Positions 1-64,000 of a stretch of DNA of 64,000 nucleotides are shown piece by piece. Each line of letters starts with the position of its first letter. The first letter of the stretch is position 1. Below the pieces are notes generated by a model. That model made no database searches, was not told the DNA's origin, and saw only the letters and a list, made by a program, of their open reading frames with translations. The DNA is taken from NCBI RefSeq assembly GCF_004337705.1, contig NZ_SKBU01000011.1, forward strand, positions 1-64,000, written 5' to 3'. Made by a program: the position numbers and the translations under genes. Origin of the DNA: Rubrobacter taiwanensis (GTDB lineage Bacteria; Actinomycetota; Rubrobacteria; Rubrobacterales; Rubrobacteraceae).

Positions 1-450
1 GGAGAGCCCCATGATCTCCAGGGCGACATAGAGGTTGAAGATGTCCCCGGAGAGAAACAGAGAGTTCAAGGAGGCCCAAAGAAACATCCACAGAACCCAG
101 AAGTAGCGCCCCTCCCTCTCATGCCGCTCGAAGTAGTACCGGACGGCATAGAGGGTGACGAACGCTCCCACAACGCAGCTCATCAGGACCATGAAGGCGC
201 TCAGGCCATCGGCCCTGAGGTTGATACCCAAAGGGGCGTCCCAGCCGGCCAGCCGGTATTCGAGGGTGCCGTGGCCGGTCACCTGATAGGCCAGCACTAT
301 TGAAGCGGCGAGGGTGGCGGGGGCGGTTGCGAGGGCGAGGAAGCGCTGAGGGGTGGAGCTTTTTGCGAGCAGCATGAGGCAGCTAAAGAGGACGGCTGCG
401 AGGGGTATGAGGATGGGCGCGACTACCCAGAAGAAGAAGAGGCCGTTCAC
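1..450 (-). CDS. mnhD: Mrp/Mnh antiporter subunit D (5' part, cut by window edge)
   Basis: Proton-conducting, NADH-dehydrogenase-like membrane subunit of a multisubunit Na+/H+ antiporter; it would act in the plasma membrane in cation and pH homeostasis. Only the first 150 codons are in the window; the rest lies before base 1. Reading starts at GTG (450-448), which overlaps the TGA of the preceding mnhC in a GTGA junction. The visible part has hydrophobic helices at about residues 5-27, 35-50, 75-100 and 115-130. It ends in SGDIFNLYVALEIMGLS, typical of MnhD/ND5-type subunits. It is the last visible gene of a tightly overlapped operon. Subunit identity is inferred from the sequence and gene order. 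Confidence 0.88.
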   Translation of the reverse strand, partial: MNGLFFFWVVAPILIPLAAVLFSCLMLLAKSSTPQRFLALATAPATLAASIVLAYQVTGHGTLEYRLAGWDAPLGINLRADGLSAFMVLMSCVVGAFVTLYAVRYYFERHEREGRYFWVLWMFLWASLNSLFLSGDIFNLYVALEIMGLS

Positions 451-755
451 TCCCGCTCGTCCTCCGGCAGGTAGGGGCTGCCTCTCTCGATGTACAGCCG
501 GCGTGCCAGCGCCAGAGCGAAGGCCGTGGCGCTCACGGCGACCACGATGCCCGTCAGAACCATGGCGTGGGGGACGGGATCGGGACCGTCCCCGGCACCC
601 CGCAGCGCCAGAGCCACCAGCAGCAAGAAGATCCCGGAGCCCATCATGTTGAGGGCCAGTATCTTGCGGATCAGGTGCGCCTGCACGACCACGGCATAGA
701 GACACACCACGAAGATCGCAACACTGGAGAGGGAGTAGAGGGCGATCTGGTTCAC
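447..755 (-). CDS. mnhC: Mrp/Mnh antiporter subunit C (NuoK-like)
   Basis: A 102-residue membrane protein, the usual length for MnhC/MrpC, homologous to NuoK of complex I. It has three hydrophobic helices (about residues 5-26, 31-50 and 63-85). The motif LIRKILALNMMGSGIFLLLV matches the NuoK-like core. The start is GTG (755-753), overlapping the TGA of mnhB, and its own TGA overlaps the GTG of mnhD, so the three genes are translationally coupled. It acts in the antiporter complex with MnhD, B, E, F and G. Confidence 0.9.
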   Translation of the reverse strand: MNQIALYSLSSVAIFVVCLYAVVVQAHLIRKILALNMMGSGIFLLLVALALRGAGDGPDPVPHAMVLTGIVVAVSATAFALALARRLYIERGSPYLPEDERE

Positions 756-1441
756 TCGTCCACCTCCGGCGGCGCGGCGAAGAACAGAACCGCGAGCGCC
801 AGCCCGATGGAGATGGCCGCCGGTACCTCGATGGTCATGATGAGGGTGTATGCCAGATCCCTCGGGTACTCGAAGACGGTGCCGGTGGCGAACGCCACGG
901 CCACCCCCACGAGCAGGAAGACCCCGTATCCCGCGACGAGCCCGGCCAGCAGCTTGCCCCGGTGGTTGCTCAGCGAGCGCACGGCTCCCACCAGCACCAG
1001 CAGAACGCCCAGCGCCCCCAGCACGGCTCCGCTCTGGAACTCGCCGCCCGGCTCGCTGGAACCCACCCACAGCAGGTAGGCCGCGACCAGCACCATGATC
1101 GGGGAGAGGAGACGGGCCAGCGCGATCAGGAGCCGGGGAGGTGCGGACTCCTGCGGAGGCGGCAGGCGCAGCGCCCAGACGCAGATCACGGCCAGGAGCA
1201 GCACCCCTATCTCCAGGAAGGTGTCGTAGCTGCGGAAGTTCATCAGCACCGCCGTGACCGGGTTTGAGACCCCGCTCTCGTCCAGGGCCGCGCGAGACTC
1301 CCGCGCGAGATCCACGGGCTGCTCCGGCAGCGTGAGTACCGACCAGCCCAGCACCAGAGCCAGCAGCATGCCGACCAGCGCGACCAGCGCCCGGACCGGA
1401 CCCCGGCGCACCCGGATGCCCCATGCCTTATCCTCGCTCAT
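752..1441 (-). CDS. mnhB: Mrp/Mnh antiporter subunit B
   Basis: A 229-residue membrane subunit of the Na+/H+ antiporter. I chose ATG at 1441 (MSEDKAWGIRV) over the upstream in-frame start at 1519, because the upstream part lies inside the preceding gene and is not MnhB-like. A first helix (about residues 20-38) is followed by an extracytoplasmic loop. The MnhB domain then spans about residues 75-225, with the family features GGEFQSGAVLGALGVLL and ALAVLFFA. The extra N-terminal region resembles the MbhE-type extension found where B is fused to small hydrogenase-antiporter modules. It overlaps the upstream DUF4040 gene by 14 bases. Confidence 0.88.
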   Translation of the reverse strand: MSEDKAWGIRVRRGPVRALVALVGMLLALVLGWSVLTLPEQPVDLARESRAALDESGVSNPVTAVLMNFRSYDTFLEIGVLLLAVICVWALRLPPPQESAPPRLLIALARLLSPIMVLVAAYLLWVGSSEPGGEFQSGAVLGALGVLLVLVGAVRSLSNHRGKLLAGLVAGYGVFLLVGVAVAFATGTVFEYPRDLAYTLIMTIEVPAAISIGLALAVLFFAAPPEVDE

Positions 1442-1709
1442 CCGCCTCACCACCCCGCCGTCTGTCGCGCAGATAGCCGAGGGCGTCCAGAAAGAGCACC
1501 CCGGTGATCCCCGCCCCAATGGCGGCCTCCGCCAGAGCGACGTCCGGAGCCTCCAACCGCACCCAGGCCAGCGCCATCAGCAGCCCGAAGGCCACAAAGA
1601 GGATGACGGCCTGATAGAGATTCCGGGTGATCAGCACCCGCCAGGCCAGCACCGGTAAGGCGAGCGCCAGCAGGATGTCGAAGATCCAGCCGAACCACTC
1701 CGCGCTCAT
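1428..1709 (-). CDS. DUF4040 / MbhD-like antiporter subunit
   Basis: A 93-residue membrane protein with three helices (about residues 5-22, 33-50 and 58-78) and the sequence EAPDVALAEAAIGAGITGVL. This is characteristic of the DUF4040 domain, found at the C-terminus of MrpA or as a separate MbhD-like subunit. Its ATG (1709-1707) overlaps the stop of mnhG in an ATGA junction. A free-standing DUF4040 gene between G and B, with no large MrpA in view, points to a group-2-like Mrp arrangement. That classification is inferred. Confidence 0.82.
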   Translation of the reverse strand: MSAEWFGWIFDILLALALPVLAWRVLITRNLYQAVILFVAFGLLMALAWVRLEAPDVALAEAAIGAGITGVLFLDALGYLRDRRRGGEADERG

Positions 1710-2014
1710 TCCCGCCGCCTCCAGAGCCGGATGTCGTGTTCCAGCGCGGTCCGGGCCACGAGATGCGCCGCCGTGGCTCCGGCCGCCAGTACGAGACCCC
1801 AGATCACGAGCAGCTTTACCCCTTCGCTCAGGGACTCCACCTGAAGCAGGAGCCCGAGCACCACCAGCCCCAGCCCCAGGTTGTCCGCCTTGGTGAGGGC
1901 GTGCAGCCGGGTGTACACATCCGGGAAGCGCAGCAGCCCGACGGTCCCCGCCAGGAAGAAGAAGGCCCCGGCGAGGATCAGGGCCGCCGAGAGAGCGTTC
2001 AGAATGACCGTCAT
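1706..2014 (-). CDS. mnhG: Mrp/Mnh antiporter subunit G
   Basis: A 102-residue membrane subunit of the Na+/H+ antiporter with three hydrophobic helices. The signature GTVGLLRFPDVYTRLHALTKADNLG at about residues 24-48 is the conserved MnhG core. ATG at 2014-2012 overlaps the TGA of mnhF. Length and motif match the family closely. It is embedded in the operon E-F-G-DUF4040-B-C-D. Confidence 0.92.
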   Translation of the reverse strand: MTVILNALSAALILAGAFFFLAGTVGLLRFPDVYTRLHALTKADNLGLGLVVLGLLLQVESLSEGVKLLVIWGLVLAAGATAAHLVARTALEHDIRLWRRRE

Positions 2015-2274
2015 TCCTCCCCCCCGGTCCAGGCCCGGCGGACGAACGCGGCCGCCGCGAAGGCCGCCAGCAGCGCCAGCACGAGAGCCACATCCCGCAG
2101 CGGAGGGGAGGAGACACCCTGAGCCAGGAGCAACAGCGCGGCCACGCCCGTGGTGCCGAAGAGCTGGGCGGCGAGTATCCGGTCGGCGGGCGTGGGACCG
2201 CGCACGATCCTGATCAGGCCCACCACTATGGTCAGAAGCAGGAAGCTCGCCACCCCGAGGTAGAGCCCGCTCAC
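2011..2274 (-). CDS. mnhF: Mrp/Mnh antiporter subunit F
   Basis: An 87-residue membrane subunit with three helices. The conserved IRIVRGPTPADRILAAQLFG lies at about residues 21-40, a hallmark of MnhF/MrpF. The reading frame is open far upstream through mnhE, but the real start is GTG at 2274-2272. This overlaps the TGA of mnhE (GTGA) and gives the standard family length. Confidence 0.92.
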   Translation of the reverse strand: MSGLYLGVASFLLLTIVVGLIRIVRGPTPADRILAAQLFGTTGVAALLLLAQGVSSPPLRDVALVLALLAAFAAAAFVRRAWTGGEE

Positions 2275-2756
2275 GCCCGATCTCCCCTCGATGCCATCTC
2301 CAGCCCGAAGAGCCCGGCTACCCGCTCTTCCAGACGCTCCAGCTCCCGAACGGCCCCGGGCCCCCTGAGAAGGGTGTGCACCCGCACTTTCTCGTCCGCG
2401 TACTCGGCGCTCAGCGTTCCTGGCAGGAGGCTGATCGCGTTCGACATGAATACCCGGGCCGGGGTCTCCGGCAGCCGGAACTCGTACTCTATCAGGTCCG
2501 GGTCGAGCGGCAGGCTCGGGCTGAGGCTCCTCCACGCCACGTCTATCCCGCCGCTGAGCGACCGCCACAGGAAGAAGGGCAGGAAACGCACTGCTCCGGC
2601 AAATGTCCAGCGCCACCCGCCGGAGCCGAGCCGGAAACCGAGATAGAGCGCCGCCGCGATCGCCGGAATGCCGAAGAGCCAGGAGCTCCACGCTCCCCCG
2701 CTCAACACCCACCACAGCGCCGCCAGCAGCCCCGCGCGTACGATCGCAGCCCTCAA
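2271..2756 (-). CDS. mnhE: Mrp/Mnh antiporter subunit E
   Basis: First gene of the antiporter operon, 161 residues, the usual MnhE size. N-terminal helices (about residues 5-40) are followed by a cytoplasmic domain with VFMSNAISLLPGTLSAEY at about 104-121, the diagnostic MnhE motif. The start appears to be TTG (2756-2754), with GGGGAG-type ribosome binding bases about 9 bases upstream; no closer ATG or GTG fits. The upstream 180 bases form a leader from a promoter near 2942-2969. Confidence 0.88.
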   Translation of the reverse strand: MRAAIVRAGLLAALWWVLSGGAWSSWLFGIPAIAAALYLGFRLGSGGWRWTFAGAVRFLPFFLWRSLSGGIDVAWRSLSPSLPLDPDLIEYEFRLPETPARVFMSNAISLLPGTLSAEYADEKVRVHTLLRGPGAVRELERLEERVAGLFGLEMASRGDRA

Positions 2757-2941
2757 ATCCGCTCTCCACTCCCCGCGGTCGAAATGATCAAGAATCCAAC
2801 TCCTCTCAGGGCAAATTTAAACTCAGGGAAAGCTTCGCTCCCCCGAGATGACTGCGCTTGCCAAATTCTTCCCCCGTAACGGGAACCGGCCCCGTGCGTC
2901 CCCCGAAAAACCTCTTCCGCCGCAAATGAATCGGCCGCCTC

Positions 2942-2969
2942 ATTATAATCTACCCCGGCCGTGTAGCAA
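2942..2969 (-). promoter_or_regulatory. Promoter of the mnh operon
   Basis: Read on the minus strand, TTGCTA (2969-2964), a 16-base spacer and a perfect TATAAT (2947-2942). Transcription would start near 2935, leaving a leader of about 180 bases before mnhE. The -10 lies inside the perfect palindrome ATTATAAT (2942-2949), so a -10 is also present on the plus strand, but no gene follows it there. Between 2757 and 2989 I see no gene. The leader contains a short hairpin (ACGGG...CCCGT) and T-rich patches, but I recognise no riboswitch. Confidence 0.6.
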
Positions 2970-2989
2970 GCTGTGGCATGTGCCGCCTT

Positions 2990-4555
2990 TTACGCCCGCC
3001 TGGCCGAGACGGCCAGTTCGACCAGCCGCTCGGCGAGCGCTTCCCAACTCAGATGCCTCACGCAGTTCTCCCGCACCCGCCGGCCGGCCGCCCGACGCTC
3101 CTCCACCGGACGCTCCAGATAGTCGGCCAGAGCCCCGGCCAGATTGGTCTGAAAGCCGTCCGAGAGGCTCACCCTGAGGTCGAAGTCCAGTCCTTTCCCG
3201 ATTATCTCGCCGGCCTCCCGGAGCCCCGAGTGGTCCGCCACGAACGGGACCACACCGCTGGCGGCGAACTCCGCTGCGACCAGCCCGAAGGTCTCGGGGA
3301 AGATGGAGGGAACCACGGCAGCATCTGCGCGGGGGAGCAGCCGGCTCAGCTCCTCGTGATAGAGCGGTCCCACGAACTCCACGGCGTCTGCGGCTCCGGG
3401 GGTTGCGTAGAGCTCGGGTCCGGGATCGAAGTGCTCCAGCGGATCCGCTTCTCCGGACTCGAAGCGGCGGCCCGAGGCCGCCAGCAGCCCGGTTAAGGGT
3501 TCATTCCTGAACTTGAGCGAGAGGTTTAGGAGCTCCAGCGGCTCCCGGAAGGTTCCGAAGCCGACGATGAGGAGTCTTCCTCCGGTCTGCCGGTGCACCC
3601 GGCGGAAGGCCGCCAGCAGGGAGTGGACTCCCTTGGAGTGGATGAGCTTGCCGACGTAGACGATGAGTGGCTCTTCTCCGGAGAGCAGGCGCTCGAGGCG
3701 GTCTCCGGCGTCTTGATCATGTCTCCGGGCGTCGTAGGAGCCGGAGATCTCCCGCAGCCGGGTAGCCAGAGCTGCCGGGTCTCCCGGGGTTTCGCGGGCG
3801 AGCCGGGAGATGGCCTCCCGCTGCTCCGGACCCCGTCCCGGCCCGCCGGAGAGTCTGGACGTGATCGAGAGGTCTAGGTTCGCAGGGGAGAAGAGGGTGG
3901 TATCCACGCCTCCGGGGAGCGGGATGGTTCTCGGGGCGAGGTCCGGGAAGTCTTCGGCTACGGTTCCGGCGCTGTGTTCGGAGAGGGCGACGATCTTTGC
4001 GGCGCCCTCCAGGCCTTCGCGGGCCGCCCGCATGTACCGCGCGCTCCTGCGGGCCACGTACTGGAGGCAGCTTCCGTGCACGATGCTGATATAGGGGATG
4101 CCGGCCGGCTTCAGGGCGCGGCGGGCGATGAGCGGGCCCGGGACGGAGTGATTCGTCACCCCGGCCTCTGCTCCGGAGAGCTCCAGCACGCTCCGGAGGG
4201 CGGCGGCGTTGTGCGTCAGGTACTCTTCGAACTCCTCTTCCGTCAGGTCCAGGAAGGTCTTGACCCGCCAGCCCGGGTACTCGTCGTAGACGTAGACGGG
4301 GAGAAGATCCCCGATCTGCGGCCGGTAGACGCTGCAGCGGCCGGGGTAGGGCGTGCGCTGTTCGGCCAGGAGCTCGACTCCGGAGGAGTCCGCCCGGAGG
4401 GCACGGTTCACGAAGTCGAAGCGTGTGGGGTGGGGTTCCTGGCAGAGCAGGTGCACCTCGTGCCCGGCCCGGACCAGGGCCCGGCAGAGGTTCTGGACGT
4501 AGACGTTGCTCCCGGTACCGGTGAGCATGTAGCCGTGGGTTATGAGCAGCTCCAT
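2990..4555 (-). CDS. GT4-family glycosyltransferase
   Basis: A cytoplasmic, GT-B-fold sugar-nucleotide glycosyltransferase of 521 residues. The N-terminal Rossmann half begins MELLITHGYMLTGTGSNVYV and the C-terminal half is a GT4 domain. Visible GT4 landmarks are LPGGVDTTLFSP, VGKLIHSKGVHSLLAAF and the EX7E nucleotide-binding motif in PETFGLVAAE near residue 430. It is longer than typical GT4 enzymes because of an insert between the halves (about residues 225-280). It stands alone. A TATCCT hexamer lies 8 bases before the ATG, with no Shine-Dalgarno sequence. Donor and acceptor cannot be told from sequence; trehalose-type, envelope or compatible-solute glycosylation are all possible. Confidence 0.82.
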   Translation of the reverse strand: MELLITHGYMLTGTGSNVYVQNLCRALVRAGHEVHLLCQEPHPTRFDFVNRALRADSSGVELLAEQRTPYPGRCSVYRPQIGDLLPVYVYDEYPGWRVKTFLDLTEEEFEEYLTHNAAALRSVLELSGAEAGVTNHSVPGPLIARRALKPAGIPYISIVHGSCLQYVARRSARYMRAAREGLEGAAKIVALSEHSAGTVAEDFPDLAPRTIPLPGGVDTTLFSPANLDLSITSRLSGGPGRGPEQREAISRLARETPGDPAALATRLREISGSYDARRHDQDAGDRLERLLSGEEPLIVYVGKLIHSKGVHSLLAAFRRVHRQTGGRLLIVGFGTFREPLELLNLSLKFRNEPLTGLLAASGRRFESGEADPLEHFDPGPELYATPGAADAVEFVGPLYHEELSRLLPRADAAVVPSIFPETFGLVAAEFAASGVVPFVADHSGLREAGEIIGKGLDFDLRVSLSDGFQTNLAGALADYLERPVEERRAAGRRVRENCVRHLSWEALAERLVELAVSARRA

Positions 4556-4563
4556 AACCGGGA

Positions 4564-4569
4564 AGGATA
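4564..4569 (-). promoter_or_regulatory. Candidate -10 element, leaderless start of the GT4 gene
   Basis: TATCCT on the minus strand, 8 bases before the ATG at 4555. The intervening CCCGGTT-type bases contain no ribosome binding site. No good -35 is visible. It fits the leaderless pattern seen elsewhere in the window, but TATCCT is a weak hexamer. Confidence 0.35.
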
Positions 4570-4644
4570 GCAGAGCGGGATGGATGGTCTAGCAGTCTGT
4601 AGTATTAGATTCGGTTTTCAGGCGTTCGCGGAGCAGGAGGAAGT

Positions 4645-5157
4645 ATGGCGAAAGCGGCGTCCGTTCCCCGTCCCGGTTCGGAGGCGCCGGAGATACACCT
4701 CCCGAGCGCGCAGGGCGGGCAGTTCCGTCTCTCCGTCCGGACCCCGCGCGGTCCGGTCGTCGTGGTGTTCTTCAGGGGGTGCTGGTCCGGGGAGGACGTG
4801 GAGTACTTTAGGGCGCTGGCGGAGAGGGAGGCCGAGATCAACCACGCCGGGGCCACCATTGCGGGTGTCGGAGTGATGGAGCCGCAGGACGCCCGGGAGT
4901 TCGTTCGGGCGAGCGGGATCAAGTCCTACGTGCTCTACGGCGGTGAGGCGGTCGCGGAGGAGTACGGCCTGCTGGCGAGGGACCGGGAGCATGGGGCCTT
5001 CGCGCGGCCGGCGGTGTTTATCGTTGGGCCGGACCGCAGGGTGGCGCACGCCTGGGTGGACGGACGCCCGGCCCCGGAGGAGATCCTGAGCCGGGTGAGC
5101 GAGATCACGGGCCTCCCGGGCGGGAGCGGGGCGGAAGAAGAGGGGGGAGGGGGCTAG
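4645..5157 (+). CDS. Redoxin-domain protein with a displaced cysteine
   Basis: A 170-residue AhpC/TSA-fold protein. The thioredoxin-like core runs from about residue 10 to 150 and a glycine/glutamate-rich tail follows. Relatives carry a RGxWCPxC active site. Here the segment reads FFRGCWSGED, so the usual peroxidatic Cys is Ser48 and the usual second Cys is Asp51. The only cysteine in the protein is Cys46, two residues earlier. It could be a one-Cys enzyme with a shifted thiol or a non-peroxidase. AGGAGGAAGT just before the ATG is a good ribosome binding site. It ends tail to tail with the next gene, both stop codons sharing the palindrome CTAG. Confidence 0.7.
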   Translation: MAKAASVPRPGSEAPEIHLPSAQGGQFRLSVRTPRGPVVVVFFRGCWSGEDVEYFRALAEREAEINHAGATIAGVGVMEPQDAREFVRASGIKSYVLYGGEAVAEEYGLLARDREHGAFARPAVFIVGPDRRVAHAWVDGRPAPEEILSRVSEITGLPGGSGAEEEGGGG

Positions 5158-8009
5158 CTCCTGAGGTGCAGTGCCAGGTACTCGGCCGGGTGGATCGCCC
5201 GGCGGGTCGAGCCGTCCGAGATCTGCTGCCGGCAGGAGGTGCCCGGCGCGACGATCAGGGTATGCGTGCCGGCCTCCCGCACGGCCGGCAGCAGCCGTCG
5301 CTCGGCCATCTGCATCGAGACCTCGTAGTGCTCTTTCTCGTAGCCGAAGGCCCCGGCCATCCCGCAGCAGCCCGAGTCCACCACGCTCACCTCGGTCTCC
5401 GGTACCAGCGAGAGCGCCCGCACCGTCGGTTCCACGCCGACCAGGGACTTCTGGTGACAGTGGCCGTGCAGGAGGACCGGGTTTCCGGGGTCAAACTCCG
5501 GGGCGTCCAGTTCCAGAACGGTCTCTTCGAAGAGCCTGCAGGCCTCAACCAGCTCTGGGACGCGTTCGTCGTCCGGCAGGAGCGAGGGGTAGTCGTCCTT
5601 GATGGTCAGGATGCAGCTCGGCTCCAGCCCCACGAGCGGGTAGCCGCGCCGGACGAGCGGGTGGAGCACGTCCACGTTCTTCCTTGCGGACCGGCGGGCG
5701 GCGTCCACCATCCCCTGGGAGAGCATCGGCCGCCCGCAGCAGGCGACCTTCGGCACCAGGACCTGCGCTCCGGCGGCTTCCAGCACGTCTATGGCGGACT
5801 CCCCGATCCAGGGGTACAGGTACTCCGTGAAGGTGTCGTCGAACAGGACGACCGGCGCGCCGCCGGTGCGGGGACGCCGCTCCCGCAGCCGGGCGCTCAG
5901 CGAGCGGTGCGCCAGCGCGGGCAGCCGGCGGTGCGGCGTTATGCCGATCCACGCCGCCAGGCGGCCTGAGAGCGGTAGCCTGCCGGCCAGGTTCATCAGC
6001 GGCGTGAACCTTTCGCCGAGCTCGTACAGCCGGCGCACGTGGCCGAAGAAGCGGCTCCTTAAGGGGTAGCCGTTCTTCTCCCGGTAGTGCGCCAGGAACT
6101 CGGTCTTCATCTTCGCCACGTCCACCGCTGAAGGGCACTCGGTCTTGCATGCCTTGCAGCCGATGCAGAGGTCCATCACCTCGTAGAGGCGTTCTCCGGT
6201 GAGCTCGGCGGGCGGCAGCGTGCCGTCCAGCACCGAACGCAGGGCGTTGGCGCGGGCGCGTGTGGTGTCCTCCTCGCGCGCGGTGACCATGTACGAGGGA
6301 CACATGGTGCCCGCGATACGTTTGCGGCAGACTCCGGAGCCGTTGCAGAGCTCCACGGCGCGGGCGAAGCCGCCCTGATCGCTGAAGTCCAGATGGGTTT
6401 CGAGACGCAGCGTCCGGTAGTCCGGGCCGTAGCGGAGGTTCTCGTGCATCGGTTCGGGCGAGACTATCTTGCCCGGGTTCATCACGTTGTGAGGATCGAA
6501 GGCGGCTTTGATCTCCGCGAACGCCTGCGTGATCCTCGGTCCGAACATCTTTTCCAGAAACTGGCTGCGTGCCAGCCCGTCCCCGTGTTCGCCGGAGACG
6601 GAGCCGCCGAACTCCACCAGCGTCTCCGCCACCTCCTCTGCGATCCGGCGCATCATCTCGACGCCCGCGCCGGTCTTCAGGTTGATAACGGGCCGCGTGT
6701 GCAGGCAGCCCGCTCCGGCGTGACCGTAGTAGCTCGCGGTGGTGCCGGCCCGCTCCACTATCCGGGTGAACTCGCGGATGAAGTCGGGCAGCCGCTCCGG
6801 CGCGACCGCCGCGTCCTCCACGAAGGCCACCGGCTGGGCGTCGCCGGGCTCGCTCATGAGCAGCGGGAGGCCGGCCTTGCGCAGATCCCACGCCCGCTGC
6901 TGCTCCGCGGGCGTGCGCAGGAGCACCGGGTCGCGGCCGCCGTAGCGTTCGGCGTGGCGCGCCAGATCCTCCAGCTTCGCGCGCACCTCTTGCTGCGGCC
7001 CGCTGAACTCCACCATCAGCAGCGCCTCCGGCATCCCGTGCACGAAGCTCATCAGCTTCCGGTAGGCGGGGAAGCGGGAGGTGCGCTGCAGCAGCATCCG
7101 GTCCAGCAGCTCGGCCGCCGAGGGCTCCAGCTTCAGCACCGGGACTATCGCCTCGGCGACCGCTTCCAGCGTGTCGAAGTGCAGCACCACGAGCCCGCGC
7201 GCCTCGGGCAGCTCGTCTAGGCTGATCACGGCGTCGTCGACGAGCGCGAGGGTCCCCTCGGAGCCCACGATGAGCCTGGCGAGGTTGATCTGCCCGTTCC
7301 CGGCGACGACTCCGGGCAGGTCGTAGCCGGAGACGCGGCGGTGGAGCTTCGGGAAGCGGGCCTCTATCTCTTCCCGCTCGCGCTCCAGGACCTCCAGGAC
7401 CTTGCGGTATATCGCGGCCTCTAGCGTCCTCCCGGTAGCCTTGCGCCGGGCTTCCTCCGGGGAGAGGGGGCCGAAGGTCGCCTTCGACCCGTCTGAGAGG
7501 GTGCATCTCACCTCGTGGACGTGGTCTGCGGTCTTCCCGTAGAGCAGGGACCGCATCCCGGCGGAGTTGTTCCCGATCATGCCGCCCAGCGTCGCGCGGT
7601 TGGCGGTCGCCGTGTCGGGCCCGAAGAGGAGTCCGTGTTCCTCCAGCGCGGCGTTGAGCTCGGCCTGCACGACTCCCGGCTCGACGCGGGCCAGCCTGCT
7701 CCCGGTATCCAGTTCCAGAATGCGGTCGAGCCGGGAGAGATCGAGCTGAAGCCCCGGACCTACCGCCTGCCCGGCGAGGCTGGTCCCCGCGCCGCGCGGC
7801 GTGACGGACGAGCTGTGCTCGCGGGCAGCCTCCACGGCGGCCGCGGAATCCTCGGCGCTCCCGGCGATCAGGACGGCGAGCGGCAGGATCTTGTAGATGC
7901 TCGCGTCGGTCGCGTACTCCACGCGGGACATGAGATCCGCCCGGACCTCGCCCCGCACCTCCCGGCTCAGGCTCTCGGCCAGAGCCCGGCTCTCATTCTG
8001 TAGCTGCAT
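5154..8009 (-). CDS. FAD-linked D-2-hydroxyacid dehydrogenase with fused Fe-S/CCG domains (YdiJ-like)
   Basis: A 951-residue two-part oxidoreductase that would oxidise a D-2-hydroxyacid such as D-2-hydroxyglutarate or D-lactate and pass electrons to an iron-sulfur half. The N-terminal half is a PCMH-type FAD domain (PRGAGTSLAGQAVG near residue 75) followed by the FAD-oxidase C-terminal domain, with GHAGAGCLHTRP and SGEHGDGLARSQF. The C-terminal half has a ferredoxin motif CIGCKACKTECP and two CCG-type cysteine motifs (HGHCHQKSLVG; DSGCCGMAGAFGYE). I chose ATG at 8009; the 45 upstream codons look non-coding. A perfect TATAAT lies 7 bases before it, so the mRNA may be leaderless. The exact substrate is not resolved. 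Confidence 0.85.
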   Translation of the reverse strand: MQLQNESRALAESLSREVRGEVRADLMSRVEYATDASIYKILPLAVLIAGSAEDSAAAVEAAREHSSSVTPRGAGTSLAGQAVGPGLQLDLSRLDRILELDTGSRLARVEPGVVQAELNAALEEHGLLFGPDTATANRATLGGMIGNNSAGMRSLLYGKTADHVHEVRCTLSDGSKATFGPLSPEEARRKATGRTLEAAIYRKVLEVLEREREEIEARFPKLHRRVSGYDLPGVVAGNGQINLARLIVGSEGTLALVDDAVISLDELPEARGLVVLHFDTLEAVAEAIVPVLKLEPSAAELLDRMLLQRTSRFPAYRKLMSFVHGMPEALLMVEFSGPQQEVRAKLEDLARHAERYGGRDPVLLRTPAEQQRAWDLRKAGLPLLMSEPGDAQPVAFVEDAAVAPERLPDFIREFTRIVERAGTTASYYGHAGAGCLHTRPVINLKTGAGVEMMRRIAEEVAETLVEFGGSVSGEHGDGLARSQFLEKMFGPRITQAFAEIKAAFDPHNVMNPGKIVSPEPMHENLRYGPDYRTLRLETHLDFSDQGGFARAVELCNGSGVCRKRIAGTMCPSYMVTAREEDTTRARANALRSVLDGTLPPAELTGERLYEVMDLCIGCKACKTECPSAVDVAKMKTEFLAHYREKNGYPLRSRFFGHVRRLYELGERFTPLMNLAGRLPLSGRLAAWIGITPHRRLPALAHRSLSARLRERRPRTGGAPVVLFDDTFTEYLYPWIGESAIDVLEAAGAQVLVPKVACCGRPMLSQGMVDAARRSARKNVDVLHPLVRRGYPLVGLEPSCILTIKDDYPSLLPDDERVPELVEACRLFEETVLELDAPEFDPGNPVLLHGHCHQKSLVGVEPTVRALSLVPETEVSVVDSGCCGMAGAFGYEKEHYEVSMQMAERRLLPAVREAGTHTLIVAPGTSCRQQISDGSTRRAIHPAEYLALHLRS

Positions 8010-8016
8010 GAAACGA

Positions 8017-8024
8017 ATTATAAT
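8017..8024. promoter_or_regulatory. Palindromic divergent -10 element (ATTATAAT)
   Basis: The 8-base perfect palindrome ATTATAAT reads TATAAT on both strands (8022-8017 minus, 8019-8024 plus). On the minus strand it is 7 bases from the ATG of the FAD/Fe-S dehydrogenase, predicting a leaderless transcript. On the plus strand it precedes the coiled-coil gene starting at 8056, with a leader of about 25 bases. No good -35 is visible on either side. Confidence 0.6.
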
Positions 8025-8055
8025 CCACCGCGTCTTGTAGTCTCTCGAACGGGAG

Positions 8056-8928
8056 GTGTGTTCCCTCATCTCCGGACGGAGCGACAACAGCAGAGAGGCC
8101 GGAGGAGACCTGCGGCTGCAACTGGAGCTGAAAGACCGGCACATCCGGGAGCTCTACGAGGAGGTTTCGTTGGCTCGTGCCCGGCTGGGCGAGGCCGAAG
8201 CGAGACTGGGTGTGGCCGGAGGGCGCATCGCGAAGCTGGAGGCGGATCGGGAGCGGCTGCGGGGGGAGCTCCGGGAGCTGGAGGGCCGGGAGCGCGAGGC
8301 CCGGCGGCAGAGCGAACAGCGCGGACGCCGGATCTCGCGTCTGGAGCGGGAGATCGGGCACCTCCGGAGCGACCTCTCCCGGAGGGACGAGCTCCTGCGG
8401 CGCCGGGAGCGGGAGATCGAGGAGCTCTCCGCCGAGTCCGGGGAGCAACTGGAGCGCAAAGAGGCGGCTCTGGAGGACGCTCTGCGGCGGGTGGACGGCC
8501 TCTCCCGGGACCTAGAGGACCGGGAGGCGGAGATAGACCGGCTCCGCCGGGTGATAGACGGCCTGCAGGAGAAGCTGCGGGAGGAGTACCGCCTGCGGCG
8601 GCGGCTGGCCGAGCCCTCCAACCGGCTGCGGGCCGGTATAGGGCTCTTCAACGAGAGCGAGTGCGTGCGGGCGGTGACCTCCATCTCCAAGGCGTTCGGC
8701 GAGCCGGACCTCTACGTGGAGCTCGAGGAGGGGGGAGAGCGGCTGGTCTTCCTGACCTTCGTCTGGAGGGAGATCGCCTGGCAGCGGTACGCGGTGAACC
8801 CGGAGCCGGAGGTGGGGGAGCCGCGGGTGTATCTGGCCGGGGCCGGGGAGACGCTGCCGCCGGAGGAGCTGCCGGAGCGCCCCAACGCGCACGTGGACGC
8901 CCGCGGCCGGGTAGCGCTCGGGCTCTAG
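8056..8928 (+). CDS. Coiled-coil protein of unknown function
   Basis: A 290-residue protein I do not recognise. Residues about 20-190 are an almost unbroken charged coiled coil rich in Glu, Arg and Leu heptads (RELEGREREARRQSEQRGRR). A compact globular C-terminal domain of about 100 residues follows (LRAGIGLFNESECVRAVTSI to the end) and ends in VDARGRVALGL. The start is taken as GTG 8056, but the ribosome binding bases (GGGAGG) touch it, so a slightly later start is possible. No signal peptide or membrane helix is seen. It is divergent from the FAD/Fe-S dehydrogenase and may share its promoter region. Confidence 0.65.
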   Translation: MCSLISGRSDNSREAGGDLRLQLELKDRHIRELYEEVSLARARLGEAEARLGVAGGRIAKLEADRERLRGELRELEGREREARRQSEQRGRRISRLEREIGHLRSDLSRRDELLRRREREIEELSAESGEQLERKEAALEDALRRVDGLSRDLEDREAEIDRLRRVIDGLQEKLREEYRLRRRLAEPSNRLRAGIGLFNESECVRAVTSISKAFGEPDLYVELEEGGERLVFLTFVWREIAWQRYAVNPEPEVGEPRVYLAGAGETLPPEELPERPNAHVDARGRVALGL

Positions 8929-8945
8929 GGCCGCCCGGAGCGTCC

Positions 8946-9140
8946 TCATGCCCCGCGGTCCGGGTCTTCCCCCTCGCCGTCTTCCAGCCGAGATCGGTCG
9001 CCGCGCTTCTCGAACTCCGCCGCGAAGTCCCGCACTCCGCGCTTGAGCGAGCCTGCCAGCGCCGAGATGCGCCGGGGACCGAGGATCAGGAAGACGACGA
9101 AGAGGAGTATTAGCAGCTCAAACGGTCCCAGTCCCAACAT
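8946..9140 (-). CDS. tatA: Sec-independent protein translocase TatA
   Basis: A 64-residue TatA/E-type protein. It has a short periplasmic start, one membrane helix (FELLILLFVVFLILGP, about residues 7-22), the hinge with conserved FGP-like GPRRI, then an amphipathic helix LAGSLKRGVRDFAAEFEK and an acidic tail. It forms the pore for folded proteins in the twin-arginine pathway. It is the last gene of a minus-strand operon (9929 to 8946), reached 10 bases after the SRPBCC gene. tatC is not in the window. Confidence 0.88.
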   Translation of the reverse strand: MLGLGPFELLILLFVVFLILGPRRISALAGSLKRGVRDFAAEFEKRGDRSRLEDGEGEDPDRGA

Positions 9141-9150
9141 CTGCTCCGGA

Positions 9151-9594
9151 TCAGTAGCGCCGGGCCTCCATTATATATCTCAGGCGGGTGAGCGATCTCT
9201 CCCCGTTCAGGCGCGCGAAGCGCTCCAGCCCCACAAGCCGGGCCGCCCGGTCCAGGACCCTGCTCTTTAGCCGGAACTCGCCGCGGTAGGAGACCAGAGA
9301 GCCACCGTCCTCCAGAGGCCGCACCTCCACCCACCCGCCGCCCTCGATGAGCGAGGTGTAGATCCAGCATATGCGCCCGTCCGAGTGCTCCACCACCCGC
9401 ACGTGCGGCTCCAGGTTCCCGGCCGGGGTCTCCAGCAGGAGCCGGTATTCGTCCTCCGAGAGCCGCTCCACGCCGTGCACGCCGACCATCCACTCCTTGG
9501 CGTTGCGGAAGTCCGAGATGTAGGCGGCCACGCTCTCGGCGGGGGCCTGGATCTTCTGCGTGATCTCGACGCTGCCCTTCCCGCTCACGCCCAC
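9151..9594 (-). CDS. SRPBCC-family (START-like) protein
   Basis: A 147-residue protein with the polyketide-cyclase/START-like helix-grip fold. An opening strand SVEITQKIQAPAESVAAYIS is followed by FRNAKEWMVGVHGVE and a long C-terminal helix (RLNGERSLTRLRYIMEARRY). Members bind hydrophobic ligands or act as co-chaperone-like proteins; the ligand is unknown. Its ATG (9594-9592) lies inside the 3' end of the upstream metallopeptidase gene, so the two are translationally coupled. Confidence 0.75.
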   Translation of the reverse strand: MGVSGKGSVEITQKIQAPAESVAAYISDFRNAKEWMVGVHGVERLSEDEYRLLLETPAGNLEPHVRVVEHSDGRICWIYTSLIEGGGWVEVRPLEDGGSLVSYRGEFRLKSRVLDRAARLVGLERFARLNGERSLTRLRYIMEARRY

Positions 9595-9929
9595 CCCAGC
9601 TCTTCTATCCGATCCTCGTCGAAGCCGAAGTGGTGGGCTATCTCGTGCACCACGGTTATCCGCACCTGCCGCTCCAGCTCCGCGTCGGTGTGGAAGTCTC
9701 GCTCCAGCGGCTCCTGGAAGATAGTGATCCTGTCCGGTAGCGCCCCGTAGTAGTGCGTGTCGCGCTCGGTGAGCGGGACGCCCTCGTACAGCCCGTAGAG
9801 CGAGGGGTCCTCTTCGTGCCGGTCCTCTATGACGATGGCCACGTTGTCCAGAAGCTCCGCGATCTCCGGTGGCAGCCCTTCCAGCGCCCGCTCGACGAGC
9901 TCGTCGAAGCTCCGCTCGCGATCTCTCAC
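9585..9929 (-). CDS. Small zincin-like metallopeptidase
   Basis: A 114-residue minimal metallopeptidase-fold protein (DUF1025 type). The zinc-binding signature HEIAHHFGFDEDRIEELGW sits at the C-terminus, with HExxH plus a downstream acidic ligand. The N-terminal half has FDELVERALEGLPPEIAELL, typical of the family. GTG (9929-9927) is used as the start; TACAAT lies 6 bases upstream with no Shine-Dalgarno sequence, which suggests a leaderless mRNA. It heads the operon with the SRPBCC protein and TatA. Substrates of the family are unknown. Confidence 0.82.
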   Translation of the reverse strand: MRDRERSFDELVERALEGLPPEIAELLDNVAIVIEDRHEEDPSLYGLYEGVPLTERDTHYYGALPDRITIFQEPLERDFHTDAELERQVRITVVHEIAHHFGFDEDRIEELGWA

Positions 9930-9935
9930 AACTTC

Positions 9936-9941
9936 ATTGTA
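9936..9941 (-). promoter_or_regulatory. -10 element of the metallopeptidase-tatA operon
   Basis: TACAAT on the minus strand, 6 bases before the GTG at 9929. The start codon would be at or within a base or two of the transcript 5' end. No -35 consensus is seen. Confidence 0.5.
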
Positions 9942-10012
9942 CTAGATGCTCTCTCGCGCCGGTCCGCCGCCGGAGGGGAGGATATAATCCCGGGGAAGGA
10001 GGTAGCTGAAGA

Positions 10013-10240
10013 GTGAGCTGGATGGTCCGCACGGTAGCGGGACGCTGGGCGGTCTGGCTGTGGCACCGGGTTACAAACCGGCCGCTGCCGGTAGAGCACG
10101 CCGCGGAGTGGCTCAGGATACCGGAGCACTCCGTGGAGCAGGTCCTTGAGACGGGAGCGCTGAAGAGCCTGCACCCCTCGGACGTGCTGGAGGCCGCGCG
10201 CCGGATGGACCGCCAGCGCCGGGAGTACGACGCCCGCTAA
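10013..10240 (+). CDS. Small excisionase/MerR-like HTH protein
   Basis: A 75-residue protein. Residues about 25-65 (LPVEHAAEWLRIPEHSVEQV, then GALKSLHPSDVLEAARRM) resemble the winged helix-turn-helix of excisionase/BldC-type regulators, so DNA binding is plausible but unproven. The N-terminal 20 residues are Trp-rich and basic. GTG 10013 has a strong AAGGAGG 10 bases upstream, and TATAAT at 9983-9988 is a likely -10. Its TAA overlaps the stop codon of the convergent regulator gene by two bases. Confidence 0.6.
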   Translation: MSWMVRTVAGRWAVWLWHRVTNRPLPVEHAAEWLRIPEHSVEQVLETGALKSLHPSDVLEAARRMDRQRREYDAR

Positions 10241-10895
10241 ACAGATCCGTTGCCCGCCGCCCCCGGCGGCCTGATTATCCCCTCCTCTATGGCCCGGCTC
10301 ACGGCGTGCGCCCGGTTGTTCACGTTCAGCTTGAGGAAGATCGTGCGCACGTGGGTCTCGATGGTCCGGTTGCTCAGGTTCATCGCCTCCGCCGCCTCGC
10401 GCGAGGTCATCCCCTGCGCGATCATGGAGAGAACCTTCTTCTCCCGCTCCGTGAGGCTCCCCAGCGGCGCCCGCCGGCGGCGATCCCGCCGGTCCCGGAC
10501 GACGCGCGTGTGGTTGTAGGTCTCCCCCGGGCCACCGCCCGCACCGCCTGCAGGATGTGAGAGAGCGGACTGGCCTTGCAGACCCCGCCGCTCGCCCCGG
10601 ACCGCAGCCACGGCCGGAGATCGAAGCCCGGCAGCTCCGCCGGCGTGAGGGCCAGGACCGCCGTACTGCCCTCCCACCTCTCGCGCACCGCGGCCGTGAT
10701 CCCCGCCGGGTCTACCTCCACAGCATCCACCATGAGAACGTCCGGACGCTCCCGAACCCCGGAGGGGTCGAACCCGGCGGGCGAAGAGGAGCCGACCAGA
10801 ACCGTCTCCGGAGAGTTTCCTATCAGGGTCTCCAGCCCCAGCGCCACGAGCGGAATGCCCTCCACTATGTATACGCCTATCCGCCGGTCGTTCAT
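10237..10895 (-). pseudogene. NarL/LuxR-family response regulator broken by a one-base frameshift
   Basis: Starting at ATG 10895, one frame encodes a receiver domain (MNDRRIGVYIVEGIPLVALG, PDVLMVDAVEVDP, GGVCKASPL). A second frame, closing at 10237, encodes an intact LuxR helix-turn-helix (LTEREKKVLSMIAQGMTSRE, then NRTIETHVRTIFLKLNVNNR). They join at the run of five G at 10528-10524 (minus strand). One extra G there would give a continuous protein of about 219 residues, the normal length for the family. The receiver is also atypical: the acidic pair is VEG rather than DD. It could be a real pseudogene, a sequencing error in the homopolymer, or slippage. A GGGGGGAG ribosome binding site precedes the ATG. 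Confidence 0.75.
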
Positions 10896-10972
10896 CCGCC
10901 AGCTCCCCCCTCTAATCTATCTTATCCGTCAGATATATCATCTCCATTATCCGGGATGTCCGGTCCTCGCGC

Positions 10973-10978
10973 TATACT
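10973..10978 (+). promoter_or_regulatory. -10 element of rarA, leaderless start
   Basis: TATACT, 7 bases before the ATG of rarA. The intervening TGGCTTC has no ribosome binding site, so the mRNA probably starts at or next to the start codon. Confidence 0.55.
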
Positions 10979-10985
10979 TGGCTTC

Positions 10986-12296
10986 ATGGACGATCTCTTC
11001 AGCGGGGCTAAAGAAGAGCTCCTCTCCCGCCGCCGGCCGCTGGCGGAGCGGTTGCGGCCCCGGGCTCTGGACGAGGTGGTGGGACAGCGGCACCTGATCG
11101 GCCCGCTGAGGAGCGCGATGCGCTCCGGCCGGGTGGGGGCGATCATCCTCTGGGGCCCGCCGGGGTCCGGTAAGACGACGCTGGCGCGGCTGGTCGCCGC
11201 CGGGAGCGGTCTGGAGTTCGCGCCCCTGAGCGCCGTGACCGGCGGGGTGAGGGAGCTGCGGGCCGCTCTTGAGGCCGCCCGGGAGCGGCTGAAGTTCGAG
11301 GGGCGGGGCACGGTCGTCTTCGTGGACGAGGTACACCGCTTCAACAAGGCTCAGCAGGACGCCTTGCTGCCGGCGGTCGAGGAGGGGCTGGTGGACTTCA
11401 TCGGGGCGACCACCGAGAACCCTTCGTTCGAGGTCACCGCGCCGCTGCTCTCCCGGTGCCGGGTGCTGCGGCTGGAGCCACTCTCGGAGGCCGAGGTGGA
11501 CGAGCTGGTACGCCGGGGCTGCGGGGAGCTCGGGGTGCGGCTCGCCGGAGGTGCCCGGGAGTATCTGCTGCGCTTCGCCGGGGGCGACGGGCGCAGGGCG
11601 CTGAACGCGCTAGAGGCGGCCGCGCGGCTGAGCGGGAGCGGGACCGTGGGGGTGGAGGATATCGAGCGGGCCGTCGGGGGGAAGGCGCTCGCCTACGGTC
11701 GGGAGGAGCGCTATGACGTCGTCAGCGCGTTCATCAAGAGCGTGCGCGGAGGAGACCCGGACGCCGCGCTGCACTACCTGGCCCGGATGCTGGAGGCCGG
11801 GGAGGACCCGGTCTTCATCGCGCGGAGGCTCGTGATCCTGGCCGCAGAAGACGTAGGAAACGCCGACCCGCGCGGGCTGCCGCTCGCGGTGGCCGCGGCG
11901 CAGGCGGTGCAGCTCGTCGGGCTGCCGGAGGGCAGGATACCGCTCGCTCAGGCGGCGACTTACCTGGCCGCCTCCCCCAAGTCCAACGCGGCCTACGCCG
12001 GGATCGACCGGGCGCTCGAAGACGTGCGCAAAGAGAAGCTGCCGCCGGTGCCGCTGCACCTGCGCAACGCTCCCACCGGCCTGATGAAGCGCGAGGGGTA
12101 TGGGGAGGGCTACGAGTACCTGCACGCCGGCGGGGTGGAGGGGATGGACCAGCGGTACCTGCCGGAGGAGCTCGCCGGCCGCATCTACTACGATCCGAAG
12201 GAGAGCGGGGCGGAGGCGGAGATCCGGGAGCGTATATCTCGCTGGCGGCGGGAGCGTCAGGAGCGCGAAGCCTCCTCCGGGGAGTCCGGCGGCTGA
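10986..12296 (+). CDS. rarA: Replication-associated recombination protein A (RarA/MgsA AAA+ ATPase)
   Basis: A 436-residue AAA+ ATPase related to clamp-loader subunits and human WRNIP1, acting at stalled replication forks with single-strand binding protein. Walker A is GPPGSGKTT (about residue 58), Walker B is VVFVDEVHRF (about residue 110) and sensor 1 is GATTENPSF. The C-terminal tetramerisation region contains PKSNAAYAGIDRAL and the conserved P-LHLRNAPT--MK-EGYG motif. The frame is open back to 10557, but that part overlaps the broken regulator on the other strand. ATG 10986 gives the standard N-terminus and has a TATACT -10 seven bases upstream. Confidence 0.93.
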   Translation: MDDLFSGAKEELLSRRRPLAERLRPRALDEVVGQRHLIGPLRSAMRSGRVGAIILWGPPGSGKTTLARLVAAGSGLEFAPLSAVTGGVRELRAALEAARERLKFEGRGTVVFVDEVHRFNKAQQDALLPAVEEGLVDFIGATTENPSFEVTAPLLSRCRVLRLEPLSEAEVDELVRRGCGELGVRLAGGAREYLLRFAGGDGRRALNALEAAARLSGSGTVGVEDIERAVGGKALAYGREERYDVVSAFIKSVRGGDPDAALHYLARMLEAGEDPVFIARRLVILAAEDVGNADPRGLPLAVAAAQAVQLVGLPEGRIPLAQAATYLAASPKSNAAYAGIDRALEDVRKEKLPPVPLHLRNAPTGLMKREGYGEGYEYLHAGGVEGMDQRYLPEELAGRIYYDPKESGAEAEIRERISRWRRERQEREASSGESGG

Positions 12297-12393
12297 CGTC
12301 TCCGGGGTGTTTGCCGCGGCCGTCTGCGTGGTATGTTAGGAGGACAAGTGGAGTCCCCTCCTTCCGGCCGCTAACGGGAGCAATGATGATGCC

Positions 12394-15075
12394 ATGGGCG
12401 AACTGCTCACACTGAAATCCCTTGTCGGGGATCTGGCCAGCGACCGGCCGGCGATCGCGGCGTTGCAGAAAGAAGATGCGGAGTTCTGGACCTACGCTGA
12501 GCTGGCCGGCCGCGCACGGCGGCTGGCCGGCGGGCTGGCGGAGACCGGGGTCGGCCGCGGCGACCGCGTAGCGCTGCTGGCGGACAACCGGCCGGAGTGG
12601 ATCGCATCTTGCCTGGCCGTGATCGAGGCCGGGGCCGTAATCGTGCCCCTGGACGTGAATCTGGAGGATGAGGACCTCTCTTACGCCCTGAACGACAGCG
12701 AGGCCGGCACGATCTTCACCACGGCCGAACAGGCCGGACGCCTCGGGCGCCTGAAGCTCGATAGAGCGCCCGAACCCGTCCTGCTCGATGCCGGGCCGGA
12801 CGACGAGCGGAGCTGGCAGCGCCTGATGGCTGATGAGGCTCCGGAGCGGACCGGGCTCGGGCCGGACGATCCGGCGGCGCTCTTCTACACCTCCGGCACC
12901 ACCGGCCGGGCGAAGGGTGTGCCGCTCTCCCACGGCAACCTCGCCTACCAGCTCAACACCCTGAGGGACGCGGACTTAGTAACCGAGGAAGACCGGGTGC
13001 TGCTCCCGCTGCCGCTGCATCACGTCTACCCCTTCGTGGTGGGGATGCTCACGCCGCTGGCGCTCGGCCTGACCATAGTCATGCCCTACGCGCTTACGGG
13101 TCCGCAGCTCGTGCGGGCCATGCGCGAGGGCGAGGTCTCCGTGGTCATCGGCGTCCCGCGGCTCTACAGCGCGCTGTACTCCGGGATAGAGGACCGGCTG
13201 AGGTCCGGCAACCCGCTCGCGGCCGGTGCGTTCAGGGCCGGTGTCGGCCTCAGTGCCGGTCTGCGCCGCCGGACGGGGCTGAACCCCGGCCGGCTGCTGA
13301 TGCGCCCGCTGCACCGGCGGTTCGGGCCGAAGCTGCGCGTCCTGGCCTCCGGCGGTGCGGCGCTCGACCCCGACGTGGGCTGGAAGCTGGAGGGGCTGGG
13401 CTGGCAGGTGGGCATCGGCTACGGCCTCACCGAGACCTCGCCGCTCCTGACGCTCAACCCCCCCGGCACCCTGAAGCTTGAGAGCGCCGGGAGGCCCGTG
13501 CCGGGCACCGAGGTGCGGCTGGACCCCTCGGCCGTGCCCGGCCGGGAGGGGGAGGAGGCCCGGGCTGCCGGGCCGCACAGGGAGGGCGAGATCCTGGCCC
13601 GCGGTCCCGGCGTCTTTGAGGGCTACCGCAACATGCCGGAGGAGACCGGGGAGGTCTTCACCGAAGACGGCTGGTTCCGTACCGGGGATCTCGGCTACTT
13701 CGACGAGGACGGTTTCCTGTACATCACGGGCCGGGCCTCGACCCTGATCGTCACCGAGGGCGGCAAGAACGTCCAGCCCGAGGAAGTCGAAGAGGTCTAC
13801 CTGGAGAGCCCGTACATCCGCGAGATCGGGGTGCTGGAGGACGGCGGCCGGCTCGCAGCCCTGATCGTGCCTGAGATGCGCGAGGTCCGGCGGCGCGGCG
13901 AGGTGGAGGAGGTAATCCGCGAGGCGGTCGCCGAGCGGTCGCGGCACCTGCCGGCCTACCAGCGGATCTCGGACTACGCCATCACCGGCCGGCCGCTGGA
14001 GTACACGCAGCTCGGCAAGCTGCGCCGGCATATCCTGGAGGAACGCTACGAGCAAGCGAAATGGGGAGAGGAGGCCGGGGAGGCACCGGTCCCGGTAGAG
14101 GAGATGTCCCGAGAGGATCGCGAGCTGCTGGAGAACCCGGCGGCGCGCCAGGTGTGGAACTGGCTCGCCGACCGCTACCCCGACCGGCGCCTGGAGCCGG
14201 AGACGCACCTGCACCTGGACCTGGGCATAGACTCGCTGGAGTGGGTGAACCTGACGATGGAGATCGGGCAGCGCACCGGCGTGGAGCTGGAAGAGGAGGC
14301 AATAGAGCGCGTGGAGACCGTGCGCGACCTGCTGCGGGAGGTAGCCGAAGCCGGCGAGACCCGGGACATAGCCTCGCCGCTGAAGAACCCCGAACAGGTG
14401 CTCGACGGCCGGCAGAAGCGCCTGCTCCGGCCGCTAAGCCCGGTAGAGGCCGCTCTGGCGCGGGGAATGTTCGCCCTCAACCGGGCGGTGGCGCGGGGAC
14501 CGTTTGCGCTCAGGGTGGAAGGCCGCGAGCGGCTGCCGGAGGAGGGGCCGTTTATCATCGCGCCCAATCACGTCAGCTACCTGGACGCCTTCGCGGTCGC
14601 TGCGGCGCTCGACCACCGGCATCTACGCCGGACGTACTGGGGCGGCTGGGTCGGCGCGGCCTTCGGCAACCCGGTCAATCGCTTCATCAGCCGGCTCGCT
14701 CAGGTGGTGCCCGTAGATCCCCACCGCGCCGGCACCTCCAGCCTGGCGTTCTCCGCGGCCGTGCTGGAGCGGGGGAAGAACCTGGTCTGGTTCCCAGAGG
14801 GGCGGCGCTCGCCGACCGGGGAGCTGCAGCCGTTCAAGCCCGGGGTCGGGATGCTGCTGGAGCACTTCCGGGTGCCGGTGGTGCCGGTCTTCATCCGCGG
14901 CACACGCGAGGCGATGCCGCAGGGGCAGATTCTGCCGCGGCCGCACCCGGTAACCGTGGTCTTTGGCGAGCCGTTGGAGCCGGACGAGCTCGAGCGGCAG
15001 GGGGAAGGGGACCGGCCCCAGGATCGCATCACGAGCGCCCTGCGCGAGCGCGTGGCCGAGCTGGGCCGCCGGTAG
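12394..15075 (+). CDS. Three-domain fusion: acyl-AMP ligase, acyl carrier protein, PlsC-type acyltransferase
   Basis: An 893-residue protein that would activate a fatty acid, load it onto its own carrier domain and transfer it to a glycerophospholipid-type acceptor. Residues about 1-545 are an AMP-forming long-chain acyl ligase (LFYTSGTTGRAKGVPLSH near residue 165; GYGLTETSPLLT; WFRTGDLGYFDEDGFLYITG). Residues about 570-660 are an ACP with the phosphopantetheine serine in LGIDSLEWVNL (Ser614). Residues about 690-893 are a PlsC/AGPAT domain with NHVSYLD (His726, Asp731) and FPEGRRSPTGELQPFKPG. E. coli Aas joins the same enzyme types in the opposite order and without an ACP. The gene stands alone; GGGAG lies 13-17 bases before the only in-frame ATG. 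Confidence 0.88.
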   Translation: MGELLTLKSLVGDLASDRPAIAALQKEDAEFWTYAELAGRARRLAGGLAETGVGRGDRVALLADNRPEWIASCLAVIEAGAVIVPLDVNLEDEDLSYALNDSEAGTIFTTAEQAGRLGRLKLDRAPEPVLLDAGPDDERSWQRLMADEAPERTGLGPDDPAALFYTSGTTGRAKGVPLSHGNLAYQLNTLRDADLVTEEDRVLLPLPLHHVYPFVVGMLTPLALGLTIVMPYALTGPQLVRAMREGEVSVVIGVPRLYSALYSGIEDRLRSGNPLAAGAFRAGVGLSAGLRRRTGLNPGRLLMRPLHRRFGPKLRVLASGGAALDPDVGWKLEGLGWQVGIGYGLTETSPLLTLNPPGTLKLESAGRPVPGTEVRLDPSAVPGREGEEARAAGPHREGEILARGPGVFEGYRNMPEETGEVFTEDGWFRTGDLGYFDEDGFLYITGRASTLIVTEGGKNVQPEEVEEVYLESPYIREIGVLEDGGRLAALIVPEMREVRRRGEVEEVIREAVAERSRHLPAYQRISDYAITGRPLEYTQLGKLRRHILEERYEQAKWGEEAGEAPVPVEEMSREDRELLENPAARQVWNWLADRYPDRRLEPETHLHLDLGIDSLEWVNLTMEIGQRTGVELEEEAIERVETVRDLLREVAEAGETRDIASPLKNPEQVLDGRQKRLLRPLSPVEAALARGMFALNRAVARGPFALRVEGRERLPEEGPFIIAPNHVSYLDAFAVAAALDHRHLRRTYWGGWVGAAFGNPVNRFISRLAQVVPVDPHRAGTSSLAFSAAVLERGKNLVWFPEGRRSPTGELQPFKPGVGMLLEHFRVPVVPVFIRGTREAMPQGQILPRPHPVTVVFGEPLEPDELERQGEGDRPQDRITSALRERVAELGRR

Positions 15076-15083
15076 CGGGCAGA

Positions 15084-15740
15084 TTACTTTACCTGCCGGC
15101 GGTTCCTCCTGCGGCGCACAGCCGCGTAGCCCAGCGCGAGCAGCAAGGCCAGCGCCAGAACCGCAGGGCCGGCCGAGCGCAGGACGGTCAGGATGGTGTC
15201 CCAGTACTGCCCGAAGAGGTAGCCTATCGTGCTCAGCAGCGTGGCCCAGATTGAGATTGCCAGCAGGTCGAAGGCCAGGAAGCGCCGGTAGCTTATCCGC
15301 ATCACCCCGGCGCAGAGGGGGAGGCTGCCCCGGAAGCCGGGGATCAGGCGGCCCGTGAGGATCATCTTCCCCCCGTGGGTCCTGACGCGGCGTTCGATCC
15401 ACTTGAAGCGGGCGGGAGCCCGCCAGCGTCTCGGGAGCCGCTTGTGGAGCATCCGGAGTACGAACCTGCGGCCGCCCAGGCGGCCCGTCCAGTACATGGT
15501 GTTGTCCGAGACGATCGCGCCCAGAGCCCCGGCCAGTATCACGAGCCCCAGGTCTACGTGCGGGGTGTGGGAGAACAGGCCGCCGGAGAGCATGGCCAGA
15601 TCTCCGGAATTGGGCAGGAAGAAATCCAGCGCAGCCCCGAGGAAGACGATCAGGTACTTGTAGTTCAGCATCAGCTCCGTGAGGAACCGGAGCAGCTCCT
15701 GGGGCGAGTCCGGAAGCGAGGGGAGGGCGGTCGGGGTCAT
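15084..15740 (-). CDS. DedA-family membrane protein
   Basis: A 218-residue integral membrane protein of the DedA/SNARE-associated (VTT) family, implicated in lipid flipping and membrane homeostasis. The family region is visible: LDFFLPNSGDLAMLSGG near residue 38, the amphipathic GRFIPGFR-like segment TGRLIPGFRGSLPLCAGV, and a basic C-terminal tail RRRRNRRQVK. ATG 15740 overlaps the TGA of the upstream glycosyltransferase (ATGA), so the two are translationally coupled. The frame remains open further upstream in that gene, but that is a shadow. It is the last gene of the minus operon that begins at the MgtE-like permease. Confidence 0.85.
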   Translation of the reverse strand: MTPTALPSLPDSPQELLRFLTELMLNYKYLIVFLGAALDFFLPNSGDLAMLSGGLFSHTPHVDLGLVILAGALGAIVSDNTMYWTGRLGGRRFVLRMLHKRLPRRWRAPARFKWIERRVRTHGGKMILTGRLIPGFRGSLPLCAGVMRISYRRFLAFDLLAISIWATLLSTIGYLFGQYWDTILTVLRSAGPAVLALALLLALGYAAVRRRRNRRQVK

Positions 15741-17611
15741 CGCCCGGGCGCTTTCCCGGAAACGCGTCGCAGCGGGCTCCCCGAGGGCTCGGACGGGCCG
15801 TCGAGCGGGGTCTTGCGGTCGGTGGCGAGCAGGAGCGCGACGAAGGCGAACGGCGCGAACCAAACCAGGTAGGGGTAGAACCAGTAGTTGAGCGTGAGCT
15901 GCACCCCGATCAGGAGCGCCGCGGAGAGCGCGGCCAGCCGCCGGACGGTGCGCTCGCGCGGCAGGAAGAACGTGAGCAGGGCCACGAACGCCACGAGCGC
16001 CATCGCGGGCCGCTGCAGGACCCGCGTCTCCGGGATCTGCCCGTAGATGGACCAGGGGGTCTCGCGGCCGGTCTGGTAGGCGAAGGTGCGCTCGTAGAAG
16101 AGGCGCAGTCCCTCCAGGAAGCTGCCGTCCAGCGCCAGCACCCAGAACGAGCCCGCGAACACGGCCAGACCTCCGAGCAGGAACTTCAGTACGGGTCCCG
16201 GCCGCAGCCCGTTCTGGGCGAGCCAGAGCGGGGCGAGCACGAGCGGGGCGAGCTTGATTGCGAACCCGGCCGCGACCGTAGCTCCGCGCGCAACCGGCGA
16301 GGCGAACGCCGCCAGCCCCAGAGCACCGAACGCCGCCAGCAGCACGTCGTTGGTGTTGTTGTTGGTCGCGTAGACGGTGTGCGGGAAGACCGCCCAGGCA
16401 AAGAAGAGCGCCGCGGCTCCAGGAGCCCCCGCCAGCCGCCGGCCCGCGGCCATGAGCGCCAGCGCCGCGATCACGAAGGCCGCTACGGTGACGGCGTGGG
16501 CGGCGGGCAGGTAGTCCCACTCGCCGGAGAAGCCGAAGAGGAGGTTGGCGGGGACGTAGATCAGGTAGTTCAGCGGTCCGTAGGTGTCGCCGGTGGAGAT
16601 CTCCTCCGGCATGTTCCCGTACGGCAGGGTACCGCTCAGGATGCGGTCCGCCCCGGCGGCCCCGGCGTACCCCACGTCTATCACGCGGGAGTGGATGTTC
16701 AGCGCGATGATAAAACCGCTCGCCAGGGCCCCGAGCGCGAAGAGCGCCGGGGCGGGGAGGTTGCTCGTGCGCTCCACGCGCTCCCCGACGCCGAATCCCG
16801 CGAGCAGCGTCCGCGCGAAGAGGTAGACGAGAGGGGGGTAGAGGAGCGCGACCGCCCAGAACGGCTCCCCGGCGCGGAAGAAGTGGTGCGAGATAAGAAA
16901 CCCCAGGAGCGCCAGCACGTCCAGGTTGCGCAGGGAGAGCACGCGGTCGGTGCGGGCGAACGCCAGTGCGAAGAGCAGGGCCAGCGCGCCCCAGACGAGC
17001 GGGTGGTTCGCCTCCTTGCCGTAAGCCCCTTCTTCGCCGCGTGCCATCTGCCAGGCTATCTGCTCCCCGGTCCAGGCGTACTCCAGCCGCCCGCCCGCGT
17101 CGCTTATGCCGACGCGGGCGATCTCCTCCTCCCGGTCCGGACCGGAGTAGAAGCTGACCGTCCACTCGTCTCCGGCCGGGTCATAGTCCGCTGCGGCTGC
17201 GTAGGAGCCCCGCCGCTCCAGCTCGGCCCGCACCTTGGGGCTGGCGGAGGCCAGCCGGATCGCTTCCGCCGGCGGGGTTCGCGGATACTCTATGCTGCGG
17301 GCCGCCGGGTAGACCTCGATCCGCGTCGCCTTACCCGTGGAGTCCTCTACCGTCAGGGCCGCCACCGCTGCTCCCGAGACCGTCTCGGTGAGCACGACGC
17401 GCCAGGTGCCGGAGTCCGCCCGGTAGAGGGCGGAGGTCTCGACCGTGGGGTTCTCCAGCAGCTCTGCCGTCTCGGGCTCTGTGTAGGCTGCGCGCTCTGC
17501 CGCCGCCCGGTCGAGCCGGGGACCGGAGCCCGCCCCCAGCGCCAGGAGGAGCGCAACCAGCAGCAGGGCCGCAGGGATGAGCGTGGGTGCTCTGGTGGGC
17601 GCTCCCGGCAG
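15737..17611 (-). CDS. Multi-pass membrane glycosyltransferase (GT-C type), probable CTG start
   Basis: A large polytopic protein. After an N-terminal helix and a soluble domain (about residues 30-195), roughly ten helices follow from residue 200 (NHPLVWGALALLFALAFART). The pattern and motifs (TPWSIYGQIPETRVLQRPA; LNYWFYPYLVWFAPFAFVALL) resemble GT-C lipid-sugar mannosyltransferases of actinobacteria. The first GTG is at 17395. The frame stays open upstream and encodes LIPAALLLVALLLALGAG, a membrane helix. The only plausible start giving that helix is CTG at 17611-17609, with GGGAGGAG about 9 bases upstream. This gives 624 residues. The sugar and acceptor are unknown. Confidence 0.7.
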   Translation of the reverse strand: MPGAPTRAPTLIPAALLLVALLLALGAGSGPRLDRAAAERAAYTEPETAELLENPTVETSALYRADSGTWRVVLTETVSGAAVAALTVEDSTGKATRIEVYPAARSIEYPRTPPAEAIRLASASPKVRAELERRGSYAAAADYDPAGDEWTVSFYSGPDREEEIARVGISDAGGRLEYAWTGEQIAWQMARGEEGAYGKEANHPLVWGALALLFALAFARTDRVLSLRNLDVLALLGFLISHHFFRAGEPFWAVALLYPPLVYLFARTLLAGFGVGERVERTSNLPAPALFALGALASGFIIALNIHSRVIDVGYAGAAGADRILSGTLPYGNMPEEISTGDTYGPLNYLIYVPANLLFGFSGEWDYLPAAHAVTVAAFVIAALALMAAGRRLAGAPGAAALFFAWAVFPHTVYATNNNTNDVLLAAFGALGLAAFASPVARGATVAAGFAIKLAPLVLAPLWLAQNGLRPGPVLKFLLGGLAVFAGSFWVLALDGSFLEGLRLFYERTFAYQTGRETPWSIYGQIPETRVLQRPAMALVAFVALLTFFLPRERTVRRLAALSAALLIGVQLTLNYWFYPYLVWFAPFAFVALLLATDRKTPLDGPSEPSGSPLRRVSGKAPGR

Positions 17612-17615
17612 CGGG

Positions 17616-18827
17616 CTACTCCTCCCGCTCCTCCGGGGTCTGACCGAAGAGCTCGAAGACCGTCTGCAGGCCCTCGGGGGCGCCGGTCGCGAGCAGGGCG
17701 TCCCCGGCGCGCAGTCTGTAGGTGTGGCGCGGGCGGTAGGTCCAGCGGCCGCCGCGGTTGACGGCGAGGACGTACATCCCCGCCTCCGTCTCCAGTTGGA
17801 GGGCCTCGAGCGTGGCGCCGTCCGCCGTGGAGTCCGGGGACACGGTGAGCTTGAGCACCACCTCGTCCGACTCGCCGACGGCCGCCGAGAGGACCGGGTG
17901 CACCTCCTCGCCCTTCTCCACGATCCAGACCATCTCCTGGGCGCAGTCTGCGATGGTTTCGGAGGCGGTGGCCAGATGCAGCAGCCCGCGCAGGCTCGGA
18001 GGGTCTTCTATGTCCCGGGCGGCGAGCAGCACCCAGTGCTCCAGCCGGTGGCGCATCTGGTCCATCATGTCCTCTATGGCAACGACTTCCCGGGCGATCC
18101 CGGCATCGTAGTAGAGGAGGGCCGAGTAGGCGAGCCCCACGGCGACCTCGGAGATATTCTTCATCTCCACCAGGATGTCTACGGCCCGATCCAGCTCCGA
18201 GAGCTGGCCGGGCGGCTTCTCTGCGGCGGGCTTGCGGTGCAGGGGCTCGGCTCCGGCCAGCTCGCGCACCTCGTCCACGCCCTCCGGGGGGCCCTGCAGG
18301 AAGAGAACATCACCCGCGCGCAGGATCTCGTCCGGCTCGGGATCGAAGGTCCACTCGATATCCGAGCGGATGGCGAGGGGCCGCATCCCGCTCTCCAGCG
18401 GGAGATCCAGGTCGGCGAGCCGGCTGCCGTCCATCCTGCTGCCGGCTGCGATCCTCACCCGGGAGGTCGCCTCTTCGGCGGCCGAGAGGTCCTCGTGCAG
18501 CTCGGGCGGTATGCCCAGGCGCTTCACCACGATCTTGGCTATGTCGTAGGCTGCGTTGCCGATCTTCTCGATATCGTGCACGACCTGCAGCACCCCCGCC
18601 ATCTGCTCGGCGTCCTGGGGACTGCGGGCGGCGAGCACCGCCAGGGTCTGCATGTCGAAGACCAGAGCATTCAGGCGCTCCTCCAGCCGGAAGACCTCCT
18701 CTGAGAAGTCCTCCGAGTCGTAGAAGAGCGCCGCGTAGGCCAGGTCCACCATCAGCTCCGAGGTGTTCTTGGCCTCGGCCAGCATGTCCTTCAAGTTTCT
18801 GGGGTGTTGGGGCTCGCGTGCAAACAT
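17616..18827 (-). CDS. Tandem PhoU-RCK_C (TrkA-C) regulatory protein
   Basis: A 403-residue cytoplasmic protein with an internal duplication: PhoU-like helical bundle, RCK_C domain, second PhoU bundle, second RCK_C domain. The first bundle contains LKDMLAEAKNTSELMVDLAYAAL (about residues 12-34) and the second VDILVEMKNISEVAVGLAYSALL (about 216-238). The RCK_C copies share the -EPDEILRAGDVLFLQGPPEG- / -TYRLRAGDALLATGAPEG- pattern. It lies 6 bases after an MgtE-like permease. Such pairs (COG3273 with COG1824) suggest a ligand-sensing regulatory subunit for that transporter. The ligand is unknown. Confidence 0.82.
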   Translation of the reverse strand: MFAREPQHPRNLKDMLAEAKNTSELMVDLAYAALFYDSEDFSEEVFRLEERLNALVFDMQTLAVLAARSPQDAEQMAGVLQVVHDIEKIGNAAYDIAKIVVKRLGIPPELHEDLSAAEEATSRVRIAAGSRMDGSRLADLDLPLESGMRPLAIRSDIEWTFDPEPDEILRAGDVLFLQGPPEGVDEVRELAGAEPLHRKPAAEKPPGQLSELDRAVDILVEMKNISEVAVGLAYSALLYYDAGIAREVVAIEDMMDQMRHRLEHWVLLAARDIEDPPSLRGLLHLATASETIADCAQEMVWIVEKGEEVHPVLSAAVGESDEVVLKLTVSPDSTADGATLEALQLETEAGMYVLAVNRGGRWTYRPRHTYRLRAGDALLATGAPEGLQTVFELFGQTPEEREE

Positions 18828-18833
18828 CTCCTG

Positions 18834-20102
18834 CTAACCTGCCAGTCCGAATGCCATCAGGGAGATTATAAGGCTGAGGACGCCGACGAGGTCCATGGTG
18901 GCCGTGATGATCGGGATGCTGTGGTTGTCCGGGTCCAGGCCGAAGCGGTAGGTGCCGACCGAGGAGTAGTAGGCCACAACTATCGCCGCGGTCGTGGCGA
19001 TCAGGCCCCCGAAGAGGCTGACGGCGATCATCGTCGTGAGTCCCGGACTCTCCAGCCCCGTGAGGGTGCCCAGGACGTGCGTCAAGCTGCCGACGAAGGC
19101 GAAGACCCCGGCGGCGAAGATGTAGACCAGGTTGAAGTCCTGGAAGGTCGCGAGGGGAGGTAGGCGCCGGGGCTCCAGGAGGCCCAGGTGCAGCTTGGAG
19201 GAGAGCCGGCTGGCGAGGATGCTGCCCAGAGCGCCGCCCTGCTGCAGGAAGGCCGGGACCAGGACGAGCAGCGCCGGGAGCGTCACGAACGCCTCCAGCC
19301 GGCTCTCCAGCGTCATACCCGCCAGGACGAGCACGGTCCCGGAGAGGGTGAGCACCGGGAGGCTCTCGTTCACGATCCGCCGCACCCCGGGGGCGCTGCG
19401 GCGGAGGCCCCGGTAGAACGCCGCGGCGGCCAGAGCGGCCAGCACGGCCGCCACGATCTCCGGCACGAACGGCACCCCGATGAGGAAGGTGACGGCGAAG
19501 AGGGAGGGGAGTGTGACGATGTCTCCCGAGGCCGTCACCATCGGGGCGGCGATGTTGTCCAGATCCCAGCCGCGCCGGACGCTGAGGCCGGCCACCACGA
19601 TGGTTATCGTCATTACCACTGCGCCGGCCAGCAGGCCGCCCAGGGTGGAGATTACGATGTAATCCAGAACCGAGAGCTCGGTGGCTACCCCGAGCAGGTC
19701 CGAGAGGTAGCGAGCGAGGAAGGCCAGGATGACACCGGTCGTCAGCGAGAGGATGAGGGCGACCTCCACATTCTCCCGCAACACGCCGCCCCGGCGCAGG
19801 TCGAACCGGAAGAGGCCGGTGTGGATAGCGGTCCCGAACCGGCTTCCCATCGCGCCGAAGATCGCGCCCCGCATCCCGATGGCCGCCGGTATGAGCACCA
19901 TCAGCCCCGCAAGCTCCTCCAGCGTGCCCGTGATGGCACCGAGGAGCATCCCGGCGATGAGGTTGCCGGTGGAGGAGATGAAGAGCGCGGCGAACCCCTG
20001 GCGCAGCGACTCCCGCTCCCGGGTGAGGTAGCCCAGAAGGCGCGGCGCGGTGAGCGGCCTCCCGCGTCTCTTATCTGTCTCTGAGGGCTTCTCTGCGGTC
20101 AC
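18834..20102 (-). CDS. MgtE/SLC41-like divalent cation permease
   Basis: A 422-residue membrane protein with two repeats of the MgtE-type transmembrane domain (about residues 40-215 and 240-420). Each repeat carries a GN-LIAGMLLG or GGALGSILASRLSS segment and a D-I--P-VTASGDIVTLP or DNHSIPIITATMDLVGVLSL segment that lines the pore in the SLC41 family. It lacks the cytosolic N and CBS domains of full MgtE. GTG 20102 is chosen, with TATACA 7 bases upstream; the upstream frame to 20189 overlaps the divergent promoter. It heads the operon with the PhoU-RCK protein, glycosyltransferase and DedA. Mg2+ is the likeliest ion, by family. Confidence 0.82.
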   Translation of the reverse strand: MTAEKPSETDKRRGRPLTAPRLLGYLTRERESLRQGFAALFISSTGNLIAGMLLGAITGTLEELAGLMVLIPAAIGMRGAIFGAMGSRFGTAIHTGLFRFDLRRGGVLRENVEVALILSLTTGVILAFLARYLSDLLGVATELSVLDYIVISTLGGLLAGAVVMTITIVVAGLSVRRGWDLDNIAAPMVTASGDIVTLPSLFAVTFLIGVPFVPEIVAAVLAALAAAAFYRGLRRSAPGVRRIVNESLPVLTLSGTVLVLAGMTLESRLEAFVTLPALLVLVPAFLQQGGALGSILASRLSSKLHLGLLEPRRLPPLATFQDFNLVYIFAAGVFAFVGSLTHVLGTLTGLESPGLTTMIAVSLFGGLIATTAAIVVAYYSSVGTYRFGLDPDNHSIPIITATMDLVGVLSLIISLMAFGLAG

Positions 20103-20109
20103 GCCGCCC

Positions 20110-20115
20110 TGTATA
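20110..20115 (-). promoter_or_regulatory. -10 element of the permease operon
   Basis: TATACA on the minus strand, 7 bases before the GTG at 20102, again with no ribosome binding site in between. The hexamer does not end in T, so it is a weaker match than the others. A separate candidate -10 for trkA, TAAAAT, lies at 20154-20159 on the plus strand. Confidence 0.4.
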
Positions 20116-20206
20116 GCCGCTGACGCCCGCGCTGTAAAGCGTGGCGGGAGAGATAAAATGTCGCAAGGATGTGGATGGCCCACTCGCACGAGAGGAGACC
20201 TGAGCG

Positions 20207-21541
20207 ATGCGGGTTGTGATCGTCGGTGCCGGAGAGGTGGGGTTCAGCACGGCCCGGATGCTCTCCGAGGAGGGGCACGACGTGGTCGTGATCGAGCAGA
20301 AGGAGGCGCTGGTCGAGCGGGTTTCTGGGCAGCTGGACGCTCTGGTCATCCCCGGCAACGGAGCCAGCCCGCGCGTGCTGGAGGAGGCCGGGGTGGGCAA
20401 ATCCGACCTGCTCATCGCGGCTACCGACTCCGACGAGGCGAACATCATCGCCTGCATGGCGGCCAGATCCCGGGGCGTGCCCCGCACCGTGGCGCGCATC
20501 CACAACCCGGACTACTACGACCCGGAGGAGCCCTTCGCCCGGGACGTACTGGGCATAGACTTCGTGATCCACACCGAACAGATGGCGACCGAGGAGATCC
20601 GGGAGGCCCTGCTCGTCCCCGGCGCGGTGAACGTGGAGACCTTCGCCGGGGAGAGCGTGGAGGTCGCCGAGGTGATCCTCGCTGCCTCCTCACCGGCCGT
20701 GGGGAAGGCCGTGCGGGAGGTGCGGCTGCCCGAGCGCAGCCTGATCGTCGGGGTGGTCCGGAAGGGGGAGGCTCTGGTCCCCCGGGGAGACACGGTGCTG
20801 GAGGAGAGAGACCACGTCTTCCTGCTCGGGGAGCGGCGGCGCGTGCACGAAGTGGTCGAGGCCGTGGCGACGGATACGAAGCCGGTAAGGGAGGTCATGA
20901 TCTACGGCGGCGGCAGGATCGGGCTGCGGCTGGCGCTGGCGCTGGAGGAGGTGGGCATCTCGGTGAAGGTTATCGAGAAGGACCCCGAACGGGCGCGCTA
21001 CGTGGCCTCCCGGCTCCGCAAGGGGCTGGTCTTCCACGAGGAGGATATCTCCCGGGACTTCCTCCTGCAGGAGCGGGTGGATCACGTAGACGCCTTCGTC
21101 GCGGTAACCGCCGATGACCGCGCCAACCTGCTGGCCGCGATGTACGCCCGGCAGCTGGGCTCCCGGCTCACCGTGGCCGGGATCAGCCGGGGAGAGTTCG
21201 CCCCGCTCGCCGAGGCGCTGGGGGTGGACATCACCGTCTCGCCGCGGCTGCTGGCCGCCGGAGCCATCCTGCGCTTTGTGCGCGAGGGCGAGGTGGTGGC
21301 CGTCACCCTGCTGGAGAGCGGAGCCCAGATGATAGAGCTGCGGGTCCCCGAGGGGGCGAAGGTCTCCCGCGGTTCGCTGGCCGAGGTGAAGTTTCCTAAG
21401 GGGGCGATCGTGGGTGCGATCCGGCGCGGGGAAGAGATCTTGATCCCCACCGGTAGCGACCGGCTCAGGCCCGGGGACGGCGTGGTCGTCTTTACCGTTG
21501 AGTCTGCTGTGGATGAGGTAGAGCGGCTCTTTGCACCCTAA
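20207..21541 (+). CDS. trkA: Trk potassium uptake regulatory subunit TrkA
   Basis: A 444-residue cytoplasmic gating protein with two RCK halves, each an NAD-binding Rossmann domain plus RCK_C. The first nucleotide site is VVIVGAGEVGFSTARMLSEE at residues 3-22. The second is VMIYGGGRIGLRLALALEEV near residue 226. It binds nucleotides and controls TrkH. GAGGAGAC gives a good ribosome binding site before the ATG. It is followed by two trkH genes, the first overlapping its last bases. Confidence 0.92.
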   Translation: MRVVIVGAGEVGFSTARMLSEEGHDVVVIEQKEALVERVSGQLDALVIPGNGASPRVLEEAGVGKSDLLIAATDSDEANIIACMAARSRGVPRTVARIHNPDYYDPEEPFARDVLGIDFVIHTEQMATEEIREALLVPGAVNVETFAGESVEVAEVILAASSPAVGKAVREVRLPERSLIVGVVRKGEALVPRGDTVLEERDHVFLLGERRRVHEVVEAVATDTKPVREVMIYGGGRIGLRLALALEEVGISVKVIEKDPERARYVASRLRKGLVFHEEDISRDFLLQERVDHVDAFVAVTADDRANLLAAMYARQLGSRLTVAGISRGEFAPLAEALGVDITVSPRLLAAGAILRFVREGEVVAVTLLESGAQMIELRVPEGAKVSRGSLAEVKFPKGAIVGAIRRGEEILIPTGSDRLRPGDGVVVFTVESAVDEVERLFAP

Positions 21542-22976
21542 GGTCGTAGCCAACGCTCTCTGTGCCCTCCTGGCCGCAACCGGGCTCGCCATGCTGGTGC
21601 CCGCAGCCTACTCGGCGGCCGTCCGAGACGGCTACCTCTTCTACTTCCTGCTGCCCGCACTGGCGGGCGGGGCGGCCGGGATGCTGGGCTTCTTCGCCAC
21701 CCGCCAGACACGGCCCTACGTCTCGATCCGGGACGTGTTCCTGATCGTGTCCCTGGGATGGATCGGGGTGGGCGCGGCCGGCTCGCTGCCCTACGCGCTC
21801 TCCGGGTTCATGCATCCGGTAGACGCCTTCTTCGAGGCGATGGCGGGCTTTACCACGACCGGGGCCTCCACGGTGGCCGTGCCGGAGGAGACGGCCCCTT
21901 CGATCCTCTTCTGGCGCAGCCTGACGCAGTGGTTCGGCGGCATCGGGATCGTGGTGCTCTTCGTGGCCGTCGCCCCGCTGGTGGGTTTCGGGGCCACGCA
22001 GCTCTACACGGCGGAGCACACCAGCCCGGTTCCGGAGCGCCTCACGCCCCGCATCCGCGACACGGCCAAGGTGCTGGCCTACATCTACCTGGGTCTTACG
22101 GCCGGCGGGGTTGTGGCGCTCTCTCTGGCCGGGATGAGCCTCTTTGACGCGGTGAACCACGCGCTGACGACCGTGGCCACCGGCGGCTTCTCCACCCGCT
22201 CGGATTCGATAGCCGCCTTCGACTCCTGGGCCGTGGAACTGGCCATCGTGGCCGGCATGGTGCTCTCCGGGACGAACTTCGCCCTCTACTTTCAGGTGGC
22301 GCAGGGCCGCTTCGGGCGGGCGATCCTCAACCACGAGTACCGGGCGTACCTGGGAATAATGCTCGCAGGCACGCTCATCGTGACCGCCGCGCTCTTCGCC
22401 TTCGATTACCGGGACTCGATCTCGCAGTCTTTCCGGGAGGCGCTGTTTCAGAGCGCGAGCCTGCTTACGGGCACGGCCTTCACTACCGCCGACTGGAACG
22501 CTTGGGACCCGCTCTCGCAGGGGCTTCTGATGCTCTTTATGGGGATCGGGGGGTGCGCAGGCTCTACGAGCGGCGGCATCAAGGTCGTGCGGGCGGTCTT
22601 TCTGGTACGCAACGCCGCGCAGGACATGCTGCGCATGGTGCATCCGCAGGCCGTGACCCCGATGAAACTCGGGGACCGCACCGTCCCGGAGCGCTTCCGG
22701 GTGGCGTTTCTGGGCTTCTTCTTCGTGTACATCGCGACCCTCGTCACCGGGACGCTGCTCATGACCCTGGAGGGGATCGAGCTCTCCGCCGCCTTCGGAT
22801 CGGTCTACGGCTCCCTCAATATCACGGGGACTGCGCTCGGCCCGGTGGGAGATGCGGAGTTCTACGCGGCGCTCTCGGCTCCGGCGAAGCTGCTGCTCAC
22901 GTTCTTCATGCTGCTGGGGCGTCTGGAGTTGTTCACGGTGCTGGTGATCCTTACCCCCGTCTTCTGGCGCAACTAG
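21531..22976 (+). CDS. trkH: Trk potassium channel subunit TrkH, first copy
   Basis: A 481-residue membrane K+ transporter with four membrane-pore-membrane repeats. Selectivity-filter segments are visible: MAGFTTTGAST (about residue 105), TVATGGFSTRSDS, LLTGTAFTTADWNAW and SLNITGTALGPVGD. The intramembrane gate region holds MGIGGCAGSTSGGIKVVRAV. The start is TTG 21531, which overlaps the end of trkA by 11 bases; no ATG or GTG occurs nearby. The stop is one base before the second copy. Confidence 0.9.
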   Translation: MHPKVVANALCALLAATGLAMLVPAAYSAAVRDGYLFYFLLPALAGGAAGMLGFFATRQTRPYVSIRDVFLIVSLGWIGVGAAGSLPYALSGFMHPVDAFFEAMAGFTTTGASTVAVPEETAPSILFWRSLTQWFGGIGIVVLFVAVAPLVGFGATQLYTAEHTSPVPERLTPRIRDTAKVLAYIYLGLTAGGVVALSLAGMSLFDAVNHALTTVATGGFSTRSDSIAAFDSWAVELAIVAGMVLSGTNFALYFQVAQGRFGRAILNHEYRAYLGIMLAGTLIVTAALFAFDYRDSISQSFREALFQSASLLTGTAFTTADWNAWDPLSQGLLMLFMGIGGCAGSTSGGIKVVRAVFLVRNAAQDMLRMVHPQAVTPMKLGDRTVPERFRVAFLGFFFVYIATLVTGTLLMTLEGIELSAAFGSVYGSLNITGTALGPVGDAEFYAALSAPAKLLLTFFMLLGRLELFTVLVILTPVFWRN

Positions 22977-22977
22977 C

Positions 22978-24444
22978 GTGGTCTCGGAGCTCGTCATCCG
23001 GGTGAGCGCAGGTGTGGTGCTGGCGCTGGGGCTGGCGCTGCTCTCCCCGCTTGGGGTCTCGCTGCTCTACGGCGACGGTTCCTGGGCGAGCTTTCTCTTC
23101 CCGGCTGCGGCCATGATCGCGATCGGCGGGGCGGGCCTCTACGCTACGCGAGGACTTGCAGCCCGGAAGCTGGAGTTCGTCTCCAACCGGGACGTCTACC
23201 TCTCGGTAACGCTGGCCTGGGTCCTGGCGGCGCTGCTGGGCGGCGTCCCGTTCTTGCTGGACGGCACGTTTGGGAGCCCCCTGGATTCTACCTTCGAGGC
23301 GATGAGCGGCTTCACCACGACCGGGGCGACGCTGCTATCGGAGATCGAGGCCGAGACGCCCTCGATCCTCTTCTGGCGCAGCCTGACGCAGTGGCTGGGC
23401 GGCATCGGGATCGTGGTGCTCTTCGTGGCCGTGGCGCCCACCCTCGGGACGGGGGCGGCGCGGCTGCTCGGAGCCGAGGTCTCAGGACCGACCCGGACCC
23501 GGTTCACGCCACGCATCGCGGACACGGCGAAGGCGCTCGTCGGTATCTACCTCGCCCTCTCGCTCGCCGAAGTGGTGGCGCTCCTTCTGGCCGGCATGGG
23601 CCTCTACGACTCGGTTGTGCATACCTTCGCTACCGTCGCCACCGGCGGCTTCTCGCCCAGAACGGCCTCCATCGGTTTCTACGACTCTGTGGCGGTCGAA
23701 GCGGTCCTGATCGTCTTCATGGCCCTCTCCGGGGTCTCATTCTCGGTCTACTACCTGCTCTACTCCCGCCGCCGGCTCGACGCGGTACTGGACCGCGAGC
23801 TCGTGACCTACCTCCTGATCCTGCTCGGGAGCATCTTCTTCGTCTGGGGCATACTCGTCCTGCAGGGCGACTACGCAGGCGAGCCGGCGCGCGGTTTGCG
23901 GGATGCGGCGTTCACGGTGACCAGCATCATCACCACGACGGGTTTCGTAACGGCGGACTTCGACGGGTGGGACACGGCGGCCAAGCTGACGCTCGTGCTG
24001 CTGATGTTCGTCGGGGGGTGTGCGGGATCTACGGCGGGAGGGATCAAGGTCATCCGCGCGATCATAGTCTTCCGCACCGTGTTTCAGGACGTCTTCCGGA
24101 TGGTGCACCCGCAGGCGGTCACCCCCCTGCGGCTGGGACGCCAGATAGTGCCCGAAGCGGTCCGGCTGGCCGTGATGGGGCTCTTCGCCGCCTGGATGCT
24201 GACCTTCGCAGCGGCGACGTTCCTGGTCTCGATCCAGGAGGAACTGGACCTCGTCTCCTCCGCCACGGCGGTCGCCGCCACGCTGAACGTCGTGGGACCA
24301 GGGATGGGAGCCGTGGGAGCCACCGAGAGCTACGAGGTCGTCAACTCCTTCGGCCGCCTCGTGCTCACCGGCTGCATGCTGCTGGGACGGCTGGAGCTGT
24401 TTACCGTCTTCGCCCTCCTCTCACCCGCCCTCTGGCGGCGCTGA
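22978..24444 (+). CDS. trkH: Trk potassium channel subunit TrkH, second copy
   Basis: A 488-residue paralogue of the preceding gene with the same layout: MSGFTTTGATL, FATVATGGFSPRTAS, TTTGFVTADFDGW and NVVGPGMGAVGA, plus FVGGCAGSTAGGIKVIRAI. The start GTG 22978 is two bases after the stop of the first copy. The pair arose by duplication and has diverged most at the N-terminus and in the fourth repeat. Whether they form separate homodimers or a mixed channel with the single TrkA cannot be judged from sequence. Its 3' end overlaps the convergent tetR gene by 24 bases. Confidence 0.9.
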   Translation: MVSELVIRVSAGVVLALGLALLSPLGVSLLYGDGSWASFLFPAAAMIAIGGAGLYATRGLAARKLEFVSNRDVYLSVTLAWVLAALLGGVPFLLDGTFGSPLDSTFEAMSGFTTTGATLLSEIEAETPSILFWRSLTQWLGGIGIVVLFVAVAPTLGTGAARLLGAEVSGPTRTRFTPRIADTAKALVGIYLALSLAEVVALLLAGMGLYDSVVHTFATVATGGFSPRTASIGFYDSVAVEAVLIVFMALSGVSFSVYYLLYSRRRLDAVLDRELVTYLLILLGSIFFVWGILVLQGDYAGEPARGLRDAAFTVTSIITTTGFVTADFDGWDTAAKLTLVLLMFVGGCAGSTAGGIKVIRAIIVFRTVFQDVFRMVHPQAVTPLRLGRQIVPEAVRLAVMGLFAAWMLTFAAATFLVSIQEELDLVSSATAVAATLNVVGPGMGAVGATESYEVVNSFGRLVLTGCMLLGRLELFTVFALLSPALWRR

Positions 24445-25113
24445 GAGCGCCGGTACCAGAGCTCGCAGCCCGGCACTGATTCTCTCCGGCGGTATGCCGC
24501 GCACCCGCCGCTGATGGTAGTAGAGATCAACATCCAGCGGGGCCAGAAGCGCTATGGCCAGATACTCCACATCCAAATCCCCGGGGATCTCACCCTCCCT
24601 CTGAGCCGCCCTTAACAGCGCCAGCACCACCGCCCGCCGCCACTCGTAGGCCGGACTCGACATCTGCTCCAGCCGCCCCGGACCGGAGAGAGCCTCGTGA
24701 CCACCGTAGAAGAGGTCCAGATGCTCCTCCATGAACCACACCAGCCGGTCCAGAAAACGCCGCAAACGCTCCACCGGACCTCCACCCCCGGAGACCTCAG
24801 CCAGCGCCTCCCGCTGAAACTCCCGCGTTGGCTCGTCCAACAGCGCATGACAGAGCGCCCCCTTGTTGGGAAACCTCCGGTAGAGGGTGCCCTTGCCAAC
24901 CCCGGCCACCCGCGCAATCTCAGACATGCTCACCCGCGTCACCCCGCGCTCCGCAAAGAGCCGCCGCGCCACCCGCAGAATCCGCCGCCGGTTGCGCACG
25001 GCGTCGCTCCGCTCACCCTCCGGAGCCGCCGGACGCCCGGCGTAGTCCAGCTCCCAGCGCTCCTCTCTCGAACCTTCGGAGATCCCTCTCACTCCTTCAA
25101 AAAGCCTTGACAC
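24421..25113 (-). CDS. TetR-family transcriptional regulator
   Basis: A 230-residue repressor-type protein. The DNA-binding helix-turn-helix is at about residues 40-87 (RILRVARRLFAERGVTRVSM, then IARVAGVGKGTLYRRFPNKG), followed by an all-helical ligand domain. The GTG start at 25113 gives a 40-residue N-terminal extension; a GTG at 25092 is an alternative. It diverges from the wrbA quinone reductase gene. An inverted repeat lies in the gap, so it likely represses wrbA and perhaps the following genes, released by a quinone or other electrophile. The inducer is inferred from context only. Confidence 0.85.
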   Translation of the reverse strand: MSRLFEGVRGISEGSREERWELDYAGRPAAPEGERSDAVRNRRRILRVARRLFAERGVTRVSMSEIARVAGVGKGTLYRRFPNKGALCHALLDEPTREFQREALAEVSGGGGPVERLRRFLDRLVWFMEEHLDLFYGGHEALSGPGRLEQMSSPAYEWRRAVVLALLRAAQREGEIPGDLDVEYLAIALLAPLDVDLYYHQRRVRGIPPERISAGLRALVPALSAPPEGG

Positions 25114-25147
25114 CCCGAGTCTACAGCTTTACCCTTGATCAGGAAAG

Positions 25148-25161
25148 CGGACTAGAGTCCG
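25148..25161. promoter_or_regulatory. Candidate TetR operator
   Basis: The inverted repeat CGGACT-AG-AGTCCG lies in the 87-base gap between tetR and wrbA, with loosely symmetric flanking AAAG and TTTA. It overlaps TAGAGT (25153-25158), a plausible wrbA -10, so bound repressor would block the promoter. The spacing and dyad size fit TetR-family operators. No second copy was seen in the window. Confidence 0.55.
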
Positions 25162-25200
25162 TTTATTGTAGGAGGTTTTACGAAAGGAGTATTTTTAGAG

Positions 25201-25812
25201 ATGGATGGTTTGCGGGTTGCTGTTATCTACTACAGTGCCACCGGGAACGTGTACCGGCTGGCGCGGGCCGTTGAGGAGGGTGCGAAGTCGGTTGGGGCGG
25301 AGGTACGTTTCCGCAGGGTACGGGAGCTGGCGCCTGAGGAGGCTATAAAGAGCAATCGGGACTGGCACGACCACTATCTGCGGACCCGGGAGGTACCGGA
25401 GGCCGGGTTGGAGGATCTGGAGTGGGCCGATGCGGTCATCTTCGGGACGCCGACGCGTTTCGGGAACGTTTCGGCGCAGCTCAAGCAGTTTCTGGACACT
25501 ACCGGTCCGTTGTGGGCTGAGGGCAAGCTAGTGGACAAGGTGGCCGGGGGGTTCACCAGCGCCCAGAATCCGCACGGCGGGCAGGAGACCACGTTGCTCA
25601 ATCTCTTCACGACGCTCTATCACTGGGGGGCGGTGGTTGTGACGCCGGGGTACAGCGACGAGGCTGTCTTCGAGGCTGGCGGCAATCCCTATGGCGCCAG
25701 CAGCACGGGCACGGAGGAGGGGCCCGGCGAGCGGGAGCTGGCTGCGGCGCGGTATCTCGGCCGCCGGGTGGCCGAGACGGCTGCGGCGCTCCGGCGCAGT
25801 CGCGCGGCCTGA
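25201..25812 (+). CDS. wrbA: NAD(P)H:quinone oxidoreductase (WrbA family)
   Basis: A 203-residue FMN flavodoxin-fold enzyme that reduces quinones by two electrons, avoiding semiquinones. The phosphate-binding loop is YYSATGNVYRLA (about residues 10-21), followed by GTPTRFGNVSAQLKQFLD (about 80-97) and TSAQNPHGGQETT with the flavin-contact loop. Length and motifs match WrbA. Two ribosome binding sites (TAGGAGG and AAAGGAG) precede the ATG. It is divergent from tetR and is followed by a strong terminator. Confidence 0.9.
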   Translation: MDGLRVAVIYYSATGNVYRLARAVEEGAKSVGAEVRFRRVRELAPEEAIKSNRDWHDHYLRTREVPEAGLEDLEWADAVIFGTPTRFGNVSAQLKQFLDTTGPLWAEGKLVDKVAGGFTSAQNPHGGQETTLLNLFTTLYHWGAVVVTPGYSDEAVFEAGGNPYGASSTGTEEGPGERELAAARYLGRRVAETAAALRRSRAA

Positions 25813-25825
25813 TCTCCGAATGTGG

Positions 25826-25865
25826 GAGAAGGAGCCCGGGGGTGTGCCTCCGGGCTCCTTCTCTT
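25826..25865 (+). terminator. Rho-independent terminator after wrbA
   Basis: A perfect 12-base stem GAAGGAGCCCGG (25826-25837) with CCGGGCTCCTTC (25848-25859), loop of 10 bases, followed by the T-rich TCTTA. It lies 14 bases after the wrbA stop, so wrbA is probably monocistronic. Confidence 0.8.
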
Positions 25866-25950
25866 ATCCGGCCCGTCGAGCGTATTGTGGTGAGCGATGG
25901 GCGGGGGACTCTGTTAATCTGAGAGGCGCGACGGATACCATGGTGGGTAT

Positions 25951-26973
25951 ATGATCAGCGGGACACACACCTTCCTGCCGACCGAGCGGGTGCACTTCGG
26001 GAGCGGCAGTCTGGAGCGGTTGCGCGAGGAGGCCGCCGGGTACGGGCGGGCCTTTGTGGTGGCGAGCCGCACCCTGAACGAGCGCACGGACCTCGTACGC
26101 CGCGTGGAGGCGGTGCTCGGAGAGGCACACGCGGGTACCTTCGACGGCATAAGTCAGCACACGCCCGGGAGTGCCGTCGAGCGGGCGGCGGAGCTCGCTG
26201 CGGGCTCCGACCTGCTCGTGAGCGTAGGCGGCGGGAGCGTCATAGACGGAACCAAGGCCGTTGCCGCGCGTCTGGGGTATCCGCGCCAGGTCGCGATCCC
26301 CACCACGCTCTCCGGGGCCGAGTGGGCGCATCGCGTGGGGGTGACGGACGAGCGGGTCGGGCGCAAGAGCGGGTTCGCCGATCCCCGGGCCGTGCCTCCC
26401 GTCGTCGTTCTGGACCCGGCCGCCACCTCTCACACCCCGATGGAGCTCTGGCTCTCGACCGGGATCCGGGCTCTGGACCATGCCATCGAGGGCTTTCTGG
26501 GGCGGGGGGCGCACCCTGTCACCGATGTGCTCGGGCTGGAGGGCGCGCGGCGGCTCTTCGAGTACCTGCCGCGCAGCAAACGGGACCCTGGGGACATGGA
26601 GGTGCGGGCCGAGTTGCAGATTGCGGCCTGGATCTCCTACTTCGCGCCGTTCAACACCCCCATGGGCCTCTCGCACGAGCTGGGACGCAGGATCGGGGCC
26701 AGCTACAACGTTCCGCACGGGGTCACCTCCTGCATCACGCTCGCGCCCACGCTGGAGCGGGTCAAGGACGAGGTGCCCATCGGCAAGTGGGAGGCGCTGG
26801 CAGAGGCGCTCGGCGGCGAGCCCGACCGGCGGGTCGCGGAGCTCGTGCGGAGCCTGGAGCTGCCCGACAACCTGCGGCAGTTCGGCATCCCCGGCGAGGA
26901 TCTGGAGCCCATCGCGCGCGAGTTCGGTGCGGCCGCTGACGACGCCCGGGCGATACTGCACCGGGCCTGGTAG
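25951..26973 (+). CDS. Iron-containing alcohol dehydrogenase, maleylacetate reductase-like
   Basis: A 340-residue group III dehydrogenase. The nucleotide-binding loop VGGGSVIDGTKAVAARLG is near residue 92. The segment IPTTLSGAEW and the later STGIRALDHAIEGF are typical of maleylacetate reductases. Metal ligands are in ALDHAIEG and in LSHELG and NVPHG. Maleylacetate reductase converts maleylacetate to 3-oxoadipate in hydroquinone and hydroxyquinol breakdown. The next gene, a ring-cleaving dioxygenase, supports that role; a generic aldehyde or alcohol reductase is the alternative. ATG 25951 is taken as the start although ribosome binding bases are weak. Confidence 0.78.
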   Translation: MISGTHTFLPTERVHFGSGSLERLREEAAGYGRAFVVASRTLNERTDLVRRVEAVLGEAHAGTFDGISQHTPGSAVERAAELAAGSDLLVSVGGGSVIDGTKAVAARLGYPRQVAIPTTLSGAEWAHRVGVTDERVGRKSGFADPRAVPPVVVLDPAATSHTPMELWLSTGIRALDHAIEGFLGRGAHPVTDVLGLEGARRLFEYLPRSKRDPGDMEVRAELQIAAWISYFAPFNTPMGLSHELGRRIGASYNVPHGVTSCITLAPTLERVKDEVPIGKWEALAEALGGEPDRRVAELVRSLELPDNLRQFGIPGEDLEPIAREFGAAADDARAILHRAW

Positions 26974-26985
26974 GGAGGGGAGCAG

Positions 26986-28047
26986 ATGAGCGTAATCAGG
27001 GGCATCCATCATCTCACCGCCGCATCCTCCGATGCGCCGCGCACGGTGGACTACTACACGAACCTGCTGGGGCTGCGGCTGGTCAAGAAGACCGTCAACT
27101 TCGACGATCCGGAGAGCTATCACCTGTACCTCTCCACCGATGAGGCGGGCTCGCCCGGCACCCTCATAACCTTCTTCGAGTGGCGGGATCTGCCGCGCGG
27201 CCGGTGGGGCATAGGGAGCACCCACCACCTCGCCTTCGAGGTGGCCGGCGAGGAGGAGCAGCTCAGGTGGAAGCGCCGCATCACGGATGCCGGCATACCC
27301 GTCAGCGGACCCTACGACCGGCAGTACTTCAAGAGCATCTACTTTACCGACCCGGACGGGCTCATAATCGAGATCGCCACCTCCGGCCCCGGGTTCACCG
27401 TGGATGAGCCGGAGGAGGGGCTGGGACGGAGCGACCTCATGCCGCCCGGGCCTCTGATGCGCGGCAACCGGGACGAGGCGAAGATAGCGCAGACTACCTG
27501 GCCGGAGCCGGTAGAGGAGATAGACCCCGGCATGAGGCTGCGGGGCATACACCACATCACCGCCGTCGCTTCGGACATAGAGCGCACGCACGAGTTCTAC
27601 GCGGAGAATCTGGGGCTCAGGCTGATCAAGCGCACCCGCAACTACGACGACCCCGGCGCGCCGCACTGGTACTGGTCGTCCGATCCGGCCGGCAGGCCCG
27701 GCACGGTCGTAACCTGCTTCGGATACCCGGCGGGAAGCATGCGCCGCTCCCGGATGGGGACCGGGCTTACGCACCACTTCGCCTTCGAGGTCGAGGACGA
27801 CCTGGCGCAGCGGGAGGTGCGCGAACGCCTGCTGGGAAACGGCGTGCAGGTCACGGAGGTTCTGGACCGGCGGTACTTCCGCTCCATCTACTTCCGGGAC
27901 CCCGACGGGCACATACTGGAGGTCGCCACCCGCGGCCCCGGGTTCGCCGTGGACGAACCGGAAGAGACGCTCGGACGAGAGCTCAAGCTCCCGCCCTGGC
28001 TGGAGGACCGGCGGGAACAGATAGAGCGCTCGCTCGTCCCGCTGTAG
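26986..28047 (+). CDS. Two-domain VOC ring-cleaving dioxygenase (MhqO/MhqA-like)
   Basis: A 353-residue extradiol-type dioxygenase made of two vicinal-oxygen-chelate domains (about residues 1-150 and 180-330), similar to each other. Each starts with a metal histidine in GIHHLTAA or GIHHITAV and has a second one in THHLAFEV or THHFAFEV. Glutamate ligands come from DPDGLIIEIAT and DPDGHILEVAT. Relatives in Bacillus (MhqA/E/O) cleave hydroquinones and relieve quinone stress. GGAGGGGAG ribosome binding bases follow the dehydrogenase by 12 bases, so the two are co-transcribed. Confidence 0.85.
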   Translation: MSVIRGIHHLTAASSDAPRTVDYYTNLLGLRLVKKTVNFDDPESYHLYLSTDEAGSPGTLITFFEWRDLPRGRWGIGSTHHLAFEVAGEEEQLRWKRRITDAGIPVSGPYDRQYFKSIYFTDPDGLIIEIATSGPGFTVDEPEEGLGRSDLMPPGPLMRGNRDEAKIAQTTWPEPVEEIDPGMRLRGIHHITAVASDIERTHEFYAENLGLRLIKRTRNYDDPGAPHWYWSSDPAGRPGTVVTCFGYPAGSMRRSRMGTGLTHHFAFEVEDDLAQREVRERLLGNGVQVTEVLDRRYFRSIYFRDPDGHILEVATRGPGFAVDEPEETLGRELKLPPWLEDRREQIERSLVPL

Positions 28048-28070
28048 CGGCGGCGCCGGTCCGCCGGTGG

Positions 28071-28076
28071 TAGAGT
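28071..28076 (+). promoter_or_regulatory. Candidate -10 element of glpP, leaderless start
   Basis: TAGAGT, 6 bases before the GTG of glpP with no ribosome binding site between. The region is only 35 bases from the dioxygenase stop, so read-through from upstream is also possible. Confidence 0.4.
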
Positions 28077-28082
28077 GCAGGC

Positions 28083-28694
28083 GTGCGACGGAGCGCAGAG
28101 CACACTACCGCCGGCTTTCTGGAAGACCTGAAGCTGCGCCCGGTGGTGCCGGCAGTGCGCGGGAACGAGGCGGCTCTGGAGTCGGCTCTCGCCGGCGACT
28201 ACGCCGCCGTCTTCGTTCTGGGAGGCGATCCCTTCCGGCTCATAGAGCGCGCCGGCCGGCTTGCCCGCCGGCCCCGGATCTGCGTGAACCTGGACCTGGT
28301 CGGCGGAGTGGCGGCGGATGCCGCCGGCGTGCGGTTCCTGGCGCGCCATCTGGATGGCGTCATCTCCACCCACCGGCACATAATCGAGCTCGCCAGGTCC
28401 GCCGGGGTTATGACCATCCAGCGGCTCTTCGCCATAGATTCGGTCGCCGTGGAGCGGGGGCTGAGGCTCGTCAGGAAGACCGGCCCGGATCTGGTAGAGA
28501 TCCTGCCCGCCCTCGCCTACCCGGAGATAGCCTCCCGCTATCACGAGTCGCTCTCCCAGCCCGTGCTGGCCGGAGGGCTGCTGAAGGAGATCGGGTGCGT
28601 CCGGGAGATACTCGCCGCCGGCGCGGTCGGCGTTTCGACCAGCCACGAACCGCTCTGGCGCTTCACCCTTGACAAGAGAAGCCGTACCCGGTAG
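28083..28694 (+). CDS. glpP: Glycerol-responsive antiterminator GlpP
   Basis: A 203-residue cytoplasmic RNA-binding regulator of glycerol genes, with a TIM-barrel-like fold binding glycerol 3-phosphate. Family landmarks are VFVLGGDPFRLIERAGRLA, DLVGGVAADAAGVRFLA, GVISTHRHIIELARS, PDLVEILPALAYPEIAS, PVLAGGLLKEI and AVGVSTSHEPLW. It is well known in Bacillota and less expected in a high-G+C actinobacterium. It sits directly upstream of glpK, whose promoter overlaps its 3' end. In Bacillus, GlpP with glycerol 3-phosphate prevents termination in the glp leader; the same is inferred here. Confidence 0.88.
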   Translation: MRRSAEHTTAGFLEDLKLRPVVPAVRGNEAALESALAGDYAAVFVLGGDPFRLIERAGRLARRPRICVNLDLVGGVAADAAGVRFLARHLDGVISTHRHIIELARSAGVMTIQRLFAIDSVAVERGLRLVRKTGPDLVEILPALAYPEIASRYHESLSQPVLAGGLLKEIGCVREILAAGAVGVSTSHEPLWRFTLDKRSRTR

Positions 28695-28697
28695 TGT
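28669..28697 (+). promoter_or_regulatory. Promoter of the glpK-glpD operon
   Basis: TTGACA (28669-28674), a 17-base spacer and TAGTGT (28692-28697): a near-consensus vegetative promoter inside the last codons of glpP. The palindrome TTCAATTGAA (28697-28706) covers the expected transcription start, and an inverted repeat CGCAA-N6-TTGCG (28710-28725) follows. Either could be a protein operator. The transcript would have a leader of about 195 bases. Confidence 0.75.
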
Positions 28698-28748
28698 TCA
28701 ATTGAAAAACGCAATATAAGTTGCGCGGGCGTAGAGAGACGAGAGAGA

Positions 28749-28810
28749 GCCTCGCACGGAGCAGACAGGAGCTTTCCCGGCTTGGAGGAAGCCTCTTCTC
28801 CGTGCGGGGC
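28749..28810 (+). promoter_or_regulatory. Long stem-loop in the glpK leader, probable GlpP target
   Basis: GCCTCGCACGGAG (28749-28761) pairs with CTCCGTGCGGGGC (28798-28810), 13 pairs with one G-U. The loop holds a smaller hairpin GGCTT-GGAGG-AAGCC. No U-run follows (TTCGCGATT instead), so a simple intrinsic terminator is not obvious. With glpP next door, this is the best candidate for the antitermination or mRNA-stability site. Confidence 0.6.
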
Positions 28811-28898
28811 TTCGCGATTACAAGGGGGTGGTGTTACGGGGCTGGATCTGCTGCAGGGAAGGAGCTTCAAGAAGAGCAGAGGAGAAAGGACGGAGTGA

Positions 28899-30404
<1,506 letters not shown>

Positions 30405-30408
30405 GGCG

Positions 30409-31407
30409 ATGAAGAAGATCATCAACGCTCCGGAGGACGTGGTCCCGGAGCAGCTCCGGGGTATGGAGCTGGCACGCCCGGATCTGCTGCGGTACATGCC
30501 CGAGGCTAACGTGCTCGTGCGCGCCGACGCTCCGGTCGAGGGAAAGGTGGCGCTCGTCTCCGGCGGTGGCTCCGGCCACGAGCCGGCGCACGGCGGCTTC
30601 GTAGGTCCGGGGATGCTGGACGCCGCCTGCGCCGGGGCCGTCTTCACCAGCCCGACTCCGGACCAGATGCTGGAGGCGACCAAGGCTGTGGACGGCGGGG
30701 CCGGGGTGTTCTACGTGGTCAAGAACTACACCGGGGACGTGCTCAACTTCGAGATGGCCGGCGAGCTCGCCCAGGCCGAGGGCATTGAGACCGACTACGT
30801 CGTGGTCGACGACGACGTCGCGGTCGAAGACTCCACCTACACCAGCGGGCGGCGCGGCATCGCCGGGACCATCTTCGTGCACAAGATCGCCGGGGCGGCC
30901 GCTGAGGACGGGAAGGACCTGGCCGGGGTCAAGGAGATCGCGCAGAGAGTAAACGCCAATGTACGCAGCATGGGCATGGCGCTAACCAGCTGCATCCCGC
31001 CGGAGCGGGGCGAGCCCATCTTCGAGATCGCCGACGACGAGATGGAGATCGGGATGGGCATCCACGGCGAGCCCGGCACCGAACGCAAGAAGATAGAGCC
31101 TGCAAACAGCGTCGTGGACGAGCTGGCGGCTAAGGTTCTCGGCGACGACGTGGACTTCACGCAGGGAGAGGTGGCCGTAATGGTCAACGGGCTCGGCGGG
31201 ACCCCGGTCATGGAGCTCTATATTGCCTACGCGCACCTGGCGGATGTGCTCAAGCGCGAAGGCGTAAACGTCTACCGGTCGTTCGTCGGGGAGTACATGA
31301 CCTCGCTGGAGATGGCGGGCTTCTCCATCACGCTGCTCCGGCTGGACGACGAGATGAAGGGTTATCTGGACGCGCCCTGCCGGGTGGCCGCCGGCCGGCC
31401 GTTCTAG
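30409..31407 (+). CDS. dhaK: Dihydroxyacetone kinase subunit DhaK
   Basis: A 332-residue subunit that binds dihydroxyacetone covalently through a histidine. Recognisable segments are VSGGGSGHEPAHGGFVGPGM (about residues 50-69), AVFTSPTPDQMLEATKAVDG, and the hemiaminal histidine in MGIHGEPGTER near residue 220. It starts 4 bases after the glpK stop. Phosphoryl groups would come from DhaL-ADP recharged by DhaM, both encoded downstream. glpF separates dhaK from its partners, an unusual interleaving. Confidence 0.93.
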   Translation: MKKIINAPEDVVPEQLRGMELARPDLLRYMPEANVLVRADAPVEGKVALVSGGGSGHEPAHGGFVGPGMLDAACAGAVFTSPTPDQMLEATKAVDGGAGVFYVVKNYTGDVLNFEMAGELAQAEGIETDYVVVDDDVAVEDSTYTSGRRGIAGTIFVHKIAGAAAEDGKDLAGVKEIAQRVNANVRSMGMALTSCIPPERGEPIFEIADDEMEIGMGIHGEPGTERKKIEPANSVVDELAAKVLGDDVDFTQGEVAVMVNGLGGTPVMELYIAYAHLADVLKREGVNVYRSFVGEYMTSLEMAGFSITLLRLDDEMKGYLDAPCRVAAGRPF

Positions 31408-31429
31408 AGAGGGCTGCAGGTGTCAGGCT
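31406..31429 (+). repeat. Intergenic repeat copy 1 with stem-loop
   Basis: AGAGAGGGCTGC, 5 bases, then TCAGGCT. The same two blocks recur at 35112-35134. Here the second block is part of a 10-pair stem, GGTGTCAGGC with GCCTGACGCC (one G-U), in the dhaK-glpF gap. It may affect mRNA processing or relative expression. Confidence 0.4.
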
Positions 31430-31488
31430 TCGGGTGAGAGCCGCGGCCTGACGCCTGTGCCCTTACCGACGACTGAAAGGAGTGGAGA

Positions 31489-32241
31489 GTGGAGCTGTAC
31501 ATCGCCGAGTTCGTCGGCACGATGATCCTGGTTCTGCTCGGCGACGGGGTCGTCGCCGGCGTCCTGCTGCGCCGGTCCAAGGCGGAGAACGCGGGCTGGA
31601 TCGTCATAACCTTCGGGTGGGGAATGGCGGTCGCCATCGCCGTCTACACCGTCGGGCGCATCTCGGGGGCGCACATCAACCCGGCGGTCACGCTCGGGCT
31701 GGCGTCGGTGGGCGCGCACGACTGGGCGCTGGTGCCGGGCTACTGGATCGCCCAGATGCTCGGCGCTTTCACCGGGGCCGTGCTGGTCTTCCTGCACTAC
31801 CTGCCGCACTGGAGGGAGACCGAGGACCCGGATCTGAAGCTGGCCGTCTTCTCTACCGGTCCGGCCATTCGCAACCCGGTCACCAACTTCGTGGCCGAGG
31901 TCATCGGCACGGCCATGCTGCTCTTCGGCGTGCTCGGCATAAGCGCCAACGCCACCGAGATCGAGACCGCCGCGGACGTGGACCTCTCGGTCGTGTTCGC
32001 CACGGGCATCGCGCCGCTGCTCGTAGGGCTGCTGGTGCTCGTGATCGGGCTCTCGCTCGGCGGGCCCACGGGGTACGCCATCAATCCGGCGCGGGATCTG
32101 GGGCCGCGCATCGCCCACGCCATACTCCCGATACCCGGCAAGGGCGGATCGGACTGGGGATACTCCTGGATCCCGGTCGTCGCGCCGCTGGTCGGAGGTG
32201 TGATCGGAGCCGTGCTCTTCGAGCTTCTGATCGGGAGTTAG
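31489..32241 (+). CDS. glpF: Glycerol facilitator / aquaglyceroporin
   Basis: A 250-residue MIP-family channel with six helices and two half-helices. The NPA boxes are GAHINPAVTLG (about residue 63) and GYAINPARDLGPR (about residue 193). The second box followed by Arg-Asp matches the glycerol-permeable branch (GlpF D-loop). GTG 31489 follows AAAGGAG ribosome binding bases. It brings glycerol, and possibly dihydroxyacetone, in for the kinases on either side. Confidence 0.93.
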   Translation: MELYIAEFVGTMILVLLGDGVVAGVLLRRSKAENAGWIVITFGWGMAVAIAVYTVGRISGAHINPAVTLGLASVGAHDWALVPGYWIAQMLGAFTGAVLVFLHYLPHWRETEDPDLKLAVFSTGPAIRNPVTNFVAEVIGTAMLLFGVLGISANATEIETAADVDLSVVFATGIAPLLVGLLVLVIGLSLGGPTGYAINPARDLGPRIAHAILPIPGKGGSDWGYSWIPVVAPLVGGVIGAVLFELLIGS

Positions 32242-32324
32242 GTCGCCGGAGAGGGTGGTATAACGGTTGCCGGAAGGCCGGCACGGGCCTTCCGGCAGGT
32301 ATTCTGCGCGAGCGGAGGAGAGAC

Positions 32325-32954
32325 TTGAGCGCCACACAGAGCACACTCGAGATTGTGAGGCACATGGCCGCGGCGATGGAGGAGCACCGCCGGTATCTGA
32401 CGCAGCTCGATGCGGCCATCGGGGATGCCGACCACGGCACGAACATGCACCGGGGGTTCCAGGCCGCGCTGGAGCGCCTGAACGGTGCGGACCCGGACAC
32501 GCCCGCGGATGTCCTGAAGGCGGTCTCCATGGCGCTCATCAGCAAGGTCGGCGGCGCGGCCGGGCCGCTCTACGGTACGGCCTTCCTGCGCGCGGCGGGC
32601 GTATTGGGGGGAAAGGGCGAGCTCTCGGCCGCGGACCTTGCCGCGGCCTTGGAGGCCGCGCTGGAGGGGATCAAGCAGCGCGGGCGGGCGGAGGAGGGGC
32701 AGAAGACCATCGTGGATGCGCTCGCCCCGGCCGTGAGGGCCGCCCGCGAGGCAGCAGACGGCGGCGGGAGCCCCGAGGAGGTGCTGCGGAGCGCCGCGGA
32801 GGCGGCCCGGAAGGGAGCGGAAGCGACCGTGGAGATGGAGGCGAAGAAGGGCCGTGCCAGCTACTTGGGCAAGCGCTCTATCGGGCATCAGGACCCCGGA
32901 GCTACCTCCACCTATCTCCTGCTGGACGCTGCGGTGCGGGGGCTGGAGGGATAG
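32325..32954 (+). CDS. dhaL: Dihydroxyacetone kinase subunit DhaL
   Basis: A 209-residue ADP-binding subunit of PTS-dependent dihydroxyacetone kinase. The Mg-ADP aspartates are in LDAAIGDADHGTNMHRGF (about residues 29-46), followed by KVGGAAGPLYGTAFLRAA and GASYLGKRSIGHQDPGA-like C-terminal contacts. The start is TTG 32325 with GGAGGAG just upstream; the frame is open back to 31482 only as a shadow of glpF. The length is the family norm. Confidence 0.92.
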   Translation: MSATQSTLEIVRHMAAAMEEHRRYLTQLDAAIGDADHGTNMHRGFQAALERLNGADPDTPADVLKAVSMALISKVGGAAGPLYGTAFLRAAGVLGGKGELSAADLAAALEAALEGIKQRGRAEEGQKTIVDALAPAVRAAREAADGGGSPEEVLRSAAEAARKGAEATVEMEAKKGRASYLGKRSIGHQDPGATSTYLLLDAAVRGLEG

Positions 32955-32958
32955 TTTG

Positions 32959-33348
32959 GTGAGCTTGGTGCTCGTCTCGCACAGCCGCAAGATCGCCGAG
33001 GGCACCGCGGAGCTCGTGCGCCAGATGGCGGGCGAGGAGCTGAAGATCTCCGCCATCGGCGGGGACCCCGAGGGCGGTCTGGGCACCGATCCGGACGAGA
33101 TCCGGCGTGTCCTTGAGGATTCCGGGGGAGAAGACGTGCTGGTGTTCATGGACCTCGGCAGCGCCGTCATGTCGGCTGAGGCCGTGCGGGAGGAGCTTAA
33201 GCCGGAGCTGCGCGGGCGGGTGCACCTGGTGGACGCGCCCTTCGTGGAAGGGGCGTTCTCCGCCGGGGTTGCGGCTTCGGCGGGCTCCAGTGTTGAGGAG
33301 TGCATCGAGGCCGCAGCCGAGGCGAGGACCGAGTCGAAACTGCACTAG
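32959..33348 (+). CDS. dhaM: Dihydroxyacetone kinase phosphotransfer subunit DhaM (EIIA domain only)
   Basis: A 129-residue EIIA-mannose-like domain that passes phosphate from PTS HPr to DhaL-bound ADP. The active histidine is in LVLVSHSRKIAEG near residue 8, with FMDLGSAVMSAE further on. It lacks the fused HPr and EI-like domains of the E. coli protein, so it depends on separate PTS proteins. GTG 32959 is preferred over TTG 32956 on ribosome-binding-site spacing (GGAGGG, 8 bases). It starts 4 bases after the dhaL stop. Confidence 0.88.
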   Translation: MSLVLVSHSRKIAEGTAELVRQMAGEELKISAIGGDPEGGLGTDPDEIRRVLEDSGGEDVLVFMDLGSAVMSAEAVREELKPELRGRVHLVDAPFVEGAFSAGVAASAGSSVEECIEAAAEARTESKLH

Positions 33349-33364
33349 AAAGGCGCGTTCAGGT

Positions 33365-35044
33365 ATGAGCAGGCAGATTCCGCAGGGGATAGAAGGTTAC
33401 GGGTTCGATCTCATCGTCGTGGGTGCGGGCATCAACGGCGCGGGGATAGCGCGAGACGCGGCCATGCGCGGCCTCAAGACCCTGCTGCTGGATAAGGGCG
33501 ACGTCTCCAGCGGCACCACGATGTGGTCCACGCGGCTGATCCACGGCGGCCTGCGCTATCTGGAGTACTTCGAGGTCTCCCTGGTGCGCGAGTCGCTTAA
33601 AGAGAGGGAGATCCTGCTGCGCGTGGCTCCGCACCTGGTTCATCCGCTGCCGTTCTTTATCCCGGTCTACGAGGGAGACCGGTGGGGGCCGTCCATCGCC
33701 TTCGAATACGGGCCTGCCTCCCTGCTTCAGAGGCACAACCTGCTTCTGGTCAGGCTCGGGATGATCGCCTACGACATCCTCTCTTACGACAAGAGCCTCG
33801 AGAGCCACCGGATGTTCGGTCGGGAGGAGGCGCTGGCGTACATGCCCGGCGTCAATCCGGAGGGCCTCCGGGGCGCCGCCCGCTACTTCGATGCCCAGGT
33901 GGAGTTTCCGGAACGGCTGACGGTCGAGAACGCCGTCTCCGCCCGGGAGCACGGGGCTGTGGTCATCCCGTACGCCCGTGTGGACGGGTTTTTGCGCGAG
34001 GGCGACCGGATAAGGGGCGTCGAGTTTGTAGATGTCCTTAGCGGCGGTCGGCACACCGCCCGGGCTCCGGTCGTGGTGAACGTGGCCGGGCCGTGGGTAG
34101 ATGAGGTGCTGCTGGGGCTGGACCGGCCCTCGCCGCGCCTCATCGGAGGTACGAAGGGGAGCCACATCGTGGTCGAGGCTTTCCCCGGAGCTCCCAGAGA
34201 GGCCATCTACGTCCGGGCCACCGACGGCAGGCCGTACTTCATCGTGCCCTGGAACGGGCGGTACCTCATCGGTACCACCGACATCCACTACGAGGGAGAT
34301 CTCGACCACGTGGTCGCCGGCGACGAAGAGATAGACTACCTCATCGGGGAGACGAACCGGGTCATACCCGCGGCCGGCCTTGCGCGCGGGGACGTCCTCT
34401 ACGCCTACGCCGGGGTGCGGCCGCTGCCCTACGAGCCCGGGAAGTCCGCCGGACAGATCACCCGCAGCCACATCATCCGCGACTACGCCCCGGAGCTGGA
34501 GGGGCTGATCTCGATCGTGGGCGGCAAGATTACCACCTACCGCAACCTCGCCCGGGAGACGGTAGATATGGTGCTCAAGAAGCTCGGACGCCCCGATCCC
34601 GGCTGCCGCACGCAGGACGTTCCCCTGCCCGGGGGCGGCGAAGATTTCGAGGGTTTCGCCGCGGACTTCAAGGCCGGCAGTGGTCTCGGTGAGTCTCTGG
34701 CCTCCCGGCTGCTGCGGATCTACGGCGTGCGCGCCCCGGAGGTGCTCGCCCTCTCCGAGGGGGAGCCGGATCTGCGGATGCCGCTGGCCCCCGACTCCGA
34801 CGTCATCGGGGCGGAGGTCCTCTTCGCCTTCCTGAGCGAGCTGGCCAGCTCGCTCACGGACTTCATGATGCGACGTTCGATGGCCGGCTACGACTCGCAC
34901 GTGGGGCTGGGCGTGGACCGCGCGGCCGCGGAGATCGCCGGGAGATATCTCGACTGGGACGGAGAGCGGATCGAGAGGGAGGTGCGCGAATACCGCGAGT
35001 ACGTCCGGCGCTTCCGGCCGCGAACCGAGATCCCCGCCGCCTGA
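33365..35044 (+). CDS. glpD: Aerobic glycerol-3-phosphate dehydrogenase
   Basis: A 559-residue FAD enzyme at the membrane that oxidises glycerol 3-phosphate to dihydroxyacetone phosphate and feeds the quinone pool. The FAD-binding GxGxxG is LIVVGAGINGAGIARDAAMRG (about residues 17-37), followed by TTMWSTRLIHGGLRYLEY, FIVPWNGRYLIGTTD and SIVGGKITTYRNLA. ATG 33365 has weak ribosome binding bases; the longer frame to 33107 is a shadow of dhaM. It completes the operon. Confidence 0.94.
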   Translation: MSRQIPQGIEGYGFDLIVVGAGINGAGIARDAAMRGLKTLLLDKGDVSSGTTMWSTRLIHGGLRYLEYFEVSLVRESLKEREILLRVAPHLVHPLPFFIPVYEGDRWGPSIAFEYGPASLLQRHNLLLVRLGMIAYDILSYDKSLESHRMFGREEALAYMPGVNPEGLRGAARYFDAQVEFPERLTVENAVSAREHGAVVIPYARVDGFLREGDRIRGVEFVDVLSGGRHTARAPVVVNVAGPWVDEVLLGLDRPSPRLIGGTKGSHIVVEAFPGAPREAIYVRATDGRPYFIVPWNGRYLIGTTDIHYEGDLDHVVAGDEEIDYLIGETNRVIPAAGLARGDVLYAYAGVRPLPYEPGKSAGQITRSHIIRDYAPELEGLISIVGGKITTYRNLARETVDMVLKKLGRPDPGCRTQDVPLPGGGEDFEGFAADFKAGSGLGESLASRLLRIYGVRAPEVLALSEGEPDLRMPLAPDSDVIGAEVLFAFLSELASSLTDFMMRRSMAGYDSHVGLGVDRAAAEIAGRYLDWDGERIEREVREYREYVRRFRPRTEIPAA

Positions 35045-35111
35045 CCGGCGCTCCCGGCTTGACCGTGGGTTCCGGTGCGGCGAAAATACCCCGAGCCCTG
35101 AACGCACCGCG

Positions 35112-35134
35112 AGAGAGGGCTGCGGATTCAGGCT
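35112..35134 (+). repeat. Intergenic repeat copy 2
   Basis: AGAGAGGGCTGC, 4 bases, then TCAGGCT, matching the copy after dhaK. It lies in the glpD-transporter gap; AGCCCTGAA (35093-35101) can pair with its TTCAGGCT with one bulge. Only these two copies were noticed. Confidence 0.35.
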
Positions 35135-35148
35135 AGAGAGGGGAAGAG

Positions 35149-36639
35149 ATGGAGCAGGCACGGGAGCAGTGGGGAACCCGGGTAGGATTCCTCCTGGCCG
35201 CGATCGGCTCCGCGATCGGGCTCGGGAACATCTGGCGCTACCCGTACGTGGCCTATGAGAACGGCGGCGGGGCCTTCCTCATCCCCTACTTCATCGCTCT
35301 GGCCACGGCCGGAATCCCGATCCTGATCCTGGAGTACGCCCTCGGGCACAGCACCCGCGGCTCGGGGCCGAAGGCGTATCGCAGCATAAGAGAGCGCTGG
35401 GAGTGGCTCGGCTGGTGGCAGCTGGCGGTCTCGTTCGTGATCGCCACCTACTACATGGTCATCCTGGGCTGGGCGCTCAGCTACACCTACTTCGCCATCG
35501 GCACCCAGTGGGGCGAAGATACGGACGCGTTCTTCTTCGAGAGCTACCTGGGCGTCGGGGAGGAGTTCTGGTCGCTGGGCGGCATCCAGCTCAGCGTGCT
35601 CGTCCCGGTGCTCATCATGTGGGCCGCGGTCTACTTCGTTCTCCTGCGCGGCGTACGGCGAGGGATCGAGCTCGCGAGCAGGATCCTGATGCCGGTGCTG
35701 GTCATCATGCTGATCGCCATCGTGATCCGGGGCGTCACCCTGCCCGGCGCCGCCGAGGGGCTGAACGTGCTCCTGACCCCGGACTTCTCGGCGCTGCTGG
35801 ACGGGACGGTCTGGATAGCGGCCTACGGGCAGGTCTTCTTCACCCTGAGCATCGCGTTCGCGATCATGATCGCCTACTCCAGCTACCTGCCGCGCCGCAC
35901 CGATCTCTCCAACAACGGGTTCATCGCCGCGCTCTCCAACTGCAGCTTCGAGTTCCTGGCCGCGCTGGGCGTCTTCGCCGTGCTCGGCTTCCTGGCCGTG
36001 CAGCAGAACGTGGCGGTGGACGAGGTGGCCACCAGCGGTATCGGGCTGGCGTTCATCGCGTTTCCGAGCATCATCAACCAGTTCCCGGCTCTGAACTCGC
36101 TCTTCGGGGTGCTCTTCTACGGCTCGCTGGTCTTCGCCGGCTTTACATCGGCCATCTCGATCCTGGAGGCCATCATCTCCGGCGTGCGGGACAAGTTCGG
36201 CCTGAGCCGCACCGGGGCGGTCAACCTGGTCTGCGGGGCGGCGTTCCTGGTGAGCCTGATCTACACCACCGGCGGCGGCATCGGCTTCCTGGATATCGTG
36301 GACCACTTCATAAACAACTACGGGCTGGTGCTCTCCGGGCTGGTTCAGGTCCTCCTGGTCGGCTGGATCGCCCGCGAACTGCCGCGCCTGAGAGATCATA
36401 TAAACCGCGTCTCCGACGTGTACGTCGGCGCGTGGTGGACGATCTCGCTCCGCTTCATAACCCCGCTGATCCTGGGAGCCGCCACGGCCTACAATATCTA
36501 CGAGGAGCTCTCGGCGGCCTACGGCGACTACCCGGTGAGCGCGCTCCTGACGCTGGGCGGCGGCGTCGCCTTGGGAGCCGTGATAATAGGCTTCGTACTG
36601 TCCATGCCCAGATGGCGCGGCACTGAGACGACCGGCTGA
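35149..36639 (+). CDS. Neurotransmitter:sodium symporter family transporter
   Basis: A 496-residue SNF/NSS-family secondary transporter that couples Na+ to uptake of an amino acid or similar solute. The TM1 signature IGSAIGLGNIWRYPYVAYEN (about residues 18-37) and GGGAFLIPYF are unmistakable. About twelve hydrophobic helices are spread along the length. The gene immediately downstream encodes a MetS-like small subunit, as in the corynebacterial MetPS methionine/alanine importer, so a similar substrate is plausible. GGGGAAGAG precedes the ATG. Confidence 0.9.
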   Translation: MEQAREQWGTRVGFLLAAIGSAIGLGNIWRYPYVAYENGGGAFLIPYFIALATAGIPILILEYALGHSTRGSGPKAYRSIRERWEWLGWWQLAVSFVIATYYMVILGWALSYTYFAIGTQWGEDTDAFFFESYLGVGEEFWSLGGIQLSVLVPVLIMWAAVYFVLLRGVRRGIELASRILMPVLVIMLIAIVIRGVTLPGAAEGLNVLLTPDFSALLDGTVWIAAYGQVFFTLSIAFAIMIAYSSYLPRRTDLSNNGFIAALSNCSFEFLAALGVFAVLGFLAVQQNVAVDEVATSGIGLAFIAFPSIINQFPALNSLFGVLFYGSLVFAGFTSAISILEAIISGVRDKFGLSRTGAVNLVCGAAFLVSLIYTTGGGIGFLDIVDHFINNYGLVLSGLVQVLLVGWIARELPRLRDHINRVSDVYVGAWWTISLRFITPLILGAATAYNIYEELSAAYGDYPVSALLTLGGGVALGAVIIGFVLSMPRWRGTETTG

Positions 36640-36651
36640 GGAGGAGAGAGG

Positions 36652-36786
36652 TTGAGCACGAGCGCGTGGGTGATGTTCTTCATCGGGGCCGGGGGGCTGT
36701 GGGGGGGGCTGATCTTCTTCATCATCTACGCCCTCAGATCTTCCAGAAGAAGCGACGGCAGCGGCTGGGGCGACGAAGGCGGATAA
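36652..36786 (+). CDS. MetS-like small membrane subunit
   Basis: A 44-residue protein. A TTG start follows GGAGGAGAG. The product is LSTSAWVMFFIGAGGLWGGL then a helix IFFIIYALRSSRRS and a Gly/Asp-rich tail. One membrane helix covers about residues 6-28. Size, helix and position (12 bases after a sodium:solute symporter gene) match MetS small subunits that are required for NSS transporter activity. Function is inferred from that context. Confidence 0.75.
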   Translation: MSTSAWVMFFIGAGGLWGGLIFFIIYALRSSRRSDGSGWGDEGG

Positions 36787-36792
36787 CCCCGC

Positions 36793-37734
36793 GTGCGCCG
36801 TCTGGAAGCGCTCAGCCGGCTGGCCGGGCGATACTTCGCCCTCTGGGTCCTGCTCTGCTCCGGGATCGCCTACCTCTTCCCGGACGGGTTTACCTGGATC
36901 GCTCCCTACATAACCCTCCTGCTCGGCGTGGTGATGTTCGGGATGGGACTGACCCTGGAGCCGGTAGACTTCAAGATGGCGCTCTCCAGACCCCGCCCCA
37001 TAGCTATCGGCGTCGCCGCTCAGTACGTCATCATGCCGACCGCCGCATTCGTCATCGCCGTGCTGCTGCGGCTGCCGCCCGAACTCGCCGCCGGACTGGT
37101 ACTGGTCGGTGCCTGCCCGGGCGGAACGGCCTCGAACGTGATCGTCTACCTCTCCCGCGGCGATGTGCCGCTCTCGGTGACGATGACCTCCATCTCCACC
37201 CTGCTCGCCCCCGTAGCCACCCCCCTCATAACGCTGCTGCTCGCCGGACAATGGCTGCCGGTGGACCCCCTGGCCATGTTCCTCTCAATAGTGCAGGTGA
37301 TCATCGTACCCGTCACACTCGGCGTCCTGCTGCGAAGCTTCTTCCCGCAGGCCGTGCAGCGCAGCGTCCGGGTCGTGCCCCTCATCTCGGTCGTCGCCAT
37401 AGTGGCAATCATAGCCGCCATCATCGGCCTGAACGTAGACACCATCGCCACCGCCGGAGCCGTACTGTTCACCGCCGTTGCACTCCACAACCTCTTCGGA
37501 CTCCTGCTGGGATACCTCACCGCCCTCCTCCTCGGCCTGGACGAAGCGCGCCGCCGCGCCATCGCTATCGAGGTGGGAATGCAGAACTCAGGACTCGGCG
37601 CCGCCCTCGCCACAACCTACTTCACCCCGCTCGCCGCCCTGCCCGCCGCCATCTTCTCCGTCTGGCACAATATCTCCGGCTCCCTGGCCGCCACCCTCTG
37701 GTCCCGCAGACCCGCCCGGAAGAGAGTCGTGTAG
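36793..37734 (+). CDS. Bile acid:sodium symporter (BASS) family transporter
   Basis: A 313-residue membrane protein of the BASS/SBF family, with about nine to ten helices. Diagnostic pieces are LLGVVMFGMGLTLEPVDF, GACPGGTASNVIVYLSRGD (about residues 103-121) and AIEVGMQNSGLGAALA (near 255). Bacterial members take up organic acids such as pantoate or 2-keto acids with Na+. The substrate is unknown. GTG 36793 is 6 bases after the small-subunit stop, so it is probably in the same transcript. Confidence 0.85.
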   Translation: MRRLEALSRLAGRYFALWVLLCSGIAYLFPDGFTWIAPYITLLLGVVMFGMGLTLEPVDFKMALSRPRPIAIGVAAQYVIMPTAAFVIAVLLRLPPELAAGLVLVGACPGGTASNVIVYLSRGDVPLSVTMTSISTLLAPVATPLITLLLAGQWLPVDPLAMFLSIVQVIIVPVTLGVLLRSFFPQAVQRSVRVVPLISVVAIVAIIAAIIGLNVDTIATAGAVLFTAVALHNLFGLLLGYLTALLLGLDEARRRAIAIEVGMQNSGLGAALATTYFTPLAALPAAIFSVWHNISGSLAATLWSRRPARKRVV

Positions 37735-37834
37735 AATAAGATTAGTTCTTGATCCTGTTTAAGAGAAGGACTCTGCGGGTAAAGAGCAAGGATGCAGGAG
37801 TAGGAAGCGGATCTGGTGAGAAGGAGGTTCCGAC

Positions 37835-38341
37835 ATGGAGACGAGGGGCACGCAGGACATACTCGCCGAGGAGAACGCGGCGAAGCGCGAGGAGATCATC
37901 GAGCTTCTGAAGAAGGCCTACTGGATGGAGATCGAGACCGTGATGAACTACATCACGAACTCGGTCAATCCGGATGGGGTTCGGGCGCAGGAGATCATCG
38001 AGTCGCTGGAGGAGGACATACAGGAGGAGCTGGGGCACGCCCAGCAGTTTGCGCGGCGGATCAAGGAGCTCTACGGCGTGGTGCCCGGATCGATGGAGTT
38101 CGCCGCGGAGCAGCGCTTCCTGCAGCCGCCCGAGGAGCAGACCGACGTGGTGCACGTGATCAAGGGCGTCATCGAGGCCGAGACGGCGGCCATAGAGCAC
38201 TACAACAAGATCATCGAGGTCACCGACGGCATCGACTGGGTGACGCAGGACATGGTTATCGAGATCCTGCACGACGAGCAGGGTCACCGGCGGCTCTTCG
38301 AGGGCTTCCTGCGCGAGTACAAGGCCGAGGGGCTGGCCTGA
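37835..38341 (+). CDS. Ferritin-like diiron protein
   Basis: A 168-residue four-helix-bundle protein of the ferritin/bacterioferritin superfamily. Iron-binding positions are visible as EIETVMNYI (helix 1), EEDIQEELGHAQQFA (ExxH, helix 2), EAETAAIEHYNKI (helix 3) and EILHDEQGHRRLF (ExxxxH, helix 4). It probably stores or oxidises iron or protects DNA from peroxide. An ideal AAGGAGG lies 7 bases before the ATG, and a strong terminator follows. The roughly 100-base leader (37735-37834) shows no clear consensus promoter. Confidence 0.83.
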   Translation: METRGTQDILAEENAAKREEIIELLKKAYWMEIETVMNYITNSVNPDGVRAQEIIESLEEDIQEELGHAQQFARRIKELYGVVPGSMEFAAEQRFLQPPEEQTDVVHVIKGVIEAETAAIEHYNKIIEVTDGIDWVTQDMVIEILHDEQGHRRLFEGFLREYKAEGLA

Positions 38342-38365
38342 GGTCGGTTTCCGGCCTCTCTCCGG

Positions 38366-38400
38366 GCCCGGCATTCGCTTCGGATGCCGGGCTTTGTGCT
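38366..38400 (+). terminator. Rho-independent terminator after the ferritin-like gene
   Basis: A perfect 9-base stem GCCCGGCAT (38366-38374) with ATGCCGGGC (38384-38392), 9-base loop, then TTTGTGCTGT. It lies 24 bases after the stop codon. Confidence 0.75.
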
Positions 38401-38454
38401 GTAGAATGATTCGGCCCGGGCGCGGATTCCGGCTGCGGGCTGAGGGTTTTTGAG

Positions 38455-39363
38455 GTGGCGTATTTCGGTCGGATACTGGTTGCGGTGGACGGTTCGGAGG
38501 CGGCCGGGAAGGCGCTGGTGCGTGCTGCGCAGAGCGCGCGGGCGCTGGGGATGAGGCTGCATCTGGTCTCCGTGGCCGAGATGCCATTCATCCCGGATAT
38601 CAGCGTCGGCGGGATTCTGGGCGATATGGGGGCCTATCAGGAGGGGCTGGAGGAGATGCTGGCCGAGGCCGCCGCCGAGGCTGCGGAGCACGGGGCCGAG
38701 GTTGAGGACTCGGTGGTGCTGCAGGGCAGTCCGGCGGAGGCGATCGTGGACCGGGCCGAGCGGGTCGGCTACGACTACATCGTGCTCGGGCGGCGGGGGA
38801 AGGGGCTTCCCATGCGTTTCCGGCTCGGCTCCACGACGCACAAGGTGGTGGCATATGCGCCGTGTGCGGTGGTCGTGGTGCCGCGGGAGGAGGATACACG
38901 GTCCAATCTGCGGCGCATGCTCGTGGCCACCGACGGCTCGGAGGCGGCCGAGAAGGCGGTAGGCCGGGCGATACAGCTCGCCCGCGCGTTCGATAAGGAG
39001 CTGCATTTGTTGGCCGTCGCTCAGGGAGTGCCGGACGCCGCCCGGGGCGCGATGCGGGCGGCCTACGAACAGCAGCGCGAGATGCTCGCCCGGCTGGTCG
39101 AGCGCGACGTGAAGTGGGCCGAGTCCGAGGGGGTGGAGGTCGTCGACGGGCGGGTTCTGGAGGGCAATCCTGCGGACGCGCTGCTATGGGACATAGAGGA
39201 GGTCGGCTACGATTTCGCGGTGCTCGGGCGCCGGGGTGGTGGCCTCTCCAGTCGTTTCCGGCTCGGCTCCACGACGCACAAGCTCATCTCCTACGCGCCG
39301 TGCAAGATCGTGGTCGTCACCCCGAAGGATCCCTGGAGGCTGGAGCGGAGAGGGGAGGGGTAG
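38455..39363 (+). CDS. Tandem universal stress protein
   Basis: A 302-residue protein with two UspA domains (about residues 1-145 and 152-300). Both keep the ATP-binding G-2x-G-9x-G(S/T) motif: GRRGKGLPMRFRLGSTTHK and GRRGGGLSSRFRLGSTTHK. The opening strands ILVAVDGSEAAGKALV and MLVATDGSEAAEKAVG also match. It is cytoplasmic and stress-linked. GTG 38455 has weak ribosome binding bases; TAGAAT at 38402-38407 is a possible -10. Its last 47 bases overlap the 3' end of the convergent acylase gene. Confidence 0.88.
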   Translation: MAYFGRILVAVDGSEAAGKALVRAAQSARALGMRLHLVSVAEMPFIPDISVGGILGDMGAYQEGLEEMLAEAAAEAAEHGAEVEDSVVLQGSPAEAIVDRAERVGYDYIVLGRRGKGLPMRFRLGSTTHKVVAYAPCAVVVVPREEDTRSNLRRMLVATDGSEAAEKAVGRAIQLARAFDKELHLLAVAQGVPDAARGAMRAAYEQQREMLARLVERDVKWAESEGVEVVDGRVLEGNPADALLWDIEEVGYDFAVLGRRGGGLSSRFRLGSTTHKLISYAPCKIVVVTPKDPWRLERRGEG

Positions 39364-41581
39364 CCCGCTCTCCGGGTTTGAGCACCAGGCGTTCGCGGGT
39401 TGCGAGCTCTGCCATCCTCCGCTCGAAGACCATCGGCCGGTAGCGGGCGGTGAGCCAGAAGGGGAGCGCGTCGTCGTAGTGCGGGCTAGCCACGTTGCCC
39501 GACTGGCCCGGGACGACCAGGCTGCGGGAGTTCTCCCAGTCGCCGGTGTCTATGAGCTGGCGGTAGGTGGGAGCGGTGGTCACCGCGTAGTGGTCTCCCT
39601 CCGGCACGGAGGCTGCCTGCCAGAGGGTGAAGGCGTCGCCGCCCACCGGATATCCCGTCCGGTTCAAGAGGCTTCCGAGGGGCTTCACCACGCCCAAAGT
39701 ATGGGGGAAGTCCGCCCGGTGCAGCGCGCCCCAGCGCCAGCGGCCGGGGTCTGCGCCCAGCCGCTGGCGCAGCTCGGAGACGGTGTCCGAGAGGAGCTCG
39801 CGCAGTGCTTCGTTTGCGTCCGGGCGCTCTTTCAGTTCTCTGAGAGCCTGAGGCGCGGTGCGGGCCAGCAGGAGGTTCCTTACCGCCGGGTCTATGAGCC
39901 GGACCGGCCTTGCGGCGAGCCCGGACCCGGCGCGGTGGATCAGCCGCTGCAGTGCCAGACCGGCGACGGCTCCGGCGCGGCTGCCGGCGGTGAGGTGCCC
40001 GTCCCAGCTCTCGAGCTCCCGCATGAGGGCCGGCGGGACGTCCTCCGCAGGCTCGATCCGCGCCAGCATCCCGGCCAGGCGGTGCGCCGGTTCGGAGTAG
40101 AGGTCGGCTTGCATGCGGCGGAAGCTCTCCAGCGTGTGCCGATCGGTACCCTCCAGCAGCCGCCGGATGCGGCGGGCGCGGTAGCCGGGGTCGTACTCCC
40201 CGGGGATGTAGTCCGGGTGGTTGCCGGGGTACGGAGGGTTGTTGGCCGACGAGACGTGCCCGGAGCCGGGGTTCAGGACCTTCGGCAGCCGGTCGAAGGG
40301 CACGTAGCCCTCCCACTCGCAGCGGCCGCCGGAGCCCGGAACGGGGCGGTCACCGAGGTGCCCGGAGCGCTTCGGCACCGGACCCGCCAGGGCGTACCCG
40401 ATGTTGCCCCGCCGGTCGGCGTATACGAAGTTCTGACCCGGCACGCTCCAGTGCCGGAGGGCGTGCAGGAACTCGCGCCAGCTCCCGGCCCGGTTCAGGG
40501 CCAGGACGGATTCCAGCATCCGGTCCGGCTCCGGCGTCGCCCAGCGCAGTGCCAGCTCCTCTCCGCCCCCGGTTACGTCCGTGATGACGGGTCCGTGGAC
40601 CGTGGTGCGCACCCGATGGGAGACCGGCTCCCGGCGGCCGCGCACCTTTACCTCTTCCTGGCGCACCTCGGCCTTGCGCCACTCGCCCCGGAAGCTGTAG
40701 AGAACGGGATCGTCCGGGTGGAAGCGCTCGATGTACAGGTCCTGCACGTCGGTGAGGGCCGCCGTCACACCCCAGGCTATCTCCCGGTTGTGGCCGATGA
40801 GCACGCCCGGAGCGCCCGGGAGCGTAGCTCCGACCACCCGGTAGCGACCGGCGTAGAGCCCGAGCTCGTACCAGAAGCCGGGGATTCCGAGACGCAGGTG
40901 CGGGTCGCTGGCGAGCAGGGCGCTGTCGCTCGCGCTACGTGAGGGGGCCACGGCCCAGTTGTTGGACCCGCCGCCGGGTACGGTCTGCGGGCCGCTCCAG
41001 GAGGAGCGGGACTCCGGGACGGCCGCACCCGGGGAGCGCAACATCTCGGAGTACCAGTTGGTGGAGAGACCCCAGGCCATGACCAGCGACCACGCCGCCA
41101 CGTCCGGCGGGGCCCACGGCTCGGGCTCGTGGCGCAGGAGCCGGAGCTCGGGCGGCAGGGGGCCGGTCTTCAGGTAGGCGTTGATCCCGGCGGTGTAGGA
41201 GTGCAGGATCTCCAGGATCTCCCGCGAGGCGCGATCCACCGCAGCGTGGGCGATACCGGGCAGGTTCAGGGTGCGGAAGAGAAGGTCGAACTCCAGGACA
41301 TCCTCTCCCAGCAGCTCGGCCAGGCGTCCCATGCCGGTGCGGCGCTGGATCTCCATCTGGAAGAGCCGGTCCTGGGCGTGGACGTAGCCCTGGGCGAAGA
41401 AGAGGTCCCGTTCGTTGCCGGCGAAGATCTGGGGCACCCCCCAGCGGTCGCGCAGCACCTCCACCTCGCCCTCCAGGCCGTCGAGGCGCAGCTCGCCGCT
41501 CGTCTGCGGCAGGGTGGGCCGCAGAGCCAGCCGGATTAGACGCTCCAAGAACCCTGCCGCCAGCTTCCGGATAGAATTCAT
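39317..41581 (-). CDS. Penicillin acylase-family Ntn hydrolase
   Basis: A 754-residue precursor of the penicillin/acyl-homoserine-lactone acylase family, normally cut by itself into two chains. The new N-terminal nucleophile would be Ser206 in PGGGSNNWAVAP. FWYELGLYAG, GHNREIAWGVTAALTDVQDLY and the HGPVIT segment support the family. No clear signal peptide is seen; the first 25 residues are amphipathic and basic. Substrates could be N-acyl homoserine lactones, beta-lactams or other amides. ATG 41581 lacks a Shine-Dalgarno sequence; TAAACT ends 8 bases upstream. Confidence 0.87.
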   Translation of the reverse strand: MNSIRKLAAGFLERLIRLALRPTLPQTSGELRLDGLEGEVEVLRDRWGVPQIFAGNERDLFFAQGYVHAQDRLFQMEIQRRTGMGRLAELLGEDVLEFDLLFRTLNLPGIAHAAVDRASREILEILHSYTAGINAYLKTGPLPPELRLLRHEPEPWAPPDVAAWSLVMAWGLSTNWYSEMLRSPGAAVPESRSSWSGPQTVPGGGSNNWAVAPSRSASDSALLASDPHLRLGIPGFWYELGLYAGRYRVVGATLPGAPGVLIGHNREIAWGVTAALTDVQDLYIERFHPDDPVLYSFRGEWRKAEVRQEEVKVRGRREPVSHRVRTTVHGPVITDVTGGGEELALRWATPEPDRMLESVLALNRAGSWREFLHALRHWSVPGQNFVYADRRGNIGYALAGPVPKRSGHLGDRPVPGSGGRCEWEGYVPFDRLPKVLNPGSGHVSSANNPPYPGNHPDYIPGEYDPGYRARRIRRLLEGTDRHTLESFRRMQADLYSEPAHRLAGMLARIEPAEDVPPALMRELESWDGHLTAGSRAGAVAGLALQRLIHRAGSGLAARPVRLIDPAVRNLLLARTAPQALRELKERPDANEALRELLSDTVSELRQRLGADPGRWRWGALHRADFPHTLGVVKPLGSLLNRTGYPVGGDAFTLWQAASVPEGDHYAVTTAPTYRQLIDTGDWENSRSLVVPGQSGNVASPHYDDALPFWLTARYRPMVFERRMAELATRERLVLKPGERATPPLSAPASRDPSG

Positions 41582-41651
41582 GCCTTAGAAGTTTAGCAGC
41601 AGGACGTCTGCCGGGTTACCATGCCCGCAGGTTCGTGGAAGAAGAGAGGGG

Positions 41652-42485
41652 ATGAGGTTGGCTACAGAGGCGGAGCAGAGCGTGGAGGTGCTCACCTCGG
41701 GCGCGATGGCCGGGATCTGGGAGTGGACTCGCTCCCAAATCCCGGCTGGTACCCGGATCTTCGACGCCCACGCCCACATCGGGGTGGATGTGGACGGGCG
41801 GCGGATGACCGCCGACGGGATGCGGAGCCGGATGCGGGCGGCCGGGGTGGAGCGCAGCATCGTCTTCCCGCTCAACGACCCGAACGCCAGAGAAGACTTC
41901 TCCGAACCCAACGACGTCGTCTGGGACGCCTACGAGAGGCACCCGGAGTTCTTCGTGCCCTTCTTCCGCCTGAACCCGCACTACCCGTACGAGAAGGAGT
42001 TCGAGCGCTGCGTGGAGCGGGGCTTCGCCGGGCTCAAGCTGCACCCGGTCTCTCAGGACTTCGAGCTGGACGACCCTCCGGTGCTGCGCCTCTTCGAGCT
42101 GGCGGCAGAGGCGCAGCTGCCGGTCCTCATACATGCCGGATTCGCGATGGAACGGGTCGTAGAGCCGCTCCGGCGTGCCTTCGAGCGCGCGCCGGACCTG
42201 CGGCTCATCATCGGACATGCGGCGATGGTCGAGCTGGTCGAGGCCGCGCGGGCTTTCGGGGATGTGCCGAGCGTGATCTTCGAGACATCCGTTGTCAGCG
42301 CCCACGACCTGTACGTTCTTTTTAACGTGATCTCCCCGGAGAAGGTCTGCTACGGCTCGGACATACCCTACGGCGACCTCCCCTCGACGCTGCACTCGAC
42401 GCTCGCGGCGGCCCGGGCCGCCGGGCTCTCGGACGCGGAGATCTCCGGCGTGCTCTGCGGGAACATCGGGAGGTGGCTCGGGTGA
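41652..42485 (+). CDS. Amidohydrolase-2 family metal-dependent hydrolase
   Basis: A 277-residue TIM-barrel hydrolase. Metal and catalytic positions visible are FDAHAHIG (HxH, about residue 40), GLKLHPVSQDF, LIHAGF, IIGHAAM and the late aspartate in YGSDIPYGD. The family includes decarboxylases and hydrolases; the substrate is unknown. The stop overlaps the next gene in a GTGA junction, so it is co-expressed with a small unknown protein and an asparaginase-like enzyme. GAAGAGAGGGGATG lies before the start. Confidence 0.82.
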   Translation: MRLATEAEQSVEVLTSGAMAGIWEWTRSQIPAGTRIFDAHAHIGVDVDGRRMTADGMRSRMRAAGVERSIVFPLNDPNAREDFSEPNDVVWDAYERHPEFFVPFFRLNPHYPYEKEFERCVERGFAGLKLHPVSQDFELDDPPVLRLFELAAEAQLPVLIHAGFAMERVVEPLRRAFERAPDLRLIIGHAAMVELVEAARAFGDVPSVIFETSVVSAHDLYVLFNVISPEKVCYGSDIPYGDLPSTLHSTLAAARAAGLSDAEISGVLCGNIGRWLG

Positions 42486-42793
42486 GCGGGGTCTCCGCCC
42501 GGCTCAGGACCGGACATCTGCTGCGGCTGTGCCGCTACCTCGACATGGCCATCATCTCCATGTGGGCCTCCTCGGGGCGCGCGCACCGGACGCTCGGGAT
42601 GGCGCAGGCCTGCGCCGGCGAGACGCTGCCCGGCGGCGCCGAGGAGGAGACACTGGGGAAGGTCCGGGAGCTTCTGGCCGAGGCGCGCGAGTTCTACCGG
42701 GCCGGGGACTTCGCGCCGGCGATGGCCCGGATGCGGGTCGCGGCCGATCTCTGCTCGCTCAGGATCATAGAGCTGGCCGGGGAGCGGCGTTGA
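42482..42793 (+). CDS. Small conserved-looking protein of unknown function
   Basis: A 103-residue, mostly helical protein that I do not recognise. GTG 42482 overlaps the TGA of the amidohydrolase gene. Its own TGA overlaps the TTG of the next gene. The N-terminal part (GHLLRLCRYLDMAIISMWAS) could be a helical hairpin. The C-terminal part (KVRELLAEAREFYRAGDFAP) looks like a single TPR-like helix pair. Tight coupling on both sides argues that it is a real gene. Confidence 0.65.
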   Translation: MSGVSARLRTGHLLRLCRYLDMAIISMWASSGRAHRTLGMAQACAGETLPGGAEEETLGKVRELLAEAREFYRAGDFAPAMARMRVAADLCSLRIIELAGERR

Positions 42794-43770
42794 AGCCGCC
42801 GGAGGACGTGCCGCTCGCCGCGGTCCGGCGCGGCGAGATCCTCGAGAGCGTCCACCGCGGGCGGCTGGTCGTCGCGGATGCGGCAGGAGAGGTGCTGCGC
42901 TTTGCCGGAGATCCGGACGGCTACGTCTGTCTCCGCTCTGCGGCCAAGCCGATACAGGCCCTCCCCACCGTCTTCACCGGCGCGGCCGGCGCGTACGCCC
43001 TCACCGGCGAGGAGCTGGCCGTCACCTGCGCCTCGCACGGCGGCGAGCCGCGGCATGTTGCCGCCGTGCGCTCCATCCTCAAGAAGGCCGGGCTGAGCGA
43101 GCGGCACCTCCGGTGCGGCGGCCACCCGCCGCTGCACGCTCCCTCTGCGCGGGATCTGTTCCGCTCCGGCGGGGAGCCCTCCGCCGTCCACGACAATTGC
43201 TCCGGCAAGCACGCCGGGATGCTGCTGGCCTGCGTGCACAACGGCTGGGACGTGGGAAGCTACCGCAGCCCGGACCATCCCCTGCAGCGCCTCGTGCTGA
43301 GGACCGTGGCCCGCTGCTGCGGCGCAAAGCCGGAAGAGGTCCGGATCGGCGTGGACGGCTGCGGCGTCCCGGTCTTCGCCTTGCCCCTGAGAGGACTGGC
43401 CGCCGGGTTCGCCAGACTGGCGACCGGGAATGGGCTGCCGGAAGATCTCGCGGAGGCCGCTGCGCGGGTGCGCGCGGCGATGCGGGCCCATCCGTTCATG
43501 GTCGCCGGGACCGGCCGGCTGGATACGGAGGTCATGCGGGCTGCCGATCTCATCTCCAAGGGTGGGGCGGAGGGCGTGCTCGCGGTCGGAAGCCCGGAGG
43601 GATGGGGGCTGGCGGTCAAGGTCTCCGACGGCGCGGGGCGGGCCGCGGGTCCGGCGGCCGCCGCGGCGCTCGCGGAGATGGGCGTGAAGCTGCCCCGTAC
43701 CGGAGCCCTCTCACCCGGTATAACCAACCGCAGCGGCGAGGTGGTGGGAGCTCTGGAGATCCTCTTCTAG
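42790..43770 (+). CDS. L-asparaginase II family protein
   Basis: A 326-residue protein of the thermolabile asparaginase (AnsA-unrelated, Rhizobium-type) family. Landmarks are RSAAKPIQALPTVFTGAA, AVTCASHGGEPRHV, HDNCSGKHAGMLLAC (about residues 132-146) and GVDGCGVPVFALPL. These hold the conserved Ser-Lys and Cys-Lys features of the family. It would hydrolyse asparagine to aspartate. TTG 42790 overlaps the upstream stop (TTGA); the longer frame to 42529 is a shadow. Confidence 0.85.
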   Translation: MKPPEDVPLAAVRRGEILESVHRGRLVVADAAGEVLRFAGDPDGYVCLRSAAKPIQALPTVFTGAAGAYALTGEELAVTCASHGGEPRHVAAVRSILKKAGLSERHLRCGGHPPLHAPSARDLFRSGGEPSAVHDNCSGKHAGMLLACVHNGWDVGSYRSPDHPLQRLVLRTVARCCGAKPEEVRIGVDGCGVPVFALPLRGLAAGFARLATGNGLPEDLAEAAARVRAAMRAHPFMVAGTGRLDTEVMRAADLISKGGAEGVLAVGSPEGWGLAVKVSDGAGRAAGPAAAAALAEMGVKLPRTGALSPGITNRSGEVVGALEILF

Positions 43771-43790
43771 CCCGCCCGGTGGCCCGGGTA

Positions 43791-43796
43791 TACAAT
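43791..43796 (+). promoter_or_regulatory. -10 element of the methyltransferase gene, leaderless start
   Basis: TACAAT (within TATACAAT), 7 bases before the ATG at 43804. The intervening bases are CCCGCCC, with no ribosome binding site at all. Confidence 0.6.
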
Positions 43797-43803
43797 CCCG
43801 CCC

Positions 43804-44745
43804 ATGGACTATGCGGAGCTCGGCTGGCAGGAGGCCGTAGTGCTCGGCTGCGCCCGGCAGGAGGGGGTGCTGGAGGCTCTCTCCGGAGAGCCCCGGGCCC
43901 CGGAGGAGGTCGCGGGCGCGCTCGGGATGGACGTCCGGGCGGTGCGCACGCTCCTCGGGGCGCTGGCCGAGATGGAGATCCTGGACGAGGAAGAGGGGCG
44001 GTTCCGGCTGCGCGAGGAGCACCGGGGGCCGCTCCTGGACCGCCGGCACCCGGAATACGCCGGCGGGAGCGTGGTGCACCGCTTCGGTATGATCCGGAAC
44101 TGGAGCCGCATGCCGGAGGTTCTGCGCAGCGGCGAGCCCGTGCGGGACAACGCCGCGCGGGAGGAAGAAGACCTGGACGCTTTCATCTTCGCCATGCGCC
44201 GGAGGGCTAAGGAGGGGGCCGGGGCGGTTGCATGGGAGCTCTGCTCCCGGCTGCCGGAGAACCCCCGGATACTCGACGTCGGTGGCGGGCCGGGGACGTA
44301 TGCGGAGGCTTTCGCCCGCCGGGGTGCGGAGGTGACGGTGCTGGATCTCCCGGAGGTCGTGGAGTTGATGCGCGAGTACCTGGAGGCCGCCGGGGTGCGG
44401 GGTGCGGGCGGGGACTTCAACGAGTCCCTGCCCGAAGGGCCGTTCGAGGCCGCCTACCTGGGGAACGTCTCCCACATCTACGGACCGGCGGAGAACCGGG
44501 CGCTCTTCCGGCGGGTCCGGGGGGTGCTCGTGCCGGGCGGCGTGATCTGCATCCGGGACTTCGTGCGCGGGGTGAGCCGGGGGGCGGCTATGTTCGCGGT
44601 GAACATGCTCGTGCACACACGGTCCGGCGGCACGTACTCGGCGGAAGAGTACCGGAGCTGGCTGGAGGAGGCCGGCTTCGAGGGCTTCGAGCTTGCGCAG
44701 GCCCCGGCGGGGGAGGCACACCTCATCTTCGCCCGGAGGGCCTAG
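43804..44745 (+). CDS. SAM-dependent O-methyltransferase
   Basis: A 313-residue methyltransferase of the winged-helix dimerisation type. The N-terminal helix-turn-helix-like domain covers about residues 15-80 (PRAPEEVAGALGMDVRAVRT). The Rossmann SAM domain has motif I ILDVGGGPGTYAEAFARRG near residue 159, the acidic post-I residue in VTVLDLPEVVE, and a later GGVICIRDFVRG. Such enzymes methylate small aromatic or polyketide hydroxyls. The substrate is unknown. It stands alone behind a leaderless-type promoter. Confidence 0.82.
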   Translation: MDYAELGWQEAVVLGCARQEGVLEALSGEPRAPEEVAGALGMDVRAVRTLLGALAEMEILDEEEGRFRLREEHRGPLLDRRHPEYAGGSVVHRFGMIRNWSRMPEVLRSGEPVRDNAAREEEDLDAFIFAMRRRAKEGAGAVAWELCSRLPENPRILDVGGGPGTYAEAFARRGAEVTVLDLPEVVELMREYLEAAGVRGAGGDFNESLPEGPFEAAYLGNVSHIYGPAENRALFRRVRGVLVPGGVICIRDFVRGVSRGAAMFAVNMLVHTRSGGTYSAEEYRSWLEEAGFEGFELAQAPAGEAHLIFARRA

Positions 44746-44749
44746 GGGG

Positions 44750-45076
44750 TCATGGCAGCTCCCGGTCCAGGCGTCGCAGCAGCTCCCGCAGGTTGCGGCG
44801 GTTCTGGCCCAGGTCCCAGAAACCCACCCGCGACTCGCTCCCGGCCGTAAGGTAGCTCCCCGCCGGATGCTCCTCTACCCGGATCCGGACCTCGTCCACG
44901 AAGCGGAAGACGCGCGTCCTGCGGGTAGCCCGGATCCCGCCGGCGCCCGAGACCTGCAGGGACCAGCGGGGAAGCTCCCGCACCGCCTTCTCCGCCGCCC
45001 GGAGCACCTCGTGCGGCGGGTGGCGGTAGAGCCTCTCGGTATGTGCCGAGTGCAGCTTCCGCAGCCTCCTGCGCAT
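44750..45076 (-). CDS. DUF1499 family protein
   Basis: A 108-residue protein with the DUF1499 pattern: VFRFVDEVRIRVEE, then SYLTAGSESRVGFWDLGQNR and a closing helix. Its function is unknown in all families I know. The frame is open far upstream to 45712 as a shadow of the PAC2 gene. ATG 45076 is supported by a perfect TATAAT ending 7 bases upstream and no ribosome binding site. Confidence 0.75.
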   Translation of the reverse strand: MRRRLRKLHSAHTERLYRHPPHEVLRAAEKAVRELPRWSLQVSGAGGIRATRRTRVFRFVDEVRIRVEEHPAGSYLTAGSESRVGFWDLGQNRRNLRELLRRLDRELP

Positions 45077-45083
45077 GGACCAG

Positions 45084-45089
45084 ATTATA
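45084..45089 (-). promoter_or_regulatory. -10 element of the DUF1499 gene, leaderless start
   Basis: Perfect TATAAT on the minus strand, 7 bases before the ATG at 45076. It is one of two back-to-back promoters in a 57-base gap. Confidence 0.6.
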
Positions 45090-45121
45090 TATCCGGGTAT
45101 CTGGGGGATTCCCCGGCATGA

Positions 45122-45127
45122 TAACCT
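45122..45127 (+). promoter_or_regulatory. -10 element of the PAC2 gene, leaderless start
   Basis: TAACCT, 6 bases before the ATG at 45134, with no ribosome binding site. Between it and the opposing TATAAT lies GGGGGATTCCCC (45103-45114), a near-palindrome that could be a shared regulator site. Confidence 0.4.
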
Positions 45128-45133
45128 AGAAGC

Positions 45134-45997
45134 ATGAACGACAACGGGTACATAAAGCTGGAGTGGACGCCGGAGCTGGAGCGGCCCGTGCTCGTCGCCG
45201 CCTTTCAGGGCTGGAACGACGCGGCGGAAGCTGCCACCCTCGCCACCGGAACGATAACCGAGCAGTGGGACGCCCGCAGGTTTGCGGCCTTCGACCCAGA
45301 GGAGTTCTTCGACTTCCAGGCCACGCGGCCGCAGGTGCGGCTGGTGGACGGCTACACCAGGCAGGTGGAGTGGCCGGAGAACTACTTCCTGGCCGCCTCC
45401 GGGGATCGGGAACTGGTTCTGCTCTCCGGCCCGGAGCCGAACCTCCGCTGGCGTGTCTTCTGCGAGGCGGTAACCCGTCTCGCCCGGAAGCTGGACGTGG
45501 AGCTGGTGGTAACCCTCGGAGCGCTGCTGGCCGACGTGCCGCACTCCCGGCCCGTCTCGGTCGCGGCCAACTCTCAGGACCCGGAGCTGATCCGGAAGCT
45601 CGGCCTCTCCTCGTCCCGCTACGAGGGGCCGACCGGCATCGTGGGTGTCCTGCACCGCCACTGCGCGGACGCCGGACTCCCCTCGGTCAGCTTCTGGGCC
45701 TCGGTGCCGCACTACCTGCCCTCGATGCCCAGCTCGCCCGCCGCGCTCGCCCTGCTGGGGGCGCTCTCGAAGTTGCTGGACATCCGCGTGGACACGGCAG
45801 CCCTGCAGAAGAGCGCCCGGGAGTACGAGCGGCAGGTCTCGGCCGTGGTGGCACAGGACGAGAACCTCGTCTCCTACGTGCAGATGCTGGAAGAGCGCTA
45901 CGACTCGCAGGTGGAGCAGGGCGGCATAGAACTGCCTACCGGCGACCAGCTCGCCGCCGAGCTGGAGAACTTCCTGCGCGAGGAGCGCGAAGAGTAG
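45134..45997 (+). CDS. PAC2 family protein
   Basis: A 287-residue protein of the PAC2 (proteasome assembly chaperone-like) family, common in actinobacteria. Key segments are PVLVAAFQGWNDAAEAATLA (about residues 19-38), DFQATRPQVRLVDG, VVTLGALLADVPHSRPV and PTGIVGVLHRHCADAGLPSVSFWASVPHYL. The role of actinobacterial members is unsettled; a link to proteasome function is suggested only by homology. Divergent from the DUF1499 gene. Confidence 0.88.
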   Translation: MNDNGYIKLEWTPELERPVLVAAFQGWNDAAEAATLATGTITEQWDARRFAAFDPEEFFDFQATRPQVRLVDGYTRQVEWPENYFLAASGDRELVLLSGPEPNLRWRVFCEAVTRLARKLDVELVVTLGALLADVPHSRPVSVAANSQDPELIRKLGLSSSRYEGPTGIVGVLHRHCADAGLPSVSFWASVPHYLPSMPSSPAALALLGALSKLLDIRVDTAALQKSAREYERQVSAVVAQDENLVSYVQMLEERYDSQVEQGGIELPTGDQLAAELENFLREEREE

Positions 45998-46022
45998 CTG
46001 CCGGCTGTGCCGGCGCGCCGTT

Positions 46023-46580
46023 CTAAAAGGCGAGCGTCAACACGAACACGGCCACGCTGGCGAGCGCGAGCGCGAACTTGGCGGCGAGCGAGATGAGCCA
46101 CCCGGCGAAGGCTCCGCCCGCCGCCCGCCGGGTCCTCCGCCACCGCTCCCGCGGGTCCAGCGGGTTCTCCTCCGAACCCTCCCGGAGCCTCTCCCGCCGC
46201 AGGTGCTCCCCGATGAAGATCCCGGCGAGCGTGCCCAGCAGCAGGCCGGCTATCGCGCCGATGCCGAGGAAGAGGAAGCCGGCCACCGTGCCGACGATGC
46301 CCCCGACCGTGCCGCCCAGCGTGCCGGCCCAGCTCGCTCCGCCCCGGCGCGTGCCGTACGCTGTGCCCCAGAGGTCGGCGGCGAAGGAGAGCAGGGTGAG
46401 CCCGCCGATGATCGTCAGCGCTACCGCTCCGACCTGCTCGAAGCCCGTGAGGTAACCGTAGACCAGGGCCGCGATGAAGATGACCGGCCCGCCGGGGAAG
46501 ACCGGCAGGATGCTCCCCAGTACCCCGAGGGCCATCACGGCGAGGGTAATGCCCAGCAGCAGGCCGTCCGGGATCTCCAC
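46023..46580 (-). CDS. DUF456 family membrane protein
   Basis: A 185-residue protein with about five membrane helices in small-residue-rich segments. The DUF456 hallmarks are LPVFPGGPVIFIAALVYGYL (about residues 25-44) and the glycine-rich GTLGGTVGGIVGTVAGFLFL, which is glycine-zipper-like. A basic cytoplasmic loop (ERLREGSEENPLDPRERWRR) precedes the last helix. Function unknown. It lies 3 bases after larE and is the last gene of the fabF operon. Confidence 0.8.
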   Translation of the reverse strand: MEIPDGLLLGITLAVMALGVLGSILPVFPGGPVIFIAALVYGYLTGFEQVGAVALTIIGGLTLLSFAADLWGTAYGTRRGGASWAGTLGGTVGGIVGTVAGFLFLGIGAIAGLLLGTLAGIFIGEHLRRERLREGSEENPLDPRERWRRTRRAAGGAFAGWLISLAAKFALALASVAVFVLTLAF

Positions 46581-46583
46581 CGG

Positions 46584-47423
46584 CTATCCCAGCACGGGCA
46601 GCGTCCGCTTGCCCCGCTTCTTCAGCGCCGCGTTGAGGCTGCCGCTGCGGTAGCCGGCGAGGTCCAGCGCCACATACAGGAAGCCCGCGTCCCGGAGCCC
46701 GGCGACTATCTCCTTCCGCTCGGCGAACGCCCGTTCCAGCTCGTCATCTCCGACTTCCAGGCGCGCGATCTCGCCGTGGTGCCGCACCCGCACCTGCCGG
46801 AAGCCGCGCGAGCGCAGGTATTCCTCCGCCCGGGCGACCTGTTGCAGCTTCTCCGGCGTGATCTTTTGCCCGTACGGGAACCGGCTGGAGAGGCACGCCA
46901 GAGCCGGCTTGTCCCACGTCGGGAGCCCCAGATGGCGCGCGAGCTCCCGAACCTCCTCCTTGCTCAGTCCCGCTTCCGAGAGGGGCGAGACGACCCCCAG
47001 TTCCCGGGCGGCTTGGCGGCCGGGCCGGTAGTCGCCCTCGTCGTCGGCGTTCGCACCGTCTATCACGCAGGCGTAGCCGCGCTCGGCGGCCAGCCGCGCC
47101 AGGTCCGAGTAGAGCGTGCTCTTGCAGAAGTAGCAGCGGTTTGCGGGGTTTCTGGCGTAGTCGGGGTTATCCAGCTCGCGGGTCTCCACGATCAGGTGCT
47201 CGACGCCCAGGGACTCCGCGAACTCGCGGGCGGGCTCCAGCTCCGAGGGCAGGTATGTTTCGTTGTCGGAGGTGACGGCCAGGACTCTCTCCGGGCCTAG
47301 GGTACGAACGGCGGCGGCCAGCGCCAGCGAGGAGTCCACCCCTCCGCTGAAGGCTACCAGCGCGCTCTCGTACCGGCCGACGATCTCCTCAAGCCGCTTC
47401 AGGTTCTCTTCAGCTCTGCTCAT
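46584..47423 (-). CDS. larE: LarE-type ATP-dependent sulfur transferase
   Basis: A 279-residue PP-loop enzyme. It adenylates a nicotinate-derived substrate and inserts sulfur to make the nickel-pincer cofactor. The PP-loop is AFSGGVDSSLALA (about residues 24-36). The sulfur-donor cysteine equivalent is Cys177 in PALACLSSRFPYG. Two more cysteines, Cys97 and Cys100 in NRCYFCKST, give a three-cysteine set, which in some homologues holds a [4Fe-4S] cluster. larA, larB and larC are not in the window, so a different sulfuration role is possible. It overlaps the pfpI gene by 14 bases. Confidence 0.85.
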   Translation of the reverse strand: MSRAEENLKRLEEIVGRYESALVAFSGGVDSSLALAAAVRTLGPERVLAVTSDNETYLPSELEPAREFAESLGVEHLIVETRELDNPDYARNPANRCYFCKSTLYSDLARLAAERGYACVIDGANADDEGDYRPGRQAARELGVVSPLSEAGLSKEEVRELARHLGLPTWDKPALACLSSRFPYGQKITPEKLQQVARAEEYLRSRGFRQVRVRHHGEIARLEVGDDELERAFAERKEIVAGLRDAGFLYVALDLAGYRSGSLNAALKKRGKRTLPVLG

Positions 47424-48027
47424 GTCCCTCCTGGCGGTAGACCTCGCCGCGACGCTCGTATTCCATCTCCCGCTCTATTCTATTCGCCAGCTGCGCGCTC
47501 CACTCGCGCTCCACGATGTAGAGCGCCAGGTCTAGCCCGGACGTTACTCCGCCCGCGGTGAGAACGTCTCCGGCGTCCACGACGCGGGCGGCCTCGATCA
47601 CCTCGGCCCCACTGCGGCTCAGGTCCTCCACCGCGCTGCGGTGGGTGACCGCCGGCAGACCAGCGGTTATGCCCGCCGCTGAGAGCAGCATCGCCCCGGT
47701 ACAGACCGCCGCCACGGTTGCCCCGGCGCTGTGGCGCTTGGCGATGGCTTCCGGCAGCTCGCCCCGCTCCGCCTCCGCGCGCACACTCCGCTCGGCCCGC
47801 GTGCTCCAGCCGCCCCCGGGGACGATGAGAAGGTCTACGCCGTCCTCCAGCACACCGTCCGGCCGCACGCGCAGGCCGTGGGAGGCGACCACCTCCTCCT
47901 GCGGGTGCAGCGTCACGAGCCGGACCTCCAGGTCCGCGCCGAAACGGGCGGCGTTCTGAAGGACCTCGTAGGGGCCGATGGCGTCGAGCTCGTCGAATCC
48001 GTCGAAGAGTAGGATGCCCGCCCGCAT
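47410..48027 (-). CDS. DJ-1/PfpI family protein
   Basis: A 205-residue class I glutamine amidotransferase-like protein. The nucleophile elbow is VAAVCTGAMLLSAAG (about residues 105-119), with the acidic partner in FDGFDELDAIGPYEVL. The segment GGVTSGLDLALYIVERE matches isonitrile hydratase and transcription-regulator-type relatives, but no HTH is attached. ATG 48027 is 4 bases after the fabF stop; the upstream open frame is a shadow of fabF. Probable role: isonitrile hydratase or a stress-related hydrolase; not certain. Confidence 0.8.
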   Translation of the reverse strand: MRAGILLFDGFDELDAIGPYEVLQNAARFGADLEVRLVTLHPQEEVVASHGLRVRPDGVLEDGVDLLIVPGGGWSTRAERSVRAEAERGELPEAIAKRHSAGATVAAVCTGAMLLSAAGITAGLPAVTHRSAVEDLSRSGAEVIEAARVVDAGDVLTAGGVTSGLDLALYIVEREWSAQLANRIEREMEYERRGEVYRQEGHEQS

Positions 48028-48031
48028 GCCG

Positions 48032-49273
48032 CTAGGCGCGCTCCAGCACGGCCGCCACGTTGTGGCCGCCCACCCCGAGGTTGCCGCAGAGCGCGGCCTC
48101 GAGATCCGGAGCCTCGCGCGGTTCATCCACTACGTAGTCCAGCGGAGCGCAGTCCTCGGCCAGCTCGGTCAGGTTGCGCATGGGCGGGATCGTGCGGTGC
48201 TTGAGCGCGAGGGCGCAGATGGCCGTCTCTATAGCACCGACCGCGCCGAGCGAGTGCCCGAGCGTGGACTTGGTGGCCGAGACCTTCGCCTCCGGATTGA
48301 TGGCGTGCATCGCCCAGGACTCCGGGCCGTCGCCGGCGACCGTCCCGGTGCCGTGGGGGTTGATGTACCCGATCTTCTCCGGCGCTATCCCCGCCGACTC
48401 GACGGCGAGCTCCATGGCCCGCCGGATGCCCCGGCCCTTGGGGTCCGGATCGGCGACGTTGTAGGCGTCGGTGGTACGGCCGATGCCGGTCAGCTTCGCG
48501 TAAGGCTCCGCGCCGCGCCGCCGGACGGACTCGGCGCTCTCCAGGATGAGGACGGCGGCGCCTTCCCCGATCACGAATCCCGAGTGATCTCTGTCGTAGG
48601 GGCGGCAGGCCCCCTCGGGGTCGTCGTTGCGGCGGCTCATGGCGCGCATGGTTATGAACCCCGCCACGATGACGGGGGTGATCGTGGCCTCAGACGCGCC
48701 GCAGATCACCACGTCCGCATCGCCCCGCCGGATCAGATCCAGCCCCATGCCCATCGTGTCCGTGCCGCAGCTGCATGCCAGAACCGGGGTCATGGACGGC
48801 CCCTGTACGCTGAGCTGGATCCCAAGGTGCGCGGCGGAGGCGTTGGGCATGATCTTGGTGACCGAGAAGGGGTTGACTCGGTTTACGCCCCGGCGGTCCA
48901 TCACGCCCTGGGTGTCGTGCATGCTCATGACGCCGCCGATGCCGGTGCCCATTACAAGCCCGACCCGCTCCGGGTTGTTCTCCAGCTCTTCTAGCGCCTG
49001 CGCGTCCTCTAGCGCGAGCTTCGCCGAGGCGTAGGCCAGATGAGTGAAGCGGTCGGTGCGCTGGACGAGCTTGCGGTCCATGTACTCCTTCGGATCGAAG
49101 TCCGTGCACTCGGCGGCTATCTGCACCTCGAAGCCCTCGGGATCGAAGAGCGAGATCCTGCCCACACCGCTCTCGTTCGCGAGCAGCGAGCTCCAGAACT
49201 TCTCGCGACCCGTCCCGATGGGGGTCGCCAGCCCGATACCGGTGATGTAAGCCGCCGGGCGGCCGTTCTCCAT
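48032..49273 (-). CDS. fabF: Beta-ketoacyl-ACP synthase II
   Basis: A 413-residue condensing enzyme for chain elongation in fatty-acid synthesis. The active-site cysteine is Cys167 in VLACSCGTDTMG. The two histidines are in NPHGTGTVAGD and KSTLGHSLGAVGA. Most homologues read ACSTGT at the active site; here it is ACSCGT, with a second cysteine two residues later. ATG 49273 (MENGRPAAYITGIG) has GGAGGAG 6 bases upstream and gives the usual N-terminus. It leads the operon fabF-pfpI-larE-DUF456. Confidence 0.88.
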   Translation of the reverse strand: MENGRPAAYITGIGLATPIGTGREKFWSSLLANESGVGRISLFDPEGFEVQIAAECTDFDPKEYMDRKLVQRTDRFTHLAYASAKLALEDAQALEELENNPERVGLVMGTGIGGVMSMHDTQGVMDRRGVNRVNPFSVTKIMPNASAAHLGIQLSVQGPSMTPVLACSCGTDTMGMGLDLIRRGDADVVICGASEATITPVIVAGFITMRAMSRRNDDPEGACRPYDRDHSGFVIGEGAAVLILESAESVRRRGAEPYAKLTGIGRTTDAYNVADPDPKGRGIRRAMELAVESAGIAPEKIGYINPHGTGTVAGDGPESWAMHAINPEAKVSATKSTLGHSLGAVGAIETAICALALKHRTIPPMRNLTELAEDCAPLDYVVDEPREAPDLEAALCGNLGVGGHNVAAVLERA

Positions 49274-49389
49274 CTTCTCCTCCACCTGAGGTTCCTGCAA
49301 CGACTTGCCGCTGTGAATCTTAACATTACTGATAAGCTCCTTCTTGAGATCTTGTGCTACCCTTTCGTAATGGCGCAAGGGGAGATGTT

Positions 49390-49713
49390 ATGATCTTCTT
49401 CCACGCGGCTGTGGCGTTGTTTGTGGTCAACTTCGCTTTGGGCGTGGCCGTGCAGCTCCGCTGGGTGGACACCGAGCGCTTCCGCTGGCTGCACCACGCG
49501 CTCTTCTTCCTGGTGTTCGCCTTCGCGGCGCTCGCAGTGTTCTTCGGCTTTCTCTGGCAGCTGCCCTACCGCTGGGCGCTGGTGCCGGTACTCGCGCTCT
49601 TCGCCGTGCTGCCGCGCGTGCGGGCCGGGACGGCGGGGCATGCGGGGCTGGCGGGCTGCGCCCTTGCGTTCTATGTGCTGGGCTTGGCGATGACTCTCCG
49701 GGAGGGGTTGTAG
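49390..49713 (+). CDS. Small integral membrane protein
   Basis: A 107-residue protein with about three to four hydrophobic helices ([20 protein letters not shown], then [17 protein letters not shown] and [16 protein letters not shown]). I recognise no family. GGGGAG lies 6 bases before the ATG at 49390; the frame to 49354 is not needed. It is one base from the nitroreductase gene and probably in one transcript with it. Confidence 0.65.
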
Positions 49714-49714
49714 C

Positions 49715-50524
49715 TTGGATCTCTTCGAGGCGATGCGGAACAGGAGGACGACCAACGGACCGTTCCTGCCGGACCCGGTGAGCGAGGAGCACCAGCGCCT
49801 CCTGGTCGAGGTTGCTGCGATGGCTCCTTCGCACTTCAACAGTCAGCCCTGGCGCTTCATCCTCATAGACGACCGCGAGATCATAGAGCGCATAGCGGAC
49901 ATCAGCGGCGAGAGCATGCGCCGCCTGATGGAGGAGGGGACCTTCTGGAAGCGCTACCGCCCGTACTTCCGCTTCTCGGAGGAGGAGATGGAGGAGAAGC
50001 GGGACGGAATCTTTATAGATCAGCTCCCGAAGGTGCTAAAGCCGTTTACCCGGCACATCTTCTCCGAGACCGGGCAGGCGATGATGAACCGCCTCGGCGT
50101 GCCCGGGACGCTGGCGGAGGACAACCGCAGGCTGGTGGCCGGATCTCCGCTTTTGCTGGCCGTGATGCTGGACAGGCAAGAGTACCGGCCCGGCGAGCTC
50201 TCCGCCTTCTACTCCGTTTTCGGCATGGGGGCGGCGATGGAGAACGTCTGGCTCGCGACGGGGGCTCTGGGCATGGGCATCCAGTTCATCTCCACCCCGA
50301 TGGAGATCCCGGAGAACTGGCGCAGGATCGTGGAGCTTCTGGAGGTGCCGGACGATCTGGAGCTCATGGCCGTCTACCGGCTGGGCTACGTACCGCGGAG
50401 GCAGCGGCGGCCGAGCATAGACTGGACGAGCCGCCAGCGCCGGCGCATCTCGCAGTACGTCTTCCGCAACACCTGCCGGACCCCGGAGCGGGACGGGATC
50501 GGCGTCCGGCAGGAGTCCGGTTAG
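49715..50524 (+). CDS. Nitroreductase family protein
   Basis: A 269-residue FMN enzyme of the nitroreductase superfamily. The N-terminal [13 protein letters not shown] and [20 protein letters not shown] (about residues 30-49) form the FMN phosphate-binding region. The later [20 protein letters not shown] is also typical. It reduces nitro groups, quinones or flavins with NAD(P)H. TTG 49715 with GGAGG 9 bases upstream is the start. It sits directly before the type III polyketide synthase, so it may reduce or oxidise that product. Confidence 0.85.
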
Positions 50525-50526
50525 CG

Positions 50527-51576
50527 ATGGCCTCCGGCCCGGGCATCCTCGCGGCCGCCGGCGCTCTCCCGCCGCACGTGATTCGCCAGGACGAGGCCCG
50601 GGAGTTCGCCCGGCGGCTCTTCGCCGAGGCGCACCGGGACATCGACCGGCTGCTGCCGCTGTTCGACAACACCATGATCGAGCGGCGGCACTTCTGTGTC
50701 CCTCTGGAGTGGTTCGGGGAGGAGCACTCCTTCCCGGAGAAGAACGAGCTCTACGTGCGCAACGCCCTGGAGCTCTCGGAGAAGGCGGTCCGGCGGGCGC
50801 TGGACCGGGTGGGGGCGGAGCCGCGGGATGTGGGGGCCGTGTTCTTCGTCTCCACTACCGGCATCGCCACGCCCTCGCTGGACTCGCGCCTGCTCTTCCG
50901 GCTCGGATTCTCGCGGCACACGAAGCGCGTCCCGATCTGGGGGCTCGGGTGTGCCGGCGGGGCGGCCGGGCTCGCCCGCGCCGCCGACTACGTGCGGGCG
51001 TACCCGGAGGAGCTGGCGCTGCTCGTGGCGGTCGAGCTCTGCGGCCTCACCTTCCAGCGGGGCGACCTCTCCAAGAGCAACCTCGTCGCTGCGAGCCTCT
51101 TCGCCGATGGGGCGGCCGCCGTGCTGCTGGGTCGTGGGGCGGGACCGGAGGTGCTGGACAGTTACAGCACCACCTGGCCGGACTCCGAGGACGTTATGGG
51201 TTGGGATCTGATCGAGACCGGGCTGAAGGTGCGCTTCGCCAAAAGCGTGCCCCGGATAGTGCGCGACCGGGTACGGGAGAACCTGGAGGAGGCCTGCGAG
51301 CGCGCGGGCGTGCGCTTCGAGGAGCTCCGGCGGTTCGTGGTGCACCCCGGCGGGGCGAAGGTGCTTTCGGCCTTTGAGGAAGCCGTGGGGCTCGAACCCG
51401 GGACGCTCGGCGCGCCGCGGGAGGTCCTGCGCCGCTGCGGCAACATGTCCAGCGTGTCGGTGCTCTTCGTGCTGGAGAGGTTTCTGGAGAGCTACCCGGC
51501 CGGCAGCGCGGAGGTCGGTTCCCTCTCCGCCTTCGGGCCGGGCTTCTCCTCCGAGCACGTCCTGTTCCGATGCTGA
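50527..51576 (+). CDS. Type III polyketide synthase
   Basis: A 349-residue chalcone/stilbene-synthase-like enzyme that extends acyl-CoA starters with malonyl-CoA into pyrones or resorcinols. The catalytic triad is visible: Cys142 in WGLGCAGGAAG, His273 in FVVHPGGAKV and Asn306 in RRCGNMSSV. Length and STTGIATPSLDSRL match bacterial BpsA/BcsA-type enzymes. ATG 50527 is 2 bases after the nitroreductase stop. The last 7 bases overlap the methyltransferase gene. The starter is probably a fatty acyl-CoA. Confidence 0.92.
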   Translation: MASGPGILAAAGALPPHVIRQDEAREFARRLFAEAHRDIDRLLPLFDNTMIERRHFCVPLEWFGEEHSFPEKNELYVRNALELSEKAVRRALDRVGAEPRDVGAVFFVSTTGIATPSLDSRLLFRLGFSRHTKRVPIWGLGCAGGAAGLARAADYVRAYPEELALLVAVELCGLTFQRGDLSKSNLVAASLFADGAAAVLLGRGAGPEVLDSYSTTWPDSEDVMGWDLIETGLKVRFAKSVPRIVRDRVRENLEEACERAGVRFEELRRFVVHPGGAKVLSAFEEAVGLEPGTLGAPREVLRRCGNMSSVSVLFVLERFLESYPAGSAEVGSLSAFGPGFSSEHVLFRC

Positions 51577-52088
51577 CGCTGCTCGTCGCCACGGTGGCGC
51601 TCATCGCCCTTCAGCGCCTCTTCGAGCTGTGGATCGCCCGCCGCAACGAGCGTTGGGCGAGAGCCCGGGGCGCGGTGGAGCGGGGGAGGGGACACTACCC
51701 GCTACTCGTCGCGCTGCACGTCTTGTGGCTGGCGGCGATCCTCGTGGAGGGACTCGTGCGCGGTCCGCAGCCCTCGGTCCTCTGGCCGGTGTGGCTCGGG
51801 CTGTTTCTGGCCGCGCAGGGGCTGCGCTACTGGGCCATATACTCTTTAGGACCGATGTGGAACACCAGGATCCTGGTCGTACCGGGGGCGAGGCTCGTTC
51901 GCCGGGGACCGTACCGCTACTTCCCGCATCCCAACTACGCGGCGGTGGTGGTTGAGATCTTCACCGTCCCGGCGTTCTTCGGCGCGTGGGTGACGGCGGT
52001 GCTCTTCTCGCTGCTGAACGCAGCCCTGCTGGCGGTGCGCATCCGCGAGGAGAACCGGGCGCTCGCGGAGCTGGCGAAGCCCCGGTAG
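51570..52088 (+). CDS. Isoprenylcysteine carboxyl methyltransferase-like protein
   Basis: A 172-residue membrane methyltransferase with about four helices and the ICMT motif VRRGPYRYFPHPNYAAVVVE (about residues 110-129). The Bacillus homologue BpsB/YpbQ is encoded beside a type III polyketide synthase and O-methylates its alkylpyrones. The same gene pair occurs here with a 7-base overlap, so the function is inferred to be polyketide O-methylation. Confidence 0.85.
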   Translation: MLTLLVATVALIALQRLFELWIARRNERWARARGAVERGRGHYPLLVALHVLWLAAILVEGLVRGPQPSVLWPVWLGLFLAAQGLRYWAIYSLGPMWNTRILVVPGARLVRRGPYRYFPHPNYAAVVVEIFTVPAFFGAWVTAVLFSLLNAALLAVRIREENRALAELAKPR

Positions 52089-52144
52089 AGCGACTAGGAT
52101 GAGTGCCACGCACGGCGCAGATCTTACCGACCGGGAGATGACCT

Positions 52145-53431
52145 ATGCTCGATCTCAAGTTCATCCAGGAGAACACCGAGGCCGTCAAAGAGAACTGTCG
52201 TAACCGCGGGGTGGAGGCGGACGTGGACCTCGTGGTCGAGCTGGCCGGGCGGCGTTCGGCGCTGCACCAGGAGCTGAACGAGCTGCGGCAGCAGCAGAAC
52301 CGGCTGGCCAAGCAGGTCGGCCGGGAGAGAGACCCCGAAAACCGCGAGCGTCTCATAACCGAGTCGCGCGCCCTGAAGGAGAAGATCCCGGAGCTGGAGC
52401 GGGAGCTGCAGGAGGTCGAGGGCCGGCTGCGCGCAGAACAGCTGGAGATCCCAAACATGACCCATCCGGACGCACCGGTCGGCCGGGACGAGAGTGAGAA
52501 CGTGGAGGTCCGGCGCTGGGGCGAGATCCCCGAGTTCGGCTTCGAGCCCAGAGATCATGTGGAGCTGGGCGAGGCTTTGGGGATCATAGACTTCGACGCC
52601 GGGGCGAAGGTGGCGGGGAGCAAGTTCTACTTCCTGCGCGGCGACGCGGTCCTGCTGGAGCTGGGGCTGGTACGCTACGCGCTGGATGTCGTGATGCGGC
52701 ACGGTTACCACCCCACCATTACACCGGATCTGGCCCGGGACGAGATGCTCATCGGGACCGGCTTCATCCCGCGCGGGCCGGAGACCCAGATCTACTCCGT
52801 CGAGAACACCGACCTCTCGCTCATCGCCACGGCCGAGATCACGCTCGCGGGCACGCTGGCGGGCGAGATCGTGGACGAGTCCGAACTCCCGATCCGGCTG
52901 GCCGGGATCTCGCACTGCTTCCGCACCGAAGCCGGGGCGCACGGCCGGGCTAGCCGGGGGCTCTACCGCGTGCACCAGTTCACCAAGGTGGAGATGTTCG
53001 CCTTCACCGCCCCGGAGCGGTCCGATGCGATGCACGAGGAGATGGTCGGCATCGAGGAGGAGATCTTCCGGGGGCTTGAGATCCCCTACCGGGTCGTGGA
53101 CATCTGCACCGGAGACCTCGGCGGGGCCGCCTACCGCAAGTACGATCTCGAGGCCTGGATGCCGGGCCGCGACGGCTTCGGCGAGATCACATCCACCTCC
53201 AACACCACCGACTACCAGGCCCGGAGGCTTCAGATCCGCTACCGGCCGGACGGCGGCCGGCCGCGCCTGCTGCACACGCTGAACGGCACGGCGCTGGCCG
53301 TGAGCCGCGCGATGGTCGCCCTTCTGGAGAACTACCAGCGATCCGACGGCACGGTGCGCCTCCCGGAGCGGCTCGTCCCCTACGTCGGCAAGGAGGTCGT
53401 AGAGCCCCTCACTCGCGGGCGGGCGGGATGA
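52145..53431 (+). CDS. serS: Seryl-tRNA synthetase
   Basis: A 428-residue class II aminoacyl-tRNA synthetase. An N-terminal long coiled-coil arm (about residues 35-105) contacts the tRNA. Motif 2 is FRTEAGAHGRASRGLYRVHQ (about residues 259-278) and motif 3 includes TSTSNTTDYQARRLQIRYR plus LHTLNGTALAVSRAMVALLE. The GGGAG ribosome binding site lies 8 bases before the ATG. I see no T-box leader in the 56-base upstream gap. Its 3' end overlaps the convergent response regulator gene by 23 bases. Confidence 0.95.
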   Translation: MLDLKFIQENTEAVKENCRNRGVEADVDLVVELAGRRSALHQELNELRQQQNRLAKQVGRERDPENRERLITESRALKEKIPELERELQEVEGRLRAEQLEIPNMTHPDAPVGRDESENVEVRRWGEIPEFGFEPRDHVELGEALGIIDFDAGAKVAGSKFYFLRGDAVLLELGLVRYALDVVMRHGYHPTITPDLARDEMLIGTGFIPRGPETQIYSVENTDLSLIATAEITLAGTLAGEIVDESELPIRLAGISHCFRTEAGAHGRASRGLYRVHQFTKVEMFAFTAPERSDAMHEEMVGIEEEIFRGLEIPYRVVDICTGDLGGAAYRKYDLEAWMPGRDGFGEITSTSNTTDYQARRLQIRYRPDGGRPRLLHTLNGTALAVSRAMVALLENYQRSDGTVRLPERLVPYVGKEVVEPLTRGRAG

Positions 53432-54074
53432 GCCCCAGCTCCGCGGCCCGGACGGCGGCCTGGGTACGGTCGGAGACGCCCAGCTTGCAGATTATGTTGT
53501 GTATGTGCACCTTTGCCGTCCCCACGCTGATGGCGAGGATGTCCGCAATCTCGCGGTTGGTGTATCCCTGGCTGAGCAGCCGGAGCACCTCCAGCTCCCA
53601 CCCGGAGAACGGGGGCGGCTGCGATGAGCGCGGACCTTCCTCCGCGAGGCGCCGGATGAGATGCATGGCCAGCTCCTGGTTCAGAGGCGACTCGCCGCGC
53701 AGAACGCGGGCTATGGCGTTGACCAGGCTCTGCCGCGGCGTGTCCTTAAGCACATATCCCGCAGCTCCGGCCCGCACGGCTTCGAGCAGGTAGCTCTCGC
53801 TCTCGTGCATGGTGACCATCATCACGCTCACCCGCGGGTTCTCCCGCTTGATACGGCGGGTGGCCTCAAGCCCGTCCATCCGCGGCATGCGCACGTCCAT
53901 CAGGACCAGATCCGGCTCCAGCTCCCGGCAGAGCTCCAGGGCTTCCTGTCCGTCTCTGGCTTCTCCCACGACCTCCAGGTCGGGTTCCGGCGCCAGCAGG
54001 TTCCTCAGCCCGGTGCGGACGAGCTCGTGGTCGTCGGCGATGATGAGCCGGTATACCCGGCCGGTCTCAGTCAC
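53409..54074 (-). CDS. NarL-family response regulator
   Basis: A 221-residue DNA-binding response regulator. The receiver domain has the acidic pair IIADDHELVR, phospho-acceptor Asp60 in LVLMDVRMPRMDG and the lysine in YVLKDTPRQS. The C-terminal LuxR helix-turn-helix is LEVLRLLSQGYTNREIADIL with SVGTAKVHIHNIICKLGV. GTG 54074 overlaps the kinase stop by 8 bases; the frame to 54176 is a shadow of the kinase. It is the output of the kinase encoded just upstream. Confidence 0.9.
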   Translation of the reverse strand: MTETGRVYRLIIADDHELVRTGLRNLLAPEPDLEVVGEARDGQEALELCRELEPDLVLMDVRMPRMDGLEATRRIKRENPRVSVMMVTMHESESYLLEAVRAGAAGYVLKDTPRQSLVNAIARVLRGESPLNQELAMHLIRRLAEEGPRSSQPPPFSGWELEVLRLLSQGYTNREIADILAISVGTAKVHIHNIICKLGVSDRTQAAVRAAELGLIPPARE

Positions 54075-56004
54075 GGCCGCCCTCCAGAACCCGGGATTCC
54101 GGGATGGTGACGAGGATCGCGGTGCCGGAGCCGGGCTTGCTGCGGACCTCGAACCTCCCGCCCATGAGGGAGGCACGCTCGCGCATTCCGGAGAGCCCTA
54201 TCCGCTCTCCCGGAGCTTCCGGGAGGAGCTTCTCCGGGGGGAAGCCCGATCCTCCGTCGCGGACTTCGAGCCGGATCTCGCCCCCTTCCCGCCGGAGCAG
54301 TATGTCGACCCGGTCGGTGCCCGCGTGCTTGCGGACGTTGGTCAGCGCCTCCTGAACGATGCGGAAGAGGGCTGTCTCGACTCCGACCGGCAGCCGCAGA
54401 TCTCCGAGGTTCTCGTCGTAGCTCACCTCCCAGCCCTCGGCCCGCAGCGCCTCCACCTGCTGGCGCACCGAGGCTCCGAGGCCGAAATCGTCGAGCATCG
54501 TGGGGCGCAGGTCGGCTATGATCCGGCGCGCTTCGCGCACGGTGGAGCGCAGCAGATTGAGGATGCTCTCCAGTTCTCGCCGGGCTTCGGGCGTACCGGG
54601 CGCGTGGCTGATGGCGAAGGCCTGCAGGTTCTGGTAGGAGGCCGCGAGCATCTGCGCCAGCCCGTCGTGCACGTCGTAGGCCACCCGGTGGCGCTCCTCC
54701 TCCTGAGCGACGAGCAGCTTGCCCACCAGCTCTTTGAGCTGCTGCTCATGCTCCGCCAGCTCGCCGTAGAGACGGGCGTTCTCCAGTGCACTGCCGGCCT
54801 GGCTGGTGAGGCTGCTGAGGAGCTCGACGGTCTCGCGCTCCAGCAGGGACTCCGGCCCGTACGCCTCTAGCAGCCCAATGACGCGGTCCCGGACCCGCAG
54901 CGGCAGGCACAGCCCCGCCGGCGGCGTTCCGGCTTCCGGCAGCCGGAAGGTTTGCGTCCGTCCGCTCGCCAGAGCGGCGCGGCGGGCCTCGGAGCCGGTT
55001 GGGGTGCGGCTTGCGGCCACGAGTACCTCTTCCGGCCCCACGCTCTCCCACAGCCGGAACTCTCCGGAGGAGCCCTCGCGCAGCCGGAGCGCCGCTGCGG
55101 CGAGGCTGGAGACGCGTTGCATGATGCCGAGCAGCTCGGCCCCGATCTCCTGCCGGTCGAGCGAGGAGCTGAGGACGTGGCCGGCCTCATAAAGGGCGAG
55201 CAGGACGTTCAGGCTGCGCCTGAGGCGCGCTTCGGCGCGTTTGCGCTCGGTTATGTCGTGAGCGACGATGCACAGCAGCTCCTCGCCCCGGTAGGAGATC
55301 GCGCTCACGCTCACCTCCACGTCTACCGGCGAGCCGTCTTTGCAGCGGTAGCGACGTTCGCCGACCTTGTAGCGCCGGTGCTTCAGAATGCGGCGGATGT
55401 TCTGACGGATGCTCTCCGGACTGTGGTCGATGATATCGTCGAGCGTCATGGAGCGCAGCTCCTCGGCGGTGTAGCCGAGTAGCCGCTGGAAGGCCGGGTT
55501 GCTCTCCAGGATGAGCCTTGTCTGCGGGTGAGCCAGAAAGATGCTCTCCGTGGTCTGCTCGACCACCGTCCGGTAGCGCTCCTCGCTCTCCTTCAGCTCC
55601 TCGTCGGCCCGGCGCCGCTCGCGCCGCATGGCGGCTTCGCGCAGCTCGCGCTGGATGGCGGGGTTCAGCCGGGCGAGATCTCCTTTTACTATGTAGTCGT
55701 GGGCCCCGGCCTTCATCGCTTCTACGGCCACGTCCTCCCCGATGCATCCGGAGAGTATGATGAACGGCAGATCCAGCCCCCGCCGCTTCAGTATCCGGAG
55801 CGCCTCCGGAGCGGAGAAGGCCGGCATCGAGTGGTCGGCGATGACTATATCCCACTCCCGCTCCTCAAGAGCCGCCTCCATCGCCCCGGCGGTCTCCACC
55901 CGCCGGTGCTCGGGGGCGTACCCGCCACGCCGCAGCTCGCGCAGCAGCAGGAGGGTGTCGTCCTCGGAATCCTCGACGATCAGGACCCGGATCTTCTGAA
56001 CCAC
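54067..56004 (-). CDS. Hybrid sensor kinase: REC-PAS-GAF-HisKA_3-HATPase
   Basis: A 645-residue cytoplasmic NarL-type kinase that carries its receiver at the N-terminus. REC (about residues 5-120) has Asp57 in DIVIADHSMPAFS. A PAS domain (about 140-255) includes SNPAFQRLLGYTAEELRSM, followed by GAF (about 275-420) and the HisKA_3 phospho-histidine in EEERHRVAYDVHDGLAQMLA. The HATPase has QEALTNVRKHA and GGSGFPP. It would receive phosphate from, or be tuned by, the membrane kinase encoded upstream and drive the NarL regulator downstream. Its GTG start overlaps the upstream gene by 25 bases. Confidence 0.88.
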   Translation of the reverse strand: MVQKIRVLIVEDSEDDTLLLLRELRRGGYAPEHRRVETAGAMEAALEEREWDIVIADHSMPAFSAPEALRILKRRGLDLPFIILSGCIGEDVAVEAMKAGAHDYIVKGDLARLNPAIQRELREAAMRRERRRADEELKESEERYRTVVEQTTESIFLAHPQTRLILESNPAFQRLLGYTAEELRSMTLDDIIDHSPESIRQNIRRILKHRRYKVGERRYRCKDGSPVDVEVSVSAISYRGEELLCIVAHDITERKRAEARLRRSLNVLLALYEAGHVLSSSLDRQEIGAELLGIMQRVSSLAAAALRLREGSSGEFRLWESVGPEEVLVAASRTPTGSEARRAALASGRTQTFRLPEAGTPPAGLCLPLRVRDRVIGLLEAYGPESLLERETVELLSSLTSQAGSALENARLYGELAEHEQQLKELVGKLLVAQEEERHRVAYDVHDGLAQMLAASYQNLQAFAISHAPGTPEARRELESILNLLRSTVREARRIIADLRPTMLDDFGLGASVRQQVEALRAEGWEVSYDENLGDLRLPVGVETALFRIVQEALTNVRKHAGTDRVDILLRREGGEIRLEVRDGGSGFPPEKLLPEAPGERIGLSGMRERASLMGGRFEVRSKPGSGTAILVTIPESRVLEGGRD

Positions 56005-57731
56005 CGCGGGAACCTCTGCTTTCTTCTGGATGGCTTCTCCCTGTCCAAGTCGAGCGTGAAGTAGAAGGCGGCGCCCCGGCCGACCGCGCCCACGCCGCGG
56101 ATCTCGCCCCCGTGCCGCTCGACGATGCGCCGGACCGTGGCGAGCCCTATCCCGGTGCCCTCGAACTCGTCGGTCTTGTGCAGCCGCTGGAAAGCTCCGA
56201 AGAGCTTGTCCGCATAGGCCATGTCGAAGCCCGGACCGTTGTCCCGTACGAAGTAGATCGGAGCGCCGCCGGCGTCCTCGACGCCGAACTCGATCCTTGC
56301 CCTCTCCTGTTTGCCGGTAAATTTGAAGGCGTTGCCGAGCAGGTTCTCGAGCGCCACCCGGAGGAGATCGGGGTCCCCCCGGGCCGTTACGCCGGGCTGG
56401 ATGGCGAACTCAACCCGGCGTTCGGGGCGGCGGCGCGCCAGCTCGTCGGCGATACTCCGGGCGATCCCGCTCAGATCTACTCGTTCGGTGCGCAGCTTAC
56501 GGTTCCTCAGGCGGGAGAAGTCCAGCAGGGCGTCTATGAGCCGGCCCATATTCTGGCTGGCGGCGCTCACGCGGCGCAGGTAGTCCCTGCCCTCCTCGTC
56601 CAACCGCCCGGCGTAGTCTTCCTGCAGGATGCTCGAGAAGCCGTTGATGCTGCGCAACGGCGCCCGCAGATCGTGTGAGACGGTGTAGCTGAAGGACTCC
56701 AGTTCCCGGTTGGCCTCCTCCAGCTCGCTCCGGGCCCGCTCGGCCTGGGTGCGGCTGCGGGCCAGCATCGCCGTGAGGCCGAAGAGCACGAGGCTGAGCG
56801 CCAGACCGCTGTAGAGTACCAGCCGGGGCAGGTTCTCCTGCGGGGATGTCCCGAAACCGGGCAACGTGGAGAAGCGCAGGATCCAGAGCCTCCCTCCTAC
56901 CTGCAGGGTTGAGGTCTGGGAGAAGAGCGGTGCGGGGCCGGTTCCGTCGGCGCCCGCGGTGGACCCCCGGTCGTAGAGCAGGTACTCCTCGCCGAACTCG
57001 GCCCCGTCGTAGACCTTGAAGTCCACTGAAGGGTCGCCCTGCTGGATGAAGATGTCCTCCAGCAGCTCCCGGGCCCGGAAGACCGCCACGACGTATCCCT
57101 GCAGCGCCTCCCGGCGCTCGGGTACGGTGCTCACCGGAGCGCCGTTGCGGTAGACGGGGAGGTAGATCATAAACCCCGGTCCCCCGGCGGGCCCCCCCGG
57201 CGCGACCTTGCCCGAAGCGCGGGGCAGGTTCACGTCCCGCGCCCGGTCCATCGCCGCCCGGTGCACGCCCGCAGCGTACATGTTCCTCCCCAGGAACATG
57301 CTCCGGTTGGCGGCGTCTTCGGGCTCCACGTACACCAGGGGGAAGGATTCCCCGCGGCCGCCGGGGCGCACCTCGTACCCCTCGTAGCCCTCCTCGCGGA
57401 CGCTCTCGACGTGGGCCTCCAGCCCTCCGGCCGGCACCCGCCGGGCGTACCCGAGGGCCTGGATGCCGGGATAGCGCCGCCGGAGGTCCAGGCTCCTGAC
57501 GTACGCCCGGAACTCCCCACGCTCCACGCTCCTGCTGGCGGCGAAGAGCCCGCGTGTGCCGAACATGGCGTCCACGTAGGTGTTCATGCGCCGGTCCACC
57601 GCCTGCAGCGTCCGCTGCGCAGCCTCGTCGAAGCGGGACTGCTCCTGGGTGCGCGCGTTCTGACTGACGTAGTACCAGGCCACGCCGGTCAGGAACAGGG
57701 CTCCGGCCAGCACCGCGTAGGCCACCGCCAT
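55980..57731 (-). CDS. Membrane CHASE-domain sensor histidine kinase
   Basis: A 583-residue kinase. A first membrane helix (about residues 3-24), then an extracytoplasmic CHASE domain (about 60-270, with IQALGYARRVP and FPLVYVEPEDAANRSMFLGRN split by a loop), a second helix (about 305-325), and a cytoplasmic HisKA with SFSYTVSHDLRAPLRSINGF. The HATPase has NLLGNAFKFT, DNGPGFDM and GTGIGLATVRRIVERHGG. It senses an unknown small ligand outside the cell. ATG 57731 is chosen though ribosome binding bases are weak and the frame stays open upstream. Confidence 0.87.
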   Translation of the reverse strand: MAVAYAVLAGALFLTGVAWYYVSQNARTQEQSRFDEAAQRTLQAVDRRMNTYVDAMFGTRGLFAASRSVERGEFRAYVRSLDLRRRYPGIQALGYARRVPAGGLEAHVESVREEGYEGYEVRPGGRGESFPLVYVEPEDAANRSMFLGRNMYAAGVHRAAMDRARDVNLPRASGKVAPGGPAGGPGFMIYLPVYRNGAPVSTVPERREALQGYVVAVFRARELLEDIFIQQGDPSVDFKVYDGAEFGEEYLLYDRGSTAGADGTGPAPLFSQTSTLQVGGRLWILRFSTLPGFGTSPQENLPRLVLYSGLALSLVLFGLTAMLARSRTQAERARSELEEANRELESFSYTVSHDLRAPLRSINGFSSILQEDYAGRLDEEGRDYLRRVSAASQNMGRLIDALLDFSRLRNRKLRTERVDLSGIARSIADELARRRPERRVEFAIQPGVTARGDPDLLRVALENLLGNAFKFTGKQERARIEFGVEDAGGAPIYFVRDNGPGFDMAYADKLFGAFQRLHKTDEFEGTGIGLATVRRIVERHGGEIRGVGAVGRGAAFYFTLDLDREKPSRRKQRFPRWFRRSGS

Positions 57732-57777
57732 CTGGCTCAGGTGTTCCCGGATGCTCCTCGCTCTCCATCCCTCCCCG

Positions 57778-58194
57778 CTACGGGACCTCGTTCAGAACCA
57801 GCCAGTAGAGGCCGAGCTGGCGCACCGCTTCTGAGAACTGGTCGAAGTCCACCGGTTTGCGGATGTAGCTGTTGGCCCCCAGATCGTAGCCGTCCACGAT
57901 GTCCTGCTGCTCTCTGGAGGAGGTCAGTATCACTACCGGCAGCAGGTGCGTGCGCCGGTCGGCGCGCAGCCGCCGCAGCACCTCAAGGCCGTCTATCCTG
58001 GGCAGCTTGAGGTCCAGCAGGACGAGCTCGGGCCTGACCCGCACCCCCTCGCCGAACAGGTACTCCAGCGCTTCGGCCCCGTCGCGGGCCACGATGACCT
58101 CGTTCGCGATGTTGCTCCTTTTGAGCGTGCGCAGGGTAAGCAGCTCGTCATCGGGATTGTCCTCGATCAGCAGGATGGTCTTGCTCAACCGCAC
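57778..58194 (-). CDS. Single-domain response regulator (Rcp1-like)
   Basis: A 138-residue stand-alone receiver domain. It has the acidic cluster ILLIEDNPDDELLTLRTL, phospho-acceptor Asp61 in LVLLDLKLPRIDG and the lysine in SYIRKPVDFDQF. The extra loop YLFGEGVRVRPEL is typical of Rcp1-type partners of phytochrome or CHASE kinases. It probably shuttles phosphate rather than binding DNA. GTG 58194 has GAGGAG just upstream. It is the first gene of the four-gene signalling operon. Confidence 0.85.
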   Translation of the reverse strand: MRLSKTILLIEDNPDDELLTLRTLKRSNIANEVIVARDGAEALEYLFGEGVRVRPELVLLDLKLPRIDGLEVLRRLRADRRTHLLPVVILTSSREQQDIVDGYDLGANSYIRKPVDFDQFSEAVRQLGLYWLVLNEVP

Positions 58195-58213
58195 CGCTCC
58201 TCTTCTGGTGTGA

Positions 58214-58235
58214 GGCGGAGGCTGCAGCCTCCGCC
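58214..58235. promoter_or_regulatory. 22-base perfect palindrome upstream of the signalling operon
   Basis: The 22 bases at 58214-58235 are identical to their own reverse complement (GGCGGAGGCTG then CAGCCTCCGCC). They begin 20 bases before the GTG of the response regulator gene on the minus strand. They could be an autoregulatory operator or form a leader hairpin near the ribosome binding site. The rest of the 58195-58465 gap shows no gene; TATCCT at 58424-58429 may be the -10 of the TSUP gene. Confidence 0.5.
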
Positions 58236-58465
58236 GCCCTTCCTCCAGGATCTCACCCTGCCCCCCTCGTCGCTTCGCTCGTTCTCCGGGGCGCCCTCTC
58301 CCGCCCTCATCCTGAACTCTATCCCGCCGGAGGGCGCGCCGCCAGAGGGTTCGGCGAGATCTCCCGAGATTGCCGTCTCAGCCGGCACCCGGCGCGCGGG
58401 ATGAAACGTCCGCCCGGCCGGGCTATCCTTTGCTGGCCGATGATCTTCTCCGGTGAAAGGCGCAT

Positions 58466-59182
58466 ATGACGTGGGCGCTCGGGGGTGCGCTTCTGGCCGT
58501 GGCCTTAGGAGCCTTCATCCAGGGCTCCGTCGGGTTCGGGCTCTCGCTCGTGGCAGTGCCGGTCCTGGCACTCATCTACCCGGGGGCGGTGCCGGTCGTG
58601 GTGCTGCTGGTGGCGCTGCCGATGGCCTCGCTTATGGCCCTGCGGGAGTGGAGTTCGATGGACCGCCGGGGGCTCTTCCTGATCACGGGCGGGAGGGTGC
58701 TGGGGACGGCCGGCGGGGTGTGGCTCGTCGCAGCCGTTCCGAACGGCCTGCTCACCGCGCTCGTCGGGCTGTTCATACTGGCCGCGGTGGTCATGAGCCT
58801 GCTGGGACCGCAGTTCGAGCTGCGGGACGGCACCCGTTTCGCCGGAGGCGTGGCGTCCGGGGTCATGGGAACGGCCGCGGCCGTCGGGGGACCTCCGCTC
58901 GCGCTTATCTACCAGAACCGCTCCGGTCCCGAGCTGCGCTCGACGCTCGCCATCTCGTTCGCGCTCGGCATCGTGATGTCCATCGCCGGGCTCGCGCTGG
59001 CGGGTCAGGTGACGGCGGGACATCTCGTCCTGGCCCTGAAGCTGGTGCCGGGCGTCCTGGCGGGCCTCTGGCTCGGCGCCCGGGCCTCCCGCCGGCTCGA
59101 CGCCCGGTGGCTGCGCCCGGCGGTGCTCGCCTTCGCGGCCGTCTCCGGCGCGGCGGTGGTGATCACGGGGCTTACCGGATGA
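58466..59182 (+). CDS. TSUP-family (TauE/SafE) membrane exporter
   Basis: A 238-residue membrane protein with about seven to eight helices. It has the duplicated TSUP motif: GAFIQGSVGFGLSLVAVPVL (about residues 15-34) and GGVASGVMGTAAAVGGPPLAL (about 130-150). Family members move sulfite, sulfoacetate or other organosulfur anions. ATG 58466 has GAAAGG about 6 bases upstream. It lies directly upstream of the SAM-riboswitch-controlled methionine genes, so a sulfur-related role fits but is not shown. Confidence 0.85.
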   Translation: MTWALGGALLAVALGAFIQGSVGFGLSLVAVPVLALIYPGAVPVVVLLVALPMASLMALREWSSMDRRGLFLITGGRVLGTAGGVWLVAAVPNGLLTALVGLFILAAVVMSLLGPQFELRDGTRFAGGVASGVMGTAAAVGGPPLALIYQNRSGPELRSTLAISFALGIVMSIAGLALAGQVTAGHLVLALKLVPGVLAGLWLGARASRRLDARWLRPAVLAFAAVSGAAVVITGLTG

Positions 59183-59209
59183 ATCCCGCCGGAAACCGGA
59201 GATTAGCCC

Positions 59210-59238
59210 TTGACGGGGAGTGTTGCAATGTATAGCAT
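59210..59238 (+). promoter_or_regulatory. Promoter of the methionine operon
   Basis: TTGACG (59210-59215), a 17-base spacer and TAGCAT (59233-59238), preceded by TGTA as in an extended -10. Transcription would begin near 59245, just before the riboswitch aptamer. Confidence 0.65.
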
Positions 59239-59255
59239 CCCCATCAACGCGGACT

Positions 59256-59359
59256 CGCATCGAGAGCGGTGGAGGGAACTGGCCCAGTGAAGCCGCGGCA
59301 ACCGGCGGCAGGACCGCGAGGTGCCAATTCCAGCGGGACCCGAGGTCCCGGAAGATGTG
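59256..59359 (+). promoter_or_regulatory. SAM-I riboswitch aptamer (S-box)
   Basis: About 104 bases with the S-box consensus in order: CGAGAGCGGTGGAGGGAACT, GGCCCAGTGAAGCCGCGGCA, ACC, GGTGCCAATTCCAGCGGGA and GGAAGATG. The P1 helix is CGCATC (59256-59261) with GATGTG (59354-59359). It binds S-adenosylmethionine and should switch off the metX-metY-ask-hom transcript when SAM is plentiful. The recognition of the aptamer is firm from conserved sequence alone. Confidence 0.95.
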
Positions 59360-59394
59360 GGGGAGCGCGTGCAGGCCCGGTCTCCCGGTGTCAT

Positions 59395-59453
59395 GCAGCC
59401 TCTGCCCGGCGGGTTGCGCGTGAGGTAGGAAACCTGACGAGCGAAGGAGGCTG
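59395..59453 (+). promoter_or_regulatory. Expression platform sequestering the metX ribosome binding site
   Basis: CAGCCTC (59396-59402) is complementary to GAGGCTG (59447-59453), which overlaps the GAAGGAGG ribosome binding bases (59443-59450). No U-run terminator follows the aptamer, so control is probably at translation initiation. The ribosome binding site is 17 bases from the ATG, which is long. Confidence 0.55.
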
Positions 59454-59467
59454 TATTACTACCGAGT

Positions 59468-61925
<2,458 letters not shown>

Positions 61926-61932
61926 TTAGAGA

Positions 61933-63165
61933 GTGAGCGAAGCACCCCTGGTGATGAAGTTCGGGGGCACCTCGGTCGGCGGCGGCGCAGAGTTCGTCCG
62001 CGCCGCCCAGATAGCCGCCGGGGCTGCCGAGTCTGGACCCGTAGCCGCCGTCGTCTCCGCGATGTCGGGGACCACCGACGCCCTGCTCGGGATGACCGCC
62101 CGAACTTCGACCGCCACCACCGGGGGTGTTCTGGACCGGCACCTCGCCGCTGCCCGGCACGCGGTCTCCGGCCGTTTCCTGCCGCAGGTGGAATCCTGGC
62201 TGCGCGAGCTCGCCGCCCGGCTGGACCGGACGCTCCGCAGCCCGAACGGCAGCGCCGCGGCCCACCGGGACGCGGTGGCCGGTTTCGGGGAGCGCTTCTC
62301 GGCGGCGGTGCTGGCGGGTGCGCTCTGCTCGCTCGGTGTGCCCGCCCGCGTGGCCGACGACCCCATAGCCACCGACGCGAGCTTCGGCGGGGCCGCCGTA
62401 GACGCCGCCGCCACCCGGCGGCGCGCGGCCCGGTGCGTGTGGCCCGTGCTGGACGGCGGGGCGGTGGCCGTCGTCCCCGGCTACGTAGGCCGGGCTCCGG
62501 ACGGGTCTATCACGACGCTCGGGCGCGGAGGCTCGGACCTCTCGGCCACCGCGCTCGGCCGGGCGCTGGGCTCGCGGGAGGTCTGGATCCTGACGGACGT
62601 GAGCGGCGTGTTCGATGCCGACCCGGATCTGGTGCCGGAGGCCGCGCCGGTCTCCGGGCTCTCCTACCGGGAGGCCGCCGCCTTCGCCCGGCTCGGGGCG
62701 AAGGTTCTGCACCCCAAGACGATGCAGCCGGCGGCGGCCTCCGGCATGGAGATCTTGGTGAAGAACACCTTCGACCTCGGAGCCCCCGGCACGCGTATCT
62801 CGGCCCGCGAGGGAGCGCCGGGAGTACGGTGCATCGGGCTGCGGCGCGGCCTGAGCCTGGAGCGGCTGCCCGCCGCCGGCTCCCGGAGCGTCTTCTGCGT
62901 CCTGGGGGCGGACTCCGGCAGCGTGCGCGCGCTGGTCGAGGCTCCGGACGGCGGCGTGGCGGTGGTGGCCGGCATCGGGGCTCCGGCCGACGGGGATCTC
63001 CTCTGTGGCATCCGCGCGCTGGAGGCCGCCGGCATACATCCGCTGTGGGCGGGGAGCACGACCGCCGGCCTCACGTTCGCCGTCCCCGACGGGGCGGCGG
63101 TGGAGGCCGTGCGGGTACTGCACCGGGAACTGGTCCGGGCCTGTCTCGTGGAGGAGGTAGCATGA
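61933..63165 (+). CDS. Aspartokinase
   Basis: A 410-residue aspartate kinase that starts the aspartate pathway by phosphorylating aspartate. The kinase core shows LVMKFGGTSVGGGAEFVRAA, VPGYVGRAPDGSITTLGRGG and SDLSATALGRALG, and the substrate region FGERFSAAVLAGAL. C-terminal ACT domains follow (about residues 295-400), giving likely feedback control by threonine, lysine or methionine; which cannot be told. GTG 61933 is 7 bases after metY. Its stop overlaps the hom start (ATGA). Its place under a SAM riboswitch suggests a methionine-dedicated isozyme. Confidence 0.88.
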   Translation: MSEAPLVMKFGGTSVGGGAEFVRAAQIAAGAAESGPVAAVVSAMSGTTDALLGMTARTSTATTGGVLDRHLAAARHAVSGRFLPQVESWLRELAARLDRTLRSPNGSAAAHRDAVAGFGERFSAAVLAGALCSLGVPARVADDPIATDASFGGAAVDAAATRRRAARCVWPVLDGGAVAVVPGYVGRAPDGSITTLGRGGSDLSATALGRALGSREVWILTDVSGVFDADPDLVPEAAPVSGLSYREAAAFARLGAKVLHPKTMQPAAASGMEILVKNTFDLGAPGTRISAREGAPGVRCIGLRRGLSLERLPAAGSRSVFCVLGADSGSVRALVEAPDGGVAVVAGIGAPADGDLLCGIRALEAAGIHPLWAGSTTAGLTFAVPDGAAVEAVRVLHRELVRACLVEEVA

Positions 63166-64000
63166 AGCGGGTCGAGATCGTCCAGATAGGGGTCGGCAAC
63201 GTCGGACGGGCGGTGGCCCGCATGGTGCTGAAAGAGCGGGGGAACTGGCTGGAGCGCTGGGATCTGGACGTGCGCTACCGCGCCGTGGCGGACAGGAGCG
63301 GCGCGCTCGGCGGCGAGGAGCTGCTGGAGGAGGCTCTGGATCTCAAGGAGCGCGGGGGCAAGCTCGCCGGGCTCGGTGTCGAGCCCCTGAGGTATGTGAT
63401 CTCCGAGCCGCCGGAGTACGGCGTCCGGCGGGTGGTGCTGGACCTGGCGGTCAACGGCGCGCCGTACCCGCTGGATCTTCAGGCCGCGATGGGCGGCGCC
63501 GGGCTCGTGCTCTCCAACAAGGGTCCGCTCTCGCGCAGCTACCGGGAGTACCGGGCGCTCACCGCATCCGCCGGGGAGGGGCTCCGCTACGAGGCTACCG
63601 TCGGGGCCGGGCTGCCGGTCATCTCCACCCTGCAGAGCCTCCTGCGCAGCGGGGACGATGTGTACGAGATCCTGGCCTCCCCCAGCGGCACGCTCGGGTT
63701 CATCCTGAGCGCGGTGGAGCGGGGCAGCTCCTTCTCCGGAGCCGTGAGGGAGGCCGTGGAGCGCCACTACGCCGAGCCCGATCCGCGCGACGACCTCTCC
63801 GGTCTGGACGTGGCCCGCAAGGCGCTCATCCTCGCCCGCGCGCTGGGCCGCAGCCTGGAGCCGGAGGATGTGCCGTTTGAGTCGCTCGTCCCCGAACACC
63901 TGGTGGAGGTCTCCACGCAGGAGTTCCTGCAGCGCCTGGAAGAGGCCGACGAGGCGTTCGCCGGGCGCGTGCAGGCCGCCGGAAGCCGCGGCAACGTGCT
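63162..64000 (+). CDS. hom: Homoserine dehydrogenase (5' part, cut by window end)
   Basis: The first about 279 residues of an NAD(P)H-dependent homoserine dehydrogenase, which makes homoserine for MetX. The Rossmann motif is VQIGVGNVGRAVARMVLKE (about residues 7-25). Substrate and catalytic segments are VLSNKGPLSRSY, YEATVGAGLPVISTLQSLL, SGTLGFILSAVE and the signature DDLSGLDVARKALILARALG. The 3' end lies beyond base 64000. Its ATG overlaps the aspartokinase TGA. Confidence 0.9.
   Translation, partial: MKRVEIVQIGVGNVGRAVARMVLKERGNWLERWDLDVRYRAVADRSGALGGEELLEEALDLKERGGKLAGLGVEPLRYVISEPPEYGVRRVVLDLAVNGAPYPLDLQAAMGGAGLVLSNKGPLSRSYREYRALTASAGEGLRYEATVGAGLPVISTLQSLLRSGDDVYEILASPSGTLGFILSAVERGSSFSGAVREAVERHYAEPDPRDDLSGLDVARKALILARALGRSLEPEDVPFESLVPEHLVEVSTQEFLQRLEEADEAFAGRVQAAGSRGNV

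Follow-up and report, generated by a model that had tools for sequence, protein, structure and literature searches.

The glycerol locus of Rubrobacter taiwanensis

We analyzed a window of 64,000 nucleotides, this being the whole stretch of DNA under study, from a draft genome of 3.03 Mb in 57 contigs that belongs to the class Rubrobacteria. At the locus of interest the gene order is FMN reductase-like, iron alcohol dehydrogenase, glyoxalase-like, glpP, a leader region, glpK, dhaK, glpF, a dhaM-type gene, and glpD. The genes from glpP onward are as follows.

28083..28694, + strand: glpP, glycerol-3-phosphate responsive antiterminator protein, 203 aa (PF04309)
28899..30404, + strand: glpK, glycerol kinase, first gene of the operon (TIGR01311, 714 bits against a cut-off of 590)
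30409..31407, + strand: dhaK, dihydroxyacetone kinase subunit (PF02733; TIGR02363 over cut-off)
31489..32241, + strand: glpF-like glycerol facilitator, MIP family (PF00230; TIGR00861 over cut-off)
32854..33348, + strand: dhaM-type phosphoryl donor subunit within the glpK gene run (TIGR02364 over cut-off)
33107..35044, + strand: glpD, glycerol-3-phosphate dehydrogenase (top NCBIfam match NF008899, 342 bits, slightly below the cut-off of 360), the true start probably lying near 33359

The GlpP protein matched PF04309 over positions 1-173 of 173 with an E-value of 7.1e-45 and 153 bits against a cut-off of 27, and it is kin to the solved GlpP-type proteins PDB 3kts (6.5e-23) and 1vkf (1.4e-14). 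As an earlier note on this DNA had stated, glpP adjoins glycerol genes: it ends at 28694, and the glpK operon follows directly downstream. In B. subtilis, glycerol-3-phosphate-bound GlpP brings about antitermination and also stabilizes the glpD mRNA (PMC9604022, PMC7430163). Elsewhere in the window, a SAM riboswitch is present at 59254-59361 (RF00162, 91.8 bits).

Anatomy of the glpK leader

The region between glpP and glpK, together with the end of glpP, contains the following elements.

28669..28697, + strand: glpK-operon promoter (-35 TTGACA, 17-nt spacer, -10 TAGTGT)
28697..28725, + strand: two palindromes, TTCAATTGAA at 28697-28706 and CGCAATATAAGTTGCG at 28710-28725
28722..28756, + strand: antiterminator hairpin, 8 bp with a 1-nt bulge, -9.3 kcal/mol
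28734..28747, + strand: purine box GAGAGACGAGAGAG in the antiterminator loop, candidate GlpP-binding site, consensus GAGA-n2-6-RGAG
28747..28812, + strand: terminator-like hairpin with a variable inner hairpin, -40.4 kcal/mol, followed by the U-poor tail CGCGATT
28822..28831, + strand: Shine-Dalgarno-like sequence AAGGGGGTGG after the hairpin, about 70 nt before glpK and not the glpK ribosome-binding site

The promoter had been described as near-consensus, which holds for the -35 hexamer (28669-28674), a consensus sequence, but not for the -10 hexamer (28692-28697), which matches at three of six positions and for that reason was missing from the list of an automatic scan. The -10 hexamer lies over the glpP stop codon, an overlap shared by the window leader and seven others, and the pattern TTGAN + 17 nt + TAnnnT was found in 20/20 Rubrobacteria leaders.

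The terminator-like stem comprises 15 contiguous pairs, 28747-28761 with 28798-28812. Thus, the earlier description of a stem without a U-run was right in both respects, and its count of 13 pairs is replaced by 15. With three T per eight nucleotides, the window tail TTCGCGAT contains no U-run. Across the Rubrobacteria leaders, the T count in the 8 nt past the stem ranges from 2 to 7 and the tails from UCUCG up to UUUUU; that of L008 reads TCTTCCCT, and U-runs are present in L005, L010, L012, L018, and L019. Because close relatives with the same element possess a U-run, we did not treat it as a defining criterion. Other terminator-like hairpins of the same genome have weak or absent U-runs, for example GAGAGAGCCCCCGCGGGGGCTCTCTT between convergent genes, and some have U-runs, these genome-wide statistics being coarse because convergent pairs were few and the gene caller was home-made. 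For mycobacteria, a predominance of Rho-dependent ends and a helping role of NusG at suboptimal terminators are described, and the requirement for a U-tract is disputed (PMC12288462). Taken together with the U-poor hairpins elsewhere in the genome, this literature indicates that the tail is ordinary for the lineage. Since Rubrobacteria tails vary as well, the U-poor tail is no break with the family of GlpP leaders.

The purine box and the antiterminator arms at 28722-28756 were absent from the first reading of the sequence. The nucleotides UGCG-(C)-GGGC (28722-28730), immediately 5′ of the box, base-pair with GCCUCGCA (28749-28756) in the terminator 5′ arm. The resulting hairpin carries the purine box as its loop and is an alternative to the terminator. 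When the 5′ part of each leader was considered, stopping before the terminator 3′ arm, GCGNRGGC paired with the terminator 5′ arm GCCYCGC in 20/20 leaders. Every nascent leader exceeded its own upstream-shuffled control, with a mean of 8.7 expected pairs versus 6.2 after shuffling. Swapping arms within Rubrobacteria gave only modest support for covariation (11/1000), because there is hardly any variation in the core (GGC/GCC, GCG/CGC). For the leader as a whole, the folding energy was unremarkable (z -0.95) and, not being significant, was rejected as evidence for the element; the case for the leader therefore rests on conservation.

A GGAGG-like motif occurs 9-12 nt past the hairpin in 11/20 leaders. 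The form GGAGGTG is present between hairpin and glpK in the window and in L002-L009, L011, L013, L016, L017, and L020, and also in the GlpP-negative loci L163, L166, L168, L170, and L172, where it survives the loss of glpP and hairpin. It lies 64-91 nt ahead of the glpK start where measured, separate from the glpK ribosome-binding site, and is possibly an mRNA-stabilizing ribosome site. We discarded the idea that a leader peptide begins at the Shine-Dalgarno-like motif: by eye, the reading frames of the relatives differ in length and content, with no sign of coding.

Conservation in Rubrobacteria and natural loss of GlpP

The comparison set consisted of 40 genomes of the class Rubrobacteria, all of one family; the named relatives recovered via GlpP are Rubrobacter species, among them R. 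marinus, whose locus L031 carries the element. PF04309 is present in 20/40 genomes, and in all 20 the element directly follows glpP. The shared module consists of the promoter TTGAN-N17-TAnnnT, a leader of 37-47 nt, the segments TGCGNAGGC and GYAGAGANNNAGAGA, the terminator arms GCCYCGCRCGG ... CCGYGCGGGGC, and UYU, with the purine box in the form GAGA-n-GAGA. In the terminator alignment, 98.1% of the cells of the 14 stem pairs are paired, five pairs show double changes, and 0/500 shuffles reached the observed covariation score. An alignment of leaders from related species, suggested earlier as a check, thus recovered the promoter, the box, and a compensating terminator stem in all 20 GlpP-positive Rubrobacteria.

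Most genomes have glpK next after the leader; L015 has a glpD-like gene there, and L010 and L019 have a different FGGY kinase. Second copies of the element precede an unlinked glpK (L133) and a pentulose-kinase-like FGGY gene (L137), as expected of a regulator that acts in trans. A second candidate in the genome of the window (G000:C6:240648, E 2e-4) lies inside a short-chain dehydrogenase gene and was discarded as a false positive.

Two side observations concern these copies. The FGGY kinases preceded by the element in L137 (G039:C28), L010, and L019 are closer to pentulose kinases than to GlpK, and in L137 the element has a divergently oriented SorC-type sugar-binding regulator as its neighbor; at these loci, GlpP may act on a pathway for some other polyol or a sugar. 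Just upstream of the glpK leader in L133 (genome G012, 1558-1761) lies a partial glpP-like stretch with 52% identity over residues 37-105, an apparent case of duplication and decay; the full-length glpP of G012 is located elsewhere, beside a glpD-like gene.

The presence of the element tracks glpP: it was found in 20/20 genomes with GlpP, which match by construction since our Rubrobacteria model R1 was built from their leaders, versus 1/20 genomes without. The single strong element among the latter, in G013, stands before glpK (L136, G013:C309). GlpP was not found in this draft of 350 contigs, which reflects either an assembly gap or a very recent loss. We found glpK in 14 GlpP-negative genomes and could read the upstream region in 12. 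All 12 loci keep a TTGAC-type promoter, and box and terminator are absent or eroded, with element remnants in L159, L162, and L163. The genus g12 contains both conditions. Its GlpP-positive members (L007, L013, L017, L020) have a divergent glyoxalase gene, glpP, the leader, and glpK; the GlpP-negative ones (L159-L162) have the divergent glyoxalase gene, the promoter, and glpK, with glpP gone from the syntenic site, where the contig is continuous, although a draft assembly could hide glpP elsewhere. Because the terminator is lost together with the protein that would relieve it, these genomes provide strong evidence from comparative data that the hairpin would block glpK unless GlpP acts.

The element in Bacillota and in a second family of Actinomycetota

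A genome scan with the GlpP alignment yielded 70 loci besides ten from Rubrobacteria, nearly all of them Bacillota by title. Many Bacillota leaders show the same order of arm, GAGA-n-RGAG box, terminator, and U-run. In the glpF, glpK, glpD, and glpP leaders of Bacillota, which share this layout, the arms covary. A covariance model of the Bacillota antiterminator was dropped because the spacing of the arms varies and MAFFT failed to align them; an arm-swap test replaced it. For 65 copies (54 non-redundant), the mean arm-matching score was 10.3 or 9.8 versus approximately 7.3 after swapping, a value not matched in any of 1000 trials (0/1000); the copy list is regex-based, and a few possible chance matches would only weaken the signal. 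Examples of arm pairs are CGATAC/GTATCG (L101), AATGTG/CACATT (L098), and TAGGAC/GTCCTA (L060).

Copies outside Rubrobacteria precede glpK, glpF, genes for FAD-dependent GlpA/GlpD-type dehydrogenases, and glpP itself. The model trained on Rubrobacteria scored copies ahead of glpD-like genes in L040 and L032. Conversely, when the layout derived from Bacillota was applied to 454 kb of the genome that contains the window, it gave 70 candidates, among which the window leader ranked first. In some Clostridia the element stands ahead of glpP itself (L049 5933, L066 5813), which suggests that glpP is autoregulated there.

GlpP is also present in a second Actinomycetota family with genomes of 1.3-1.9 Mb, in which the element was found at three loci (L174, L176, L177). 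The elements of L174 and L177 have a clear U-run (GTTGGCTGAGAAACAGAGGTCCAAC...). The purine box is thus conserved in Rubrobacteria, in many Bacillota glp leaders, and in one other family of Actinomycetota. No relevant Rfam match to the leader was obtained, either for the window or for nine leader-bearing loci from the GlpP scan. We found no earlier description of the box and antiterminator consensus in the open-access subset of the literature; subscription journals may hold one.

Proposed mechanism and alternatives

The earlier note had proposed GlpP-type leader control of glycerol genes in this high-G+C genome. Our computations, namely the 20/20 conservation, two helices that are both conserved and covarying, the same layout in Bacillota, and the joint loss of glpP and terminator, bear this out. 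We consider it highly probable, on comparative sequence grounds, that this leader controls the glpK operon by transcription attenuation in response to GlpP; the switch is most likely worked by the neighboring GlpP protein. The conserved promoter would initiate transcription near 28704. When glycerol is absent, the long G+C-rich terminator (28747-28812) would form in the RNA, and most transcripts would end before glpK. With glycerol, GlpP made from the upstream gene and bound to glycerol-3-phosphate would grip the GAGA-n-GAGA box and stabilize the alternative hairpin at 28722-28756. Capture of the terminator 5′ arm would then let the polymerase read into glpK-dhaK-glpF-...-glpD. We infer that GlpP contacts the purine box, that glycerol-3-phosphate is the ligand in this species, and that release at the U-poor end is intrinsic and probably helped by NusG.

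The strongest competitor, which we nevertheless rate as unlikely, is Rho-dependent attenuation. Here the hairpin would be mainly a pause or processing structure, Rho would release the polymerase within the untranslated leader, and GlpP would block Rho or the pause. In its favor, the window tail and the tails of roughly half the Rubrobacteria copies are U-poor, and in mycobacteria, which are likewise high-G+C actinomycetes, Rho-dependent termination reportedly predominates (PMC12288462). However, the leader ahead of the hairpin is purine-rich, with its GAGA repeats, unlike the C-rich RNA described for Rho in that review (PMC12288462). Moreover, conserved, mutually exclusive hairpins are a requirement of an intrinsic attenuator, and some relatives carry real U-runs at the same site (L005, L018, L019).

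Considerably less probable is an action of GlpP mainly on mRNA stability or translation instead of termination. It would fit the reported stabilization of glpD mRNA by B. subtilis GlpP (PMC7430163) and the Shine-Dalgarno-like GGAGG after the hairpin in many leaders. Yet the end of the hairpin is 86 nt away from glpK, whose ribosome-binding site is left uncovered, the Shine-Dalgarno-like motif is kept in GlpP-negative relatives without the hairpin, and what the antiterminator arm sequesters is specifically the 5′ arm of the terminator. A special route by Rho or stability alone, which the earlier note had invoked for the missing U-run, is not needed: the leader has a standard terminator/antiterminator anatomy, some copies have U-runs, and other hairpins of the genome are U-poor.

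We give very little credence to the view that the hairpin, lying just past glpP, merely terminates the glpP transcript and leaves glpK constitutive, since the glpK promoter is upstream of the hairpin, which places it inside the glpK leader, the element also precedes a glpK that has no intact glpP beside it (L133) as well as other kinases (L137), and box and antiterminator arm are conserved. Equally improbable is regulation at the DNA level by a repressor at the start-site palindromes, both of which exist as described earlier: TTCAATTGAA overlaps the -10/start region and occurs once within 454 kb of the genome, but it is found in 0/19 other Rubrobacteria leaders, and CGCAATATAAGTTGCG is broken in most of them, its 3′ half being the conserved antiterminator arm, so that the additional regulator hinted at by these dyads is unsupported.

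Relation to known systems and implications

The proposed attenuator resembles GlpP and the glpD/glpFK/glpT leaders of B. subtilis in its succession of promoter, GlpP site, and terminator within the 5′ UTR that precedes glycerol genes (PMC9604022); in the Bacillales relatives that we examined, the box and the mutually exclusive hairpins are as in the Rubrobacteria leader. It differs in its G+C-rich stem, its U-poor tail, the glpK promoter over the glpP stop codon, and the single leader serving the glpK-dhaK-glpF-...-glpD run. As with LicT, SacY, and GlcT of the BglG family, a protein would stabilize an antiterminator hairpin that overlaps the terminator 5′ arm, but GlpP (PF04309) belongs to an unrelated family and its predicted RNA target is a GAGA box in a loop. 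TRAP and HutP likewise combine purine triplet repeats (GAG/NAG) in a leader with a metabolite-bound protein (PMC7430163); here there are only two boxes, in a short antiterminator loop, and the protein is unrelated. The strong G+C-rich hairpin without a U-run is reminiscent of the U-poor "I-shaped" terminators of mycobacteria, also from a high-G+C actinomycete (PMC12288462), from which it differs in being a regulated, putative leader terminator.

According to a comparative study of Thermotogales, comparative genomics had not been applied to the GlpP regulon (PMC3750489). Our results offer a concrete model of the GlpP target, a specific antiterminator with a purine box in its loop, and would extend GlpP attenuation to the Actinomycetota. 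The leader copies could seed an RNA-family model for annotation of the GlpP regulon. In addition, the natural losses of glpP amount to a genetic experiment on termination at U-poor hairpins in a high-G+C actinomycete, a process disputed in mycobacteria. More tentatively, and with the balance leaning against it, the GlpP target may be one ancient, uncatalogued RNA family of Bacillota and at least two lineages of Actinomycetota, which in Rubrobacteria controls U-independent or Rho/NusG-assisted termination. If this single-family reading is true, the Rubrobacteria would possess a regulated form of antitermination that does not depend on a U-run terminator.
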